Shown piece after piece: positions 1 to 52,839 of a stretch of DNA of 52,839 bases. Where the stretch lies: NCBI GenBank assembly GCA_903960845.1, contig CAJCCF010000582.1, forward strand, positions 1 to 52,839. Direction: 5' to 3'. Numbering within the stretch: the stretch's first letter is position 1; every line of letters begins with the position of its first letter. Below the pieces are notes generated by a model that worked only from the letters and a program-made list of their open reading frames with translations, searched no databases and was not told where the DNA came from. The stretch comes from an uncultured Verrucomicrobiota bacterium. Its GTDB lineage: Bacteria > Verrucomicrobiota > Verrucomicrobiia > Verrucomicrobiales > Verrucomicrobiaceae. The position numbers were made by a program, and so were the translations under genes.

Positions 1-117
1 GGCAATCGCGGCGGTGAGTCCGGGTGGCTGGGTTGCGCCGCGTCAGCAGCATGATCAGATGAGGGTGATGTGGCCGAATGCTTGGCTGCAGGCAACCGGC
101 GGCGAACGAGATGAGGA

Positions 118-447
118 TTGACCATAGGCCCTCAAACTGCTAAGACAGCGCTTATAACGCTCACGAAAATGCTCACGCATCCTTCATCTCAACTAGACAT
201 CGAACGACCTCGCCGCGTAGCGGCTTTGTTCAACAAGGTGGTGGTCACCAGCATCACTGCCAGCACGGGCCTGTTTGTCGGCAATTTCACCACCGGCACA
301 CTCGCTTTCCCTCTTGTACGTAAAGCTGATTTCAAAGGCATCATCGTGCCACACCTCCGCCGCGGCGGAGGATTCTTCGTGTTCCCTGGTTCGGCCCTGA
401 CCACCTCGCCGATTTACTCGGGCAAGGTGTTGATTGAGGCCAATTGA
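118..447 (+). pseudogene. C-terminal fragment of an exported Verrucomicrobia-type protein
   Basis: An open frame of 109 codons begins at a TTG just after an in-frame stop at 112-114; a second in-frame stop lies at 52-54. From about residue 38 the product has a beta-rich pattern (VVTSITASTGLFVGNF, then KGIIVPHLRRGGGFFVFPG, ending SGKVLIEAN). This recalls a C-terminal module that I associate, from memory, with large secreted proteins of Verrucomicrobia: 'conversion of residues, F-x-G, x-GGGFF, SG-V-L'. No signal peptide or complete domain is present. It is probably the eroded 3' end of a larger gene, but it could be a short real gene. It converges on der, ending 13 bp before the der stop codon. 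Confidence 0.35.
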
Positions 448-460
448 TGCCTGGAAGGAT

Positions 461-1852
461 TTACTTCTTCCCTTTGTCTTTCGGCTGTTTGCCGCGCACG
501 CTCATCCGGAATGGCACGCCAGGTGCGGGCCATTCCTTGCGGATGACGCTTTCGAGGAAGCGCAGGTAGCCTTCGGTCATCTTGGCGGCGCGGTTGGCAA
601 AGAAAACGAAGTGCGGCACGGGCACGTTGTGGTCTTCCGCCTCATTTACCTGGGTGACGTAGAGCAGTTTGAAGGCTTTCGGGCTGCGCCCAAGCGGGCC
701 GGGGGTGTCTTCAATGGCTTTCTGCATCATGCGATTCAGCACGCCGGTGCCGATACGGCTTTGCGAGCCTTTCCGCACAGCTTCCACCTGGACAAAGAGC
801 TTGCCGATGTTGTCCTTGTTCTTGGCCGAGGTGGCGATCAGTGGCGCGTAGTTGAGGAAGAAAAACTCACGGCGCATTTTCTCGGACAACTCTTCCAACC
901 GGTCCTTTTGCTTCGCGCTGGGATGGTAGAGATCAAACTTGTTCATCACGAGGATGCAGGGCTTGCGCTCTTCCAGAATGAGCTGGGCGATCTTGCGGTC
1001 CTGCATCTTGGCACCTTCGGCGCAGTCAATGACGAGCAGGCAGATATCGGCGCGTTTGATGGCCTGGTAACTGCGTTGAACGCTGAAGATTTCGACATCG
1101 TCATCAAGCTTTGCCTGGCGGCGAATGCCCGCCGTATCGATAAGTTGGTAGCGCTTGCCGTTGAAGGTGCAATTGATGTCCAGACTGTCTCGCGTGGTGC
1201 CCGCCACCTCGCTGACGATGGCGCGATCCTGGCCCATGATGGCATTGACGAGTGAGGACTTGCCGGCGTTTGGCCGGCCCACGATGGCGAGCTTCAGGGG
1301 GCGTGCGGCAAATTTGGCATCGCGCACGGCTGCCTCGGTTTCCTCATCCTGCTGGGTCAGTTCCAGGCGCTCGGAGATGATGTCCACCAGGCTGTTGATG
1401 CCAAAGCCGTGCACGGCGCTGACCTCGACCACATCGGAGAAGCCAAGCTTGGCGAACTCGGCTGAGCCGAGTCGGCGCTTTTCCGAGTCCGCTTTGTTGC
1501 AGACAAGAATGACGGGGCGCTTGGTGCGGCGCAAAAGATTGGCAAGCGTGAGATCAATGGGCGTGATGCCCTCAAACACATCGACGACAAACAGCAGCAG
1601 GTCGGCGACTTCGAGCGCGATGGCTGCCTCGATTTGCACCTGCTCGGTCAGCACGTCTTCGGTGTTGGCGCCGATACCGCCCGTATCCATGATCTGAAAC
1701 ATCTGCGGGCCACGCCGGCACTCGGCGGTGATTCGGTCCCGCGTCACCCCGGCCAGGTCATGCACGATGGAAATGTTCATGCCGGCGAGGCGATTGAAAA
1801 GAGCGGACTTGCCCACATTCGGGCGGCCTACGATGGCGACGGTTTTAAACAT
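461..1852 (-). CDS. der: Ribosome biogenesis GTPase Der (EngA)
   Basis: Double-domain GTPase that acts in maturation of the 50S ribosomal subunit in the cytoplasm. The 463-residue product has two complete G domains in tandem. The first P-loop GRPNVGKS is at residues 9-16, with DTGG at 56-59 and NKAD at 119-122. The second P-loop GRPNAGKS is at 192-199, followed by DTAGIRR and NKFD. A KH-like C-terminal domain and a Lys-rich tail (KQPKDKGKK) complete the usual architecture, and the length is typical. The ATG at 1852 puts the first P-loop in the normal position. The next gene on this strand, pgsA, lies 106 bp upstream, and no terminator is obvious in the gap. This is one of the safest calls in the window. 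Confidence 0.97.
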   Translation of the reverse strand: MFKTVAIVGRPNVGKSALFNRLAGMNISIVHDLAGVTRDRITAECRRGPQMFQIMDTGGIGANTEDVLTEQVQIEAAIALEVADLLLFVVDVFEGITPIDLTLANLLRRTKRPVILVCNKADSEKRRLGSAEFAKLGFSDVVEVSAVHGFGINSLVDIISERLELTQQDEETEAAVRDAKFAARPLKLAIVGRPNAGKSSLVNAIMGQDRAIVSEVAGTTRDSLDINCTFNGKRYQLIDTAGIRRQAKLDDDVEIFSVQRSYQAIKRADICLLVIDCAEGAKMQDRKIAQLILEERKPCILVMNKFDLYHPSAKQKDRLEELSEKMRREFFFLNYAPLIATSAKNKDNIGKLFVQVEAVRKGSQSRIGTGVLNRMMQKAIEDTPGPLGRSPKAFKLLYVTQVNEAEDHNVPVPHFVFFANRAAKMTEGYLRFLESVIRKEWPAPGVPFRMSVRGKQPKDKGKK

Positions 1853-1958
1853 GATTCAGGAGCGGTAAGGTTCGGGGGGCGGCGACCATAGAACAGGTTT
1901 GGAAGGATTTCAGAAATGTATCACCGACATTGAGATTTCGGTGAAAAGGGGGGGCACC

Positions 1959-2534
1959 TCAGGACTGGCCTTCATGGTGCTGCACTTGACGCACTGCAGC
2001 AGCCAGATTGAGGGCTCCTGAAATGGCGGTGAAAAAACCCGCGATGGCCGTCGGCCAGAGGAGATGAGGAAAATCGAGCATCAGCCAGAGCACGGCGGCA
2101 AACTGGGCAAAGGTGGAGACCTTGCCCGTCCAGTGCGGTTTGATGACACATTTGCCGGTGAGGTAATCGATCAGGAAAGCACCGCCGATGCTTGCCACGT
2201 CTCGGAAGATGACCAGAGTCGGAAACCACAGCGGGAAATGCTGCCGCCAGCCCGTGAAACTCAGCGCGATGACGGCGGACAGCAGCATCAGTTTGTCCGC
2301 CAGTGGGTCGAGAATGGCCCCGAGCCGTGTGGCCTGGTTGTAGTGCCTGGCGATGTAGCCATCCACCGCGTCACTGATGGCAGCTAGGGCGAAACTGGCG
2401 ATGGTCCAGAAACGCAGCGTTTCATTCGCCGCGCCCGCCTTTACGCTTTCCCCGTAATAGATCGCCAACCCGACGAAAACCGGGATGAGCAGGATGCGAA
2501 AGATCGTGATCTGGGTGGCGAGGTTCACAGGCAT
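1959..2534 (-). CDS. pgsA: CDP-diacylglycerol--glycerol-3-phosphate 3-phosphatidyltransferase
   Basis: Inner-membrane enzyme that makes phosphatidylglycerophosphate from CDP-diacylglycerol and glycerol-3-phosphate, the committed step to phosphatidylglycerol. The 191-residue product is strongly hydrophobic, with about five or six membrane segments. It holds the complete CDP-alcohol phosphotransferase motif DG-x2-AR-x8-G-x3-D-x3-D (DGYIAR...GAILDPLAD). The N-terminus MPVNLATQITIFRI is typical of PgsA, so I chose the ATG at 2534 over an in-frame start at 2696, which would add a polar, non-homologous leader. AAAGGA abuts the ATG. The gene diverges from the sulfatase, and the 99-bp gap holds a small tandem repeat (2545-2563). 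Other CDP-alcohol transferases are possible, but PgsA fits best by length and N-terminus. Confidence 0.88.
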   Translation of the reverse strand: MPVNLATQITIFRILLIPVFVGLAIYYGESVKAGAANETLRFWTIASFALAAISDAVDGYIARHYNQATRLGAILDPLADKLMLLSAVIALSFTGWRQHFPLWFPTLVIFRDVASIGGAFLIDYLTGKCVIKPHWTGKVSTFAQFAAVLWLMLDFPHLLWPTAIAGFFTAISGALNLAAAVRQVQHHEGQS

Positions 2535-2544
2535 TCCTTTAATG

Positions 2545-2563
2545 CAGAAGTCAGAAATCAGAA
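2545..2563. repeat. Three tandem 7-bp CAGAAnn units
   Basis: CAGAA occurs at 2545-2549, 2552-2556 and 2559-2563 with an exact 7-bp period (CAGAAGT, CAGAAAT, CAGAAAC). It lies directly upstream of the chosen pgsA start, in the divergent gap shared with the sulfatase gene. Seen directly; function unknown. Confidence 0.5.
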
Positions 2564-2633
2564 ACGGGAAATGCAACCGATCCGCAGCGAGGAGGACGTT
2601 GCACAACTCCGCACCGAATGCTCCTGTGGGCTG

Positions 2634-4634
2634 ATGCCTTTCTCCCGTCGACTTATCCTGCTGCTCCTGCTCTTCGCCCTGCCGGCACTGATTCATTCCG
2701 CGCCTAAATCAAGGCGGCGCAGCTCGGGAAGCGTCAATGTGTTGTTTATTGTCGCCAGCGATTTGCGGGACTTTGTCGGCTGGATGGGCGGACATCCGCA
2801 GGCGCAAACGCCGAACATGGATCGACTGGCAAAACGCGGGATGCGCTTCACGAATGCGCACTGCAACTACGCCTTGTGCAATCCTTCGCGCACCAGTTTG
2901 CTGACAGGCATGCTGCCCTCATCAAGTGGCGTGTTTGGCCGTGAGCAGGACTGGCAGCGCAGCGCGCAGGTCACCGCTAAACCAACTTTGCCTGAGCACT
3001 TCAAGTCGATGGGCTATACGACATCTGCTGGCGGGGAAATTTTCCACGTCAATCATGATGCGAATGAAGATTTGCTGGCCAGTTGGGCCGGTGACCGGCG
3101 TGGTTTCGATCAGGATGTGGCCTGGGACACGCGCTATGAAGGAACGGGCATGCAGTTCACAGACCTGCAAGCGCACACAGGCCAGAAATCCGAAAGTCTG
3201 AACCTCTGGCGCTGGATTGATGTCGAGGTGCCTGATGAATTCACGGACGATGGCGTGATGACGTCATGGGCTTCCGAACTGCTGCGAAAAAAGAGCAGCA
3301 AACCCTTTTTCCTGGCTCTTGGTCTGGGTCGTCCTCACCAAATGGCGCGTGTGCCGAAGAAGTATTTCGAGATGTTCCCGCTGGCGGATATCCAGATGCC
3401 ATTGGTGAATGAAGATGATCTTGCTGATGTGCCTGAGACTGCCCGCAGCCAGGTGAAATCCGCCAGCCATCAGGCCGGAACCGCGCAGCAAGGTCATGGG
3501 AAGGAAGCGGTGCAGGCCTACCTGGCCGGAGTGGCTTTTTGTGATGCGATGCTGGGTCGCGTGATCGACGCCCTGGATGCCGGATCGAATGCAAAGAATA
3601 CGATTGTTGTTTTCACTTCGGATCATGGCTGCCATCTCGGTGAAAAACAGCTATGGCAGGACGGCATGCTGTGGGTGGAGTCCACGCGTGTGCCCCTAAC
3701 GATCTATGCTCCGGGCATCACCAGGGAAGACAGCGTGAGCGCGCAGCCGGTGTCTCTGGTGGACCTGTATCCGACACTCTGTGATCTGACAAAAGTCGCG
3801 AAGCCGGAGCATCTTGATGGCCTGAGTTTTGAACCCTTGCTGCGTGATCCGGCCGCGTTGAGCCAGCGTCCGGCCATCACGGCGCTGGGCGGGGGTGATC
3901 GCGTGAGTTATGCTGCGCGTTCGGATCAGTGGCGCTACATCCGCTACGCTGATGGCAGCGAGGAGCTTTATGATCATCAGGCCGATCCGCACGAGTGGGT
4001 CAATCTCGCCGGCAAGCCGGAACACTCGGCCTTGAAGCAGGATCTTGCCGCATTTTTTCCGAAGGAGTTCCTGAGCGCCTCACGCACGGTTGATCAAATT
4101 GCAGCTGCGCCGGGTGCTGATGGCGGTGTGCATCTGAAACTGGAAATCGGAGACAAGCTTGAAGCAGCCCAGGCTCCGCCACTCACCGGCCGCGGTTTCT
4201 TTATCGAGGCGTCTTTCGACTTCAATGCGCGAACCGATCAGAACAGCACCCTCGTTTATCAGGGCGATGAAAAGCTCGGTTATGCCCTGCATCTTTTGGC
4301 GGGCCGGCCGATTCTGACTGTCTTTGCTGATGGCAAGGCGACATCCGTCCATGGCGACAGACTTGCCAATGGTCGCTGCCAGGTGCGCGCGGGCATGGAT
4401 GCGGACGGACTCATGTCCCTTGCAGTGCCGGGCCTGAGTGAAATGCTGGGCCTGGCGCCATTCCCCAATGGCTTTACCGGTGAACCCAAAACGGGTCTCG
4501 CAGCGGGACAAAGTTTGTCACTGCCCGGCCTGAAGGAATACGCGGGCAGCACGCCTTTCAATGGCGCGGTTCATCGCTTGCGCATCACGCTCCTGCCGCC
4601 GAAGGAGCAGACAACCAAACCTGCCATCAACTGA
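2634..4634 (+). CDS. Exported sulfatase, iduronate-2-sulfatase type, with extra C-terminal domain
   Basis: Predicted hydrolase of sulfate esters, probably on sulfated polysaccharides outside the cytoplasmic membrane. The ATG at 2634 is chosen because it begins a clean signal peptide (MPFSRRLILLLLLFALPALIHS); the longer frame from 2571 only adds residues ahead of it. The alkaline-phosphatase-like fold is shown by the early metal region (VLFIVASDLRD), the C-x-P-S-R motif with Cys82 as the residue converted to formylglycine, and the late HLGEKQLWQDGMLWVEST segment that resembles iduronate-2-sulfatases. The catalytic domain ends near residue 480. About 180 further residues are beta-rich and look like a lectin-type sandwich, which is unusual for the group. 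No sulfatase-maturing enzyme lies nearby. The stop is 3 bp before queD. Confidence 0.9.
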   Translation: MPFSRRLILLLLLFALPALIHSAPKSRRRSSGSVNVLFIVASDLRDFVGWMGGHPQAQTPNMDRLAKRGMRFTNAHCNYALCNPSRTSLLTGMLPSSSGVFGREQDWQRSAQVTAKPTLPEHFKSMGYTTSAGGEIFHVNHDANEDLLASWAGDRRGFDQDVAWDTRYEGTGMQFTDLQAHTGQKSESLNLWRWIDVEVPDEFTDDGVMTSWASELLRKKSSKPFFLALGLGRPHQMARVPKKYFEMFPLADIQMPLVNEDDLADVPETARSQVKSASHQAGTAQQGHGKEAVQAYLAGVAFCDAMLGRVIDALDAGSNAKNTIVVFTSDHGCHLGEKQLWQDGMLWVESTRVPLTIYAPGITREDSVSAQPVSLVDLYPTLCDLTKVAKPEHLDGLSFEPLLRDPAALSQRPAITALGGGDRVSYAARSDQWRYIRYADGSEELYDHQADPHEWVNLAGKPEHSALKQDLAAFFPKEFLSASRTVDQIAAAPGADGGVHLKLEIGDKLEAAQAPPLTGRGFFIEASFDFNARTDQNSTLVYQGDEKLGYALHLLAGRPILTVFADGKATSVHGDRLANGRCQVRAGMDADGLMSLAVPGLSEMLGLAPFPNGFTGEPKTGLAAGQSLSLPGLKEYAGSTPFNGAVHRLRITLLPPKEQTTKPAIN

Positions 4635-4637
4635 CCC

Positions 4638-5003
4638 ATGCGTTGCCGCATCATCAAAGATTTCCGATTCGAAGCCGCTCAAACGCTGCCAAACCTGCCA
4701 TCCGACCACAAATGTACCAAAATGCATGGTCATAGTTTCAAGGTTGAGATTGCTGTCGATGGAGAGGTGAATCCAGTCATCGGCTGGGTCTATGATCACG
4801 CTGAAATCAGTCGCGCGATGAAGCCGCTGCTGGACCTTCTGGATCACAGTTATCTCAATGAGATAGAGGGTCTGGAAAACCCCACGATTGAATACATGGC
4901 CGGTTGGCTTTGGAAAAAGCTTGCACCCCAACTCCCCGGTCTCGCCGAGATCGTGATTTACGAGACACCAAGCGCACGCTGCGTGTTTCGCGGAGAGTTC
5001 TGA
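4638..5003 (+). CDS. queD: 6-carboxy-5,6,7,8-tetrahydropterin synthase (QueD)-like
   Basis: PTPS-family enzyme. QueD converts 7,8-dihydroneopterin triphosphate to 6-carboxytetrahydropterin in queuosine/7-deazaguanine synthesis. The 121-residue product matches the family along its length: IIKDFRFEAA, then C-x3-HGH (Cys26, His30, His32), a GW-x2-DHAEI region, LDHSYLN, GLENPTIEYMA and a final ETPSARCVFRGEF. One difference stands out: the first zinc-ligand histidine (H in FEAAH of E. coli QueD) is Gln15 here. The remaining motifs are intact. No other queuosine genes are in the window. It starts 3 bp after the sulfatase stop, so it may be co-transcribed with it. Assignment to the family is firm; QueD activity is less certain because of the ligand change. 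Confidence 0.85.
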   Translation: MRCRIIKDFRFEAAQTLPNLPSDHKCTKMHGHSFKVEIAVDGEVNPVIGWVYDHAEISRAMKPLLDLLDHSYLNEIEGLENPTIEYMAGWLWKKLAPQLPGLAEIVIYETPSARCVFRGEF

Positions 5004-5206
5004 GCCGGTGACATGTGACGGGCAAAACCGGGGGGACAGCTTGTTCACAGCGGCCACCTTTATTCACAGAGATTACCCCTCTAAAAACCCCACATCTTGT
5101 TTAGGAGTTCTTAATTAAGCCCAAGATAAGGGAAAATAAGTCTTCTCTCTTGCTGGGTTAGTGCCGGGTCTGGTTGATTCACTCAGTTCAACCCATTCCT
5201 GTCACC
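5004..5206 (+). promoter_or_regulatory. Upstream region of smc with an AT-rich core
   Basis: This 203-bp gap holds no ORF. Positions about 5060-5150 are clearly richer in A/T than the surroundings and contain TTAATTAA, which suits a promoter for smc. I cannot pick one convincing -35/-10 pair, so only the region is marked. Confidence 0.35.
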
Positions 5207-8200
5207 ATGTATCTCAAGACCCTTACCCTTCACGGCTTCAAGTCCTTTGCGGATAAGACTCAATTCGAGTTTCACAAAGGCGTCACCGGCATCGTCGGTC
5301 CCAATGGCTGTGGTAAGTCAAATGTCGTGGATGCCATCCGCTGGGTGCTGGGGGAAACCTCGGCCAAAGCGCTGCGCGGAGACGAGATGGCGGACGTCAT
5401 TTTCAATGGCACGGACAAGCGCAAACCGGTGGGCATGGCCGAAGTCATCCTAACCATGGCCGACTGTGAAGCTGCGCTGGGAGTGGATTACAACGAAGTC
5501 GCCATCTGCCGACGCGTCTTTCGTGATGGCCGCAGCGAGTACCGCCTCAATGGCACGGTCTGCCGCTTGAAGGACATCAATGATTTGTTTTCGGGCACAG
5601 GTATTGGCCGTCAGGCCTACTCGATCATGGCGCAGGGCCAGATTGACATGCTCCTGAGTTCCAAACCGGAAGATCGCCGAATGGTGTTCGAAGAAGCTGC
5701 TGGCATCACGAAATTCAAAGGTCAGAAAAAGGAGGCTCTGCGCAAACTTGAATACACGGAAGCCAACCTGCTGCGCGTCGCCGATGTCATTGCGGAAGTG
5801 AAACGCCAGATGGGCACGCTGCAGCGTCAGGCCGCCAAGGCCCGGCGTTATCAGACCTTGCTCGATGACGTGCGGATGCTCGACACTCATCTTGCCCACA
5901 AGCACTACATGGAGTTCAGCGCTGAAAAGCACGAGTCTGAAAACCATGTGCGCATGATGACCGAGCAGCTTGAGCAGCTCCAGGCACGTCTGCAAACCGC
6001 AGAGGTTGAGGCCGGCGAGACTCGCGAGGCGTATCACAGCATCGAGTCCCAGATCAACTCGCTCCGCCAGCAGGCGCAGGAGTTGCGCAGCCAGGTGCAA
6101 AGCGCGGAAGGGCGCATCGGTTTTAACAACGAGCGCAGCGAAGAATTGCACGGGCGCATCCGCCAGAACGAAGAACAGATCGAGCAGGGGCAGCGCAATC
6201 TCGACGAGCAGCGGCGCGAAATGATCAATGCTGACGAGCAGGTGCTCTCAATCCGTGAGAATCTGGAGACGCGCCAGCTCGCGCTCAACGAGCACACCGC
6301 CATTCATAATTCGATCACGCCGGACCGCAGCCGCCTTGATGCCGACCGCCGGTCAGTTCGCGAGAGCATCCGCCATTTTGAAGGCCAGATCGCTGCGGCT
6401 GATGCGCGCGCAAACAGTCTGAACAACCAGATCGTCAATGACCGTCAGCGTCATGAGACACTGGCCCATGACCGCCAGTCGGCAGAGCAGGTGAAAGCAG
6501 CCAGCCAGATCGAGTTCGACAATCTTCAGAGTGAAATCCAGGACCTGGAATCCACCCGCAACGAGCTTGATGAGAAGGCGAAAAACTGCGCGCGTGATAT
6601 CATCGAGAAGCGCCGCCATCGTGACACTTTGAATGAGGAATTGAATATTCTTCAGCGCAGTGTCACTCAGCGCCGTTCACGCATTGAAATCATCGAGCAG
6701 CTTTTGCAAAAAGGGGAGGGCTTGGCCGAGGGGACGCAGCAGGTGCTTCGTGGTCTCGACAATCCTGAAGTTTTCTCGGTGGGTGTGAGAGGTCTTCTGG
6801 CTTCCTCCATCGAGGTGGAGCCGCAGTTCATCGCCGCCATTGAGGCCGCATTGCGCGACCATCTTCAGGCTGTCTTGCTGACGGACAGTGAACTGGCATC
6901 CCAGATTCTTGATCGCCTTGCAGACAAGCAGCTTGGCAAGGCCGCGCTGCTTCCGCACGATTTCGCCACCATGCGCGCGGTGCCTGATCGCCAACTGGTG
7001 CCCGAGGGCGGCATTGCCTGGGCGGTGGATAAAGTGCGGGCAAAGGCCGGAGTGCAGGAGTTGACTGACCGCCTGTTGAACAACGTTCTGATCGTCGAGG
7101 ATTTGCATACGGCCATGCGTTTGAAGCGCCAGCTTCATGATGTGGCCATCGCTACATTGAAGGGCGAGTTCATTGCCGCCGATGGTGTCATCCATGGCGG
7201 GGCGACCAAGGAGGAAGCTGCATCCATGCTCCGCCGTGAAGCTGAAGTGCGCGCGCTGCGTGTGGAGTTGGAGGGTTTTGAATTTCAACTTTTGGAAAAA
7301 GAGGAAGCTGTGGAGCAACTCCGCCATGAGCTTGAGGAAATGCAGGCCGAAGAGGTCACCTTGCGCGAGCAGAGTCAGCGTGTGCGTGAAGGTTTCTCCA
7401 CACTCACCGGCAAGCTTTCTGTCGTGCAGCGTGCGCTTCAACAGGCCACGACCAAACTGGAAAGTGTCGAGTGGGATCAGGCCCAGATAACCAACCGCAT
7501 CCAGGCCGCCGAGGCTCAAATCACCTGGCAGAAGGAAGAGGCGGCCGTCGCTCAGGAACAGGTCGAAGCGGCCCGTATCCATGAGGCTGAACTGGAGTTG
7601 GAGATGGAGGCATTTCTGCGCCGCGAACTCGAATCCAGCGAACGTCTCAACGAACTCCGGACTGCGCTGGCGCTGGAACAAAGCGCGCTGCAATCCATCG
7701 AGCGTCAGAAGGCGCCTATGGCCACGCGTTTGCACGAACTGCAGGCCGCCATTCAGCGATTCGATCTTGAGATCAACACCTGGCGCAGCCGCATCGAGCA
7801 GAGCGCGGCTGAAAATGCGCGCTTCGCCGAGCAGGTCGAATCCCAGCGCGGTGCCATCTCCGCCATCGAAGAGCATTTGCAGGGCAAGACAGAGGAGCGT
7901 GCCGCCGCATTTGAGCGTGTCACCGAGTTGGAGAATCAGCTCGTCCAGTTGCGCCTGCAAACCAATGGATTGAGCGAGTCACGCAACCGCATTGAAGTCC
8001 AACTCACGCGGGTGGATCTGCGTTTGGAAAACCTCATCAGTCAGGTGCAGGAGCGCTACTCCTTCCACATCAGCGCTTTTGAACCCGACTACCATGCGCT
8101 CATGCTGAGCATTGATGAGCAGAAAAAGAGCCGCAGCCGAAGTGAAAAACGCAAAGCCACGCTGGCTGAGACGGATCAAAATGAATCATCAGACCAGGCT

Positions 8201-9166
8201 GAATCATCAGACGCGATTGAAGCAGCCTCCGCCATCGAGATAACGGATGTCGAGGAGGTCATGGATATTGATGACGTCATCATTCCAGGTGAAGAAGGAC
8301 AGCCTGACTGGGATTTTGTCGGCTCAGTCGTCGGTGATCTCCGCCAGAAACTCGAGAGTGTTGGTCCGGTGAATCTCGATGCCATCCAGGAGTTTGAAGA
8401 GCTCGAGGAACGCCACAATTTCCTCGACACTCAGCACAACGATCTGGTGCGGTCGAAGGAGGAGTTGCTCGAAGTCATCGCCAAAATCAATGAGACCACG
8501 AAGACCATGTTCCTGGAGACGTTCGAACTCGTTCGGAACTTCTTCCACAACAACTTCCGCGAGCTCTTTGGCGCCACGGCAAAAGCCGATCTCATGCTCA
8601 CGGACGATACTGATCCGCTGGAGACAGGTATTGAAATTATCGCCAAGCCGCCCGGTAAAAAACTGCAGACCATCTCCCTTCTCTCCGGTGGTGAGCGCAG
8701 CATGACTGCCGTGGCGCTGCTCTTCTCCATTTATCAGGTGAAGCCAAGCCCCTTCTGTGTTCTCGACGAGTTGGATGCTCCGTTGGACGAGTCCAACATC
8801 TCCCGCTTCCTCAAGATGCTGGACAGTTTCATCGACAATTCCCAGTTCATCATCGTCACGCACAACAAGCGCACCATGAGCCGTGCTGATGTGATTTACG
8901 GTGTGTCCATGCAGGAATTTGGCATCAGCAAACCTGTCGGTGTCCGCATGACCGCCGAGGAAAAAAGGCCCAGCAAGATGGAGGAGCTGCGCCTTGAAGT
9001 GGAAGCTGCTGCTGATGAGGCGCATCAATACAAGCCCCAGGTTGCCGTTGAACCGGAGCGCGTGACAGAGTCTGGCCCCGTCATGGAGTCCGGGCGTGTC
9101 GCTGCGGATGAATCCGATTCCGCCGCGGGAGACGAGGTTGAGGAAGAGCCTACGCTCGCCTCATGA
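5207..9166 (+). CDS. smc: Chromosome segregation protein SMC
   Basis: Structural maintenance of chromosomes ATPase that compacts and segregates the nucleoid, normally with ScpA and ScpB (not in this window). Residues 1-39 carry the head with Walker A GPNGCGKSN (31-39). Two long Gln/Glu/Arg-rich coiled coils flank a hinge at about 520-665, which starts VFSVGVRGLL. The ABC signature LSGGERS is near residue 1160 and is followed by Walker B VLDELDAPLDE. The ATG at 5207 is preferred because the protein then begins MYLKTLTLHGFKSF as usual; a TTG at 5174 is in frame. At 1319 residues it is longer than the usual 1150-1200. The excess is an acidic, Ser-rich insert at about 965-1030 and an acidic tail of about 70 residues after the head. 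Confidence 0.96.
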   Translation: MYLKTLTLHGFKSFADKTQFEFHKGVTGIVGPNGCGKSNVVDAIRWVLGETSAKALRGDEMADVIFNGTDKRKPVGMAEVILTMADCEAALGVDYNEVAICRRVFRDGRSEYRLNGTVCRLKDINDLFSGTGIGRQAYSIMAQGQIDMLLSSKPEDRRMVFEEAAGITKFKGQKKEALRKLEYTEANLLRVADVIAEVKRQMGTLQRQAAKARRYQTLLDDVRMLDTHLAHKHYMEFSAEKHESENHVRMMTEQLEQLQARLQTAEVEAGETREAYHSIESQINSLRQQAQELRSQVQSAEGRIGFNNERSEELHGRIRQNEEQIEQGQRNLDEQRREMINADEQVLSIRENLETRQLALNEHTAIHNSITPDRSRLDADRRSVRESIRHFEGQIAAADARANSLNNQIVNDRQRHETLAHDRQSAEQVKAASQIEFDNLQSEIQDLESTRNELDEKAKNCARDIIEKRRHRDTLNEELNILQRSVTQRRSRIEIIEQLLQKGEGLAEGTQQVLRGLDNPEVFSVGVRGLLASSIEVEPQFIAAIEAALRDHLQAVLLTDSELASQILDRLADKQLGKAALLPHDFATMRAVPDRQLVPEGGIAWAVDKVRAKAGVQELTDRLLNNVLIVEDLHTAMRLKRQLHDVAIATLKGEFIAADGVIHGGATKEEAASMLRREAEVRALRVELEGFEFQLLEKEEAVEQLRHELEEMQAEEVTLREQSQRVREGFSTLTGKLSVVQRALQQATTKLESVEWDQAQITNRIQAAEAQITWQKEEAAVAQEQVEAARIHEAELELEMEAFLRRELESSERLNELRTALALEQSALQSIERQKAPMATRLHELQAAIQRFDLEINTWRSRIEQSAAENARFAEQVESQRGAISAIEEHLQGKTEERAAAFERVTELENQLVQLRLQTNGLSESRNRIEVQLTRVDLRLENLISQVQERYSFHISAFEPDYHALMLSIDEQKKSRSRSEKRKATLAETDQNESSDQAESSDAIEAASAIEITDVEEVMDIDDVIIPGEEGQPDWDFVGSVVGDLRQKLESVGPVNLDAIQEFEELEERHNFLDTQHNDLVRSKEELLEVIAKINETTKTMFLETFELVRNFFHNNFRELFGATAKADLMLTDDTDPLETGIEIIAKPPGKKLQTISLLSGGERSMTAVALLFSIYQVKPSPFCVLDELDAPLDESNISRFLKMLDSFIDNSQFIIVTHNKRTMSRADVIYGVSMQEFGISKPVGVRMTAEEKRPSKMEELRLEVEAAADEAHQYKPQVAVEPERVTESGPVMESGRVAADESDSAAGDEVEEEPTLAS

Positions 9167-9227
9167 CCGCCGGATGAATGGTGCGTTTACGGTTGTTGAA
9201 GATGGGTTGCGATGCTTGATCAAAGGG

Positions 9228-10019
9228 ATGTTCTTCGACACGCACACCCACCTCGGCAGTCACAAGTTTGATGGCGATCTCGCCGACATTCTTAGCCGTG
9301 CCCATGCCGCCGGGGTCTCTCGCATGATGGTGCCGGCGACAGACCTTGATAATGCGCGCAAATGTCTGGCCATCGCCGAGAAGGAACCCGGGGTGCGTGT
9401 CGCCGTCGGTATTCATCCCTGCGATGTGGACACGGTCTCAGGCACGGCATGGATCGACGAACTGCGTGAACTGGCCCGGCATCCCAAGGTGGCGGCCATT
9501 GGGGAGATAGGTCTCGATTATTTTCACGCGCCGCCGGAGGGTTTTGATCTGACTGGATGGAAGGCGCATCAGTCGCTGTGCCTGCGTCTGCAGCTCGATC
9601 TGGCCTGCGAACTGGGGCTGAATGTGGTGCTGCATCAGCGCGAGAGCTGGGATGATCTGGTGGCCATGGTCATGCCCTACAGCGGGCGCCTGCGCGGCGT
9701 CTTCCACTGCTACACCGGCACGCTGGAGCAGGCGCAGCCACTGCTGGACCAAGGGCATCTGATTTCCTTCACCGGCATTGTCACCTTTAAAAATCCAGGC
9801 CCGGCGGGTGAGGCGGTGCGCATGGTGACGGACGGTCACTACATGCTGGAGACGGATGCACCCTATCTCGCGCCGGTGCCTCATCGCGGTCAGCGCTGCG
9901 AGCCCGCTTATGTGGCTGACACGGCGCGCGCTGTGGCTGTGCTCCGCGGTCAGAGTCCGGAAGAGGTGGCACACAGCACCAGCAGGACGGCTTTGGGCTT
10001 CTTCAAAGGTTATTTATAA
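9228..10019 (+). CDS. tatD: TatD-family metal-dependent hydrolase (DNase)
   Basis: TatD/YcfH-type hydrolase with a TIM-barrel fold; family members are metal-dependent 3'-5' exonucleases. Metal-site motifs appear in order: FDTHTHLGSHKFD at the N-terminus, GIHPCDVD, IGEIGLDYF, VLHQRES, FHCYTGT and LETDAPYLAPVPHRG. The ATG at 9228 gives 263 residues, the normal length, with AAAGGG just before it. In-frame ATGs at 9174 and 9096 would add a non-homologous leader, and the 9096 start would overlap smc by 71 bp. The gene follows smc by 61 bp and is probably in the same transcript. Family assignment is firm; the exact substrate is not known. Confidence 0.92.
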   Translation: MFFDTHTHLGSHKFDGDLADILSRAHAAGVSRMMVPATDLDNARKCLAIAEKEPGVRVAVGIHPCDVDTVSGTAWIDELRELARHPKVAAIGEIGLDYFHAPPEGFDLTGWKAHQSLCLRLQLDLACELGLNVVLHQRESWDDLVAMVMPYSGRLRGVFHCYTGTLEQAQPLLDQGHLISFTGIVTFKNPGPAGEAVRMVTDGHYMLETDAPYLAPVPHRGQRCEPAYVADTARAVAVLRGQSPEEVAHSTSRTALGFFKGYL

Positions 10020-10066
10020 ATGCGCTGAATAGATCCCGCGAAGCTGAAGTCAGAGAAGGCACCACT

Positions 10067-10699
10067 ATGAAAAACAAACTTTTAGCCTTGGGCTGTGCAG
10101 CAATCTGCGGCTTGTCACTTTCTTCCTGCGTTGTCGATCCCTATGGCTACCCCATGGCTGGCGGAAACTACAGGAGCGGTTATTCAAACGGCTGCTCAAA
10201 CAGCCGCAATTATGGCAACGGCTATGCCGGCACAGGCTATTACGGATCGGGTTATAACAGCGTTTATGCAGCGCCGCATTACACCCCGACGTTCACGAGT
10301 TTGTCTTTCTTTGGCGGCAGCGGCTGGGGGAATAGCTACGGCAATTCGGGCTATGGCTATGGACGCCCGAGCTACGCCGGTTCGCAATACCGGGGCGGAT
10401 ACAACTCATGCCAGCCTCCGGCATCGTTCGGCAGTCATCATGGTTCACATGTGACGCGGCCTTCGATGTTCCAAGGCGGTGGCATCATGAGCAGGCCGCC
10501 TGCAACACGCACGTTTTCACCTCCCTCCTTTCTACATTCGTCCCCCGGCCATTCCTTCGGGTCACCATCCGGGCCGATGCCAGGCGGGCACTCAAATCAT
10601 GGCGGCAGGCCGATCATCCAGGCATCGACTCCAATGCCAGTCCACTCGACTTCGGGTGGTTTTGCAGGCCTGGCTTCCGGTCGCCACCACGGGCGTTGA
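10067..10699 (+). CDS. Gly/Tyr/Ser/Asn-rich predicted lipoprotein, function unknown
   Basis: I do not recognise a family. The 210-residue product starts with a short lipoprotein signal peptide (MKNKLLALGCAAICGLSLSSC) in which LSSC is a lipobox, so the mature protein should begin with a lipidated Cys21. Nearly all of the rest is low complexity. Residues 25-120 are dominated by Gly, Tyr, Ser and Asn (NYGNGYAGTGYYGSGYN), and residues 120-210 by Gly, Ser, Pro and His. No globular domain is visible, and it may be an envelope surface or structural component. GAGAAGG lies about 9 bp before the ATG, one of the better ribosome-binding sites here. Another frame over its 3' end (10408-10833) is open but looks like a shadow. 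Confidence 0.75.
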   Translation: MKNKLLALGCAAICGLSLSSCVVDPYGYPMAGGNYRSGYSNGCSNSRNYGNGYAGTGYYGSGYNSVYAAPHYTPTFTSLSFFGGSGWGNSYGNSGYGYGRPSYAGSQYRGGYNSCQPPASFGSHHGSHVTRPSMFQGGGIMSRPPATRTFSPPSFLHSSPGHSFGSPSGPMPGGHSNHGGRPIIQASTPMPVHSTSGGFAGLASGRHHGR

Positions 10700-10825
10700 G
10701 TTTTCGACCGGCCTCTTCATTGGAGGATTTTGAGAATTCTCTTGCAGCAGATGGTCTCGGGCGGCGTTTTGAACATGCGGGTACAGTCTTGACTCTCATG
10801 CCCGCCCCATTGACCTATTCCCCGC

Positions 10826-11830
10826 ATGTCTGAATCAGTTGCTCCTCCCCCCGCCGTCCCCGATCAGGAAACCATCGCCAAATCCGCCTCCTGGGTTCTC
10901 CCGCTTCGCGCGGAGATCGCCCGGGTGCTCATCGGTCAGACAGAACTCGTTGACCGATTGCTGGTTGCCTTGCTGACCAATGGACACGTTCTTCTCGAAG
11001 GTGTTCCAGGCCTGGCTAAAACACTCGCGGTGCGCACGCTTTCCAGTGCCCTCCACGCCGAGTTTAAGCGCATTCAGTTCACGCCCGACCTGCTTCCGGC
11101 AGACGTCGTGGGAACCATGGTTTATCACCCGAAGGAGGGCACCTTCACCCCGCGACTCGGCCCGATCTTTGCCAATCTGGTGCTGGCGGATGAAATCAAC
11201 CGTGCTCCTGCCAAGGTTCAAAGCGCTCTGCTTGAGGCGATGCAGGAGCGGCAGGTCACCATCGGTGAAAGAAGCTACAAGCTCCCGGATCCTTTCATGG
11301 TGCTGGCCACTCAGAACCCGATCGATCAGGAAGGCACCTACACCCTGCCGGAAGCTCAGCTTGACCGCTTTCTCTTCAAAGTCCGCGTGATCTATCCCAC
11401 ACCGACGGAAGAGCGTCAGGTGCTTGATGCCATGGCCACCAGTGCGCCGAAGCTTGACGTGAATCAGATCACCCAGGCGGCGGACATTGTTGCCAGCCGG
11501 GACATTGTGAACAGCATTTACATTGATGCGAAGATCCGCGACTACATCGTGTCCATCATTCATGCCACGCGCAATCCGGAGACTGTTGCGCCGCATTTGA
11601 AACTGCTGATCCGCTGTGGTGCCTCACCTCGCGGCACGATCAATCTGGCCCTGGCTACCAAGGCGCTGGCCTTCCTAGCCGGACGCAATTTTGTGACGCC
11701 GCAGGACATCAAGGATCTCGCTCCGGACATTCTGCGTCACCGCATCCTTCTCAGCTACGAAGCCGAGGCCGAAGGCGTGACCAGTGAGGATGTGATCAAG
11801 CAACTGCTCGACAAGCTGCCAGTGCCTTAA
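10826..11830 (+). CDS. MoxR-family AAA+ ATPase
   Basis: MoxR ATPases are thought to act as chaperones that assemble or activate partner proteins with VWA domains. Residues 57-66 hold Walker A (LEGVPGLAKT). Walker B with the family pattern ADEINRAPAKVQSALLEAM follows, then the sensor region ATQNPIDQEGTYTLPEAQLD and an all-alpha C-terminal lid. The length (334 residues) is typical. It opens a same-strand run: DUF58 protein, small membrane protein, two VWA proteins and a BatD-like protein, the classical MoxR/Bat arrangement. The start at 10826 follows a 126-bp gap after the lipoprotein gene, likely holding the operon promoter, although no clear -35/-10 pair can be named. Confidence 0.95.
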   Translation: MSESVAPPPAVPDQETIAKSASWVLPLRAEIARVLIGQTELVDRLLVALLTNGHVLLEGVPGLAKTLAVRTLSSALHAEFKRIQFTPDLLPADVVGTMVYHPKEGTFTPRLGPIFANLVLADEINRAPAKVQSALLEAMQERQVTIGERSYKLPDPFMVLATQNPIDQEGTYTLPEAQLDRFLFKVRVIYPTPTEERQVLDAMATSAPKLDVNQITQAADIVASRDIVNSIYIDAKIRDYIVSIIHATRNPETVAPHLKLLIRCGASPRGTINLALATKALAFLAGRNFVTPQDIKDLAPDILRHRILLSYEAEAEGVTSEDVIKQLLDKLPVP

Positions 11831-11912
11831 GCTGTTTTAGTCCGCTGTTCCCGGCTTGATGCCACACAGCCCCCTAACTAATTCTTGAAACCAAGGTCGG
11901 ATTGCCATTTGC

Positions 11913-12827
11913 ATGCCTGTATCGATTCCCAATGACGACGAACGCCTCAAGCGCATCCTCAAGCGCGTGCGGCGCATTGAGTTGATCACTCGCGGCATGG
12001 TCAAGGAGACGCTGGGTGGAGCTTACCATTCCAGGTTCAAGGGGCAGGGGATTGAGTTTGATGACTTCCGCGAGTACCAGCCGGGGGATGATGTGCGGTT
12101 TTTGGACTGGAATGTGACGGCGCGCATGAACGAACCCTTTGTGCGCAAATACATCGAGGAGCGCGAGTTGACGGTGATGCTGGTGGTCGATGTCAGCGGC
12201 TCTGGCGACTATGGCAGTCAGGAAGACAGCAAGCGTGAGCGTGCCGCGGAAGTCGCGGCTGTGTTTGCCTTCAGCGCGGTGCAGAATCAGGACAAGGTCG
12301 GGCTCGTGCTTGTTTCCGATCAGGTTGAGCATTACCTGCCTGCCCGGAAAGGTGGCAGTCATGCACTGCGCTGCCTGCGTGACATTCTCAACATCCAGCC
12401 CGCGAGCCGCCGCACCGATCTGGTGCCCGCCCTGGATCTCGCTTTGGAGCGCATCGCCCATCGCGCCCTGGTGGTGGTGGTTTCAGATTTCCTCACGAAG
12501 GATGATGCCTGGGAGAAAAGTCTGCGTGCCCTGGCGGCCAAGCATGATGTCGTCGCCGCCCAGATCACCGACCCGCGCGAGTGGGAACTGCCTAATCAGG
12601 GACGTGTCTGCCTGGAGGATCCGGAAACGGGCGAGCAGTACATCGTGAACACGTCTCATCCGGCCGTGCGCCAACAATATGCCCAGCGTATGAGTGACCG
12701 GCAGGACACACTGAACCGGATGTTGCGGAAAAATGGCGTGGAGCGGCTCGATGTGCGCACGAACGACGATTACGTGCCTGCTCTCAAAGCCTATTTCCGG
12801 TCACGCAAAAGGAGGAAACGCGGATGA
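11913..12827 (+). CDS. DUF58 domain protein (VWA-like) of the MoxR/Bat operon
   Basis: DUF58 proteins accompany MoxR ATPases and contain a VWA-like fold; their biochemical role is unsettled. The 304-residue product shows the signature block FDDFREYQPGDDVRFLDW at about residues 49-66, then NEPFVRKYIEERELTVMLVVDVSGSG, where DVSGS resembles a MIDAS metal site. A second conserved strand VVVVSDF is followed by a typical C-terminal half. There is no signal peptide, so it should be cytoplasmic. The gene ends in an ATGA overlap with the next one, so translation is probably coupled. The 82-bp gap from moxR has no terminator. Confidence 0.93.
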   Translation: MPVSIPNDDERLKRILKRVRRIELITRGMVKETLGGAYHSRFKGQGIEFDDFREYQPGDDVRFLDWNVTARMNEPFVRKYIEERELTVMLVVDVSGSGDYGSQEDSKRERAAEVAAVFAFSAVQNQDKVGLVLVSDQVEHYLPARKGGSHALRCLRDILNIQPASRRTDLVPALDLALERIAHRALVVVVSDFLTKDDAWEKSLRALAAKHDVVAAQITDPREWELPNQGRVCLEDPETGEQYIVNTSHPAVRQQYAQRMSDRQDTLNRMLRKNGVERLDVRTNDDYVPALKAYFRSRKRRKRG

Positions 12828-13363
12828 ACCGGATCTTCGTGTTTCTTGCCCAGGCACCGCAGGCTGAGGGGCCACCCCCGCAGCCTCTGCCGCATCCCGA
12901 ACTGCCTGCTCCGACCATGGTTGCTCCCGGGCCTGACTGGTTGGTCTATGCCCTGGTGGCCGGAGTGGTCATCTTCATGCTGACTCTCGTCATCTGGCTG
13001 CTTTTGCGCCCCTCGAAAGCCAGGCCGCCACAATTGAAAAAACCATGGCAAACGGCAATGAACCGTCTGCGCGATCTCCTCGTGCAATCTTCTCGGTTGC
13101 CACCGTCTGAAACTGCGATGGCCGTGTCTGAGACATTGCGGGTATACTTCATGGAGCGATATAAAATCCCGGCTCCGTTCCGCACGACGCAGGAACTGTT
13201 TCAGCGTGGCGGCATCCCCGCCTCCTCGCTACGCCTGAACCGTTATGAGTCGCTGGCTGAGGTCTGGGACCAGCTCGCCTTTGCGCCCGTGCCAGCAAAC
13301 CCGGCTGAGGCTGCGGCGCTGGTGCAAAAAGCTATTGAGTCACTTGAGGAGGACCGCGCATGA
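12824..13363 (+). CDS. One-pass membrane protein of the Bat operon (DUF4381-like position)
   Basis: A 179-residue protein with a Pro-rich periplasmic N-terminus (residues 10-38), one strong membrane helix (about 39-64, WLVYALVAGVVIFMLTLVIW) and a cytoplasmic helical domain. It overlaps the genes on both sides by 4 bp (ATGA), so it is a core member of the operon. In many MoxR/DUF58/VWA operons this slot is filled by a small DUF4381 protein, which it resembles in size, topology and position; that assignment is from context rather than a clear motif. The start is fixed by the overlap. It may anchor or bridge the MoxR-DUF58 pair to the VWA membrane proteins. Confidence 0.85.
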   Translation: MNRIFVFLAQAPQAEGPPPQPLPHPELPAPTMVAPGPDWLVYALVAGVVIFMLTLVIWLLLRPSKARPPQLKKPWQTAMNRLRDLLVQSSRLPPSETAMAVSETLRVYFMERYKIPAPFRTTQELFQRGGIPASSLRLNRYESLAEVWDQLAFAPVPANPAEAAALVQKAIESLEEDRA

Positions 13364-14385
13364 GCATTCCATTTTTTCGCGACATGATCTTTGCACGGCC
13401 TGAGTGCCTGCTGCTTCTGCTGGCTCTTCCGGTCATGGCCTGGTGGCGGGGCAAGCCGGGACGGGCACCCACGATTGCTTTTTCCACCACCTTCCTTTTG
13501 CGTGATCTGGGAACTCAGGCCAAGTCATCGCGCGGAGGTTTCACCATGGGGCTGGTGCTGCTGAGCATCGCTGCGGGCATCCTCGCGCTGGCACGGCCGC
13601 AGAAGGTCATCTCCCATGATGAAGACAACACTGAAGGTATCGCCATCTGTCTGACGGTGGATGTTTCACTCTCGATGTTGATCGAGGATTTCTACATTGG
13701 CGGCAGTCCGGTCAACCGGCTCGCGGCGGCGAAACGAGTGATGCGCGATTTCATCCGTGGCCGCACGAATGATCGCATCGGCATCGTCGCCTTTGCAGGT
13801 GCGCCCTATCAGCCCTGCCCGCTGACCTTTCAGCGCGACTGGCTGGAGGCGAATCTGGACCGTGTGCAGACGGGCGTCATGGAGGATGGTACGGCCATTG
13901 GTTCAGGTCTGGCCGCCGCCTCCCGCCGTCTCGACAAGGACACCGTGCCCAGCAAGGTGATCATCATGCTCACCGACGGCGCGAACAACAGCGGCAAACT
14001 CAGTCCACCGGATGCGGCCAAACTCGCCGCCACACTCGGGCAAAAAATTTACACCATTGCCATCGGCACACCGGGCGTTCACATGATCCCCCTGCCAAAC
14101 GGTCGCGTCATCACCAGCGGCAGGCAGGAGTTCGATGAAGGCACGCTTCAGGAAGTGGCCCGCATCGGCAATGGCAGCTTCTACATGGCGCAGGACCTTG
14201 GTGCGCTTCAGGAGATCTTTGCCACCATCGACAAGCTTGAGAAAAAAGAGATCAAGCACCGCAGCATCACGGAGGTCGAGGAGAAGTTCTTTTATCCGCT
14301 GGCCGCCGCTTCCGCGTTGCTGGGGCTGGCGCTGCTGCTTCGCTTCACCTTGTTGAACGCCTCACCCATGGCTGTTGCCACCTGA
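13360..14385 (+). CDS. batA: BatA-like VWA-domain membrane protein
   Basis: VWA protein of the Bat (Bacteroides aerotolerance-type) system. The 341-residue product has two N-terminal membrane segments (about 10-25 and 62-80), a VWA domain with a complete MIDAS motif D-V-S-L-S starting at Asp101, a later TDGANNSG loop, and a final membrane helix (about 308-330). This topology places the VWA domain between helices as in BatA. A strong GAGGAGG ribosome-binding site lies about 8 bp before the ATG, inside the preceding gene, and the ATG overlaps that gene's stop. The role is probably protein-protein contact in a periplasmic complex controlled by the MoxR ATPase. Confidence 0.92.
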   Translation: MSIPFFRDMIFARPECLLLLLALPVMAWWRGKPGRAPTIAFSTTFLLRDLGTQAKSSRGGFTMGLVLLSIAAGILALARPQKVISHDEDNTEGIAICLTVDVSLSMLIEDFYIGGSPVNRLAAAKRVMRDFIRGRTNDRIGIVAFAGAPYQPCPLTFQRDWLEANLDRVQTGVMEDGTAIGSGLAAASRRLDKDTVPSKVIIMLTDGANNSGKLSPPDAAKLAATLGQKIYTIAIGTPGVHMIPLPNGRVITSGRQEFDEGTLQEVARIGNGSFYMAQDLGALQEIFATIDKLEKKEIKHRSITEVEEKFFYPLAAASALLGLALLLRFTLLNASPMAVAT

Positions 14386-14396
14386 CTCCTGCCACC

Positions 14397-16343
14397 ATGA
14401 CTTTCCTCGCTGCAAAGATCCTTTACTGTCTCTCAATCCTGCCGCTTCTGGCAGTGTTGAAGCTGTGGGCGGACTGGCGCGCAGGGAAAGTGCAGTCCGC
14501 CTTCACTTCACCGCGGCTCAGGGACATGCTGGTCACGGGCGTTTCACTCCGGAGATCCTGGATCATTTTCACGCTGCAATTGCTGGCCCTCGGTTGCTTC
14601 ATCTTTGCCCTAGCCAGGCCGCGCTGGGGCGAGGACAAGATCGTGCAGCAGGAGTCGGGCAGAAATGTCATCATCGCCATCGACACCTCCCGTTCGATGC
14701 TGGCAAACGATATCGTGCCTGACCGCATCACCCGGGCCAAGCTGGCCACGCAGGACGTGCTGGCCTCGTTGAAAAACGACCGTGTGGGCCTGATCGCCTT
14801 TGCCGGAAACGCCTACCTTCAGGCCCCATTGACGACCGATCACGATGCGGTCGCTGAGGCCATCCAATCGCTCGACTTCACGTCCGTTCCACGCGGCGGC
14901 AGTGAGATCGGCCGCGCTCTCAAACTTGCGGTGGAGACATTTGAAAAGAGTCCCGCCAGGAATCATGGGTTGATCCTTTTCAGTGATGGCGGCGAGCCGG
15001 ACATCGAGATCACCGAATATTCAAAACAGGCTGCTCAGAAGAACATTCTCGTGCTCACCGTCAGTGTCGGAACGGAGGCCGGGGCGCTCATTCCTGATCC
15101 CGATCCCGCGCGTGCCGGCGAGTTTGTGCGCGACCAGCAGGGGAATGTGGTGAAGACACGCATGGAACCCAAGGTGCTTCAGGAAATCGCAACGGCCACG
15201 CGTGGCCGGTACATGAAACTTGGTTCCCAGCCTCTGGCCGTTTCCGTGGTCAAAGACCTGCTCTCCGCCCTTCAGGCACAAACCAACGCGGCGAAGGAAC
15301 TTGTGAAGCCGATTGAGCGTTTTTACTGGCCGTTGTCTATCGGTATGCTGCTGCTTGTCAGCGCCTGGCTCATCCGTCCCTCCTCCCGCATGAAAACCTA
15401 CACACCCGCACTGGCCCTCCTGGCATGGAGCTTCCTCACTCCAGCTGCTCAGGCAAATGACACGTTTCTGGGCTCCGTATTCGGCTCGAAAAAGCCCGAT
15501 CCGCAACAGGCGCTCGATGCCTATAAGGAGGGCGATTTTGACCATGCGGCGAAGCTTTACGAAGAGCTGATGAAAAGTTCCTCATCTGAAGCGCGGCGTC
15601 AGCAATTTGCTTTTGGACTCGGCAATGCCGCGCACCAGATCAAGGACTACGACCGCGCCGTTGGCGGATTCAGCAGAGCCTTGGAATCGGAGGACCGGGG
15701 CACACAAAACCAGGCGCATCGCGGCATGGCCCACAGTCTCTATGATCAGGGTGACCGCGCTTTGGCAAAGCAGCCGAAATTTTCCCTCAAAGCCTGGCGT
15801 GACAGCGTCAAGCACTTCGACGCCGCTTTAAAAATCGACCCCGCCAACAAAGAGGTGCAGGAGAATCGTGACTTCGTGAAGAAGCGCCTCGAGGAACTGC
15901 AAAAGAAGATGGACGAGCAGGAAGGCAAAGACGGCAAGAAGGGCGATAAAGGCAAAAAAGGTAAGAAGGGCGAAAAGGGTGAGAAGGGCGAATCCGACGA
16001 CGGCGATCAGGAAGGCGACGGCGATGGCGAGGACAAGGATAAGTCACGTAAAGAAAGCCTCGGCAAGAAGGAGGACGAGGAAGGTGAAGACGGCAAGGGC
16101 GGCGACAAAGAGAAGGAGCAGGAAGGCAAGCTCCAGGCTGGCAAAGAAGGTGATCAGGAAAGTGCGGAAGCCCGTGAGCGCCGAGAACAGCGTGAGGCTG
16201 AAATGGCAGGCAATGAGAAGGATGACGCCACCGGCTTCAGCCGCAATGAAGCCCGCTCCTTTTTGCGCACCTATGCCGATGATCAAAAGAAGGCCCTGCT
16301 GGTGCGTCCGCGGGATGCGCCTGTGAACGGCAAGGATTGGTAA
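14397..16343 (+). CDS. BatB-BatC fusion: VWA domain plus TPR and charged tail
   Basis: This 648-residue product combines two Bat proteins. Residues 1-330 are BatB-like: N-terminal membrane helices, a VWA domain with MIDAS D-T-S-R-S at Asp96, and a closing membrane helix (YWPLSIGMLLLVSAWLI). At residue 332 (ATG at 15390) a complete signal-peptide-like segment begins (MKTYTPALALLAWSF, cleavage-like AQA). It is followed by TPR-type helices (about 360-500), as in BatC. Residues about 508-620 are Lys/Glu/Gly/Asp-rich and include eight consecutive G-x-y triplets at 15922-15993. The gene starts 11 bp after batA and ends 25 bp before the BatD-like gene. The frame is continuous, so this is a true fusion unless translation also starts at 15390. 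Confidence 0.9.
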   Translation: MTFLAAKILYCLSILPLLAVLKLWADWRAGKVQSAFTSPRLRDMLVTGVSLRRSWIIFTLQLLALGCFIFALARPRWGEDKIVQQESGRNVIIAIDTSRSMLANDIVPDRITRAKLATQDVLASLKNDRVGLIAFAGNAYLQAPLTTDHDAVAEAIQSLDFTSVPRGGSEIGRALKLAVETFEKSPARNHGLILFSDGGEPDIEITEYSKQAAQKNILVLTVSVGTEAGALIPDPDPARAGEFVRDQQGNVVKTRMEPKVLQEIATATRGRYMKLGSQPLAVSVVKDLLSALQAQTNAAKELVKPIERFYWPLSIGMLLLVSAWLIRPSSRMKTYTPALALLAWSFLTPAAQANDTFLGSVFGSKKPDPQQALDAYKEGDFDHAAKLYEELMKSSSSEARRQQFAFGLGNAAHQIKDYDRAVGGFSRALESEDRGTQNQAHRGMAHSLYDQGDRALAKQPKFSLKAWRDSVKHFDAALKIDPANKEVQENRDFVKKRLEELQKKMDEQEGKDGKKGDKGKKGKKGEKGEKGESDDGDQEGDGDGEDKDKSRKESLGKKEDEEGEDGKGGDKEKEQEGKLQAGKEGDQESAEARERREQREAEMAGNEKDDATGFSRNEARSFLRTYADDQKKALLVRPRDAPVNGKDW

Positions 16344-16368
16344 CTGCAAGCAACCCTCCAACGACTGC

Positions 16369-18903
16369 ATGAAGTTTTTAGTTTTCACATTTCAATTTTT
16401 AATTCTCAGTCTCGCTCAGGCCGCGACGGTTCGCGCTTATGTGCAACCGGACAAGGCCCGGCCTAACCAGACGATCAACTATGTGATTTCCGTGCAGGAC
16501 GGCCAGGTTCAGAGTTTGCCCGGCCTGCGTTTTCCACTTCAGATCGCGCAGACCAGCGGTGTGTCCACCTCCCAGCAAATCAGCATTGTGAATGGCCGGC
16601 AGAGCGTGTCCCTTCAGCTTTCCTGGGGCATTGCCGCTTCGGAACCCGGGTCGTTTGTGATCCCTCCGCAAACCATCGTTGTGGACGGCCAGTCGATGAC
16701 CACCAATGAGGTCAAATTGAACGTGGAACAAGGCGGCGCGGCTTTTCCAAATGCCAGCAATGGCCAGACTGCCGAGGATAAGAATGCACCCATCCTTCAG
16801 ATCGAGCTGGGCAAAAAAGAAATCTATCAGGGGGAGGTCGTGCCGGTGAATTGCAGCCTTTATGTGCCACGCCAGACACAACTTCAGCGCCTCGGTCTCA
16901 TCGAGATTGCGAAAAGTGATTTTGCCATCGCACGGTTCCCGCAGACGAACGAACAGACCAGCACGGTGATCGACGGCATTGGTTACTACGTGCTCACTTT
17001 CCGCAGCACCCTGTCATCTCTCCGAACCGGTGACTTGAAGGTTGGGCCCGCCACGCTGGAGCTCCTCGTTCAAGTGCCGATGGAAGGGCAACCGCGCCAG
17101 ATCCTTCCGCCCGGTTTTCCGCAGGGCTTTTTCGGCGGAGTTTCAGAGCCACGCAAGATGGTGGTCAAAAGCCAGCAGGTGACCTTGAAAGTCCTGCCTC
17201 TTCCGACTGAGGGAAAGCCGGCCAATTTCAGTGGTGCCGTGGGCGATTTCCAGATGACTGCCAGTGCCACGCCGACTGATCTCACTGTCGGTGATCCGGT
17301 CTCGGTTGAGCTGACGGTGACCGGGGCCGGCAATTTCGATGCAATCACCACGCCCGCCATCATTTCCAATGGTGGATGGAAGCTGTACCCGGCGAAGCGC
17401 TACAACATTGAAGGCCAGCTCGACCAGAACCAGACGCCGACGCTTGAACGCAAGGTTGGTTATTCTCAGGTCCTTGTTCCGGAGGCGGTGCATCCCGCCG
17501 TTCCGCCGTTTGAATTGAATTTCTTCAGCGCTGCTGAGAAAAAATACGTCACCCTGCGGACTCAGCCCATCCCTCTGGCCATGAAGCCTGCGCCTGCCAC
17601 TGCCGCATCTGAATCGGCTCCAGCCGGCGCCGCCGTGGTGGCTGACCTGCCTCCGCCGGTGGTCGATCCCCAGGCGGACATCACGGACATTCTGATCAAT
17701 CCAGCCGCCAGTTCCCAATGGATCGCGCCGACCGGGATGCTGCTGCTGAAAAGCCGCGCCTTCTGGACGGCACAGGCGCTGCCGGTCGGTCTGTTTGCGC
17801 TCGCGAGCGTGCTTGCCTTTGCCCGCCGCCGCCGTGAAGAGAGCAACGCGGGCCGGGCAGGGGAGTTGCGTGAGGCCTGGAGCAGTTTCGAGAAGGCGGG
17901 TGCTGATGATCATGATTTCCTGCACCGCGCCGCTCAATTCATTCAGACCGCCAGTGGGGCCTCACCCGCAGCGGATCCTGCTTTGAAAGCCATTCTCGAC
18001 CGCTACGCCAACACCAACTTCAGCGCCGCCCCCGCCGCACCATTGACCAGCTCCGAGCGCCGCAGCATGCAGCAAACCTTGTCAGAGTTGATGCGGAAAT
18101 CGCTGGCCAAACTTAGCGTCATCGCACTGGCACTCCTTTGTCTCGGAACTGCTCAGGCGGCGGACGGCAAGCCCGAAACGACACCTGATGACATTTATCG
18201 TGAAGCCGTCACCGAACTCAAAAATGCCAATTACACCAAGGCTCAATACCTCGCCGAATCACTGACGAAAAAGAATCCGCCACTGCTCAGTGCCGAGGTG
18301 TTCGAACTCATCGGTCATGCCCGCTACCGGCAAAAAGATCTGGGACGTGCCGCATTGTGGTATCAGCGCGCGCAGCTCTTGAATGGTCGCACACCGGAAC
18401 TTCGGCAGAATCTGCGTCACTTGTTTGAGCGCAGCCGTTACCTGACTTTTGGTTCAGCTTCGCCCCTCACTGCGGCCAGCACCTGGCTCACGCACAATGA
18501 GTGGCTCATCCTCGCTTCCGTTGGACTGTGGCTGGTCTTGCTTTCGCTTTCCTGGCGTGTGTTCACTGGCCGGCGCCGCGCCATCTGGCCTGTGATTGTT
18601 TCTGCCATTGGCCTGCTCATCCTTGTGCCAGCCTCGGCCTTGGCCGCGCTACGGCCGGAAAGTACTGAGCGTGTTGAAGGCATCAGCATTGTCACCCAGC
18701 CTGACGTGAACTCCTACACCTCCGCCACGGCCACCAGTGGCACCGTCATTCCGCTGCCTCCAGGCAGTCAGGTCCGAACACTGGAAAAGCGCGGCACCTG
18801 GCTTTATGTCGAGATCCCCAGCCAGCCCGAAAACCTGCGGGGATGGGTCGAATCCGCAGCGGTCACTCCACTTTGGGTCTGGGACACGAAACTGGTGCCT
18901 TGA
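16369..18903 (+). CDS. BatD-BatE-like fusion: Ig-like periplasmic protein plus TPR and SH3-like end
   Basis: Residues 1-570 are BatD-like: signal peptide (LVFTFQFLILSLAQA), several beta-sandwich segments, a membrane helix at about 466-480 and a short basic cytoplasmic stretch. At residue 575 (ATG at 18091) a second signal-like segment appears (KLSVIALALLCLGTAQA). Next comes a TPR region (about 600-695), two membrane helices (about 710-770), and a final SH3-like domain ending in RGWVESAAVTPLWVW. The second half resembles BatE. Two orthodox membrane insertions would put both globular parts outside the cytoplasm. The gene is the last of the Bat run; a 182-bp gap with a candidate promoter separates it from the ABC cassette. 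Confidence 0.88.
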   Translation: MKFLVFTFQFLILSLAQAATVRAYVQPDKARPNQTINYVISVQDGQVQSLPGLRFPLQIAQTSGVSTSQQISIVNGRQSVSLQLSWGIAASEPGSFVIPPQTIVVDGQSMTTNEVKLNVEQGGAAFPNASNGQTAEDKNAPILQIELGKKEIYQGEVVPVNCSLYVPRQTQLQRLGLIEIAKSDFAIARFPQTNEQTSTVIDGIGYYVLTFRSTLSSLRTGDLKVGPATLELLVQVPMEGQPRQILPPGFPQGFFGGVSEPRKMVVKSQQVTLKVLPLPTEGKPANFSGAVGDFQMTASATPTDLTVGDPVSVELTVTGAGNFDAITTPAIISNGGWKLYPAKRYNIEGQLDQNQTPTLERKVGYSQVLVPEAVHPAVPPFELNFFSAAEKKYVTLRTQPIPLAMKPAPATAASESAPAGAAVVADLPPPVVDPQADITDILINPAASSQWIAPTGMLLLKSRAFWTAQALPVGLFALASVLAFARRRREESNAGRAGELREAWSSFEKAGADDHDFLHRAAQFIQTASGASPAADPALKAILDRYANTNFSAAPAAPLTSSERRSMQQTLSELMRKSLAKLSVIALALLCLGTAQAADGKPETTPDDIYREAVTELKNANYTKAQYLAESLTKKNPPLLSAEVFELIGHARYRQKDLGRAALWYQRAQLLNGRTPELRQNLRHLFERSRYLTFGSASPLTAASTWLTHNEWLILASVGLWLVLLSLSWRVFTGRRRAIWPVIVSAIGLLILVPASALAALRPESTERVEGISIVTQPDVNSYTSATATSGTVIPLPPGSQVRTLEKRGTWLYVEIPSQPENLRGWVESAAVTPLWVWDTKLVP

Positions 18904-18922
18904 GTGACAGATTAACGGCAGA

Positions 18923-18952
18923 TTGGTCACCATCGACATTGCGCGTTACAAT
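18923..18952 (+). promoter_or_regulatory. Candidate sigma-70-type promoter for the ABC cassette
   Basis: TTGGTC (18923-18928) and TACAAT (18947-18952) are separated by 18 bp. The -10 element matches TATAAT at five of six positions. It lies 133 bp before the ABC ATPase start, in the only sizeable gap between the Bat operon and the ABC cassette. Confidence 0.4.
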
Positions 18953-19085
18953 CTCTCCGGACGAATACTCTGGCCTCTGATGGCACCGGCCAATTGCGCT
19001 AAAACAGTTTCCAGGGTTGCCATCGCGGGACGAGCGGGCTTTAATCCCTGTTCCCTCCGTTTTTATCCGTCCCCCCACCCACGAC

Positions 19086-20024
19086 ATGATTGTAGTTCAG
19101 GATCTCACCAAACAGTATGCAGGACGCACTGCGGTGGATCATGTCTCATTTCAGGTGGAGCCGGGTGAGATTGTGGGTTTCCTGGGACCAAATGGCGCAG
19201 GCAAGTCCACGACGATGCGCATGCTGACCGGCTACATCCCGCCGACGAGTGGCCGGGCGACGGTGAATGGGTTTGATGTTTACCATCAATCCATTCAGGT
19301 GCGCCGCTCCGTGGGTTACATGCCTGAGATGGCACCGCTTTACACCGACATGCGGGTGAAAGAGTACCTGCGATTTCGGGCTGAATTAAAGGGACTGTCC
19401 GGCTCTGTGCTGCGCCACCGCGTGGGTGAGGTGATGGACATGTGCGCGATCACGGATGTCCGCCGTCGTCTGATCGGCAATCTTTCCAAAGGCTACCGCC
19501 AGAGGGTCGCGCTGGCAGACGCGCTGGTTCACAAGCCGCCGCTTTTGATTCTGGACGAGCCAACGAACGGCTTGGATCCGGTGCAGATCCGGCAGGTGCG
19601 CGATTTGCTGCGGAGTCTGCGCCCGGCTCACACCATCCTGCTTTCTACCCACATTTTGCAAGAGGTTGAGGCAGTGTGTGATCGCGTTCTGATGATCCAT
19701 CAGGGACGCATCCGTGCCGTCGACACACCGGACAATCTGACCCGCAAACTGCGCGCGGCCTCCCTGGTTCAAATCGAGATGCAGGGCGATGGTGATGTGA
19801 TCGCTCTGCTCGAGGCCCTGCCTGGCGTGCGCAAGGCAACGCAGGACAGTGAACTGGATGGATGGCGTTTCATTTCTCTGCGCGTCGAGGCCCGGCACGA
19901 TGTGCGTGAGGCACTCGCGGATCTGGCGCTGATTCAAAAATGGAAGATCCGTGAGTTGCACCGCCAACTGCCGAGTCTTGAGGATGTGTTTGTGGACTTG
20001 GCTGCATCGGAGCCGGGTAAATGA
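19086..20024 (+). CDS. ABC transporter ATP-binding protein, GldA-like
   Basis: ATPase subunit of an ABC-2 type exporter. The 312-residue product has Walker A GPNGAGKST (about 38-46), Q-loop region GYMPEMAPLY, signature LSKGYRQRV, Walker B LLILDEPTNGLDP and the switch STHILQEVE, then a C-terminal extension of about 90 residues typical of GldA/NatA-like ATPases. The ATG at 19086 is preferred because the domain then starts with MIVVQDLTKQYAGR; an upstream in-frame start at 19017 adds an unrelated leader. The next genes encode the permease and a GldG-like protein, the same order as in gliding-motility-type transporters. The transported substrate is unknown, and nothing else in the window implies gliding. 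Confidence 0.93.
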   Translation: MIVVQDLTKQYAGRTAVDHVSFQVEPGEIVGFLGPNGAGKSTTMRMLTGYIPPTSGRATVNGFDVYHQSIQVRRSVGYMPEMAPLYTDMRVKEYLRFRAELKGLSGSVLRHRVGEVMDMCAITDVRRRLIGNLSKGYRQRVALADALVHKPPLLILDEPTNGLDPVQIRQVRDLLRSLRPAHTILLSTHILQEVEAVCDRVLMIHQGRIRAVDTPDNLTRKLRAASLVQIEMQGDGDVIALLEALPGVRKATQDSELDGWRFISLRVEARHDVREALADLALIQKWKIRELHRQLPSLEDVFVDLAASEPGK

Positions 20025-20039
20025 TGGACTATTGATCAC

Positions 20040-20798
20040 ATGCGAATTTTCTGGGTACTCTTTAAAAAGGAATTGCGGGCATTTTTCGTCTCGCCGGTGG
20101 CCTACATCGTTCTGGCACTGGTGATGGTGCTGAGCGGTTACTCGTTTCGCGCTGCGCTTTCGGTGCTGGAGAGCGCTCCCAGTGATGGATCGATCGTAAC
20201 ATGGATCTTTCAGCCGAGCTGGTTTTGGCTGTCCTACTTCTTCATTTTCCCGCTGTTGACGATGCGATTGTTTGCGGAAGAAAAGAAGATGGGAACCTTT
20301 GAGACGCTTTTCACAACGCCGGTCTATGCCTGGCAGGTGGTGCTCTCAAAATATCTGGCAGCCCTTTTCGTGTACTGCGTGCTTTGGGTCCCGAGTTACA
20401 TCAATTTCCAGTTCGTGGACTGGATCACGGCCGGGCAGGTGGAGATACCCTCCGGCGGCCTGAAGGGCAGCTACATCATCCTGCTGGCGATGGGCTTGTT
20501 TAATCTGGCCATTGGTTGCTTTGCCTCCTCACTGACCTCCAACCAGATCGTCGCGGCGATCATCTCGTTCACCTTCAGCCTGCTGCATTTCCTGGCGGGT
20601 CTTTTCATCATGGTGGTCGGCCGGAAGGTCTCAGAATCCTTTGTCGACATCATCAATTATTTCGCGAGCACGGAGCACATCCGCACCTTCACCAACGGGC
20701 TGATCGACACGCGACCGCTGGTATACTATTCGAGTCTGGCTTTGCTGTTTCTGGTCCTGACACACCATGTGCTGGAGTTCAGAAGATGGCGTCCGTGA
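20040..20798 (+). CDS. ABC-2 type permease, GldF-like
   Basis: Membrane partner of the preceding ATPase. The 252-residue product begins MRIFWVLFKKELRAFFVSPVAY, the usual ABC-2 permease start with a cytoplasmic amphipathic helix and a first membrane segment. It shows about six membrane helices, including SWFWLSYFFIFPLLTMRLFAEEKKMGTFE, where the conserved E-EK-GT-E coupling segment is visible. It begins 15 bp after the ATPase stop, so the two are almost certainly co-expressed. The short length and the GldG-like gene that follows support a GldF-type assignment. Confidence 0.93.
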   Translation: MRIFWVLFKKELRAFFVSPVAYIVLALVMVLSGYSFRAALSVLESAPSDGSIVTWIFQPSWFWLSYFFIFPLLTMRLFAEEKKMGTFETLFTTPVYAWQVVLSKYLAALFVYCVLWVPSYINFQFVDWITAGQVEIPSGGLKGSYIILLAMGLFNLAIGCFASSLTSNQIVAAIISFTFSLLHFLAGLFIMVVGRKVSESFVDIINYFASTEHIRTFTNGLIDTRPLVYYSSLALLFLVLTHHVLEFRRWRP

Positions 20799-20864
20799 CA
20801 TGGCCTGAAGCGCTGCCGCCCGTCTGATCCTTACCCCAACTTTTCATTTCCCCTTATCAAACCG

Positions 20865-22352
20865 ATGTCTGACACCCCACCAACCACCACTCCCGCTTCC
20901 GCGCCCATGCCGCGCCGCCTTGGGATCGGGGTGAATGTGCTTGTGCAGATCTTTCTCACCCTGGCGATTTTTTTCGGCATCAACCGCCTCAGCTACCGCT
21001 ACCACGCGCGTTGGGATCTAAGCCCACAGCAGAATTACACCATCAGTTCCGCGACACTGAACTATCTGGACAAGCTCTCGAAGGATGTTTTCATCGCCAA
21101 TGTGTTTGCCCGTGATTCGAAGATTTACGGGGATGTGCAGACACTTCTGGAGGAATACCGGCTCAAGGGACGCGGGCGTGTCAAGGTGCGCTCCATCGAT
21201 CCAGTCCGTGACATTGAGCGCGCTGAATCGCTGAAAGCCGAGACGGGGCTGCCACTGGATCAAAGTGGTGTCGTGGTGCGTGTTGGCTCGCGCACGCGCT
21301 TCATCACGGAGGAGGAGCTCGTGGTGCGTGAAAACAGCACGGAGACACAGCGCAGGATCAAGGAATTCCGCGGTGAGGATGCCATCACTTCGGCGATCAT
21401 CAATGTCGTCGAGGGCGCGGAGCGGAAGTTTTACATCGTCGTCGGCAAAGGCGCGCGCACCGAGGGCTCGCTGATTGATGCGATGGTAAGCATCGGCGAA
21501 CTTGGCCGGCAGCAGAATTTTCAACTCTTCCCGCTCAATCTCACTGAAGTCAGTCAGGTCCCGGCTGATGCGGATGGTGTGCTGCTTGTGGGGCTGCGTT
21601 ATGATTTGTCGGAGAGTGAGATCGCCATGATCAAATCCTACTGGGAAAGCAAGCGCTCCGGCATGCTGGTGCTTCTCGATCCATCGGGCGAGACGCCCCG
21701 GTTGAATGCCTTCCTTGGTCTTCAGGGCGTGCTGCCGCGCGGCGACCGCGTTCTTTACGCCGAGAGCACGGGCACCGGTACGCGGAAAGAATTTTCCGTG
21801 CAGGCTGTCTTTGATGATGAGTCCACCATCACCCGGCAGCTGGCTGCCAGCACGACGACACTTCCGGGTCAGTCAGAGTCGCTTGAGGTGCGTTTTGACG
21901 ACGAGTATCTGAAGAATCAAAACATCACCGTGCAGCCGCTGATCGGTGCCACCGACCGCTACTGGGGTGAGAAAAACTACCTGGAAGACCTGCCTGTGGT
22001 TGATGACGAGGATAACAAAAAGCCCATCTATCTGGCAGCCTCCATCGAGCGCGGAACGGTCACGGATGAGAAACAGCGTGTCGACAGCTGCCGCATGGTG
22101 GTGGTGGGGAATTCGTCCATGCTCGACAAAAAGTCCGCCTTGGCCGTGAACCGCGATTTCGTGGCCGGCAGTCTGAACTGGATCATCAATCGCGAGAGCT
22201 ACATCGGTATTCCTCCAAAACAAAAGCACAGCTACCGCATCCAGCTCACGCAGAAGCAGGGTGAGATCATCTTTTGGAGCACCACCTTTGTGTTTCCCTC
22301 CTTTGTGCTCTGCCTGGGAATGCTGGTATGGGCCAGTCGCCGGGCGGCATGA
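20865..22352 (+). CDS. GldG-family ABC transporter auxiliary protein
   Basis: The 495-residue protein has one N-terminal membrane helix (about 22-45, LVQIFLTLAIFFGINRL), a large extracytoplasmic region, and one C-terminal helix (about 470-490, TTFVFPSFVLCLGMLVWAS) followed by RR. The segment just after the first helix (RWDLSPQQNYTISSATLNYLD) is characteristic of GldG-like proteins. A middle block resembles the ABC-type uncharacterised transport domain (YIVVGKGARTEGS, LLVGLRYDLSESE). It lies 66 bp after the permease. Its role is presumably to contact substrate or cell wall on the outer face of the transporter; this is inference from family and topology. Confidence 0.88.
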   Translation: MSDTPPTTTPASAPMPRRLGIGVNVLVQIFLTLAIFFGINRLSYRYHARWDLSPQQNYTISSATLNYLDKLSKDVFIANVFARDSKIYGDVQTLLEEYRLKGRGRVKVRSIDPVRDIERAESLKAETGLPLDQSGVVVRVGSRTRFITEEELVVRENSTETQRRIKEFRGEDAITSAIINVVEGAERKFYIVVGKGARTEGSLIDAMVSIGELGRQQNFQLFPLNLTEVSQVPADADGVLLVGLRYDLSESEIAMIKSYWESKRSGMLVLLDPSGETPRLNAFLGLQGVLPRGDRVLYAESTGTGTRKEFSVQAVFDDESTITRQLAASTTTLPGQSESLEVRFDDEYLKNQNITVQPLIGATDRYWGEKNYLEDLPVVDDEDNKKPIYLAASIERGTVTDEKQRVDSCRMVVVGNSSMLDKKSALAVNRDFVAGSLNWIINRESYIGIPPKQKHSYRIQLTQKQGEIIFWSTTFVFPSFVLCLGMLVWASRRAA

Positions 22353-22421
22353 GAAACGAATCACGAACGTTCAATCCCCCAGTTCGAACGCTCACCAACT
22401 TCCAACCCAAGCATCTGAGAC

Positions 22422-24263
22422 ATGCGCCTGCGCACCACACTTCTGCTTCTGCTTCTCGTCATCGCTCTCGGCGCTGTCATTGTCGGTATTGAGCGTTACC
22501 TGCCGTCGACACGCGAGTTGCTGGAGATGAAAAAAGGCCCCGGCCGTTTCGATCGCGCCAAGATCACCCAGATCGAGATCGACTCCAGTGGTGGCGACGG
22601 GGTGAGTCTTTCCTGGGACGGATCACGGTGGTGGGTGCGGCGCCCCTTCAATGATCTGGCCGACCCTGCCAAGGTTGCCAAGCTGCTTGCCGAACTCGCC
22701 AACATCGGCTGGATCAACCGCGTGCACCGGGATGAGTTTGATGATGGCGGATGGACGCGAACCCAGCTCGACAAGCCGCATCACACGGTGCAGCTGATGT
22801 CCGGGGCTGCGAATGTTTTGCAGCTTTCCCTCGGCGCTCAGACGCCTGTCGGCGGGAGTCATTACCTGACGCTGGCGTCAGCCAAAGCAGGTGAGGAGCC
22901 TGCGCAATATGTCGCCAAGACCACCCTGCCGGAGATGCTCAAGACCACACCACAGGACTGGCGTGATGCCAAGCTGCTGCGTCTGCCTGCTGACATGGTC
23001 TTGAATGTGAAACTGGTGCAGGCAGGCGGTCAAATCGAGCTGGCTCGCGCAAGTGAACGGGCACCCTGGATGCTGGTGAAACCGCTGAGCACTCGCGGCA
23101 GCAAGGAACGCATCAGCGAACTGCTTTCCGCTCTGCTGAATCTGGAAATCAAGGAGGCCGCCGAGCCTGCCGGCGGCACCAAGCCGCCTGTCGCCGCAAC
23201 CGGTTTGGCGGACATCACGGTGCAGGATCTGAAGATCAGCGTGGTGGTGAAAGGACTGGCCAAGCCTTTTGAGATCACGCTCATGAAACCGGTCGCGGAC
23301 GCGGTCACGACCACGGCGCAGGTCAGCTATCGCAAGCCTGTTTTCACTATCACTTCAAAGTCTCTCGCCAATCTCTGGGCTCAGCCTAACGATCTGCGAG
23401 ACCGGATGCTGGCGCGAATCGACAAGGAGGCGGTCACGCAGGTGGATGTCACCAGCGCGCTGCATCAGCCGATTCATCTCGAAAAGAAAAACGAATCCTG
23501 GTTTCTCAGCCGGCACAAGCGCTTGGAGCCCGCCAATGGAGATCGCGTGATCAAGTTTTTCGAAGCGCTGAACACTTTTCAGATTCATGAGTTCACCGCC
23601 GACAGCGCCTCCAACCTGACGGAATACGGTCTCGACAATCCCTTCATGACCGCCGCGTGGACCGAGGGCTCGGCCAAGCCGTCGAAACTGATCTTTGGCA
23701 CCAACAAAGAGAGCACCGACTTCTTTGCCAAGTATGAGAACGAACCGTCCGTGTATCGAGTTGATGCAAGCATCCTGCCCAGCATCCCGCAGGAAGCGAT
23801 CAAATGGAAGGGGCTCGGCGCGTTACGATTTACCCAGTTTGCACTGCGTCAAATCAGCCTCGCTGCGGGCACTGCGCCGCCCGTGGTGCTGAAATACGAC
23901 GCCACCACAGCGCAATGGACCGGTGAGCGTGCCGGTCAAAACATCAGCGCTCTGATTGACCGTGTGAAGGCTGACAAACTGGCCGGTTCGCTGTCCAAGT
24001 TCAGTGTTCAGGACTGGGCAGGGGATGTGACCAATGCCATCACGGCGCTGCAAAACCCGGCGTTGCGTGTGGTCGTCACCCTCGGAGAACCCGGAACGAA
24101 CACCGGGCCGACCCGGGACACGATTCTTAACTTTGCCCCAACCCAGGCAGGCATGGATACCACGCTTTATTTCGGCCAGGTGCAGGGTGATCCCGATGTC
24201 TTCTACATCGCCCGGGGAACGCTGCTGGAGCTTCTGGCACCGGTTCTCAAAAAGACCAAATAG
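22422..24263 (+). CDS. DUF4340 domain protein
   Basis: The 613-residue product has an N-terminal membrane anchor (LLLLLLVIALGAVIVGI, about 8-24), then repeated beta-rich modules exposed to the periplasm. The start of the first module (RFDRAKITQIEIDSSGGDGV, followed by the W-V-R pattern) is typical of DUF4340, and related modules recur at about residues 270-360 and 370-460. DUF4340 proteins usually follow GldG-like genes, as here, with a 69-bp gap. No enzymatic motif is visible. It is the last member of the ABC cassette and is probably an envelope component of the same complex; the molecular function is unknown. Confidence 0.85.
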   Translation: MRLRTTLLLLLLVIALGAVIVGIERYLPSTRELLEMKKGPGRFDRAKITQIEIDSSGGDGVSLSWDGSRWWVRRPFNDLADPAKVAKLLAELANIGWINRVHRDEFDDGGWTRTQLDKPHHTVQLMSGAANVLQLSLGAQTPVGGSHYLTLASAKAGEEPAQYVAKTTLPEMLKTTPQDWRDAKLLRLPADMVLNVKLVQAGGQIELARASERAPWMLVKPLSTRGSKERISELLSALLNLEIKEAAEPAGGTKPPVAATGLADITVQDLKISVVVKGLAKPFEITLMKPVADAVTTTAQVSYRKPVFTITSKSLANLWAQPNDLRDRMLARIDKEAVTQVDVTSALHQPIHLEKKNESWFLSRHKRLEPANGDRVIKFFEALNTFQIHEFTADSASNLTEYGLDNPFMTAAWTEGSAKPSKLIFGTNKESTDFFAKYENEPSVYRVDASILPSIPQEAIKWKGLGALRFTQFALRQISLAAGTAPPVVLKYDATTAQWTGERAGQNISALIDRVKADKLAGSLSKFSVQDWAGDVTNAITALQNPALRVVVTLGEPGTNTGPTRDTILNFAPTQAGMDTTLYFGQVQGDPDVFYIARGTLLELLAPVLKKTK

Positions 24264-24295
24264 CACGCTGTCCACGTTTCAGTGTGATTTCCGGA

Positions 24296-25324
24296 ATGCG
24301 CGATCTCCTTCCAACTCACCGTCCGGGGCTCGTCCTGGCCCCCATGCAGGACGTGACCGATCTGCCCTTCATGCGGTTGATGGCTCGTTATGGCGGACCT
24401 GATTTGTATGTCACGGAGTATTTCCGCGTCACCGCTGATTCGGGGCTCGATGCGACCACCCTGCGCTCAATCACGGAGAACGACACGGGACGGCCGGTGA
24501 TCGCCCAAATGATCGGTCAGGACATTGCGGCACTCGTCCGCACGGCACGCGAGCTGGAGAAGCATCCAGTCGCCGGTATTGACCTGAATCTCGGTTGTCC
24601 AGCGCCCATCGTTTGTCGCAAGGATGCCGGCGGTGGATTGCTGCGTCAGCCGGAGCGTGTGGATGAAATCCTGACTGCCTTGCGCGATGCCATTCAGGGG
24701 CGGTTCACGGTGAAATGCCGGGTTGGTTTTGCTGACAAGTCCGAGTTCCCTCGGCTACTCGAGGTTTTTCAAAAGCACCGCATTCAGGCGCTGACCGTCC
24801 ACGGCCGCACGGTTCGCGACGCCTACAAAACGCCTGTGCATCCTGATTCGGTGGCCCTGGCGGTGCAGACCATGCCCTGCCCGGTGATCGCCAATGGCAA
24901 TGTCGTGGATGTGGCCTCGGGACTGGCCTACCTCAGGCAAACCGGGGCCGCCGGTCTCATGCTCGGGCGTGGTGCCATCCGCCATCCCTGGCTGTTTGCC
25001 CAGCTCCGCGCCCATTGGGAGGGGGGCAGCGTGCCTGCGCCGACCGGGCGTGACATGCTCAACTACATCCAGGCCCTCTACGATGCGACCGCCGCCTTTC
25101 ACCCGCGTTTTGATGTGCGCCCGCATGTGCAGAAAATGAAGCGCTACATGGTCTTTATCACCACAGGGATCGGTGAAGGTCAGCTGGAGCACCGAATCCG
25201 CCGTGTGACGACGGAGGATGAATTTTTCACTGCCTGCAGGGATCATTTGGACCATGATGAGCCGTTGTCCGAGCGCCCACCGGAGGATTCCCACGTATTC
25301 TGCGGGTTTGCCGCGCTGAAGTGA
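24296..25324 (+). CDS. dus: tRNA-dihydrouridine synthase
   Basis: FMN-dependent enzyme that reduces uridine in the D-loop of tRNA. The 343-residue product has LAPMQDVTD near the N-terminus (FMN phosphate region), DLNLGCPAP with the catalytic Cys, KCRVGF, TVHGRTV, ANGNV and GLMLGRGAIRHPW, all expected Dus landmarks. The N-terminus MRDLLPTHRPGLVLAPM fits the ATG at 24296; a GTG at 24284 is also in frame. It follows the DUF4340 gene by 32 bp and could be part of that transcript, although there is no functional link. Which Dus subfamily it belongs to cannot be settled by reading. Confidence 0.93.
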   Translation: MRDLLPTHRPGLVLAPMQDVTDLPFMRLMARYGGPDLYVTEYFRVTADSGLDATTLRSITENDTGRPVIAQMIGQDIAALVRTARELEKHPVAGIDLNLGCPAPIVCRKDAGGGLLRQPERVDEILTALRDAIQGRFTVKCRVGFADKSEFPRLLEVFQKHRIQALTVHGRTVRDAYKTPVHPDSVALAVQTMPCPVIANGNVVDVASGLAYLRQTGAAGLMLGRGAIRHPWLFAQLRAHWEGGSVPAPTGRDMLNYIQALYDATAAFHPRFDVRPHVQKMKRYMVFITTGIGEGQLEHRIRRVTTEDEFFTACRDHLDHDEPLSERPPEDSHVFCGFAALK

Positions 25325-25366
25325 GTCAGGTGCCCCACTTGCTCCCAACCCGGGCGGAACCCATGG

Positions 25367-26504
<1,138 letters not shown>

Positions 26505-26530
26505 TTCAGCCTTCAGCTTAGATTCTCATG

Positions 26531-26564
26531 GCGGGCCAGGTCTCACGATCTGGCCCGCTTTGTT
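26531..26564 (+). terminator. Intrinsic terminator of gap
   Basis: GCGGGCCAG (26531-26539) pairs perfectly with CTGGCCCGC (26550-26558) across a 10-nt loop, followed by TTTGTTT. It lies 27 bp after the gap stop and touches the 3' end of the convergent PAP2 gene. Confidence 0.85.
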
Positions 26565-27166
26565 TACAGCCACTTTCGCGTGAAACGCGTGATCAATCGC
26601 GTCACCACCCAGCCCACAAGTATCCCCATGCCGATGGATGGCGGGATGTCACTGGGCCAGTGCGCTCCGACATAGAGTCGCGAATAAGCCACGAGTGTGG
26701 CGATGACAAACATGATCAAGCCCCAGCGCCGGTGAGTCAGGGCAATCACGGTGGCTAAGGCAAACATGTTCATGGTGTGGCTGCTCGGGAAGGAACTCCC
26801 GCGAGTGTCTCCGCGCGGCTTGCTCAAGTGCTGCACAGGTGGCTTGAAGAGACGCAGAAATTCGGGTGAGGCGCTGCCCAAATCCCGGATCATGACGCCG
26901 CTGATGGCATCACGAGGGCGCACGCGGCCGATGGCATGTTTGAGGTTTTTTGAAATCAGGCCGTCACTGATGCCAAGCGCCATCGCCACACAGAGAATCA
27001 ATCGAACCCCGCGCCTGCCGTTGTGCCGGAGCACCAGCAGCAGGGCCAGCCCCATCAGTGGCAGCCAGACATTCACCGCCGAGACGGCGGGCATCAACCA
27101 GTCGAGCAGCGGATGGGTCCACTCGCGGTTGATGTGATGGAGGACGGAGAGATCCCAGGAAATCAT
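26564..27166 (-). CDS. PAP2-family membrane phosphatase
   Basis: Integral-membrane phosphatase of the PAP2 superfamily, probably acting on lipid or polyprenyl phosphates at the outer face of the inner membrane. All three catalytic motifs are present in the 200-residue product: K-x6-RP (KHAIGRVRP), PSSHT, and SR-x5-H-x3-D (SRLYVGAHWPSD). About five membrane helices are visible. Its start overlaps the stop of the glycosyltransferase upstream by 4 bp (27163-27166), so the two are translationally coupled and probably work on the same lipid-linked substrate. Undecaprenyl-pyrophosphate phosphatase, phosphatidylglycerophosphatase and lipid A phosphatase are all possible. Confidence 0.92.
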   Translation of the reverse strand: MISWDLSVLHHINREWTHPLLDWLMPAVSAVNVWLPLMGLALLLVLRHNGRRGVRLILCVAMALGISDGLISKNLKHAIGRVRPRDAISGVMIRDLGSASPEFLRLFKPPVQHLSKPRGDTRGSSFPSSHTMNMFALATVIALTHRRWGLIMFVIATLVAYSRLYVGAHWPSDIPPSIGMGILVGWVVTRLITRFTRKWL

Positions 27167-28680
27167 TGAGCGCCTACTTTCTTCCAGGTCTTGAGTCGAT
27201 GGCCGAGAAACACTTCGAAGATGCGGGGAGCCTCGCCAAGCGGCACTTCCACGCGGCCCAGTGGTTCTGTTTTGTCAAAGCAATCGGTGATCTGAGCCGG
27301 CAGGCCACCGGCGCTGAAGATCAGGGCATCATCGCCCAACCGCTCCTCGGGTCCGGGCCAGACTTCATATTGCGACATTGGATGCCCAGAAGGCTCCCAT
27401 CGGTAAGTGCGCGGATGCTGCGGCATGTTGAAAGCCATCTGTGCCGCGCTGTAGCGGTGACCGAGCGCCATGACGAACGTGTTGGCAGGGCGGGGGACCT
27501 TGTCCAGAAACGCGCCAGCCTGCCTGCCGGTTTCCTTCCAGCCGAGCAGATCCGCCAGTTTTTTGTGACCCTTCAGGCTCGTCAGGAAGGTGACTGGAAC
27601 CACGAGGTGCAGGACGATGGCAAACAGCGCTGCCACCCGCAGGGTCCACTTCTTCCACGCTTCGGCATGGCCGAATGGAAGGTGCCCGCAGAACCACGCG
27701 GCGACCAGAATGAAGGCTGGCACATAGAACACCGCCGGCCAGTTCGGATTGATACGCTGGCGCAGGGCGAGCAGTGTGAAAATGACCAGGGCCGGAGCTG
27801 AAAAAAGCAACAGGTAGCGCTCGCGCCGCGCCATGGTTTTCCACTGTCTCATGCCGAGCCACATCACCGCCATGAGCGCCGCCCAGGTCACGGGTGAATA
27901 CACCAGCGCCTGCACCCCGGGCCATTCCAGGGTGCGTGTCAGCCATTTCACCGCATCGAGACTCTTGGTGTCAAAGTGATGCTTTGTATGCTCCAGCGTG
28001 ATCCATTGGTGCTGCTGGTTCCACCACAGCACCGGCGTGAGAAAGAGCGCGCCGGTGACGATGGTCAACCACATCCGAGGGTTTTTCAGCAGGGCCCGGT
28101 CCTCCCTGGAGACTGCCGCGAAGACCACCATCAGCAGCGGGAAAACAAGCATCATTTGTTTGCTCAGCGTGCCGATGCCGATCACCAGTGCCAGGCTCAT
28201 CCAGCGCGTCCAGCAGGCCGGCTTCTGCGCGGCAAACCAGAACAGCACCAGCGCCGTGGTCCAGGTCAGCAGCAATGGCGCATCAATGGTTAGGAAGAGA
28301 TTCAGTCCCGCGCTGGCCGGCGTGAGCAGGATCAGCACCGATGCCATGAAGCCCGTGCGTGCATCATAGAGTGCCCGGGTCAGGACGAAGAGCGCCAGCA
28401 TCGTGCCCGTGCCGAGCAGCAGGGCCGTGCCTCGGATGCCCCAGTCCGCATCGCCGGTCAGCCAGCCCACCACACCCATGATCCAGCCGATCATTGGCGG
28501 CTTGCTGTAATAACCCCAGTCCGGCCTGCGGCCCCAGTCCCAGTAATAGGCCTCATCCCCCGCCAGATCCGCCTGCGAGCAGAAGAAAAGCATGAACAGG
28601 GCGCGAAACACAAACACGCAGCCCAGCAGTATCCAAAAGCGGCGCGTCCAGTTGAGTGATGAGTCGTGGGTCGAAATCAA
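27163..28680 (-). CDS. ArnT-like membrane glycosyltransferase (GT39/GT83)
   Basis: The 505-residue product has about 11-12 membrane helices and the polyprenyl-phosphate-sugar transferase signature near the N-terminus (GDEAYYWDWG, then YYSKPPMIGW). In the ArnT/PMT group the acidic residue in this first periplasmic loop is catalytic. ArnT moves an aminosugar from undecaprenyl phosphate to lipid A; PMT-like relatives modify proteins. The acceptor here is unknown. The 4-bp overlap with the PAP2 phosphatase suggests that sugar transfer and lipid-carrier dephosphorylation are coupled. A soluble C-terminal domain of about 120 residues follows the last helix, which is normal for the family. Confidence 0.9.
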   Translation of the reverse strand: MISTHDSSLNWTRRFWILLGCVFVFRALFMLFFCSQADLAGDEAYYWDWGRRPDWGYYSKPPMIGWIMGVVGWLTGDADWGIRGTALLLGTGTMLALFVLTRALYDARTGFMASVLILLTPASAGLNLFLTIDAPLLLTWTTALVLFWFAAQKPACWTRWMSLALVIGIGTLSKQMMLVFPLLMVVFAAVSREDRALLKNPRMWLTIVTGALFLTPVLWWNQQHQWITLEHTKHHFDTKSLDAVKWLTRTLEWPGVQALVYSPVTWAALMAVMWLGMRQWKTMARRERYLLLFSAPALVIFTLLALRQRINPNWPAVFYVPAFILVAAWFCGHLPFGHAEAWKKWTLRVAALFAIVLHLVVPVTFLTSLKGHKKLADLLGWKETGRQAGAFLDKVPRPANTFVMALGHRYSAAQMAFNMPQHPRTYRWEPSGHPMSQYEVWPGPEERLGDDALIFSAGGLPAQITDCFDKTEPLGRVEVPLGEAPRIFEVFLGHRLKTWKKVGAQ

Positions 28681-28725
28681 AGCGGCCCGAGCCTAAACGG
28701 CGATGCCTGCGAGGCAAGGCGGTGT

Positions 28726-29406
28726 TCACTTTGTCCCGGCGATGCCAAAGAACATCATGTGCTGCCAGGGCAGGCCGTCGAACTCGCGGACGAGTTTGAA
28801 CCCGTTGCTGGTGAGTTCCTTGTTGATCTGGGCTTTGGTCATCTTGTGCTCAGCTTTGATCGGCACGCTGTCATCCTCTGAGCGGAACTCGACCATCACG
28901 ATGACGCCATCGGGTTTGAGCGCTTTTTTCATGCCGGCGAGCATCTGCTCGGGATGCGAGAACTCGTGGTAAACGTCCACCAGCAAAATCATGTCACAGG
29001 AGGCCGCCGGCAGTTTGGGATCGTACATCTCGCCGATGATGCTGACGATGTTGGTGATGCCTTTTTCGGCGGCGCGCTTGTGCAGCATCTCGATCATTTC
29101 CGGTTGCACTTCCACGGCATAGACCTTGCCGTCCTTACCCACCGCCTCAGCCATCGGGATGGTGTGGTAGCCGTTGCCGCTGCCCATGTCGCAGACGCTC
29201 ATGCCCGGCTTGAGCTTGAGCTGTTCACGCATTTGCAGGGTGGCTTCCTCGCGGTCGCGCTTGTGGCGGATCAGCCAGCTGGCTCCCTGCCAGTGCATCG
29301 TCTGGGCGATGGTGCGGCCCTGATACTCGGTGAGCGCAGGCGGCACAGCGGGCTGCTGGGCGACCAGCAGGAGAGGGAACAGAAGCAGGAAAAGGAGGCG
29401 TGACAT
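28726..29406 (-). CDS. Exported SAM-dependent methyltransferase-like protein
   Basis: The 226-residue protein opens with a signal peptide (MSRLLFLLLFPLLLVAQQ), then a class I methyltransferase fold: motif I VCDMGSGNGYHTIP (about 72-85), post-I acidic AVEVQPEM, motif II DMILLVDVYHEF and motif III LKPDGVIVMVEF. The combination is odd because S-adenosylmethionine is cytoplasmic. Similar signal-bearing methyltransferases occur in Gram-negative bacteria, but their substrates are unknown to me. The ATG at 29406 is the natural start because the signal peptide begins there. It lies 45 bp from the glycosyltransferase gene and 68 bp from pyrH, all on the minus strand. Confidence 0.88.
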   Translation of the reverse strand: MSRLLFLLLFPLLLVAQQPAVPPALTEYQGRTIAQTMHWQGASWLIRHKRDREEATLQMREQLKLKPGMSVCDMGSGNGYHTIPMAEAVGKDGKVYAVEVQPEMIEMLHKRAAEKGITNIVSIIGEMYDPKLPAASCDMILLVDVYHEFSHPEQMLAGMKKALKPDGVIVMVEFRSEDDSVPIKAEHKMTKAQINKELTSNGFKLVREFDGLPWQHMMFFGIAGTK

Positions 29407-29474
29407 GAGGGCGGTTGGCTTCAGTAAGATCGGCCAAATGAGACAAATCTGTCAGTTTCCTCAGATCAGGTAGC

Positions 29475-30218
29475 TCAGGGCTTGCCTGCAGCATTGACCA
29501 GCGTGCCCATCTGTTCACCGATGAGGGCGCGGCGGATGTTGTCCGGCTCATTCATGCTGAAGACGATGATGGGCATGTTGTTTTCCATGCACAGGGAGAA
29601 GGCGGTGGCGTCCATGACCTTGAGCTGCTTGGTCAGGCAGTCGTGGAAGCTGATGTTTTCAAAGCGGACGGCGTCCTTGTTTTTATTCGGGTCGCTGTCG
29701 TAGATGCCATCCACCTTGGTGGCCTTGAACACGCACTCGGCGCCAACCTCCGAAGCACGCAGTGCGGCGGTGGTGTCGGTGGAGAAGAAGGGATTCCCTG
29801 TGCCGGCGGCAAAGATGACCACGCGGCCTAACTCCAAGTGACGCATGGCAACGCGGCGGATGAATGGCTCGGCCACGTTTTTCATTTCAATGGCGCTCTG
29901 CACGCGTGTTGGCACGTCCATGGCTTCGAGCATGGACTGCACCGCCAGGGCGTTCATCACGGTGGCCAGCATGCCCATGTAGTCGGCCGTGGCGCGCTCC
30001 ATGCCCTTGTTGCTCGCGCTCACGCCGCGCCAGAAATTACCACCACCCACGACGAGGGCGATTTCCAGTCCGGTCTGATGCGCCGCTTTGATCTGCGCGG
30101 CGATGTCTTCCACGATGGGAGGACTGATATTGTCGGTGCTGCCAGGCTCTCTGAGGGCCTCACCGCTGAGTTTAATTAGAACGCGTTTGAATTTCCGGGT
30201 GCCAGTGTGATCAACCAT
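29475..30218 (-). CDS. pyrH: Uridylate kinase (UMP kinase)
   Basis: Cytoplasmic kinase that phosphorylates UMP to UDP with ATP, an essential step in pyrimidine nucleotide synthesis. The 247-residue product has the amino-acid-kinase fold landmarks VLIKLSGEAL at the N-terminus, VVGGGNFWRG, then GTGNPFFSTDTTAALRA, and KVDGIYDSDP. The ATG at 30218 (MVDHTGTRKFKRVLIKLSGE) gives the usual length; an in-frame start at 30320 would add 34 residues of no family resemblance. frr and tsf, common neighbours of pyrH, are not next to it. The 68-bp gap downstream holds no terminator. Confidence 0.96.
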   Translation of the reverse strand: MVDHTGTRKFKRVLIKLSGEALREPGSTDNISPPIVEDIAAQIKAAHQTGLEIALVVGGGNFWRGVSASNKGMERATADYMGMLATVMNALAVQSMLEAMDVPTRVQSAIEMKNVAEPFIRRVAMRHLELGRVVIFAAGTGNPFFSTDTTAALRASEVGAECVFKATKVDGIYDSDPNKNKDAVRFENISFHDCLTKQLKVMDATAFSLCMENNMPIIVFSMNEPDNIRRALIGEQMGTLVNAAGKP

Positions 30219-30376
30219 TGAGTGTGTGGATTTGAACCGTGATACATGGATGCCTCTGGCGATGCAACGTCCAAATGGTGATGAGGGTGGATTCATTTCC
30301 GACATTGAATGCGCCTCCACGGCATGCGGCGCGGAAATCCAAAACTAAGGGGCTGTCATTTCATCGGGTCCGCGCT

Positions 30377-30395
30377 ACTTCATCCCGGATGAAGT
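30377..30395. repeat. 19-bp near-perfect palindrome
   Basis: ACTTCATCC/GGATGAAGT with 9-bp arms around one central base, at 30377-30395, in the 271-bp divergent gap between pyrH and the Nudix gene. A second hairpin (GCCCGG...CCGGGC) lies 40-60 bp further on. It may be an operator or a transcript hairpin; function is unknown. Nothing else recognisable is in this gap. Confidence 0.5.
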
Positions 30396-30489
30396 TGAAA
30401 GCCTCTTCCTCAATTTTTCCAGGTCCCACTGCTCTGCCCGGATGTCTGCCGGGCATAAAAGACAACCTCCATGACAGTGGCCTTGCCGC

Positions 30490-31017
30490 ATGATGGCGCA
30501 TCCTTTCCAGCATTGTTCAGCCTGCGGCAGTTCTGGCCTGATCGCCCGCGGTGTGCGCGAGTTTGTTTGTCCTGCCTGTGATTTCCAGCATTTCATCACG
30601 CCGATCCCCGCGGCCTGCGCACTGATCCTGGATGCCGGGGGACGTCTGCTGGTGACCCGCCGTGCGCGTGAGCCGGGGCTTGGAAAACTCGGCCTGCCAG
30701 GTGGTGTCGTCGAGGGCGGTGAAACCGGAGAAGAGGCCGCGGCCCGCGAGACGCTGGAAGAAGTGGGCCTCGACATCACTGCCTCGTCTTTCCGTTACTT
30801 GGTCTCGCTGCCGAACCGTTATCTTTTTCAGGGTTTCGTCTGGCCCACAATTGATCTCTTTTACATGGCCCAAATCGCATCGTTCGATGCCGTGCAGCCA
30901 CAGGCCAGCGAGGTTTCCGAATGGTTTGCTTTGCCGCTTGAGGAGGTTCCTTTGGATGATTTTGCCTTTGCCTCGAATGCCGCGGCGGTGCGGGCTTTGA
31001 GAGAAGCTCGTCTTTGA
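30490..31017 (+). CDS. Nudix hydrolase with N-terminal zinc ribbon
   Basis: Hydrolase of nucleoside diphosphates linked to another group. The Nudix box is complete: G-x5-E-x7-RE-x2-EE-x-G (GVVEGGETGEEAAARETLEE, about 74-93). The N-terminus carries a zinc ribbon (CSACG at about 9-13, CPACD at about 28-32), as in NADH pyrophosphatase (NudC) and related ADP-ribose hydrolases. At 175 residues it is shorter than NudC and lacks that enzyme's N-terminal domain and SQPWPFPxS array, so the substrate is open. ATG codons at 30490 and 30493 are adjacent and either could be used. Confidence 0.9.
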   Translation: MMAHPFQHCSACGSSGLIARGVREFVCPACDFQHFITPIPAACALILDAGGRLLVTRRAREPGLGKLGLPGGVVEGGETGEEAAARETLEEVGLDITASSFRYLVSLPNRYLFQGFVWPTIDLFYMAQIASFDAVQPQASEVSEWFALPLEEVPLDDFAFASNAAAVRALREARL

Positions 31018-31063
31018 GAAAAAAGTCCGTGCAAGTGCGGACACCTCGTCTTGGATGGGCGGC

Positions 31064-31834
31064 ATGACCCACCCTCTCTTTGATCTCTCAGGCAAATGCG
31101 CACTCGTCACCGGCGGCAGCAAAGGACTCGGTAAAGCCATGGCGCGCGGCTTTGCCGAATCAGGAGCAGATGTTTTCATCTCCAGTCGCAACGCGGAGGA
31201 ACTTCAGGCGGCAGCAGCGGAGATCGGTGCGGGGCTCGGCGTGCGTGTCGAATGGATGGTCGCCGACATGGCTGACCGTGCTCAAGTCAGGGCGCTTGCC
31301 GATGAGGCGCAGAAGCGACTCGGCAAGATCGACATCCTCGTCAACAACGCGGGCATCAACAATCCACAGGCCATTGATGAAATCACTGATGAGGTCTGGG
31401 ATCGCAATGTCGAGGTCGATCTCACCAGTGTCATGTCCCTGACCCGCGCTCTGGTTCCCGGCATGAAGGCAAGGAAGTGGGGCCGAGTCATTCACATCTC
31501 CAGCGTGCTCGGCGTCGGTGGTCGTTTGAAACGCAATGTCTATTGTGCCTGCAAGGCCGCGCTCATCGGCCTGGCCCGTGCCAGCGCACTCGATCTCGGG
31601 CCTTTTGGCATCACCGTGAACTGCCTGTGTCCCGGCCCCTTTCTGACCGACATGCCCGGCAAGCTGCTCAGCGATGAAGAGAAGCAATATTTTGCCGACC
31701 GCACCGCCCTCAAACGCTGGGCCGCCCCACGCGAGCTCGCCGGGCCCGCCCTGCTCCTCGCCAGCGAGGCCGGCAGTTACATCACCGGCCAGGGCATTGT
31801 CGTCGATGGCGGCGCCGCCGTGAATGTGCTGTGA
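31064..31834 (+). CDS. Short-chain dehydrogenase/reductase (gluconate 5-dehydrogenase-like)
   Basis: Cytoplasmic NAD(P)-dependent oxidoreductase of 256 residues. It has the TGGSKGLG cofactor loop (about 16-23), NNAG, catalytic Ser in HISSVLG, Y-x3-K (YCACK), and the C-terminal GQGIVVDGG typical of classical SDRs. The FDLSGKCALVTGG start resembles gluconate 5-dehydrogenase/2-deoxygluconate dehydrogenase members, but SDR substrates cannot be read from sequence. ATGs at 31055 and 31064 are both in frame; I prefer 31064 because MTHPLFDLSGK is a usual leader. It faces the CbiX-like gene with a 15-bp convergent gap and no visible terminator. Confidence 0.9.
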   Translation: MTHPLFDLSGKCALVTGGSKGLGKAMARGFAESGADVFISSRNAEELQAAAAEIGAGLGVRVEWMVADMADRAQVRALADEAQKRLGKIDILVNNAGINNPQAIDEITDEVWDRNVEVDLTSVMSLTRALVPGMKARKWGRVIHISSVLGVGGRLKRNVYCACKAALIGLARASALDLGPFGITVNCLCPGPFLTDMPGKLLSDEEKQYFADRTALKRWAAPRELAGPALLLASEAGSYITGQGIVVDGGAAVNVL

Positions 31835-31849
31835 TAGGGATGAAGCAAG

Positions 31850-33346
31850 TCACTGCGAACCCTTAACCTCTTTCTCCTCAAAATTGGCCCGAGCCACCTT
31901 GCGCGCGGCGGAGACGATGTGATTGCAGGCTTCCATGCAGAGCAGGGGAATGGCATGGGTCTGACCTTCCATATGGCCGGCGTCATTGCCAAGTTTCGCC
32001 GTGGCCGGGCCGCTTAAAGGCTGCGTGGCATCGAGGGGGAAGACAATGCGGCGCAGGCACTTCGTCGCGGTGGCGCAGCACTTGCCGATCATTTCGCCCG
32101 CCTGTTCGTCGGTGATGCCGTTGGCGAAGCGGTACATGCCGGTCTGGCGTCCCAGCAACTCGCGCAGCGGCACCGGTTTCAATGTGCCTACCTGCTGCGA
32201 GCGGGCCATGCCCAAGGCTGCCGGGTAAAAGAACTCCAGGGCTAGTTGCAACTCCGCCAGACTGCCCAATTCAAGCTGCCAGCCACGCTTCAGGGTGGGG
32301 GCGGTTTTGATCGGACGGAACTCGCCAGCCGCATCAACCCGTGAGATCTCACGCGCGGCTTCGGGTGTCGAAACTTTAGTTAGACTGTCGGTGTCGGCAT
32401 CCTCTATGTGCCGCAGGATGTAGCCCGTGCCACAGGGGGTGATTTTGACCTGCCCGATCACCGTGCGCCCGCTTTCAAGCCATGCCGCCAGGGCTGCGGG
32501 TTGGGTTAATTCGGAACCCGGATCTTCAATCCCCGAACCAACCTGGTGCTTCTGATCAAAGTCATGCACCTGATCCAGAATCACCTCCGCCATCAACCGC
32601 TCGGTGCCGATGGCGCTGCTGTAATAAAGATGGCGACCGTACATTTCGATCGGGTTTTGGCGGAAGACATCCATCTGGCTCAGAGCCTTGCCGGTTTCTT
32701 TCTCCATGCCGAGCAGAACAGGAATGTCCTGAAAGCTGTGCAGGCCATCAGCGATGAAAAATGGCACAACGACCACATTGGGAGCAGTCGTGAGCTTGTG
32801 CCAGTCGGCCACAAAGGGCGCCTCTTCCATGTAGGTGTCGATGACTTCAGCGAACCCGTAGCCGCCTTCGCTGATCAGTTTCACCTGATCCTGAATCGCC
32901 TTGGTTGAGTTCTCATTCAGGTTGGTGCCATGACCGACGATGATCAGGCTCGTCTCCGCACGCGGGACACCGGGGGCCACCTCATCGGCGCGCTGCAGGA
33001 GCAGTCGCGTCATGTTCGGATGAATTCCAACCGGGTTGCAATAATGGATCGTTTTGCCATCGCGCAGTGTCGTGGGGCCGCTCAGGCGCAATTCACGCGG
33101 CAGCACCTGCTGGCAGAAGTAACCCTCGCTGATAAAATTCGGCACGATGTAAATGACCGGGCTGTCGATGCTCTCAAACACCTCGCGCATGCTGGGCTCT
33201 TCCTTCCAGAAGCAGCACGCCACCTCGCTGAAAACACCGCGCTGCCGGATGGTGTCGGCGTGCTGGTGAGTCGGTGTGCTTGAGTCCGGGTTTACAGTGG
33301 ATCCGTGGCCGACGATGATGAGTGCTGCTCGAGCGTGTGAAGGCAT
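31850..33346 (-). CDS. Double CbiX-domain protein with C-terminal Fe-S domain (DR2241-like)
   Basis: The 498-residue product has two sirohydrochlorin-chelatase (CbiX) domains and a Cys-rich end. Domain 1 begins ALIIVGHGST (His14). Its second metal-ligand region reads PNFISEGYF, so the usual His is absent. Domain 2 has IIVGHGTN (His139) and FFIADGLHSFQDIP (His203), so it keeps both histidines. The C-terminal region holds CC (423-424), Cys430, Cys470 and Cys474. This resembles the Fe-S part of Deinococcus DR2241, a CbiX plus 4Fe-4S protein. No siroheme or cobalamin genes are near. ATG 33346 is preferred over a TTG at 33394. Chelation of a metal into a tetrapyrrole is an inference. Confidence 0.82.
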   Translation of the reverse strand: MPSHARAALIIVGHGSTVNPDSSTPTHQHADTIRQRGVFSEVACCFWKEEPSMREVFESIDSPVIYIVPNFISEGYFCQQVLPRELRLSGPTTLRDGKTIHYCNPVGIHPNMTRLLLQRADEVAPGVPRAETSLIIVGHGTNLNENSTKAIQDQVKLISEGGYGFAEVIDTYMEEAPFVADWHKLTTAPNVVVVPFFIADGLHSFQDIPVLLGMEKETGKALSQMDVFRQNPIEMYGRHLYYSSAIGTERLMAEVILDQVHDFDQKHQVGSGIEDPGSELTQPAALAAWLESGRTVIGQVKITPCGTGYILRHIEDADTDSLTKVSTPEAAREISRVDAAGEFRPIKTAPTLKRGWQLELGSLAELQLALEFFYPAALGMARSQQVGTLKPVPLRELLGRQTGMYRFANGITDEQAGEMIGKCCATATKCLRRIVFPLDATQPLSGPATAKLGNDAGHMEGQTHAIPLLCMEACNHIVSAARKVARANFEEKEVKGSQ

Positions 33347-33425
33347 GTTTTTGGGGGGATTCGACGCATCAGCCTTGCCTCTGATATCCGCCAATTGCCA
33401 GCAGTGATTTCCTGCCGGGAGATTG

Positions 33426-33764
33426 CTAAACGAAAACGATCACAGCGACGATGACGCTGATGATGGCCGCGACGAGCACAGCCCCGGCGGCGGCGTCTTT
33501 GACACGGCGAATGTGCTCATCATGCGCGGAGGTGACGCGGTCACAGAGTGTTTCCAGAGCGGTATTGAATAATTCAGCCACCCATACCAGGGCGGTGCAG
33601 CCAAGCACCGCGCACCACTTCCAAGGGACAAGATCCACCACCCAGCCGAGGATCAGCACCGACAATGTGGCGGCTGCATGGATTCTCAGGTTTCGCTGTG
33701 TGCACAGCGCCCAGATGATGCCGGAAAAAGCACAGCGGAAGCTGCGGAGTAGCGGTGCCAGCAT
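33426..33764 (-). CDS. dgkA: Diacylglycerol/undecaprenol kinase (DgkA family)
   Basis: Small integral-membrane kinase that phosphorylates diacylglycerol or undecaprenol. The 112-residue product has three or four hydrophobic helices and the family core ELFNTALETLCDRV followed by H-x3-R-x-KDAAAGAV, which matches the E-x2-NTA-E...KD-AAGAV active site. The ATG at 33764 gives the normal length; an upstream start at 33797 would overlap the preceding gene. Its start lies 4 bp from the stop of the 332-residue exported protein, so both are probably made from one message. Whether the substrate is diacylglycerol or undecaprenol cannot be decided. Confidence 0.9.
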   Translation of the reverse strand: MLAPLLRSFRCAFSGIIWALCTQRNLRIHAAATLSVLILGWVVDLVPWKWCAVLGCTALVWVAELFNTALETLCDRVTSAHDEHIRRVKDAAAGAVLVAAIISVIVAVIVFV

Positions 33765-33768
33765 GGGC

Positions 33769-34767
33769 TCAGTTGGCCGAGGGCTTGTCAGCCTCACTGG
33801 TTGCCGGAGTTGGGGAGGACTGGTTCACCAGTATGCGTAATTCATTCACCCAATTTGGTGCGTCGGCGTGAGTCGGGTTGTCTTTGATGAGCTTGAGCAT
33901 GTCGGCCATGGCATTGATGGCGGAGGGGCCCTTTGCATAAAGGTAGGTGGCTCTCTGCCAGCGCAGGCTTGGCAGTTCGTTCTGGCTCCAGAGGAGGAAG
34001 TCAGGCTCGGTCATGTCCTCTTTGCGGAAGGTTGCATCCGCATTGATGCGCGCATCCCAGAGGGCGGGCAGACTGTCCTTGGATTCCTCCTCAGCGATCG
34101 GGAAAATGGTGGCGCTGTAAAAGCCGGCGATATCCGTTGGGCTGCGGCTCCACCCTTTGCGGTTGAGATAACGATCAAGCTGAAAAGCGCTGATGACCGG
34201 GCTGTTGCCACCACAGACCCGGCCGATCATGCCGAAAGCACGGCCTTTCAATTTGGGTGCCGAGGCGACGAGATCATTGATGTAGGCCTGAAGTTTGGGG
34301 ACCATTTTTTTGAACTCTTCATCCTTCGCTTCATGAGCCTCGAGTGTCATGATCAGGTAACGCAGGCCAAAGCGAAGTGCGAGACCGTTGTCCCCATCGT
34401 CATCCGCCTTGCCGCCGCCCTTGCTTTTGCGGTCAAGGTTTCGCTCAATTTGTTCGGCACGCGCGCGCGCCTCGGCTTTGCTTTCCTCTTTGCGCTCGCT
34501 GTTCACAAGCAGGTCGCAGTCAGTGTAGAATTTGGCGGCGGCCTGTTCACTGGCGAGCGCCGCATTGAGCTTGGCCAGGATGCTGGTGAGATTGCTGCCG
34601 CGTTTGGCGAGAATGTCAGACTCAAGTAGTTTGAGTTGCCCGAGCACACTGCTTACCTGCTGCTCGGTGAGTTTCGGCGCTTCGACTGCGGGTGCCGCAG
34701 CGGGCTTGGTTTGAGCATTGAGGACGAAAGGCAGAGAGGTGAGCAGGAGTGTCAGGATGGGTTTCAT
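33769..34767 (-). CDS. Exported protein of unknown function
   Basis: I do not recognise this 332-residue protein. It starts with a signal peptide (MKPILTLLLTSLPFVLNAQ), then an Ala/Pro-rich linker, a long helical region (about 35-130, coiled-coil-like around ERKEESKAEARARAEQIERN), a short Gly/Asp-rich linker (SKGGGKADDDGD) and a C-terminal domain of about 170 residues with several Trp. The end is Ser/Thr/Pro-rich. The ATG at 34767 is chosen because the signal peptide begins there. It is the upstream partner of dgkA (4-bp gap) and should be periplasmic or attached to the envelope. No catalytic motif is visible. Confidence 0.75.
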   Translation of the reverse strand: MKPILTLLLTSLPFVLNAQTKPAAAPAVEAPKLTEQQVSSVLGQLKLLESDILAKRGSNLTSILAKLNAALASEQAAAKFYTDCDLLVNSERKEESKAEARARAEQIERNLDRKSKGGGKADDDGDNGLALRFGLRYLIMTLEAHEAKDEEFKKMVPKLQAYINDLVASAPKLKGRAFGMIGRVCGGNSPVISAFQLDRYLNRKGWSRSPTDIAGFYSATIFPIAEEESKDSLPALWDARINADATFRKEDMTEPDFLLWSQNELPSLRWQRATYLYAKGPSAINAMADMLKLIKDNPTHADAPNWVNELRILVNQSSPTPATSEADKPSAN

Positions 34768-34951
34768 GGCAAAACGAGGGTCGATGATTAACGGATGAAC
34801 GCGCAATTCCGTGGGATGTTTCTCATCGCATCTCAAATCAGAAGGAAGCTCTTAACTCAGGACGTCTGGCGGATACATTCTTGAGTAAAAGTCTCTCAAT
34901 GCTCATATCGATCTTGCTAATGTTGTTTTGTATTGGCAGAGTTTCCTAACT
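34768..34951 (+). promoter_or_regulatory. AT-rich divergent region before the HA-repeat gene
   Basis: The second half of this 184-bp gap, and the first 50 or so codons of the following gene, are visibly richer in A/T than the rest of the window. TTGAGT followed after 17 bp by CATATC (within 34880-34912) is a weak promoter candidate. No terminator or ORF is seen. Confidence 0.3.
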
Positions 34952-36427
34952 ATGTTACTAGACACAAGTCTCAAAAATGAATTGGAAGCAAATCAGTTAA
35001 GCTCTGGCGGGATTGCAACAAATCAGGAAAAGGCTGAATTAACACTGGGTGATCTTACTTGGGAAATTGGATTTGCTAGACTAGTAGCCTTTAAGCAAGC
35101 GGAGGGGCACACCAATGTCCCCGCCCGATGGACTGCAGATCCGGAGTTGGCGCGCTGGATCAGGCAGCAGCGGCACGCTCATGAGTTTGGCTTGCTCTAC
35201 ACTCGACAGAGTGCCCGGCTCAGCGAACTCGGTTTCAACTGGCATCGCGTGCCTCCCAAGAAAGAATCCACGCTGGCGGATACGATTTGGGAAGGGCATT
35301 TTCACGAACTTGCCGCCTTCCTGCGAAAAAATGGGCACATGCGCGTTCCGAGAGCGAATCCGGAGGACCGGCGCCTGCGGGAGTGGGTCTTGGAACAGCT
35401 TGCCTGCCAGAGGCAAGGGCGCCTGAGTCCCTCACGCCGCGAGCAGTTGGATTCCATTGGATTCGAATGGTTTCCTCATAAAAACGGGCCGGTTCGAACC
35501 CTTGATGAGAAGTCGCCGTCGCCCATGATTTGGGACCGGCGTTTTGCTGAACTGGTCGCCTTTCAGCAGAAGTATGGACACACGCGCATCCCAAAAATGA
35601 GCGTGGAGCACACTCGCCTGCGGGGTTGGGTGGTGTCGCAGCGCGTATATTATCGTAAGGGCAGTCTGCGCTATGCACGGCAGAAGAGGCTGGAATCCAT
35701 CGGCTTTGACTGGAACCCCTCGACCCATGGACTGACACCGACCGTTGATCGGGGGCAGGGGGCTGCAATGATCTGGGAGCAGCGTTTTGAACAGTTGCGC
35801 GCCTTTCAGGAACGGAACGGACACACTCGTGTGCTATCACACCGCGGAGAAGACAGGGAACTCGGTGGCTGGGTCGTGCGGCAGCGCTCGATGTATCGCC
35901 GGGGCAAGTTGAGGAAGGATTACGTTCAGCGACTCGATGAGATGGGCTTTGATTGGAAGCCCATTGGCAGACTGGCGCAGAATTCCAACACAGAGCGCCC
36001 TGCATCTGACAAATTCAATGCACGCATTGCTGAGTTCCGCTCCTTTCACTTGTTGAACGGTCACTGCGATGTGCCGACCAAATACCCGGCCAATCCCAAG
36101 CTCGGCAACTGGGTGTCAAATATGCGTTCTTTGAGGAAAAAAGGATTGCTGAGTCCCGACCGCATCATGGAGTTGGATGCATTGGGCTTTAATTGGGTGT
36201 CGTCCACTTCAGAGGCGCGCCGCCGCGCTCAATGGGAGAGACTCTTTGCGGAACTGCTTGGTTACAAGCGGCTCACCGGCCATGTCAATGTTCCGCTTCG
36301 CTACAAGCTAAATCCAAAGCTCGCCAAATGGGTTATTGCCCAGCGCTTGCAGCACCGCAACGGCACCCTGAGTGAAAACTGTGTGCAGCGCCTCAATGCC
36401 GTTGGTTTCCAATGGTCGTCACGTTAG
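34952..36427 (+). CDS. Orphan protein of six helicase-associated (HA) repeats
   Basis: The 491-residue product is built almost wholly of six copies of one roughly 63-residue repeat, spaced 75-81 residues apart and starting near residues 37, 113, 194, 275, 353 and 428. The pattern is W-x3-F-x-EL-x-AF...GH-x-x-VP...L-x-x-WV-x-x-QR...G-x-L...R-x-x-L-x-x-x-GF-x-W. This is the helicase-associated domain found at the C-terminus of some superfamily 2 helicases. No helicase motifs are present, so the repeats stand alone. The ATG at 34952 is preferred over a TTG at 34928. The first 50 codons are AT-rich and unlike the rest. There is no signal peptide; nucleic-acid binding is likely but inferred. Confidence 0.87.
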   Translation: MLLDTSLKNELEANQLSSGGIATNQEKAELTLGDLTWEIGFARLVAFKQAEGHTNVPARWTADPELARWIRQQRHAHEFGLLYTRQSARLSELGFNWHRVPPKKESTLADTIWEGHFHELAAFLRKNGHMRVPRANPEDRRLREWVLEQLACQRQGRLSPSRREQLDSIGFEWFPHKNGPVRTLDEKSPSPMIWDRRFAELVAFQQKYGHTRIPKMSVEHTRLRGWVVSQRVYYRKGSLRYARQKRLESIGFDWNPSTHGLTPTVDRGQGAAMIWEQRFEQLRAFQERNGHTRVLSHRGEDRELGGWVVRQRSMYRRGKLRKDYVQRLDEMGFDWKPIGRLAQNSNTERPASDKFNARIAEFRSFHLLNGHCDVPTKYPANPKLGNWVSNMRSLRKKGLLSPDRIMELDALGFNWVSSTSEARRRAQWERLFAELLGYKRLTGHVNVPLRYKLNPKLAKWVIAQRLQHRNGTLSENCVQRLNAVGFQWSSR

Positions 36428-36526
36428 GTCAGCGAGAGGGGTGGCTCCGGCCATTAGACCAAGGGTAGCCATGATATGGGATGAAGCGCCCGTTGACTCG
36501 CGGGCATGTTCAGAGCACTTCTGCTC

Positions 36527-36928
36527 ATGCCTCTGCCAGACGATGACGCGCTCGTGAAGCGCATGAAGAAGCTCCGCATTCGTGAGGAGGACATTCAGGA
36601 GGATTTTATTCGTGGCAGCGGACCGGGCGGACAAAAGGTGAACAAGACTTCGTCCACGGTCATGTTGCGGCATCTCCCGAGCGGCGTGGAGATCCGCTGC
36701 CAGCGTGATCGCTCGCAGGTGATGAACCGCCACTGGGCCCGGATGGAGTTGTGCGACCGGCTTGAGTCCATTCTGAATGAGGCGCGCATGGCGGCACAGA
36801 ATGAGCGGGAGAAGACCCGGCGTCAGAATCGCCCGCGTCCACGCGGTCTGAAGCGGCGCATTCTGGAGACGAAAAAGAGCCGTGGACAGGTGAAGAAGAA
36901 TCGCGGCCGTGTTTCCGGGGAGGAATGA
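36527..36928 (+). CDS. Class I release-factor-like protein with GGQ motif
   Basis: The 133-residue product has the peptidyl-tRNA hydrolysis domain of class I release factors and no codon-recognition domain. The signature GSGPGGQKVNKTSS is at residues 30-43, with GGQ at 34-36. The C-terminal tail is very basic (RRQNRPRPRGLKRR, KKSRGQVKKNRGR), as in ribosome-rescue proteins such as ArfB/YaeJ and the mitochondrial C12orf65 group. It most likely releases stalled nascent chains, though which rescue class it belongs to is unclear. ATGs at 36506 and 36527 are in frame; neither has a good ribosome-binding site. It lies 99 bp after the HA-repeat gene. Confidence 0.87.
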   Translation: MPLPDDDALVKRMKKLRIREEDIQEDFIRGSGPGGQKVNKTSSTVMLRHLPSGVEIRCQRDRSQVMNRHWARMELCDRLESILNEARMAAQNEREKTRRQNRPRPRGLKRRILETKKSRGQVKKNRGRVSGEE

Positions 36929-36983
36929 CAGAACTTCAAAAACAATCGTCAACCATCACTCACCCCTGTAAACTGCCCGCCCT

Positions 36984-37508
36984 ATGAAGACCCTCATCGC
37001 CACCATTGTCATGACTGCCGCCATTCTTTCCGCCGCCGATCTCCAGAGCATCCCACTGAAAACCATTGATGGGAAGGATGCCACGCTGAAGGACTATGCG
37101 GGCAAGGTGGTGCTGATCGTCAATGTCGCCTCCGAGTGTGGTTACACGGGCCAGTATGCAGGGCTGCAGGCGCTGCATGAAAAATACGCCAAGCAGGGAT
37201 TCAGTGTGCTGGGTTTCCCGTGCAATGACTTCGGTGGTCAGGAGCCGGGCAGTGAAGCGGAAATCAAGACTTTCTGCTCAAGCCGCTACAACGTGTCCTT
37301 TCCAATGTTTTCAAAGGTGAAGATCATTGGAGCGGAGAAGCATCCTTTGTTTGTCCAGCTCACTTCCGGCGGCGGCGAAGTGGCGTGGAATTTTGAGAAG
37401 TTCCTCATTGGCAAAGATGGGGCGCTGATCTCCCGCTTCGGCTCGGATGCCGAGCCTGAGGGCGGTGCCATCGAGGCTGCCGTGAAGAAGGGGCTGGGAC
37501 TGCCTTGA
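36984..37508 (+). CDS. Exported glutathione peroxidase family protein
   Basis: Thiol peroxidase of 174 residues with a short signal peptide (MKTLIATIVMTAAILSAA), so it should act in the periplasm. The catalytic Cys52 is in NVASECGYT, the Gln in FGGQEPG, and Trp/Asn in VAWNFEKFL, making the full Cys-Gln-Trp-Asn tetrad. It is a Cys, not selenocysteine, enzyme. Bacterial members normally take electrons from thioredoxin rather than glutathione; how an exported copy would be reduced is not evident here. It is convergent with the lolC/E-like gene with only 3 bp between stop codons and no terminator. Confidence 0.92.
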   Translation: MKTLIATIVMTAAILSAADLQSIPLKTIDGKDATLKDYAGKVVLIVNVASECGYTGQYAGLQALHEKYAKQGFSVLGFPCNDFGGQEPGSEAEIKTFCSSRYNVSFPMFSKVKIIGAEKHPLFVQLTSGGGEVAWNFEKFLIGKDGALISRFGSDAEPEGGAIEAAVKKGLGLP

Positions 37509-37511
37509 GTC

Positions 37512-38840
37512 TCAATCCCGCAAAGCCACAGCAGGGTCGACTCTGGCGGCGAACCAGGCGGGAATGAGGGCGGCCATAAGGCAGAGAATGATGGCAAGCC
37601 CGCAGATGGAACTCAGGTCGCCGGCATGGACCTGGGAGGGAATCTCGCTGAGGAAATAAATGTCCTGCGGGAAAAAATCCCGACCCGTCCTGGCGGTAAT
37701 GAAATCGCGGAGATCGTTGCGATAATAAAGCACCGTCATGCCGCCGATGAGTCCGCTGATGATCCCCAGGATCGCGACGATGCCGGCCTGGGCCAGGAAG
37801 AGTGCGATGATTTGACCCGAGCGTGAACCAAGCGCGGTGAGGATGCCGATCTCCCGGCGCTTTTGCACGGTGACCGTGATGGTGGTGTTCATCACGCAGA
37901 TGGCCGCGACGAGCATGATGAAGAAGAGCAGGAAGTACATGAGCGACTGCTGATTCTCCACATTCTGGAGCATGAAGCCGTGCATGTCCGTCCAGGTGCG
38001 CGGACGCCAGTCGGCTGGCAGTTTTTCCGTTTCGATCCACTGCATGGCCTGACGGTCGGCGGCATCAGGATCAGTCAGTTCGATCTCGATGCCGCTGACA
38101 TCTCCCTCCAGATTGAACAACTCCTGCGCCACATGCAGCGGCGCGTAGCAGCGCTCGCCGGCGGTGTCGGCGCGGATGATGGCGGTGACCGTGAGATCCT
38201 TGGGCACGACGACGATCTCCTCACGCGCGGCGGCGGCCTTGGTGGCATCCTTTTGCTCTTCGGCCTGGCGCAGGTCGCGGATCATCTGGCGGATGGTGTC
38301 ACTGGCGAGGATGGACAACGTGTCACCCACCTTCACTCCGAGCTTTTTCGCGAGCCGGTCGGTGATGATGATGTTGTCGCGCTTGAGATCAAACTCACCC
38401 GCAATGCGGTGCTTGGTCAGTTTGGCAAGCAGGGCATTGTCGGCGCCCTGCTTCAGGCCGAAAAGCTCCACCCCCTCGGGGTCGGACTTGCCAAAGCGCG
38501 CGGCGACCATGCCTTCAGCCATCGGCGTGGCGGAGATGACGCCGGGCTGGGTTTGCATTTGTTTGAGCACATCACGCCAGTTCGATCGGAACGGAGGAGG
38601 CGAGCCTTCCGGCACCTGACCGGTGAAGCGTGCATCCTGCATGAGCACGATGTGCGGCTCGAAACCAAGGAGCATTTTTTTGAACTCCACCTGCCAGCCT
38701 TTGAAGACGGACATCACCACCACCAGCACACCCACGCCGAGCATGACGCCGAGCACCGATATCAGCGTGATGATGGACACCAGCGAGCGCTTCGGGCGCA
38801 GGTAGCGGAGGGCGAGAAAAAACGAAGCGCTGGAGATCAT
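37512..38840 (-). CDS. Lipoprotein-releasing ABC transporter permease (LolC/LolE)
   Basis: Inner-membrane permease of the FtsX/LolE superfamily. The 442-residue product begins with a cytoplasmic helix and first membrane segment (FFLALRYLRPKRSLVSIITLISVLGVMLG style). A periplasmic domain of about 240 residues of the MacB-core type follows, then three C-terminal helices (LLFFIMLVAAICVMNTT, ALFLAQAGIVAILGII, CGLAIILCLMAALIPAW). The ending ARVDPAVALRD is diagnostic for Lol-type permeases (DP-xxALR). The ATPase LolD is not adjacent. Whether it corresponds to LolC, LolE or a single LolF-like permease cannot be decided. It is followed upstream by the hydrolase gene, 27 bp away on the same strand. 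Confidence 0.9.
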   Translation of the reverse strand: MISSASFFLALRYLRPKRSLVSIITLISVLGVMLGVGVLVVVMSVFKGWQVEFKKMLLGFEPHIVLMQDARFTGQVPEGSPPPFRSNWRDVLKQMQTQPGVISATPMAEGMVAARFGKSDPEGVELFGLKQGADNALLAKLTKHRIAGEFDLKRDNIIITDRLAKKLGVKVGDTLSILASDTIRQMIRDLRQAEEQKDATKAAAAREEIVVVPKDLTVTAIIRADTAGERCYAPLHVAQELFNLEGDVSGIEIELTDPDAADRQAMQWIETEKLPADWRPRTWTDMHGFMLQNVENQQSLMYFLLFFIMLVAAICVMNTTITVTVQKRREIGILTALGSRSGQIIALFLAQAGIVAILGIISGLIGGMTVLYYRNDLRDFITARTGRDFFPQDIYFLSEIPSQVHAGDLSSICGLAIILCLMAALIPAWFAARVDPAVALRD

Positions 38841-38867
38841 GGATTCGGGTGAGTTTTGGCGGGGCGT

Positions 38868-39959
38868 CTAGGGCTTCAGCCAGCGCTCAAAGAACCGATA
38901 GATCACTTCATTGGATTCGTCATTCGGATCATGCTTTTCGCGGTTGGTCATCGCCACGCGGTCGTCATGGCCAAGCAGCGCATTCACCGCACGGAGGTGA
39001 TTGAGCGGCACCCAGCGCTTCGGCGGATCTTCCGCACCACCTGAGACGAGAAACGGGCGCGGTGCCATCAGCGCTTGCAGTTCGACCAGATCATGGCCGC
39101 GTTCGATGAGTGTCTTGTAGGCTCCTGTGCGCGGACTGTCTTCACGCACAAGCCCTGGCTTGCGGGTCATGGCGGGATCGAGGCCGAGATACCAGGGCTC
39201 CTGATAATTGATGCTGCCGCGCGTTTCATCAAAGACGATGCCCGGGTCTGACCAAACGCCGCAGGCATATTTTTCCCAGAGGCATGCGCCGAACATGGAC
39301 CATTTGCCGCCATAAGAATGGCCGACGATGCCGATGCGCATTGCATCCACCTGCGGCAGGTTCGCCAGGGTGTGCCAGGCATTGGCTGAAATATAACCGA
39401 GGTAGGAAAGCGGCTGGCATTTCGCTCCGGCCGTGAGCACCGGCAGGCGGGCATCGCCGCCCGGCGAGCCGATGGCGAGGCTGACAAAGCCGCGCTTGGT
39501 GAGTTGATAGGCGAAATCACGCAACGGCTTGTCACTGAGACCGGCGCTGGTCTCGGGATCATAATACGGCACAAAGACGGCGGGGAAGGGGCCCTTGCCA
39601 TCCGGGATGAGCAGGTAACCGTCGGTCATCTGGTCGGCTGAGATCTGCACACGAATCTTTTGCTGAGTGAAGGTCTCTCGATGCGTGGTCTGCACGACTT
39701 CGAGTTTGGGCTTCACGATCACGGGTGGCCATTCCCCCATGATGGCATGCCAATCGGCGAGGATCTCCGAGCGCCGCTGCTGCCACTCGCCAGGTGTCTT
39801 CGCCTGACGGCCCTCTTTCAGAAGCAGTGGCGAGCGGTAGTCACCCAGTTGTCCAGCCCACGCTGCCGGCGGAGCGGTGAAGGCGGCGACTGCCGTCTTG
39901 TCGGATTCGGCCGCATGCAGGGACAGGGCAATGAATGAACAGAGGATGAATGGTTTCAT
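38868..39959 (-). CDS. Exported alpha/beta hydrolase (acetyl xylan esterase / dienelactone hydrolase-like)
   Basis: The 363-residue protein has a signal peptide (MKPFILCSFIALSLHAA), a nucleophile elbow GHSYGG (the Ser in IGIVGHSYGGKWS), and later Asp/His-containing strands (SGGAEDPPKRW and the RFFERW end). The preceding strands (DGYLLIPDGKGPFPAVFVPYYDPE) match large exported esterases of the alpha/beta-hydrolase clan found in Planctomycetes and Verrucomicrobia. It is probably a carbohydrate or aryl esterase; the substrate is unknown. The start is fixed by the signal peptide. A strong terminator for the next minus-strand gene lies just upstream, so it has its own promoter or depends on read-through. 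Confidence 0.87.
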   Translation of the reverse strand: MKPFILCSFIALSLHAAESDKTAVAAFTAPPAAWAGQLGDYRSPLLLKEGRQAKTPGEWQQRRSEILADWHAIMGEWPPVIVKPKLEVVQTTHRETFTQQKIRVQISADQMTDGYLLIPDGKGPFPAVFVPYYDPETSAGLSDKPLRDFAYQLTKRGFVSLAIGSPGGDARLPVLTAGAKCQPLSYLGYISANAWHTLANLPQVDAMRIGIVGHSYGGKWSMFGACLWEKYACGVWSDPGIVFDETRGSINYQEPWYLGLDPAMTRKPGLVREDSPRTGAYKTLIERGHDLVELQALMAPRPFLVSGGAEDPPKRWVPLNHLRAVNALLGHDDRVAMTNREKHDPNDESNEVIYRFFERWLKP

Positions 39960-40035
39960 GTGGACGTAGGCTACGCTGCATCCAGCGCTTTTGTTCAGAA
40001 CTCAAGTCCCCGGTCGCATGTAGGTCAAAGGGGAT

Positions 40036-40074
40036 AAAAAAATCGTCACTGCCGGTGAAGGTCAGTGACGATTT
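40036..40074 (-). terminator. Strong intrinsic terminator of the SWIB-domain gene
   Basis: Perfect 12-bp stem AAATCGTCACTG/CAGTGACGATTT (40040-40051 with 40063-40074) with an 11-nt loop, followed on the minus strand by a run of seven T (A-run at 40036-40042). It begins about 30 bp after the SWIB stop codon. Confidence 0.92.
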
Positions 40075-40104
40075 GAGAAGACGGGGAATCTCAGGGGAGA
40101 CCGT

Positions 40105-40389
40105 TCACTTGACGTGTGCGGAGACGAGCTTGGTCATCTCGAACATGGTCACCTGGCTCTTGCCACCAAAGACAGCTTTCAGAGCTGCATCAGCATTGAT
40201 GTTGGTCTTCTTGGTTTGGTCCTGGAGACCATTCTTTTTGATGTATTCCCAAAGCTTCTTGGTCATTTCACCGCGAGACAGTGGGGTGGAGCCGACAACA
40301 GCAGCCAGAATCGCATCCGGTTGGACGGGCTTCATGAGGGCTGCGTTAGGTTTACGGGGAGTGGTGCTGGTGCTGGATTTTTTGGCCAT
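40105..40389 (-). CDS. SWIB/MDM2-domain protein
   Basis: A 94-residue protein that is almost a bare SWIB domain: a Lys/Ser/Thr-rich start (MAKKSSTSTTPRKPN), then LMKPVQPDAILAAVVG, the helix around MTKKLWEYIKKNGLQDQ, the NINAD core and FGGKSQVTMFEMTKLV. SWIB domains are common in eukaryotic chromatin remodelling. In bacteria they occur mainly in chlamydiae and other PVC members, where they are found alone or fused to topoisomerase. The basic N-terminus suggests nucleic-acid or nucleoid association. It is probably well expressed, given its near-perfect terminator and isolated position. Confidence 0.92.
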   Translation of the reverse strand: MAKKSSTSTTPRKPNAALMKPVQPDAILAAVVGSTPLSRGEMTKKLWEYIKKNGLQDQTKKTNINADAALKAVFGGKSQVTMFEMTKLVSAHVK

Positions 40390-40493
40390 AGGTGGAGATG
40401 CTGCCAGTTTAGTGGGCGTGGGTCAATAGCTCTCGTGCAGGTTTTTTTGCCCCATCTTTTTTGATCAGTCCGCCCGTCCGGCGACTTTGATGA

Positions 40494-40522
40494 TTGAAGC
40501 GACTGGCCCGAGCCGATAGTCT
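40494..40522 (+). promoter_or_regulatory. Candidate promoter giving a near-leaderless transcript
   Basis: TTGAAG (40494-40499), exactly 17 bp, then TAGTCT (40517-40522). The beta-propeller ATG is at 40530, about where transcription would begin. No ribosome-binding site precedes that ATG, which fits a leaderless message. Confidence 0.4.
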
Positions 40523-40529
40523 TCACCTC

Positions 40530-41768
40530 ATGCAACGACTTTTCCCGCTTTGTTTTCTTCTGCTCGCCACGGTCCCTGCCTGGTCCGAAAACTGGCCCCA
40601 ATGGCGCGGTGTCCGCATGGACGGCACAAGCCTGGATCAGGGCTTTCCGGAATCAATGACGGAAAAAACTCTGGCCTGGCGCACGGAACTTCCCGGCCAG
40701 GGGCATGCCTCACCCATCGTCTGGGGAGACCGGATCTTCACGGTGGCGGCTCTTGCTGAATCCGAGCAGCGCGTGCTCCTGTGCGTGAATCGTGCCGACG
40801 GCAAGCTGCTGTGGGAAAAAGCTGTTCTCAAGTCGCCGCTGGAAGGCAAGCACCGCCTCAACAGTCACGCCTCCAGCACTCCAGCCACGGATGGCGAACG
40901 GGTCTTCACCGCTTTTCTGAATGGCAAGGATGTGGTGGTGAGTGCGCATGATTTCAGCGGCAATCAGCTCTGGCAGGTGCGTCCGGGTGTCTTTGCCAGC
41001 AAGCATGGCTTTTGCAGCAGCCCGATCCTGTTTGAGGACAAGGTGATCGTGAACTGCGATCACGACGGCCCGGGTTACATCGTGGCCCTGTCGAGAAAGG
41101 ACGGTCGCCAGCTCTGGCGCGTTGAGCGGCCTAACCAAACACGCAGTTACTGCGTGCCTCTGATTCGCCAGATCGGCGACCGCACGCAGATGGTGCTGTC
41201 CGGGACCAAATGCGTGACCGGTTACGATCCGCATGACGGCCGTCTGCTGTGGATGATCGATGGTCCGACCGAGCAGTTCGTGGCCTCCATTGTGCATGAT
41301 GAGAAATCCAATCTGCTGCTGATGAGCGGAGGTTTCCCCGAGCATCATATCCTGGCCATCAAGCCTGATGGCAAAGGTGATGTCACGAACACGCACATCA
41401 AATGGCGCACCAACAAGGGCGTATCCTATGTGCCATCTCCCCTCTGTGAGTCGGGTTGGTTCCTCATCGTTTCCGATTCGGGCATCGCCCACTGCTTTGA
41501 CGCGGCCACCGGCGACATCGCCTGGGAGGAGCGCATGAAGGAGCACCACGCCTCACTCGTCAGTGCGGAGGGAAAGGTTTTTTTCATCAATGACTTCGGC
41601 ACGCTGCGTGTCGTGAAGCCGGGCGCAAAATACGATTTGCTGGCGGAGAGCGAACTCCAGGAAAAGATCTTTGCTTCACCCGCGATGAGTGAGGGGCAGA
41701 TCTTCATTCGTGGAGAAAAAAGCCTGATCTGTCTGGGCAAGCGGCTCATGAAGACCGCCGCGCACTGA
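40530..41768 (+). CDS. Exported PQQ-like beta-propeller (BamB-like) protein
   Basis: The 412-residue protein has a signal peptide (MQRLFPLCFLLLATVPAWS), then a WPQWRG opening (NWPQWRGVRMDGTS) typical of the large PVC family of outer-membrane-assembly-like WD40/PQQ propellers. Repeated blade motifs appear: LLCVNRADGKLLWEK, HDFSGNQLWQV, LSRKDGRQLWRV and GYDPHDGRLLWMI, and later CFDAATGDIAWEE. It does not have the catalytic residues of PQQ dehydrogenases. It is probably a periplasmic or surface scaffold. The ATG at 40530 is chosen because the signal peptide starts there; an upstream in-frame start at 40494 adds 12 residues. Confidence 0.87.
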   Translation: MQRLFPLCFLLLATVPAWSENWPQWRGVRMDGTSLDQGFPESMTEKTLAWRTELPGQGHASPIVWGDRIFTVAALAESEQRVLLCVNRADGKLLWEKAVLKSPLEGKHRLNSHASSTPATDGERVFTAFLNGKDVVVSAHDFSGNQLWQVRPGVFASKHGFCSSPILFEDKVIVNCDHDGPGYIVALSRKDGRQLWRVERPNQTRSYCVPLIRQIGDRTQMVLSGTKCVTGYDPHDGRLLWMIDGPTEQFVASIVHDEKSNLLLMSGGFPEHHILAIKPDGKGDVTNTHIKWRTNKGVSYVPSPLCESGWFLIVSDSGIAHCFDAATGDIAWEERMKEHHASLVSAEGKVFFINDFGTLRVVKPGAKYDLLAESELQEKIFASPAMSEGQIFIRGEKSLICLGKRLMKTAAH

Positions 41769-41788
41769 ACGTCTCCGATGCCGCCGCC

Positions 41789-42310
41789 ATGAGATCTTTG
41801 TCACTTTTGCTGATCCTGTGTCTGCTGGTTCCGTGCTGCGCGACGAAGAAAAAGAAAGGGAAAGAGAAGACCGGTCCGGTGACCCTGATCGGCATGATCG
41901 AGATGGTGAATCCGGAGCAGAATTACGTGCTCATCCGCTGCGAGTTGATGCCCAATCTCAGTGCCGGATCAGAACTCACGGCGGTGAGTGCCGATGGTAA
42001 AAAAGCCAAGCTCATTCTCTCTCCCGAGCGCAAGGGCCATTACCTCACTGCGGACATCAAGGAAGGCTTGCCGACGGTGAACAGTCTCGTGCTGCTGCCG
42101 ACGGGCGCGGAGGTTCCGCCACCCGCAACTCCGCCGGCACCACCACCTGTTCCGGTCTCGCCGCCAAGCACGCTCAAGCTGCCTGAGCTTCCATTCATCC
42201 CACTGAATCTGCCGCCCCTTTCCACCAACCCAACACCACCTGCCAAGCCTGCCCAACCTGGTGCCGAGACCGCGCCGAATCCCGGAGATCTGGAACCCCC
42301 GGTGAAGTGA
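41789..42310 (+). CDS. Small exported Pro-rich protein, function unknown
   Basis: I do not recognise a family. The 173-residue product has a hydrophobic leader ([20 protein letters not shown]) with a lipobox-like VPCC, so it may be a lipoprotein. A very basic segment (KKKKGKEK) comes next, then a compact domain of about 80 residues with an OB-like pattern ([20 protein letters not shown], then [16 protein letters not shown]). The last 70 residues are Pro/Ala/Thr-rich and probably extended. It follows the beta-propeller gene by 20 bp and may form part of the same envelope unit. The compact domain is reminiscent of small exported domains seen in PVC bacteria, but I cannot name it. Confidence 0.7.
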
Positions 42311-42386
42311 ACCGGCCAGGTCTGGCGCGGGACGGATTCAGGCCCGTTCTGAACTGAGGTGGAAATCCAACATCCCAAATCCCATC

Positions 42387-43583
42387 ATGCTCACTGAAAC
42401 CGAAGCCCGTCAGCGCATCCTCTCGGCCATCCCGCCGGGACCCGTGCAGGAACTGGGGCTGCTCGCCGCACTCGGACGCTTTGCAGCGCGTGAAGTCATC
42501 GCAAGTGTGCCGATTCCAGGGTTCGACAATTCCATGATGGATGGTTACGCCCTGCACGCTGCTGACAGCGTGGGCCTGCGGAAGCTGAGCGTAAGTGCGG
42601 AGCAGCCTGCCGGCATGAATCTTGAACTGCACTGTGAGCCCGGTCACGCCATTCGCATCTTCACCGGTGCTCCGATGCCTGCTGGTGCAGATGCCGTGAT
42701 CATGCAGGAGGATGTGGATCGCGAGGATGGAATGATCCTGTGCCGCGAACCGGTGCAGGTAGGTGAGAATGTCCGCCGGGTGGGTGCTGATCTCTGTGTC
42801 GGTCAAATCATGCTGCGCCGCGGTGAGGCGCTCACGGCGGGCAGGCTCGGGCTGCTAGCCTCTCAGGGATGCGCGACGGCGAATGTCCACGCCACACCCC
42901 GAACGACGGTGCTGAGCACGGGAGATGAACTCGTGCCGGCTGGCCACGGCCCGTTGCAGTCCGGCCAGATCTACAACAGCAATGGCGTCATGCTCCAGGG
43001 CCTGCTTGCGCAGCTCGGTATTCATGAAACTCAGGCCGTGCATTGTCGTGATGACCTGCAGGCCACGGTGTCGCTGCTTCACGATCTCATCCAGACTCAG
43101 GACATCATCATCCTCAGTGGCGGTGTGTCCGTCGGCGATCACGATCAGATCAAGCCGGCACTGCTCCAGCTCGGCATCCCGCCAGATCTGTGGCGTGTGA
43201 AAGTGAAGCCAGGTAAACCCTTCCTGTTTGCCAAAACCTCGCGCGCTTCAGACGGGAGACCCGTTTTCATCTTTGGCCTGCCCGGGAATCCCGCGTCCTC
43301 CTTTGTGGCTTATCAGCTTTTTGTTAGGCCTGCGCTTCTGCGCTGGATGGGGGCTGGCGATGTCTCCATGCCGGTTGTTCCCGTGCGGGTTTCGACCAGC
43401 CTGGACAATGATGGCGGACGTCCGCACTACCTACGCGGTCTGGTTCAGGATGGCATTTTCCGTCCTCAGGGGCTCCAGCAAAGTCATGCGCTCTTTGCCC
43501 TCAGTCAGGCAAACGCCCTGCTCAGGCTCGCTGAAGGGCAGTCGCTTGCCGCGGGAGATCCGGCAGAGGCCCTGCTGTTCTGA
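42387..43583 (+). CDS. moeA: Molybdopterin molybdenumtransferase MoeA
   Basis: Cytoplasmic enzyme that inserts molybdenum into molybdopterin-AMP in molybdenum cofactor synthesis. The 398-residue product has the N-terminal DNSMMDGYA block, the middle VLSTGDELV and YNSNGVML segments, the MoCF-type [25 protein letters not shown] and the [11 protein letters not shown] signature, all in the usual order. The length is typical. The other moa/mob genes are not in the window. It lies 76 bp after the Pro-rich protein and converges on the DUF1501 gene with a 26-bp gap; a 5-bp GCCGG/CCGGC hairpin there is too weak to call a terminator. Confidence 0.95.
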
Positions 43584-43609
43584 GGGCCGGCTAAACTTCC
43601 GGCTTCCAG

Positions 43610-45004
43610 CTAAGCTAAAATATCCTTCACGACATGCCCGGCGATGTCGGTGAGCCGGAAGTCGCGGCCGGCATAGCGGTAGGTGAGCTTTTCGTGATCC
43701 ATGCCGAGGATGTGCATCATGGTGGCGTGCAGATCGTGGATGTGGACTTTGTTTTCAGTCGCGAAGTAGCCGTAGTCATCGGTGGCTCCGTAGGCGGTGC
43801 CCGGCTTCACGCCGCCACCCGCCATCCACATGGTGAAACCCTCGGGATTGTGATCGCGCCCATCCGCCGTGCCCTGCGCCACCGGCGTGCGGCCGAACTC
43901 GCCGCCCCAGAGCACCAGGGTGTCTTCCAGCAGGCCGCGTGATTTGAGATCATGCAGGAGCCCGGCGATTGGCTTGTCCACTTCGGCGGCATTCTTGGTG
44001 TGACCTTTGATGAGGTCGCCATGCTGATCCCACTGCACATTGGAGTCGCTGTGTGTCACCTGGATGAAACGAACCCCACGCTCGGCAAAGCGCCGCGCCA
44101 TGAGGCATTGGCGGCCGAAGTTGGTCGTCACCGGATCATCGAGTCCGTAGAGCTTGCGCGTGGCATCAGATTCGCCGCGCAGGTCTTGCAGCTCCGGCAT
44201 GGTGGTCTGCATGCGGTAGGCGAGTTCAAAGGAATTGATGCGTGCCTCCAGCATCGATGCCGCGCTGGATTCGGCGAGATGATCACGGTTCTGGCTGGCA
44301 GCGAGTTCAAGCTGGAGCCGCTGCAGGGCGGGGGAGGTGCGCGCGTTGGCGATGTTCTTCACCACGGCCTGAGTCGATGGCACGCTGGCATTGCCCAGTG
44401 GCGTGCCCTGGCACCAGGCTGGAAGGAAGGCTGCGCCCCAGTTGTTCACGCCGCCGTGGGCGAGTGTCGGGCAGATCGTGATGAAAGCGGGCAGGTCGGC
44501 GTTCTCCGTCCCGAGACCATACGTGATCCATGATCCCATGCTCGGCCGCACCTGGGTGTCGCTGCCGGTGTGCAGCTTGAGCAGAGCACCGCCATGCGCC
44601 GGGTTGGTGCCGTGCAGTGAGCGGATGATGCAGAGATCATCGACACACTTTGCCACATGCGGGAAGAGCTCGCTCACCGGCAGACCGCTCTCGCCATACT
44701 GCTTGAACTTCCAGGGTGATTTGAGCAGCGTCGTTGTCTTGGCAAAAGTCACGCGCGGCAGCGCAAAGGGCAGGGGCTTGCCGTGATCACGATCCAGCAG
44801 CGGCTTCGGATCAAAGGTGTCCACATGCGACGGACCGCCTTTCATGAAGAGGAAGATCACCCTCTTGGCCCGTGCCGGGAAATGCGGCTTCTTTGCAGCG
44901 AGCGGATTCATCATCACCTGCTCCGCTTGCAACAGGTCACGCAGAGCCAGCAGGCCGAAGCCTGAGGCGCTGTTTTGCAGGAGATGACGTCGTGAAAGAT
45001 TCAT
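43610..45004 (-). CDS. DUF1501 exported protein with twin-arginine leader
   Basis: DUF1501 proteins have a sulfatase/phosphatase-like fold and are abundant in Planctomycetes and Verrucomicrobia; their substrate is unknown. The 464-residue product starts MNLSRRHLLQNSASGFGLLA, a twin-arginine-type signal. It continues with FLFMKGGPSHVDTFDPKP, LCIIRSLHGTNPAHGG, RFIQVTHSDSNVQWDQHG and WGGEFGRTPV, then DYGYFATENKVHIHDLHAT, all family landmarks. The ATG at 45004 is chosen for the Tat signal; the longer frame has no homology. The usual genomic partner, a DUF1549/DUF1553 protein, is missing; moeA and trxB flank it. Confidence 0.93.
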   Translation of the reverse strand: MNLSRRHLLQNSASGFGLLALRDLLQAEQVMMNPLAAKKPHFPARAKRVIFLFMKGGPSHVDTFDPKPLLDRDHGKPLPFALPRVTFAKTTTLLKSPWKFKQYGESGLPVSELFPHVAKCVDDLCIIRSLHGTNPAHGGALLKLHTGSDTQVRPSMGSWITYGLGTENADLPAFITICPTLAHGGVNNWGAAFLPAWCQGTPLGNASVPSTQAVVKNIANARTSPALQRLQLELAASQNRDHLAESSAASMLEARINSFELAYRMQTTMPELQDLRGESDATRKLYGLDDPVTTNFGRQCLMARRFAERGVRFIQVTHSDSNVQWDQHGDLIKGHTKNAAEVDKPIAGLLHDLKSRGLLEDTLVLWGGEFGRTPVAQGTADGRDHNPEGFTMWMAGGGVKPGTAYGATDDYGYFATENKVHIHDLHATMMHILGMDHEKLTYRYAGRDFRLTDIAGHVVKDILA

Positions 45005-45042
45005 CAGCGGAGCATACGCTGCGCCGGACGCGACTCTCTCAC

Positions 45043-45975
45043 TCAATGCACGCCGAGCTCTGCCAGGTAGCGCTCGGCTTCCAGGGCTGCGGCACATCCC
45101 TGACCGGCGGCGGTGATCGCCTGGCGGTAGACATGATCGGCCACATCACCGGCGGCAAAGAGGCCTTCCGTTTTGGTGCGCGTGCCCTTGGTTTGCAGGA
45201 TGTAGCCATTCTCATCGGTATCGACCAGATCACCCAGGAAGGCACCGTTTGGCACATGGCCGATCGCCACGAAAACGCATTTCAGGTCCAGCTCGGTTTT
45301 TTCGCCGGTGACCAGATTTTCCAGCATCACGGCGCGCATCTCACCCTTTTCATCAGTCAGGTATTCACAAACGGTGCTGTTCCAGACGGGCTTGATCTTC
45401 GGATTCGCGAGCGCGCGGTCCGCCATGATCTTCGAGGCGCGCAGGCTGTCGCGGCGGTGAATCAGATACACGGTGCTGGCAAATTTGGTTAGGAATCCGG
45501 CCTCCTCACAGGCGCTGTCGCCGCCACCGATCACGCAGACGGGAACATTGCGGTAAAAGGCACCATCACAGGTCGCGCAGCTCGTCAGGCCGCGGCCGAT
45601 GAGCGATTTTTCATTTGGCAGACCGAGATGACGCGGTGAGGCGCCCGTGGCGACGATCACCGATCTGGCTTCACGCACCGTGCCGTCTTCACTGATCACT
45701 TCAAAGTGTCCGGCTGCGGTTTTCTTCACGCTGCTGACCAGGGTGTACTCGATGCGCGCGCCAAACTTTTCCGCCTGGGTCTGCATGTTCATCATCAGCT
45801 CAGGTCCCATGATGCCGTTGGGGAAGCCGGGGAAGTTCTCCACCTCTGTCGTCGTGGTGAGCTGACCGCCGGGCATGTTCCCGGAGAGGAGGAGCGGGCT
45901 GAAATTAGCGCGTGCCGAGTAGATGGCGGCGGTGTAACCCGCGCAGCCGGTGCCGATGATGATGACGTTTTCCAT
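45043..45975 (-). CDS. trxB: Thioredoxin reductase
   Basis: FAD/NADPH enzyme that reduces thioredoxin. The 310-residue product has the FAD motif IIIGTGCAGYTAA near the N-terminus, the redox-active CATC (Cys133, Cys136) in CATCDGAF, the NADPH motif GGGDSACEEA, and the C-terminal GLFAAGDV. The length matches low-molecular-weight TrxB. It is preceded on this strand by the pyrR-pyrB pair, 209 bp away, and that gap contains two GC-rich hairpins. It could supply electrons, through thioredoxin, to peroxidases, but no thioredoxin gene is in the window. Confidence 0.96.
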   Translation of the reverse strand: MENVIIIGTGCAGYTAAIYSARANFSPLLLSGNMPGGQLTTTTEVENFPGFPNGIMGPELMMNMQTQAEKFGARIEYTLVSSVKKTAAGHFEVISEDGTVREARSVIVATGASPRHLGLPNEKSLIGRGLTSCATCDGAFYRNVPVCVIGGGDSACEEAGFLTKFASTVYLIHRRDSLRASKIMADRALANPKIKPVWNSTVCEYLTDEKGEMRAVMLENLVTGEKTELDLKCVFVAIGHVPNGAFLGDLVDTDENGYILQTKGTRTKTEGLFAAGDVADHVYRQAITAAGQGCAAALEAERYLAELGVH

Positions 45976-46058
45976 GATGAAGTGAGTGGGGAAAGGAGCG
46001 CGGAAGATGGGGAGCAGTCCCTGACGTGCAAGGTGGCGTTTTCAAAGGCTGAGCCCGG

Positions 46059-46097
46059 GGCGGGATGTCCCGCCTGATCCCGGGCAGCCTGCCCGGG
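46059..46097. repeat. Pair of GC-rich inverted repeats between trxB and pyrB
   Basis: GGCGGGA/TCCCGCC (46059-46065 with 46068-46074) and CCCGGGCAG/CTGCCCGGG (46079-46087 with 46089-46097), five bases apart. A further CCCGGG lies just before the first. There is no T-run on the minus strand, so they do not look like a standard pyrB terminator. Confidence 0.6.
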
Positions 46098-46184
46098 TTT
46101 AAAATCAGCGGCTGAATCTGCTGAACGGCGATGGTCAGGGTTCACTGGGGAAGCCGCTTGCCGGGGGACTCTTTCAAAAGGCGG

Positions 46185-47114
46185 TTAGACTGCACCCGGC
46201 TTCAGCCAGTAGAGGACGCTCATGCGCACGGCGATGCCGTTTTCGACCTGCTGATTGATCAGGCACTTTTCGTAGCTCATGCCGCGGTCGGTGATCTCGA
46301 CACCGCGATTCACGGGGCCTGGGTGCATGAGCCAGAGTTTGCGCTCGCGGAGAATATCCACGCGGGCGTCGGTGAGGCCATAGTTCTTGTGATACTCGGC
46401 GGCGCTGGGGAAGAAGGGCTCGTCCATGCGCTCGCTCTGCACGCGGAGCAGATAGACGACGTCGGGTTTCCATTCGAGCGCATCCGTCCAGTTGCCAAAC
46501 TGCGGGATCTCCTGCGGCACCTCACGCGGCATCATGGAGCCCGGGGCGAGGTAGGCGACGTTCATGCCAAGGCGGCGGAAGATGAGGCTGGTGCTGCGGG
46601 CCACGCGGCTGTGCTGGATGTCGCCGACGATCAGAGCGCGGGCACCGCGCAGGTCTTTGAATTTCTCGCGCAGCGTGAAGGCATCCAGCAGCGCCTGAGT
46701 CGGATGCGCGTGCCAGCCGTCACCGGCATTGATGACACTGGCGCGGGTGTGTTTGGCGATCAGGCTCGGCGTGCCGGACTGCTTGTGGCGGACGACGATG
46801 TAGTCCACGCGCATGGATTCCAGCGTCTCCACGGTGTCCAGAACGGACTCGCCTTTGACCACGCTGGAGGACTCGATGTCAAAGTGGGTGACGTCGGCGG
46901 AAAGGCGGCTGGCGGCGACTTCAAAGGAGGAGCGGGTGCGTGTGCTCGGCTCGTAAAACAGCGTCAGCACTGTCTGGCCTTTGAGCGTGGGCACCTTCTT
47001 CACGCTGCGTTTGAAGAGGTCTTTGAAGGGCACGGCATTGGCCAGCACGAATTCGATTTCCTCATCGGTCAGTGAAGCGATGTCGAGGAGGTCTTTGCGG
47101 GGTTTCATGCTCAT
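46185..47114 (-). CDS. pyrB: Aspartate carbamoyltransferase catalytic subunit
   Basis: Catalyses the first committed step of pyrimidine synthesis, carbamoyl phosphate plus aspartate to carbamoyl-aspartate. The 309-residue product has the carbamoyl-phosphate site YEPSTRTRSSFE, later GDGWHAHPTQALLDAFT, VGDIQHSRVARS and MHPGPVNRGVE, all expected. The start at 47114 overlaps the pyrR stop by 4 bp, so the two are translationally coupled. No pyrI gene for a regulatory subunit and no pyrC are adjacent, unlike in many pyrRBC operons. Regulation by PyrR, if any, would come from its neighbour. Confidence 0.97.
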   Translation of the reverse strand: MSMKPRKDLLDIASLTDEEIEFVLANAVPFKDLFKRSVKKVPTLKGQTVLTLFYEPSTRTRSSFEVAASRLSADVTHFDIESSSVVKGESVLDTVETLESMRVDYIVVRHKQSGTPSLIAKHTRASVINAGDGWHAHPTQALLDAFTLREKFKDLRGARALIVGDIQHSRVARSTSLIFRRLGMNVAYLAPGSMMPREVPQEIPQFGNWTDALEWKPDVVYLLRVQSERMDEPFFPSAAEYHKNYGLTDARVDILRERKLWLMHPGPVNRGVEITDRGMSYEKCLINQQVENGIAVRMSVLYWLKPGAV

Positions 47115-47671
47115 GCGTTTTTCTTTTCCCAGGCTTTCACAAACACTTCATCGCGGCCATCGCCATCCACGAAGCGAACTCCGACGCGCTCATTGGCTGG
47201 CAGGTCCACGCGGATGCCGGCATACTCGGCGCTGAGTGGTAATTCACGGCCCGCGCGATCCACCAGGGCGGCGATCTGCACGCAGCGCGGGCGGCCAAAG
47301 TCCAGCAGTTCATCCAGCGCGGCGCGAGTGGTGCGGGCGGTGTAAATGACCTCGTCACAAAGAATCACCACGGCGTCATCGAGATCGAAGGCAATCTCGG
47401 AGCCCTCAAGTTTCGGCAGCACGGACATGGTTTGCAGGTCATCGCGATACTGGGTGATGTCGATGCGTCCCAGTTCAACTTCGCGGCCTTTGACTCTGAG
47501 CCGTTGGGCCAGGGCTTCGGCAAAAGGAACGCCACGGTTGTAAACCCCGACGAGGGCAAGCTTTGGCTCATCCGGCCAGCGTTCATGGATGGCAGCGGCG
47601 ATTTGATCGAGGCAACGGCTCACCCCGGCGGCATCCAGGAGTTGGCGTTGAGGGGCGGTTGATTCGGTCAC
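47111..47671 (-). CDS. pyrR: Bifunctional pyrimidine regulator PyrR / uracil phosphoribosyltransferase-like
   Basis: PRTase-fold protein that in Bacillus attenuates pyr operons and has uracil phosphoribosyltransferase activity. The 186-residue product fits PyrR along its length (ALVGVYNRGVPFAEALAQRL, then ITQYRDD, then the PRPP site). The PRPP loop reads DEVIYTARTT (Asp106-Thr115), whereas DDVLYTGRT is usual, so the Gly is Ala112 here. The end, GVRFVDGDGRDEVFV, resembles other Gram-negative PyrR proteins. The GTG at 47671 is chosen; a TTG at 47707 is in frame, and no ATG is available. The gene is the first of the pyrR-pyrB unit; a terminator for the upstream gene lies in the 122-bp gap. Confidence 0.9.
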   Translation of the reverse strand: MTESTAPQRQLLDAAGVSRCLDQIAAAIHERWPDEPKLALVGVYNRGVPFAEALAQRLRVKGREVELGRIDITQYRDDLQTMSVLPKLEGSEIAFDLDDAVVILCDEVIYTARTTRAALDELLDFGRPRCVQIAALVDRAGRELPLSAEYAGIRVDLPANERVGVRFVDGDGRDEVFVKAWEKKNA

Positions 47672-47737
47672 GAAGCTGAGATGAATCCAGAGTGACGGAA
47701 GCGTCAATGAGATTTACTTGAGGCCACCCGCCAGAAT

Positions 47738-47775
47738 GAAAAAAGGCGCGAGAGGAAATCACCTCGCGCGCCCTT
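47738..47775 (-). terminator. Intrinsic terminator of the class V aminotransferase gene
   Basis: On the minus strand, GGCGCGCGAGG pairs with CCTCTCGCGCC (one mismatch) over a six-nt loop and is followed by a T-run (the A-run lies at about 47738-47744). It sits 20-55 bp after the aminotransferase stop, upstream of pyrR. Confidence 0.85.
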
Positions 47776-47793
47776 TCAATTCAAAGACTGCGG

Positions 47794-48873
47794 TTACAGT
47801 TTCGACAGGCTGTCATCCAGCGCGGCAATGACCACGCCGATGCTGGCTTCAGATTCGTCGCCCATGTTGCTGATGCGGAAGGTCTTGCCCTTCAGCTTGC
47901 CGTAGCCGCCGTCGATGATCATGCTGTGATTCTTTTTCAGCAGGCCGATGAAGGCGGCGACGTCGATGTTCCGGTTGTTGGCGACGCAGGTCAGGGACTT
48001 GGAGCGGTAGCCTTCAGGCGCGAAGAACTCGAAGCCATTGCGGCGCACCCAGTCGTGAACCATGTCGTTGAGCCTGGCATGGCGGGCGTAGCGGTTGTCG
48101 ATGCCTTCAGCGAAGATTTTCTGGAGCTGATGACGCAGGCCATAGATGAGGCTGATGCAGGGGGTGCTCGGCGTCATGCTCTTCTCGCCATTGGCCTTGA
48201 ACTCGATGAAGTCGAAGTAGTAGCCGCGATCATTGATGGTCGCTGCACGGGCCATGGCTGCTTCCGAAGCGGTGAACAGCGCGAGCCCGGGTGGCAGTGC
48301 AAAAGCCTTCTGGCTGCCGGTGAGCAGCACGTCGATGCCAAGCTCATCAAAATTCACCGGCACGGTGGTGAAGCCGGAGACGGAGTCGGTGATGAACATC
48401 ACGTCAGGATACTTTTTCTTCAGCGCCGCGATTTCAGCGATGGGGCTGAGCACACCGGTGGAGGTCTCATTGTGGATGAAGGTGACGGCATCGAACTCGC
48501 CCGTGGCCAGACGCTTGTCGATTTCTTCGGCCAGGATCGGCTGACCCCACTCGACCTGATAGGCTTCGGCTTCCTTGCCGCAGCGCTTGGACACATCGAG
48601 CCACTTGTCGGAGAAAGCGCCATTGCAGCAGTTGAGCACCTTCTTCTTCACGAGGTTGCGGATCGCGCCTTCCATCACGCCCCATGCGGAGGAGGTGCTG
48701 AGGAAGACCTGCTGCTTGGTGCCGAACAGCGTCTGGAGCATCGGCTGAATTTCTGCATACAGATCCTGAAAGCCCTTGCCGCGGTGGCCCATCATTGGCT
48801 GCGCCATGGCAGCAAAGGTGTCGGGGCTGACTTCGACGGGACCAGGGATGTAAAGTTTAACGTGGGTGCTCAT
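47794..48873 (-). CDS. Class V aminotransferase (alanine-glyoxylate / serine-pyruvate / phosphoserine type)
   Basis: PLP enzyme of 359 residues. It has IPGPVEVSPDTFAAM at the N-terminus, HRGKGFQDL, STSSAWGVMEGAI, the ETSTGVLSPI region, FITDSVSGFTT and the PLP-binding Lys in LLTGSQKAFALPPGLAL. The family fold is clear, but the substrate is not. Alanine-glyoxylate, serine-glyoxylate and the archaeal/Dehalococcoides-type phosphoserine aminotransferases share these features. No serine or glycine genes adjoin it to help. It has its own terminator and lies 116 bp from the AraC-type gene, so it is probably a single-gene transcript. Confidence 0.92.
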   Translation of the reverse strand: MSTHVKLYIPGPVEVSPDTFAAMAQPMMGHRGKGFQDLYAEIQPMLQTLFGTKQQVFLSTSSAWGVMEGAIRNLVKKKVLNCCNGAFSDKWLDVSKRCGKEAEAYQVEWGQPILAEEIDKRLATGEFDAVTFIHNETSTGVLSPIAEIAALKKKYPDVMFITDSVSGFTTVPVNFDELGIDVLLTGSQKAFALPPGLALFTASEAAMARAATINDRGYYFDFIEFKANGEKSMTPSTPCISLIYGLRHQLQKIFAEGIDNRYARHARLNDMVHDWVRRNGFEFFAPEGYRSKSLTCVANNRNIDVAAFIGLLKKNHSMIIDGGYGKLKGKTFRISNMGDESEASIGVVIAALDDSLSKL

Positions 48874-48989
48874 GAGTGGGGGTGGGAGATGGGGCCGGAG
48901 CCGGGAAAAGGAGCGCGGAGATTAGGCCGGGTTTAATGGCTGGCAAGCACCTCTAGCGGCCTTTGGTAAAACGCCGTGCGGCATGGATC

Positions 48990-49865
48990 TCAGGGCTGTC
49001 GTTCCTGCTCGCGGAACTGGGTCGGGGTGAGCTTGGTCATCTTTTTGAAGTCCTTGCTGAAGAAGAACTGATCGCTGTAGCCGACCTGACGGGCGACTTC
49101 CTTGATGGCATCGTCCGATTCGATGAGCCGGTGCTTGGCCTGATTGATGCGCTCGCGCCGCAGCCAGTCGATGGGGCTGGTGCCGATGGCGGTTTTGAAT
49201 TGGCGGCTGAAATGGCTTTCACTCATCCCGGCGAGCTGTGCCAGTTCGATGACGCGGATGGGTGTGTGGAAGTAGAGGCGCATCTTTTCCAGAGCCTTTT
49301 GCACGGGCATGGGCAGCTCGGGCCGGAGCATGTCGGGGTCCGACAGGCGGGCTTCAAAGGCCAGGGCGATAAGGGCCGTCACGGAGGCATTCACCAGCGC
49401 GGCATCACTGGGCCGGGTCCCGGTCATGTGCTGGAACGTGCGCTCGAACTCCAGGCAGGCCTGTCGGGTCTCGAGATTACGAATGACCGGCTGCGAGCGT
49501 ATCTCCAGGAGGTTGGCGACTTTTTCCAGAGGCCGTCCTTCGACACGGATCCAGTACAGCTCCCAGGGTTCCTTGGTGACGGCTCCGTAAGCGTGCGGAT
49601 GGTGGCAATTCACCCAGAGAAGTTCATTGGCGGCGATGTCATGCCGCTTGCCATTCACCTGGACCCAGCCGCGACCGTTGATGCAAAGAATCAACTCATG
49701 GCCCGGGTAAGTCTCCCTCTGAATGCGGTGCTCATAGCCGGCGCGCAGATGCCCGCCGCGGACCACTGAATAAAACAAGTCGCGCTGCCATTCCGCCGGA
49801 GTGGCATATAGATTGGTGAGGAAAGTGGTTTCCTGGAAAAGAGTATTCATGGCCGGATATGACAT
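48990..49865 (-). CDS. AraC-family transcriptional regulator
   Basis: The 291-residue product has an N-terminal cupin-like sensor (HELILCINGRGWVQVNGK, WVNCHHPHAYG) and a C-terminal double helix-turn-helix. The first HTH is in the VIELAQLAGMSESHFSRQFK region, and the second ends EVARQVGYSDQFFFSKDFKK followed by GxTPTQFRE. This is the XylS/AraC signature. The ligand is probably a sugar, by analogy. ATGs at 49865 and 49850 are both in frame; the first lies inside a palindrome (49856-49868), which could argue for the second. It is divergent from the HAD/CDF/BirA operon, and the 137-bp gap holds 21-bp-spaced repeats. Confidence 0.92.
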   Translation of the reverse strand: MSYPAMNTLFQETTFLTNLYATPAEWQRDLFYSVVRGGHLRAGYEHRIQRETYPGHELILCINGRGWVQVNGKRHDIAANELLWVNCHHPHAYGAVTKEPWELYWIRVEGRPLEKVANLLEIRSQPVIRNLETRQACLEFERTFQHMTGTRPSDAALVNASVTALIALAFEARLSDPDMLRPELPMPVQKALEKMRLYFHTPIRVIELAQLAGMSESHFSRQFKTAIGTSPIDWLRRERINQAKHRLIESDDAIKEVARQVGYSDQFFFSKDFKKMTKLTPTQFREQERQP

Positions 49866-49868
49866 ATC
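49856..49868. promoter_or_regulatory. 13-bp palindrome over the araC-type start
   Basis: GATATG-A-CATATC (49856-49868), perfect 6-bp arms around one base. It covers one of the two candidate start codons of the AraC-type gene, and is AT-rich in a GC-rich region. Confidence 0.45.
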
Positions 49869-49875
49869 ACCATGA

Positions 49876-49957
49876 AGAATGACGGATGTCGAATGCAGAA
49901 TGATGGATGATCCGGCGTGCAGGGGTGCGTCATTCAACCTTTGGATTTCGTCATTCT
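49876..49957. repeat. Four copies of GAATGA(C/T)G as two pairs with 21-bp spacing
   Basis: AGAATGACGGATG (49876-49888) and AGAATGATGGATG (49897-49909) are direct repeats 21 bp apart. CGTCATTCA (49928-49936) and CGTCATTCT (49949-49957) are the same core reversed, also 21 bp apart. They fill the divergent gap between the AraC-type gene and the HAD gene, as AraC operators often do. A dispersed intergenic repeat is the alternative. Confidence 0.6.
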
Positions 49958-50002
49958 CTTTGCCTCCGCCACCGACTCCGCCTAAAGGCTGCGCCCCAAC
50001 TC

Positions 50003-50692
50003 ATGCCACGACTCTTGCTTTTTGATATTGATGGAACCCTTCTCGATACGGGGGGTGCCGGTGGTGCTTCATTGCTGGATGCTGCGGAGGAAATCTTCGG
50101 TGTGTCGCGTGATGAACTGCCGCCCCTCGATCTTGCCGGGGCCACGGATGGCGGGGTGCTGCGGCGCTTGTTTGGTCAGGCGGGACGTGACTTTGAGCCG
50201 GAGGCGGTCTCCGCCTATCTCGATTGCTATCTCGGACATCTGCACCGCCGATTGCATGATGAAGCCTTTGCCGGTCAGACACTGCCCGGCATCGGCGCGC
50301 TGCTGACGGCACTTGAGTCTTCCGGCGGGGCGGACATCGGCCTGCTGACGGGCAATGTGCGGCGCGGGGCTGAGATGAAACTCAGGCGGTTCGATCTGGG
50401 CTCACGTTTTGTCGACGGAGCCTTTGGCGATGATGCAGAGGATCGCAATCTGCTCGGCCCTGTGGCGATGCGGCGCATGACACAGGCCACGGGCCGCACC
50501 TACTCGGTGGAAGAGGTGATCGTGATTGGTGACACGCCCAAGGACATCTCCTGCGCCCATGCGATCGGCGCGCGCTGCCTCGCGGTTGGCACGGGGCATT
50601 TTCAGGCGGAAGCCTTGCGTGTTCATCAGCCCTGGTTGTGCCTGGAGAGTCTGGCTGAAACGGAGCGTGTGTGCGAGCTGCTGCTGTCATGA
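50003..50692 (+). CDS. HAD-family phosphatase (phosphoglycolate phosphatase-like)
   Basis: Cytoplasmic Mg-dependent hydrolase of 229 residues. HAD motif I is DIDGTLLDT (nucleophile Asp) with the next Asp two residues later; motif II is LLTGN; motif III/IV ends IGDTPKDISCAHAIGA. The cap region between motifs I and II is of the helical C1 type (about residues 17-90). Such proteins include phosphoglycolate phosphatases and related sugar-phosphate phosphatases. The ATG at 50003 is preferred; the frame is open back to 49907, but this adds non-homologous residues. It shares an ATGA overlap with the CDF gene and heads a three-gene operon. Confidence 0.9.
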   Translation: MPRLLLFDIDGTLLDTGGAGGASLLDAAEEIFGVSRDELPPLDLAGATDGGVLRRLFGQAGRDFEPEAVSAYLDCYLGHLHRRLHDEAFAGQTLPGIGALLTALESSGGADIGLLTGNVRRGAEMKLRRFDLGSRFVDGAFGDDAEDRNLLGPVAMRRMTQATGRTYSVEEVIVIGDTPKDISCAHAIGARCLAVGTGHFQAEALRVHQPWLCLESLAETERVCELLLS

Positions 50693-51597
50693 CCTCCTCC
50701 TCAGCCAGCGCTTCTGCGGCCATGCGGCTGTCTTTGATCACGGGTTTTGTCATGCTCGTGCTGAAGATGGGCGCGTATCTGCTGACCGGATCGGCGGCGA
50801 TTCTCGGGGATGCGGCGGAGTCGGTGGTTCACGTGGCGGGCGTCATTTTTGCGACCTACAGCATGTGGCTGGCAGGTCAGCCGGCGGATGAAGATCATCG
50901 CTACGGTCACAGCAAGATTTCCTTTTTCTCCGCCGGTGTTGAGGGCGGGCTGATCGTGCTGGCGGCGGTTTTCATCATTTATGAATCGATCCGCCGCTGG
51001 ATCGGCGGTGCAGAGGTGGCCAACCTCAGTTCAGGTGTCTTGATCACGGTTCTGACCATTGTCATCAATGGCGGTCTCGGATGGTATCTGCTGCGGGTCG
51101 GGCGCGGTCAAAACTCACTGATTCTGGTGTCGAACGGCAAGCATGTGCTGACTGACTGCTGGACAAGCCTGGGTGCCCTGGTCGGTCTGGGGCTGATGCA
51201 TCTCACTGGGCAGTCATGGTGGGATCCGGTGTGCGGTCTGCTCATGGCGGGGAACATCCTGATATCAGGCTATGAGCTGCTGCGTCAAAGCGTGATCGGA
51301 CTCATGGATCATGCCGATCCCGTGCTGACTCGTGCGCTGGATGAATCACTGGCGCGTGAGACAGCCAAACACGGGGTGACCTTTCATGCGCTGCGCCATC
51401 GCAATGCCGGGCACGTGCATTACGTCGATGTGCATTTCCTTTTTCCTGATGACATCTCCCTGCGCGAAGCACACCGCACCGCCACACAGATCGAAAGCGC
51501 CGTGCAGCACAGCGTGAATCATCAGGTGCACATCACCACGCATCTGGAATGCGTGGGCGATCATGAGGAGCTGCATCCGGGTGATCAACTGCCATGA
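50689..51597 (+). CDS. Cation diffusion facilitator (CDF) family transporter
   Basis: Proton-coupled divalent metal exporter of 302 residues with about six membrane helices and a C-terminal cytoplasmic metallochaperone-like domain (HALRHRNAGHVHYVDVHFLFPD). The helix-V site HVLTD (His151, Asp155) is intact. The helix-II site, normally H/D-x3-D after an Asp-Ala, reads DAAESVVH, so Glu44 and His48 replace the usual His/Asp pair. A His-rich loop (DEDHRYGHSK) precedes helix III. Metal specificity cannot be read off. The start overlaps the HAD stop by 4 bp and its stop overlaps birA by 4 bp. Confidence 0.91.
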   Translation: MTSSSASASAAMRLSLITGFVMLVLKMGAYLLTGSAAILGDAAESVVHVAGVIFATYSMWLAGQPADEDHRYGHSKISFFSAGVEGGLIVLAAVFIIYESIRRWIGGAEVANLSSGVLITVLTIVINGGLGWYLLRVGRGQNSLILVSNGKHVLTDCWTSLGALVGLGLMHLTGQSWWDPVCGLLMAGNILISGYELLRQSVIGLMDHADPVLTRALDESLARETAKHGVTFHALRHRNAGHVHYVDVHFLFPDDISLREAHRTATQIESAVQHSVNHQVHITTHLECVGDHEELHPGDQLP

Positions 51598-52388
51598 GCC
51601 GACTCGATGCCTCCGCCCTGAATGCCGCCTGCGAGGCTGAGGCGCTGCCCTGGCGTGTGCAGGTGGTCGATGAAATCGGCTCCACGAGCGATGCCGTGCG
51701 CGAGGCCGCACTGTCAGGCGAAGCCTCGGGGCTGGTGCTCTTTGCCGAATCGCAAACAGCCGGACGCGGCCGCCGTGACAACCGCTGGATCACGCCGAAA
51801 GGGAAGGATCTGATGTTCTCTCTGCTGCTGCGTCCGGAAGTGCCCGCAGCGCTGTGGTCGCGGCTGACGACACTTGCCGCCCTGGCCATCTGCCGGGCCA
51901 TCGAAATCGAGCTGCCACTGCAGCCGATGATCAAGTGGCCGAACGATGTGTATCTGCATGATCGCAAAGTCAGTGGTCTGCTGGCTGAGGTGGTGACACC
52001 AAAGACAGGCATGGCGCTGGTTCTCGGCATTGGACTGAATGTGAACACGGATCAGTTCCCGCCTGATCTGGAAAGCTCGGCGACATCACTGCTCTCCGGG
52101 CTTCAACGCCCGATCATTCGCGAGCTGGATCGCCAGCAGCTTGCGCTTGTTTTGTTGCGTCAGCTTCATGCCCAGTTTGAGCGCCTGGATCATGGCTTCC
52201 ATGAAGCCGTGGCTGAGGTGCGTGAACGCAGCTGGCTCATCGGACGCCAGATTCGCGCGACCGTCGATGGGAGCGAACTCTTCGGCCGCGCCATGGATCT
52301 AAACAGCGAAGGCCACCTCGTTCTGGCTCTGCCTGATGGAGCACTCACCACCCTGAGCAGCGCCGAAGGCGTGCGTCAGGTGGTGTGA
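51594..52388 (+). CDS. birA: Biotin--[acetyl-CoA-carboxylase] ligase
   Basis: Attaches biotin to the carboxyl carrier protein of acetyl-CoA carboxylase and similar enzymes. The 264-residue product has DEIGSTSDAVRE, then the catalytic SQTAGRGRRDNRWITPKGKD (biotinyl-adenylate loop), PMIKWPNDVYL, LLAEVV and the C-terminal SH3-like domain (LFGRAMDLNSEGHLVLALPDG). There is no N-terminal helix-turn-helix, so this is a monofunctional ligase rather than a repressor of the E. coli type. It is the last gene of the HAD-CDF-BirA run, joined by a 4-bp overlap. Confidence 0.95.
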   Translation: MSRLDASALNAACEAEALPWRVQVVDEIGSTSDAVREAALSGEASGLVLFAESQTAGRGRRDNRWITPKGKDLMFSLLLRPEVPAALWSRLTTLAALAICRAIEIELPLQPMIKWPNDVYLHDRKVSGLLAEVVTPKTGMALVLGIGLNVNTDQFPPDLESSATSLLSGLQRPIIRELDRQQLALVLLRQLHAQFERLDHGFHEAVAEVRERSWLIGRQIRATVDGSELFGRAMDLNSEGHLVLALPDGALTTLSSAEGVRQVV

Positions 52389-52839
52389 GAATTGCCCCTG
52401 CCTGCACTGAGAAGCAGGCCCCTGTGGACCTTGGTTTTGAGCCGATTGGGGGTGAGGTAGAAATTGTTGCGAGGCAGCTCCAGGGCGTGGCTGGTGCACG
52501 CGACACCTCACCCGGCCATGGCTGGAGAACGGCGAGGTTTTTCATTTCCCTCTCTCTAGTCTCCGCTACACTCCGACATGAGCCGCACCGATACCCGCTG
52601 GATTCAGCGCTTCGACAACTCGTAGCAGGCCTAACCCTGAAATCAAACGAAGCACGTGCAAGGCATCCAAGACCCAAGAATCAGCCAACCTTGCGAAGAA
52701 TGCATTGCGCCTCGGGCTGTGCTGTCAGTTTGCGAGTGAGCCGATCAACTTCCGCACGACGACGGTGACGGCAATGTTGCGGCTGGGCCAAACCCAGCGG
52801 CTGGAGCGGCTGGCTGAATTGTGCCGAATCAATGCCGAC
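52389..52839. other. 451-bp stretch after birA with no convincing gene; possible remnants
   Basis: A 6-bp GCCTGC/GCAGGC hairpin (52399-52418) follows the birA stop, without a T-run. At 52578 an ATG opens a 15-codon frame (MSRTDTRWIQRFDNS) closed by a stop at 52623; this recalls the N-terminus of nucleotidyltransferase substrate-binding proteins, but it breaks off. From about 52640 to the window edge two frames are open: plus strand, ending RLGQTQRLERLAELCRINAD, and minus strand, with AEVDRLTRKLTAQPEAQCI and a stop at 52681-52683. Either could belong to a gene beyond the window, and I cannot choose. Confidence 0.3.

Follow-up and report, generated by a model that had tools for sequence, protein, structure and literature searches.

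The window analysed here, the whole stretch of 52,839 nucleotides from an uncultured Verrucomicrobiota bacterium, contains two consecutive genes that each join two Bat proteins in one reading frame and retain a signal-peptide-like segment at the join. This arrangement raises the question of whether each gene yields one long protein, a long and a short product, or a precursor that is separated into two mature proteins.

The Bat operon and its two fusion genes

The window is one contig in a draft genome of 774 contigs, for which the nearest named organisms are Prosthecobacter and other Verrucomicrobiaceae. Based on open reading frames and Pfam matches, we identified a Bat operon at positions 10826–18903 with the order MoxR-DUF58-DUF4381-like-BatA-BatB/C-BatD/E. 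A MoxR ATPase, a DUF58 protein, the VWA proteins BatA and BatB, BatD and TPR proteins are thus present in a single operon, and the gene order agrees with that of annotated Bat operons, including the position of the DUF4381-like gene. The features are as follows.

10826–11830, + strand: MoxR-type AAA+ ATPase, which opens the Bat operon (Pfam AAA_3, 7.8e-65)
11913–12827, + strand: DUF58/VWA protein (Pfam DUF58, 2.7e-82)
12824–13363, + strand: small membrane protein, DUF4381-like (Pfam DUF4381, 6.6e-4, under the curated cut-off)
13360–14385, + strand: BatA, a VWA protein (Pfam VWA and BatA_N, both above cut-off)
14397–16343, + strand: BatB-BatC fusion gene, 648 amino acids (open frame and Pfam)
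14397–15389, + strand: BatB part, with two N-terminal membrane helices, VWA domain and C-terminal membrane helix (about residues 308–326)
15390–15455, + strand: internal signal-peptide-like segment of BatB-BatC, residues 332–353, MKTYTPALALLAWSFLTPAAQA, predicted cut before Asn354
15456–16340, + strand: BatC part, with TPR domain (Pfam TPR, residues 371–429) followed by a charged low-complexity tail
16369–18903, + strand: BatD-BatE fusion gene, 844 amino acids (open frame, Pfam and alignment)
16369–18090, + strand: BatD part, with a signal peptide at the N-terminus, then the BatD domains, a membrane helix (about residues 470–488) and a C-terminal domain predicted to be cytoplasmic
18091–18159, + strand: internal signal-peptide-like segment of BatD-BatE, residues 575–597, MRKSLAKLSVIALALLCLGTAQA, predicted cut before Ala598
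18160–18900, + strand: BatE part, with TPR, two membrane helices (about residues 709–731 and 738–757) and SH3-like C-terminus

A prior sequence-only reading of this DNA had described two Bat fusions without an intervening stop, each retaining the signal peptide of its second partner and an internal ATG at the join. Our analysis confirmed this description: both frames are open (14397–16343 and 16369–18903), each partner pair lies in one uninterrupted frame in the known order, the ATGs are present at position 15390, encoding residue 332, and at position 18091, encoding residue 575, and the segments at residues 332–353 and 575–597 are complete and signal-like. Pfam identified VWA, BatA_N and TPR in the first fusion protein and BatD and TPR in the second, with some matches in the two proteins falling under the curated cut-offs. 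The BatD part is supported by Pfam BatD (8e-18) and by alignment. As for the proposed TPR/SH3 composition of BatE, the TPR portion was recovered by Pfam (TPR_16, under cut-off), whereas no Pfam SH3 match was found at the C-terminus and the SH3-like assignment is our reading of conserved sequence in the alignment.

Downstream of the Bat operon, positions 19017–24263 contain a predicted ABC transporter cluster (an ATPase, a permease, a GldG-type-like protein and one more large protein) that is apparently unrelated to it.

Distribution and age of the fusions

The BatB-BatC fusion with an open frame was found in 102 of 102 Verrucomicrobiae loci in which both parts could be identified, and, as judged by open-frame length, in many of the phylum's other members, though not in every one. 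The statement that these are usually separate genes is accurate for Bacteroidota, where batB and batC are usually split, but not for Verrucomicrobiae, where their fusion is the rule. The BatD-BatE fusion is more unevenly distributed. Among 240 genomes of the order, it occurs throughout the window's genus and across one family, probably the Akkermansia group (f2); within the window's own family, other genera have the two genes split, as do two further families (f3 and f4). In a tree built from BatD at 119 loci, the fused or split state changes at least seven times, and both the window's clade and f2 consist of fused loci only.

The suggestion that the two fusions are recent joins is not supported, given the class-wide occurrence of BatB-BatC together with the BatD tree, in which the BatD-BatE fusion spans two deep clades. 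Two relatives with split genes, L061 and L063, carry batD and batE in the same frame, separated by one TGA, with an ATG soon after; the batD stops are localised near position 6828 (reverse strand) in L061 and near 6056 in L063, and these loci are possible intermediates between the fused and split states. Also, the loci L053, L155, L157 and L159–L161 contain BatD/BatE genes with no BatA or BatB in the approximately 6 kb fetched upstream, and the Bat operon appears to be split in these genomes.

Cleavage-site motifs at the joins

Precursors that signal peptidase cuts into two proteins are a known kind of gene product. In Bradyrhizobium the single gene fbcH encodes a cytochrome b/c1 precursor that signal peptidase separates into two subunits, and this cutting has been demonstrated experimentally. 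The joins of the Bat fusions have a comparable composition, with an n-region, a short h-region and a site with small residues at −3 and −1, positioned after a stretch predicted to be cytoplasmic. Nearly every fused protein contains a short hydrophobic stretch ahead of the TPR domain that ends in a small-x-small motif, most often with Ala; this stretch sits after the last BatB helix or after the cytoplasmic end of BatD and is usually preceded by positive charges.

We scored the joins with a signal peptidase I matrix, namely the classic von Heijne prokaryotic matrix (column totals of 36, and of 35 in one column), and not with SignalP. In the window, the joins RMKTYTPALALLAWSFLTPAAQA followed by ND (BatB-BatC) and MRKSLAKLSVIALALLCLGTAQA followed by AD (BatD-BatE) score 7.1 and 7.4, respectively. 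Median scores of the internal segments were 5.3 for BatB-BatC (n = 102) and 6.6 for BatD-BatE (n = 79), to be compared with 5.7 and 4.5 for the true N-terminal signal peptides of split BatE and of BatD, and with 1.3, 1.3, −1.5 and −1.8 for control membrane helices of the same proteins. The class designated BC_split was left out of the evidence because it consists mostly of BatE matches. Joins exceeded the control helices locus by locus (paired P from 9e-8 to 3e-18), and by genus means in 19 of 23 and 23 of 23 genera for BatD-BatE and in 35 of 42 and 40 of 42 genera for BatB-BatC. As expected of an fbcH-like precursor, the motif is therefore conserved above the control helices across the 42 and 23 genera sampled for BatB-BatC and BatD-BatE. 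Fused and split BatE score alike (P = 0.66; genus means, P = 0.57), as expected if cleavage were still selected after fusion. Scores are not uniformly high: 17 of the 79 fused BatD-BatE loci fall below 2, and fused loci outside the class reach a median of only 3.6.

Within the window's genus alone the matrix is not discriminating, because the third helix of BatE, used as a control, has high scores as well (median 8.4, against 7.4 at the join). Among fused loci outside this genus the same helix has a median of −0.3 versus 4.9 at the join. The helix (18580–18650 in the window) runs in-to-out and ends in PASALA/ALRP in the window's genus, with the slash marking the predicted site, and mostly not elsewhere. 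This motif may represent a second cut that would free the SH3-like end, or it may be a false positive of the matrix.

Joins outside Verrucomicrobiota

Fused BatB-BatC proteins of Pseudomonadota and Myxococcota have the same second segment directly after the last BatB helix. The Pseudomonadota with this segment include Agrobacterium, Rhizobium, Sinorhizobium, Paracoccus, Caballeronia and Cupriavidus as well as Vibrio, Photobacterium, Pseudoalteromonas, Aeromonas, Klebsiella and Pantoea, and the Myxococcota are represented by two loci, both from Myxococcaceae. Join motifs outside the phylum include SNAEA/I, NEAHA/A, GRAEA/A, GPARA/V and SAHA/D.

Bacteroidota provide a lineage-specific signature. 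In this phylum the products of signal peptidase I mostly start with Gln, the so-called Q-rule (PMC5837995), and this N-terminal Gln is later cyclised (PMC5837995; PMC10653852). All ten of ten fused Bacteroidota BatB-BatC proteins carry Gln at +1, and in split Bacteroidota BatC the same place is nearly always occupied by a small residue followed by Gln; homology to split BatC was used to assign the sites in Bacteroidota, which do not always have the top matrix score. Under the same lenient rule, Gln(+1) was found in 10 of 10 Bacteroidota versus 16 of 102 Verrucomicrobiota fusions (P = 9e-8), and the contrast persisted when the ten were collapsed to five fused lineages by our own grouping (P = 2e-4). 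An eleventh fused Bacteroidota protein, from Persicobacter, has at its join not Gln but a lipobox-like LLLMG/C, which would make most sense if signal peptidase II cuts the segment.

Predicted processing of the fusion proteins and alternative explanations

We consider it likely, from the properties of the joins, that each gene encodes one precursor from which signal peptidase would produce two mature proteins. In this scheme each fusion would be translated as a precursor that spans the membrane and contains two Bat proteins. The chain of the first partner would end in the cytoplasm, after the C-terminal helix of BatB or after the cytoplasmic domain of BatD. The signal peptide of the second partner would then re-enter the membrane in-to-out and deliver the TPR partner to the periplasm, where signal peptidase I would cut after A-x-A and release mature BatC or mature BatE. 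The signal segment would stay on BatB or BatD as an extra C-terminal membrane anchor. The likely benefit would be that both partners are made in a fixed 1:1 ratio and reach one Bat/MoxR complex together.

The cytoplasmic location of the BatB C-terminus and of the C-terminal domain of BatD is predicted from the distribution of charges (positive-inside rule) and from Borrelia BB0173, whose VWA domain is periplasmic by experiment (PMC5700661). A gene for signal peptidase I is present in the window's genome, and with a conserved site predicted to face the periplasm, cutting into two would be the simplest reading. Somewhat less firmly, we regard it as rather probable that fused BatB-BatC in at least four phyla and BatD-BatE in Verrucomicrobiota constitute widespread, overlooked polyprotein genes. 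Their products would be separated by the general signal peptidase, and the join would be selected for cutting, with lineage versions that include the Gln(+1) and lipobox-like forms.

The main rival to cleavage is that the former signal peptides are now mere membrane helices that tether BatC to BatB and BatE to BatD in the same topology, which corresponds to the earlier proposal of four proteins in two chains. The segment would be needed anyway for the TPR domains to reach the periplasm, partners of complexes are commonly tethered by fusion, and published reports take these proteins as plain fusions (PMC3557215, PMC5700661). However, a tether requires hydrophobicity, and not the A-x-A motif, the short h-region or Gln(+1); the joins retain these features in 42 genera and several phyla, whereas neighbouring helices do not. 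The conserved motif and Gln(+1) in Bacteroidota thus favour cleavage of a precursor, an option absent from the sequence-only reading, and we view uncut chains as unlikely. A far smaller probability is attached to the proposal that the ATGs at 15390 and 18091 are also used as starts of short BatC and BatE pre-proteins, so that each gene would give a long and a short product. Most of the closest relatives (L035–L038, L040, L042 and L043) retain the ATG at the BatB-BatC join. The relative L036, which is 80% identical, lacks the ATG at 18091. No ribosome-binding motif was found at either internal ATG of the window; this absence does not exclude their use, because true starts of this operon, including those of BatB and BatD in the window, often lack a Shine-Dalgarno sequence too. 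Arguing against the proposal as a general mechanism, no ATG, GTG or TTG occurs near the segment in 46 of 102 fused BatB-BatC and 27 of 79 fused BatD-BatE loci, and ATG is rarer in the fused genes than in split batE (33/79 versus 30/36, P = 4e-5). Internal initiation is therefore unlikely as a rule across the fusions, although the window species may use it.

The remaining explanation, that an assembly or sequencing error erased stop codons at the joins, we consider to have a negligible chance. Apart from the draft state of the genome, we found no support for it, and independent genomes at 98%, 80% and about 50–70% identity as well as the whole class have the same joins open. The BatD-BatE frame is open in two genomes of 98% and 80% identity and in those same-genus genomes that gave a full-length match, where the fusions span about 48–98% identity with no stops. 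The sequencing error that the sequence-only reading had itself raised is thus dismissed by relatives that keep both frames open.

Relation to known systems

Like fbcH, the Bat fusions place the signal peptide of a periplasm-facing partner after a membrane protein; they differ in that fbcH encodes unrelated proteins of a respiratory complex and its cutting is experimentally established, whereas cutting of the Bat fusions is predicted from sequence. To our knowledge, hardly any bacterial polyprotein besides cytochrome b/c1 has been described as a substrate that signal peptidase cuts. In the literature searched, the coverage of which was incomplete, we found no two-protein precursor of this type in Bat operons, nor any report of cutting from proteomics or biochemistry.

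Both fusion types have already been published in spirochaetes. A BatB-BatC fusion was reported in Leptospira biflexa, and Borrelia, Spirochaeta and Francisella have other bat fusions (PMC3557215). Borrelia BB0170 is described as a BatD-TPR-SH3 fusion (PMC5700661), the same single-gene BatD-BatE arrangement as in the window but in a spirochaete. The L. biflexa protein and the Pseudomonadota VWA-TPR proteins, annotated as “TPR domain protein in aerotolerance operon”, have the same partners in the same order, within an operon MoxR-DUF58-VWA-VWA-BatD as in the window. The available parts of these reports and annotations describe the fusion only, and a conserved cleavable signal at the join is not mentioned in them; likewise, the available part of PMC5700661 contains no discussion of cleavage of BB0170.

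Published evidence from other species implicates Bat proteins in tolerance of oxygen or oxidative stress (PMC3557215, PMC11834572), and the MoxR/VWA stress system is widespread and poorly understood. If the fusions are cut, genes previously read as ordinary fusions would be small bacterial “polyproteins”, and their annotation as single VWA-TPR or BatD-TPR-SH3 proteins would misdirect structural modelling, estimates of stoichiometry and the design of mutants. Hidden polyproteins could then be recognised by a simple sequence rule, namely a “fusion” in which a hydrophobic segment runs in-to-out and carries a conserved cleavage site.

The BatI operon of Bacteroides fragilis encodes the same protein set and differs from the window in having separate batA–batE genes, each with its own start. 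At the Bacteroidota loci L281–L297, many split batB-batC pairs match through one frame, with one or two stops between them.
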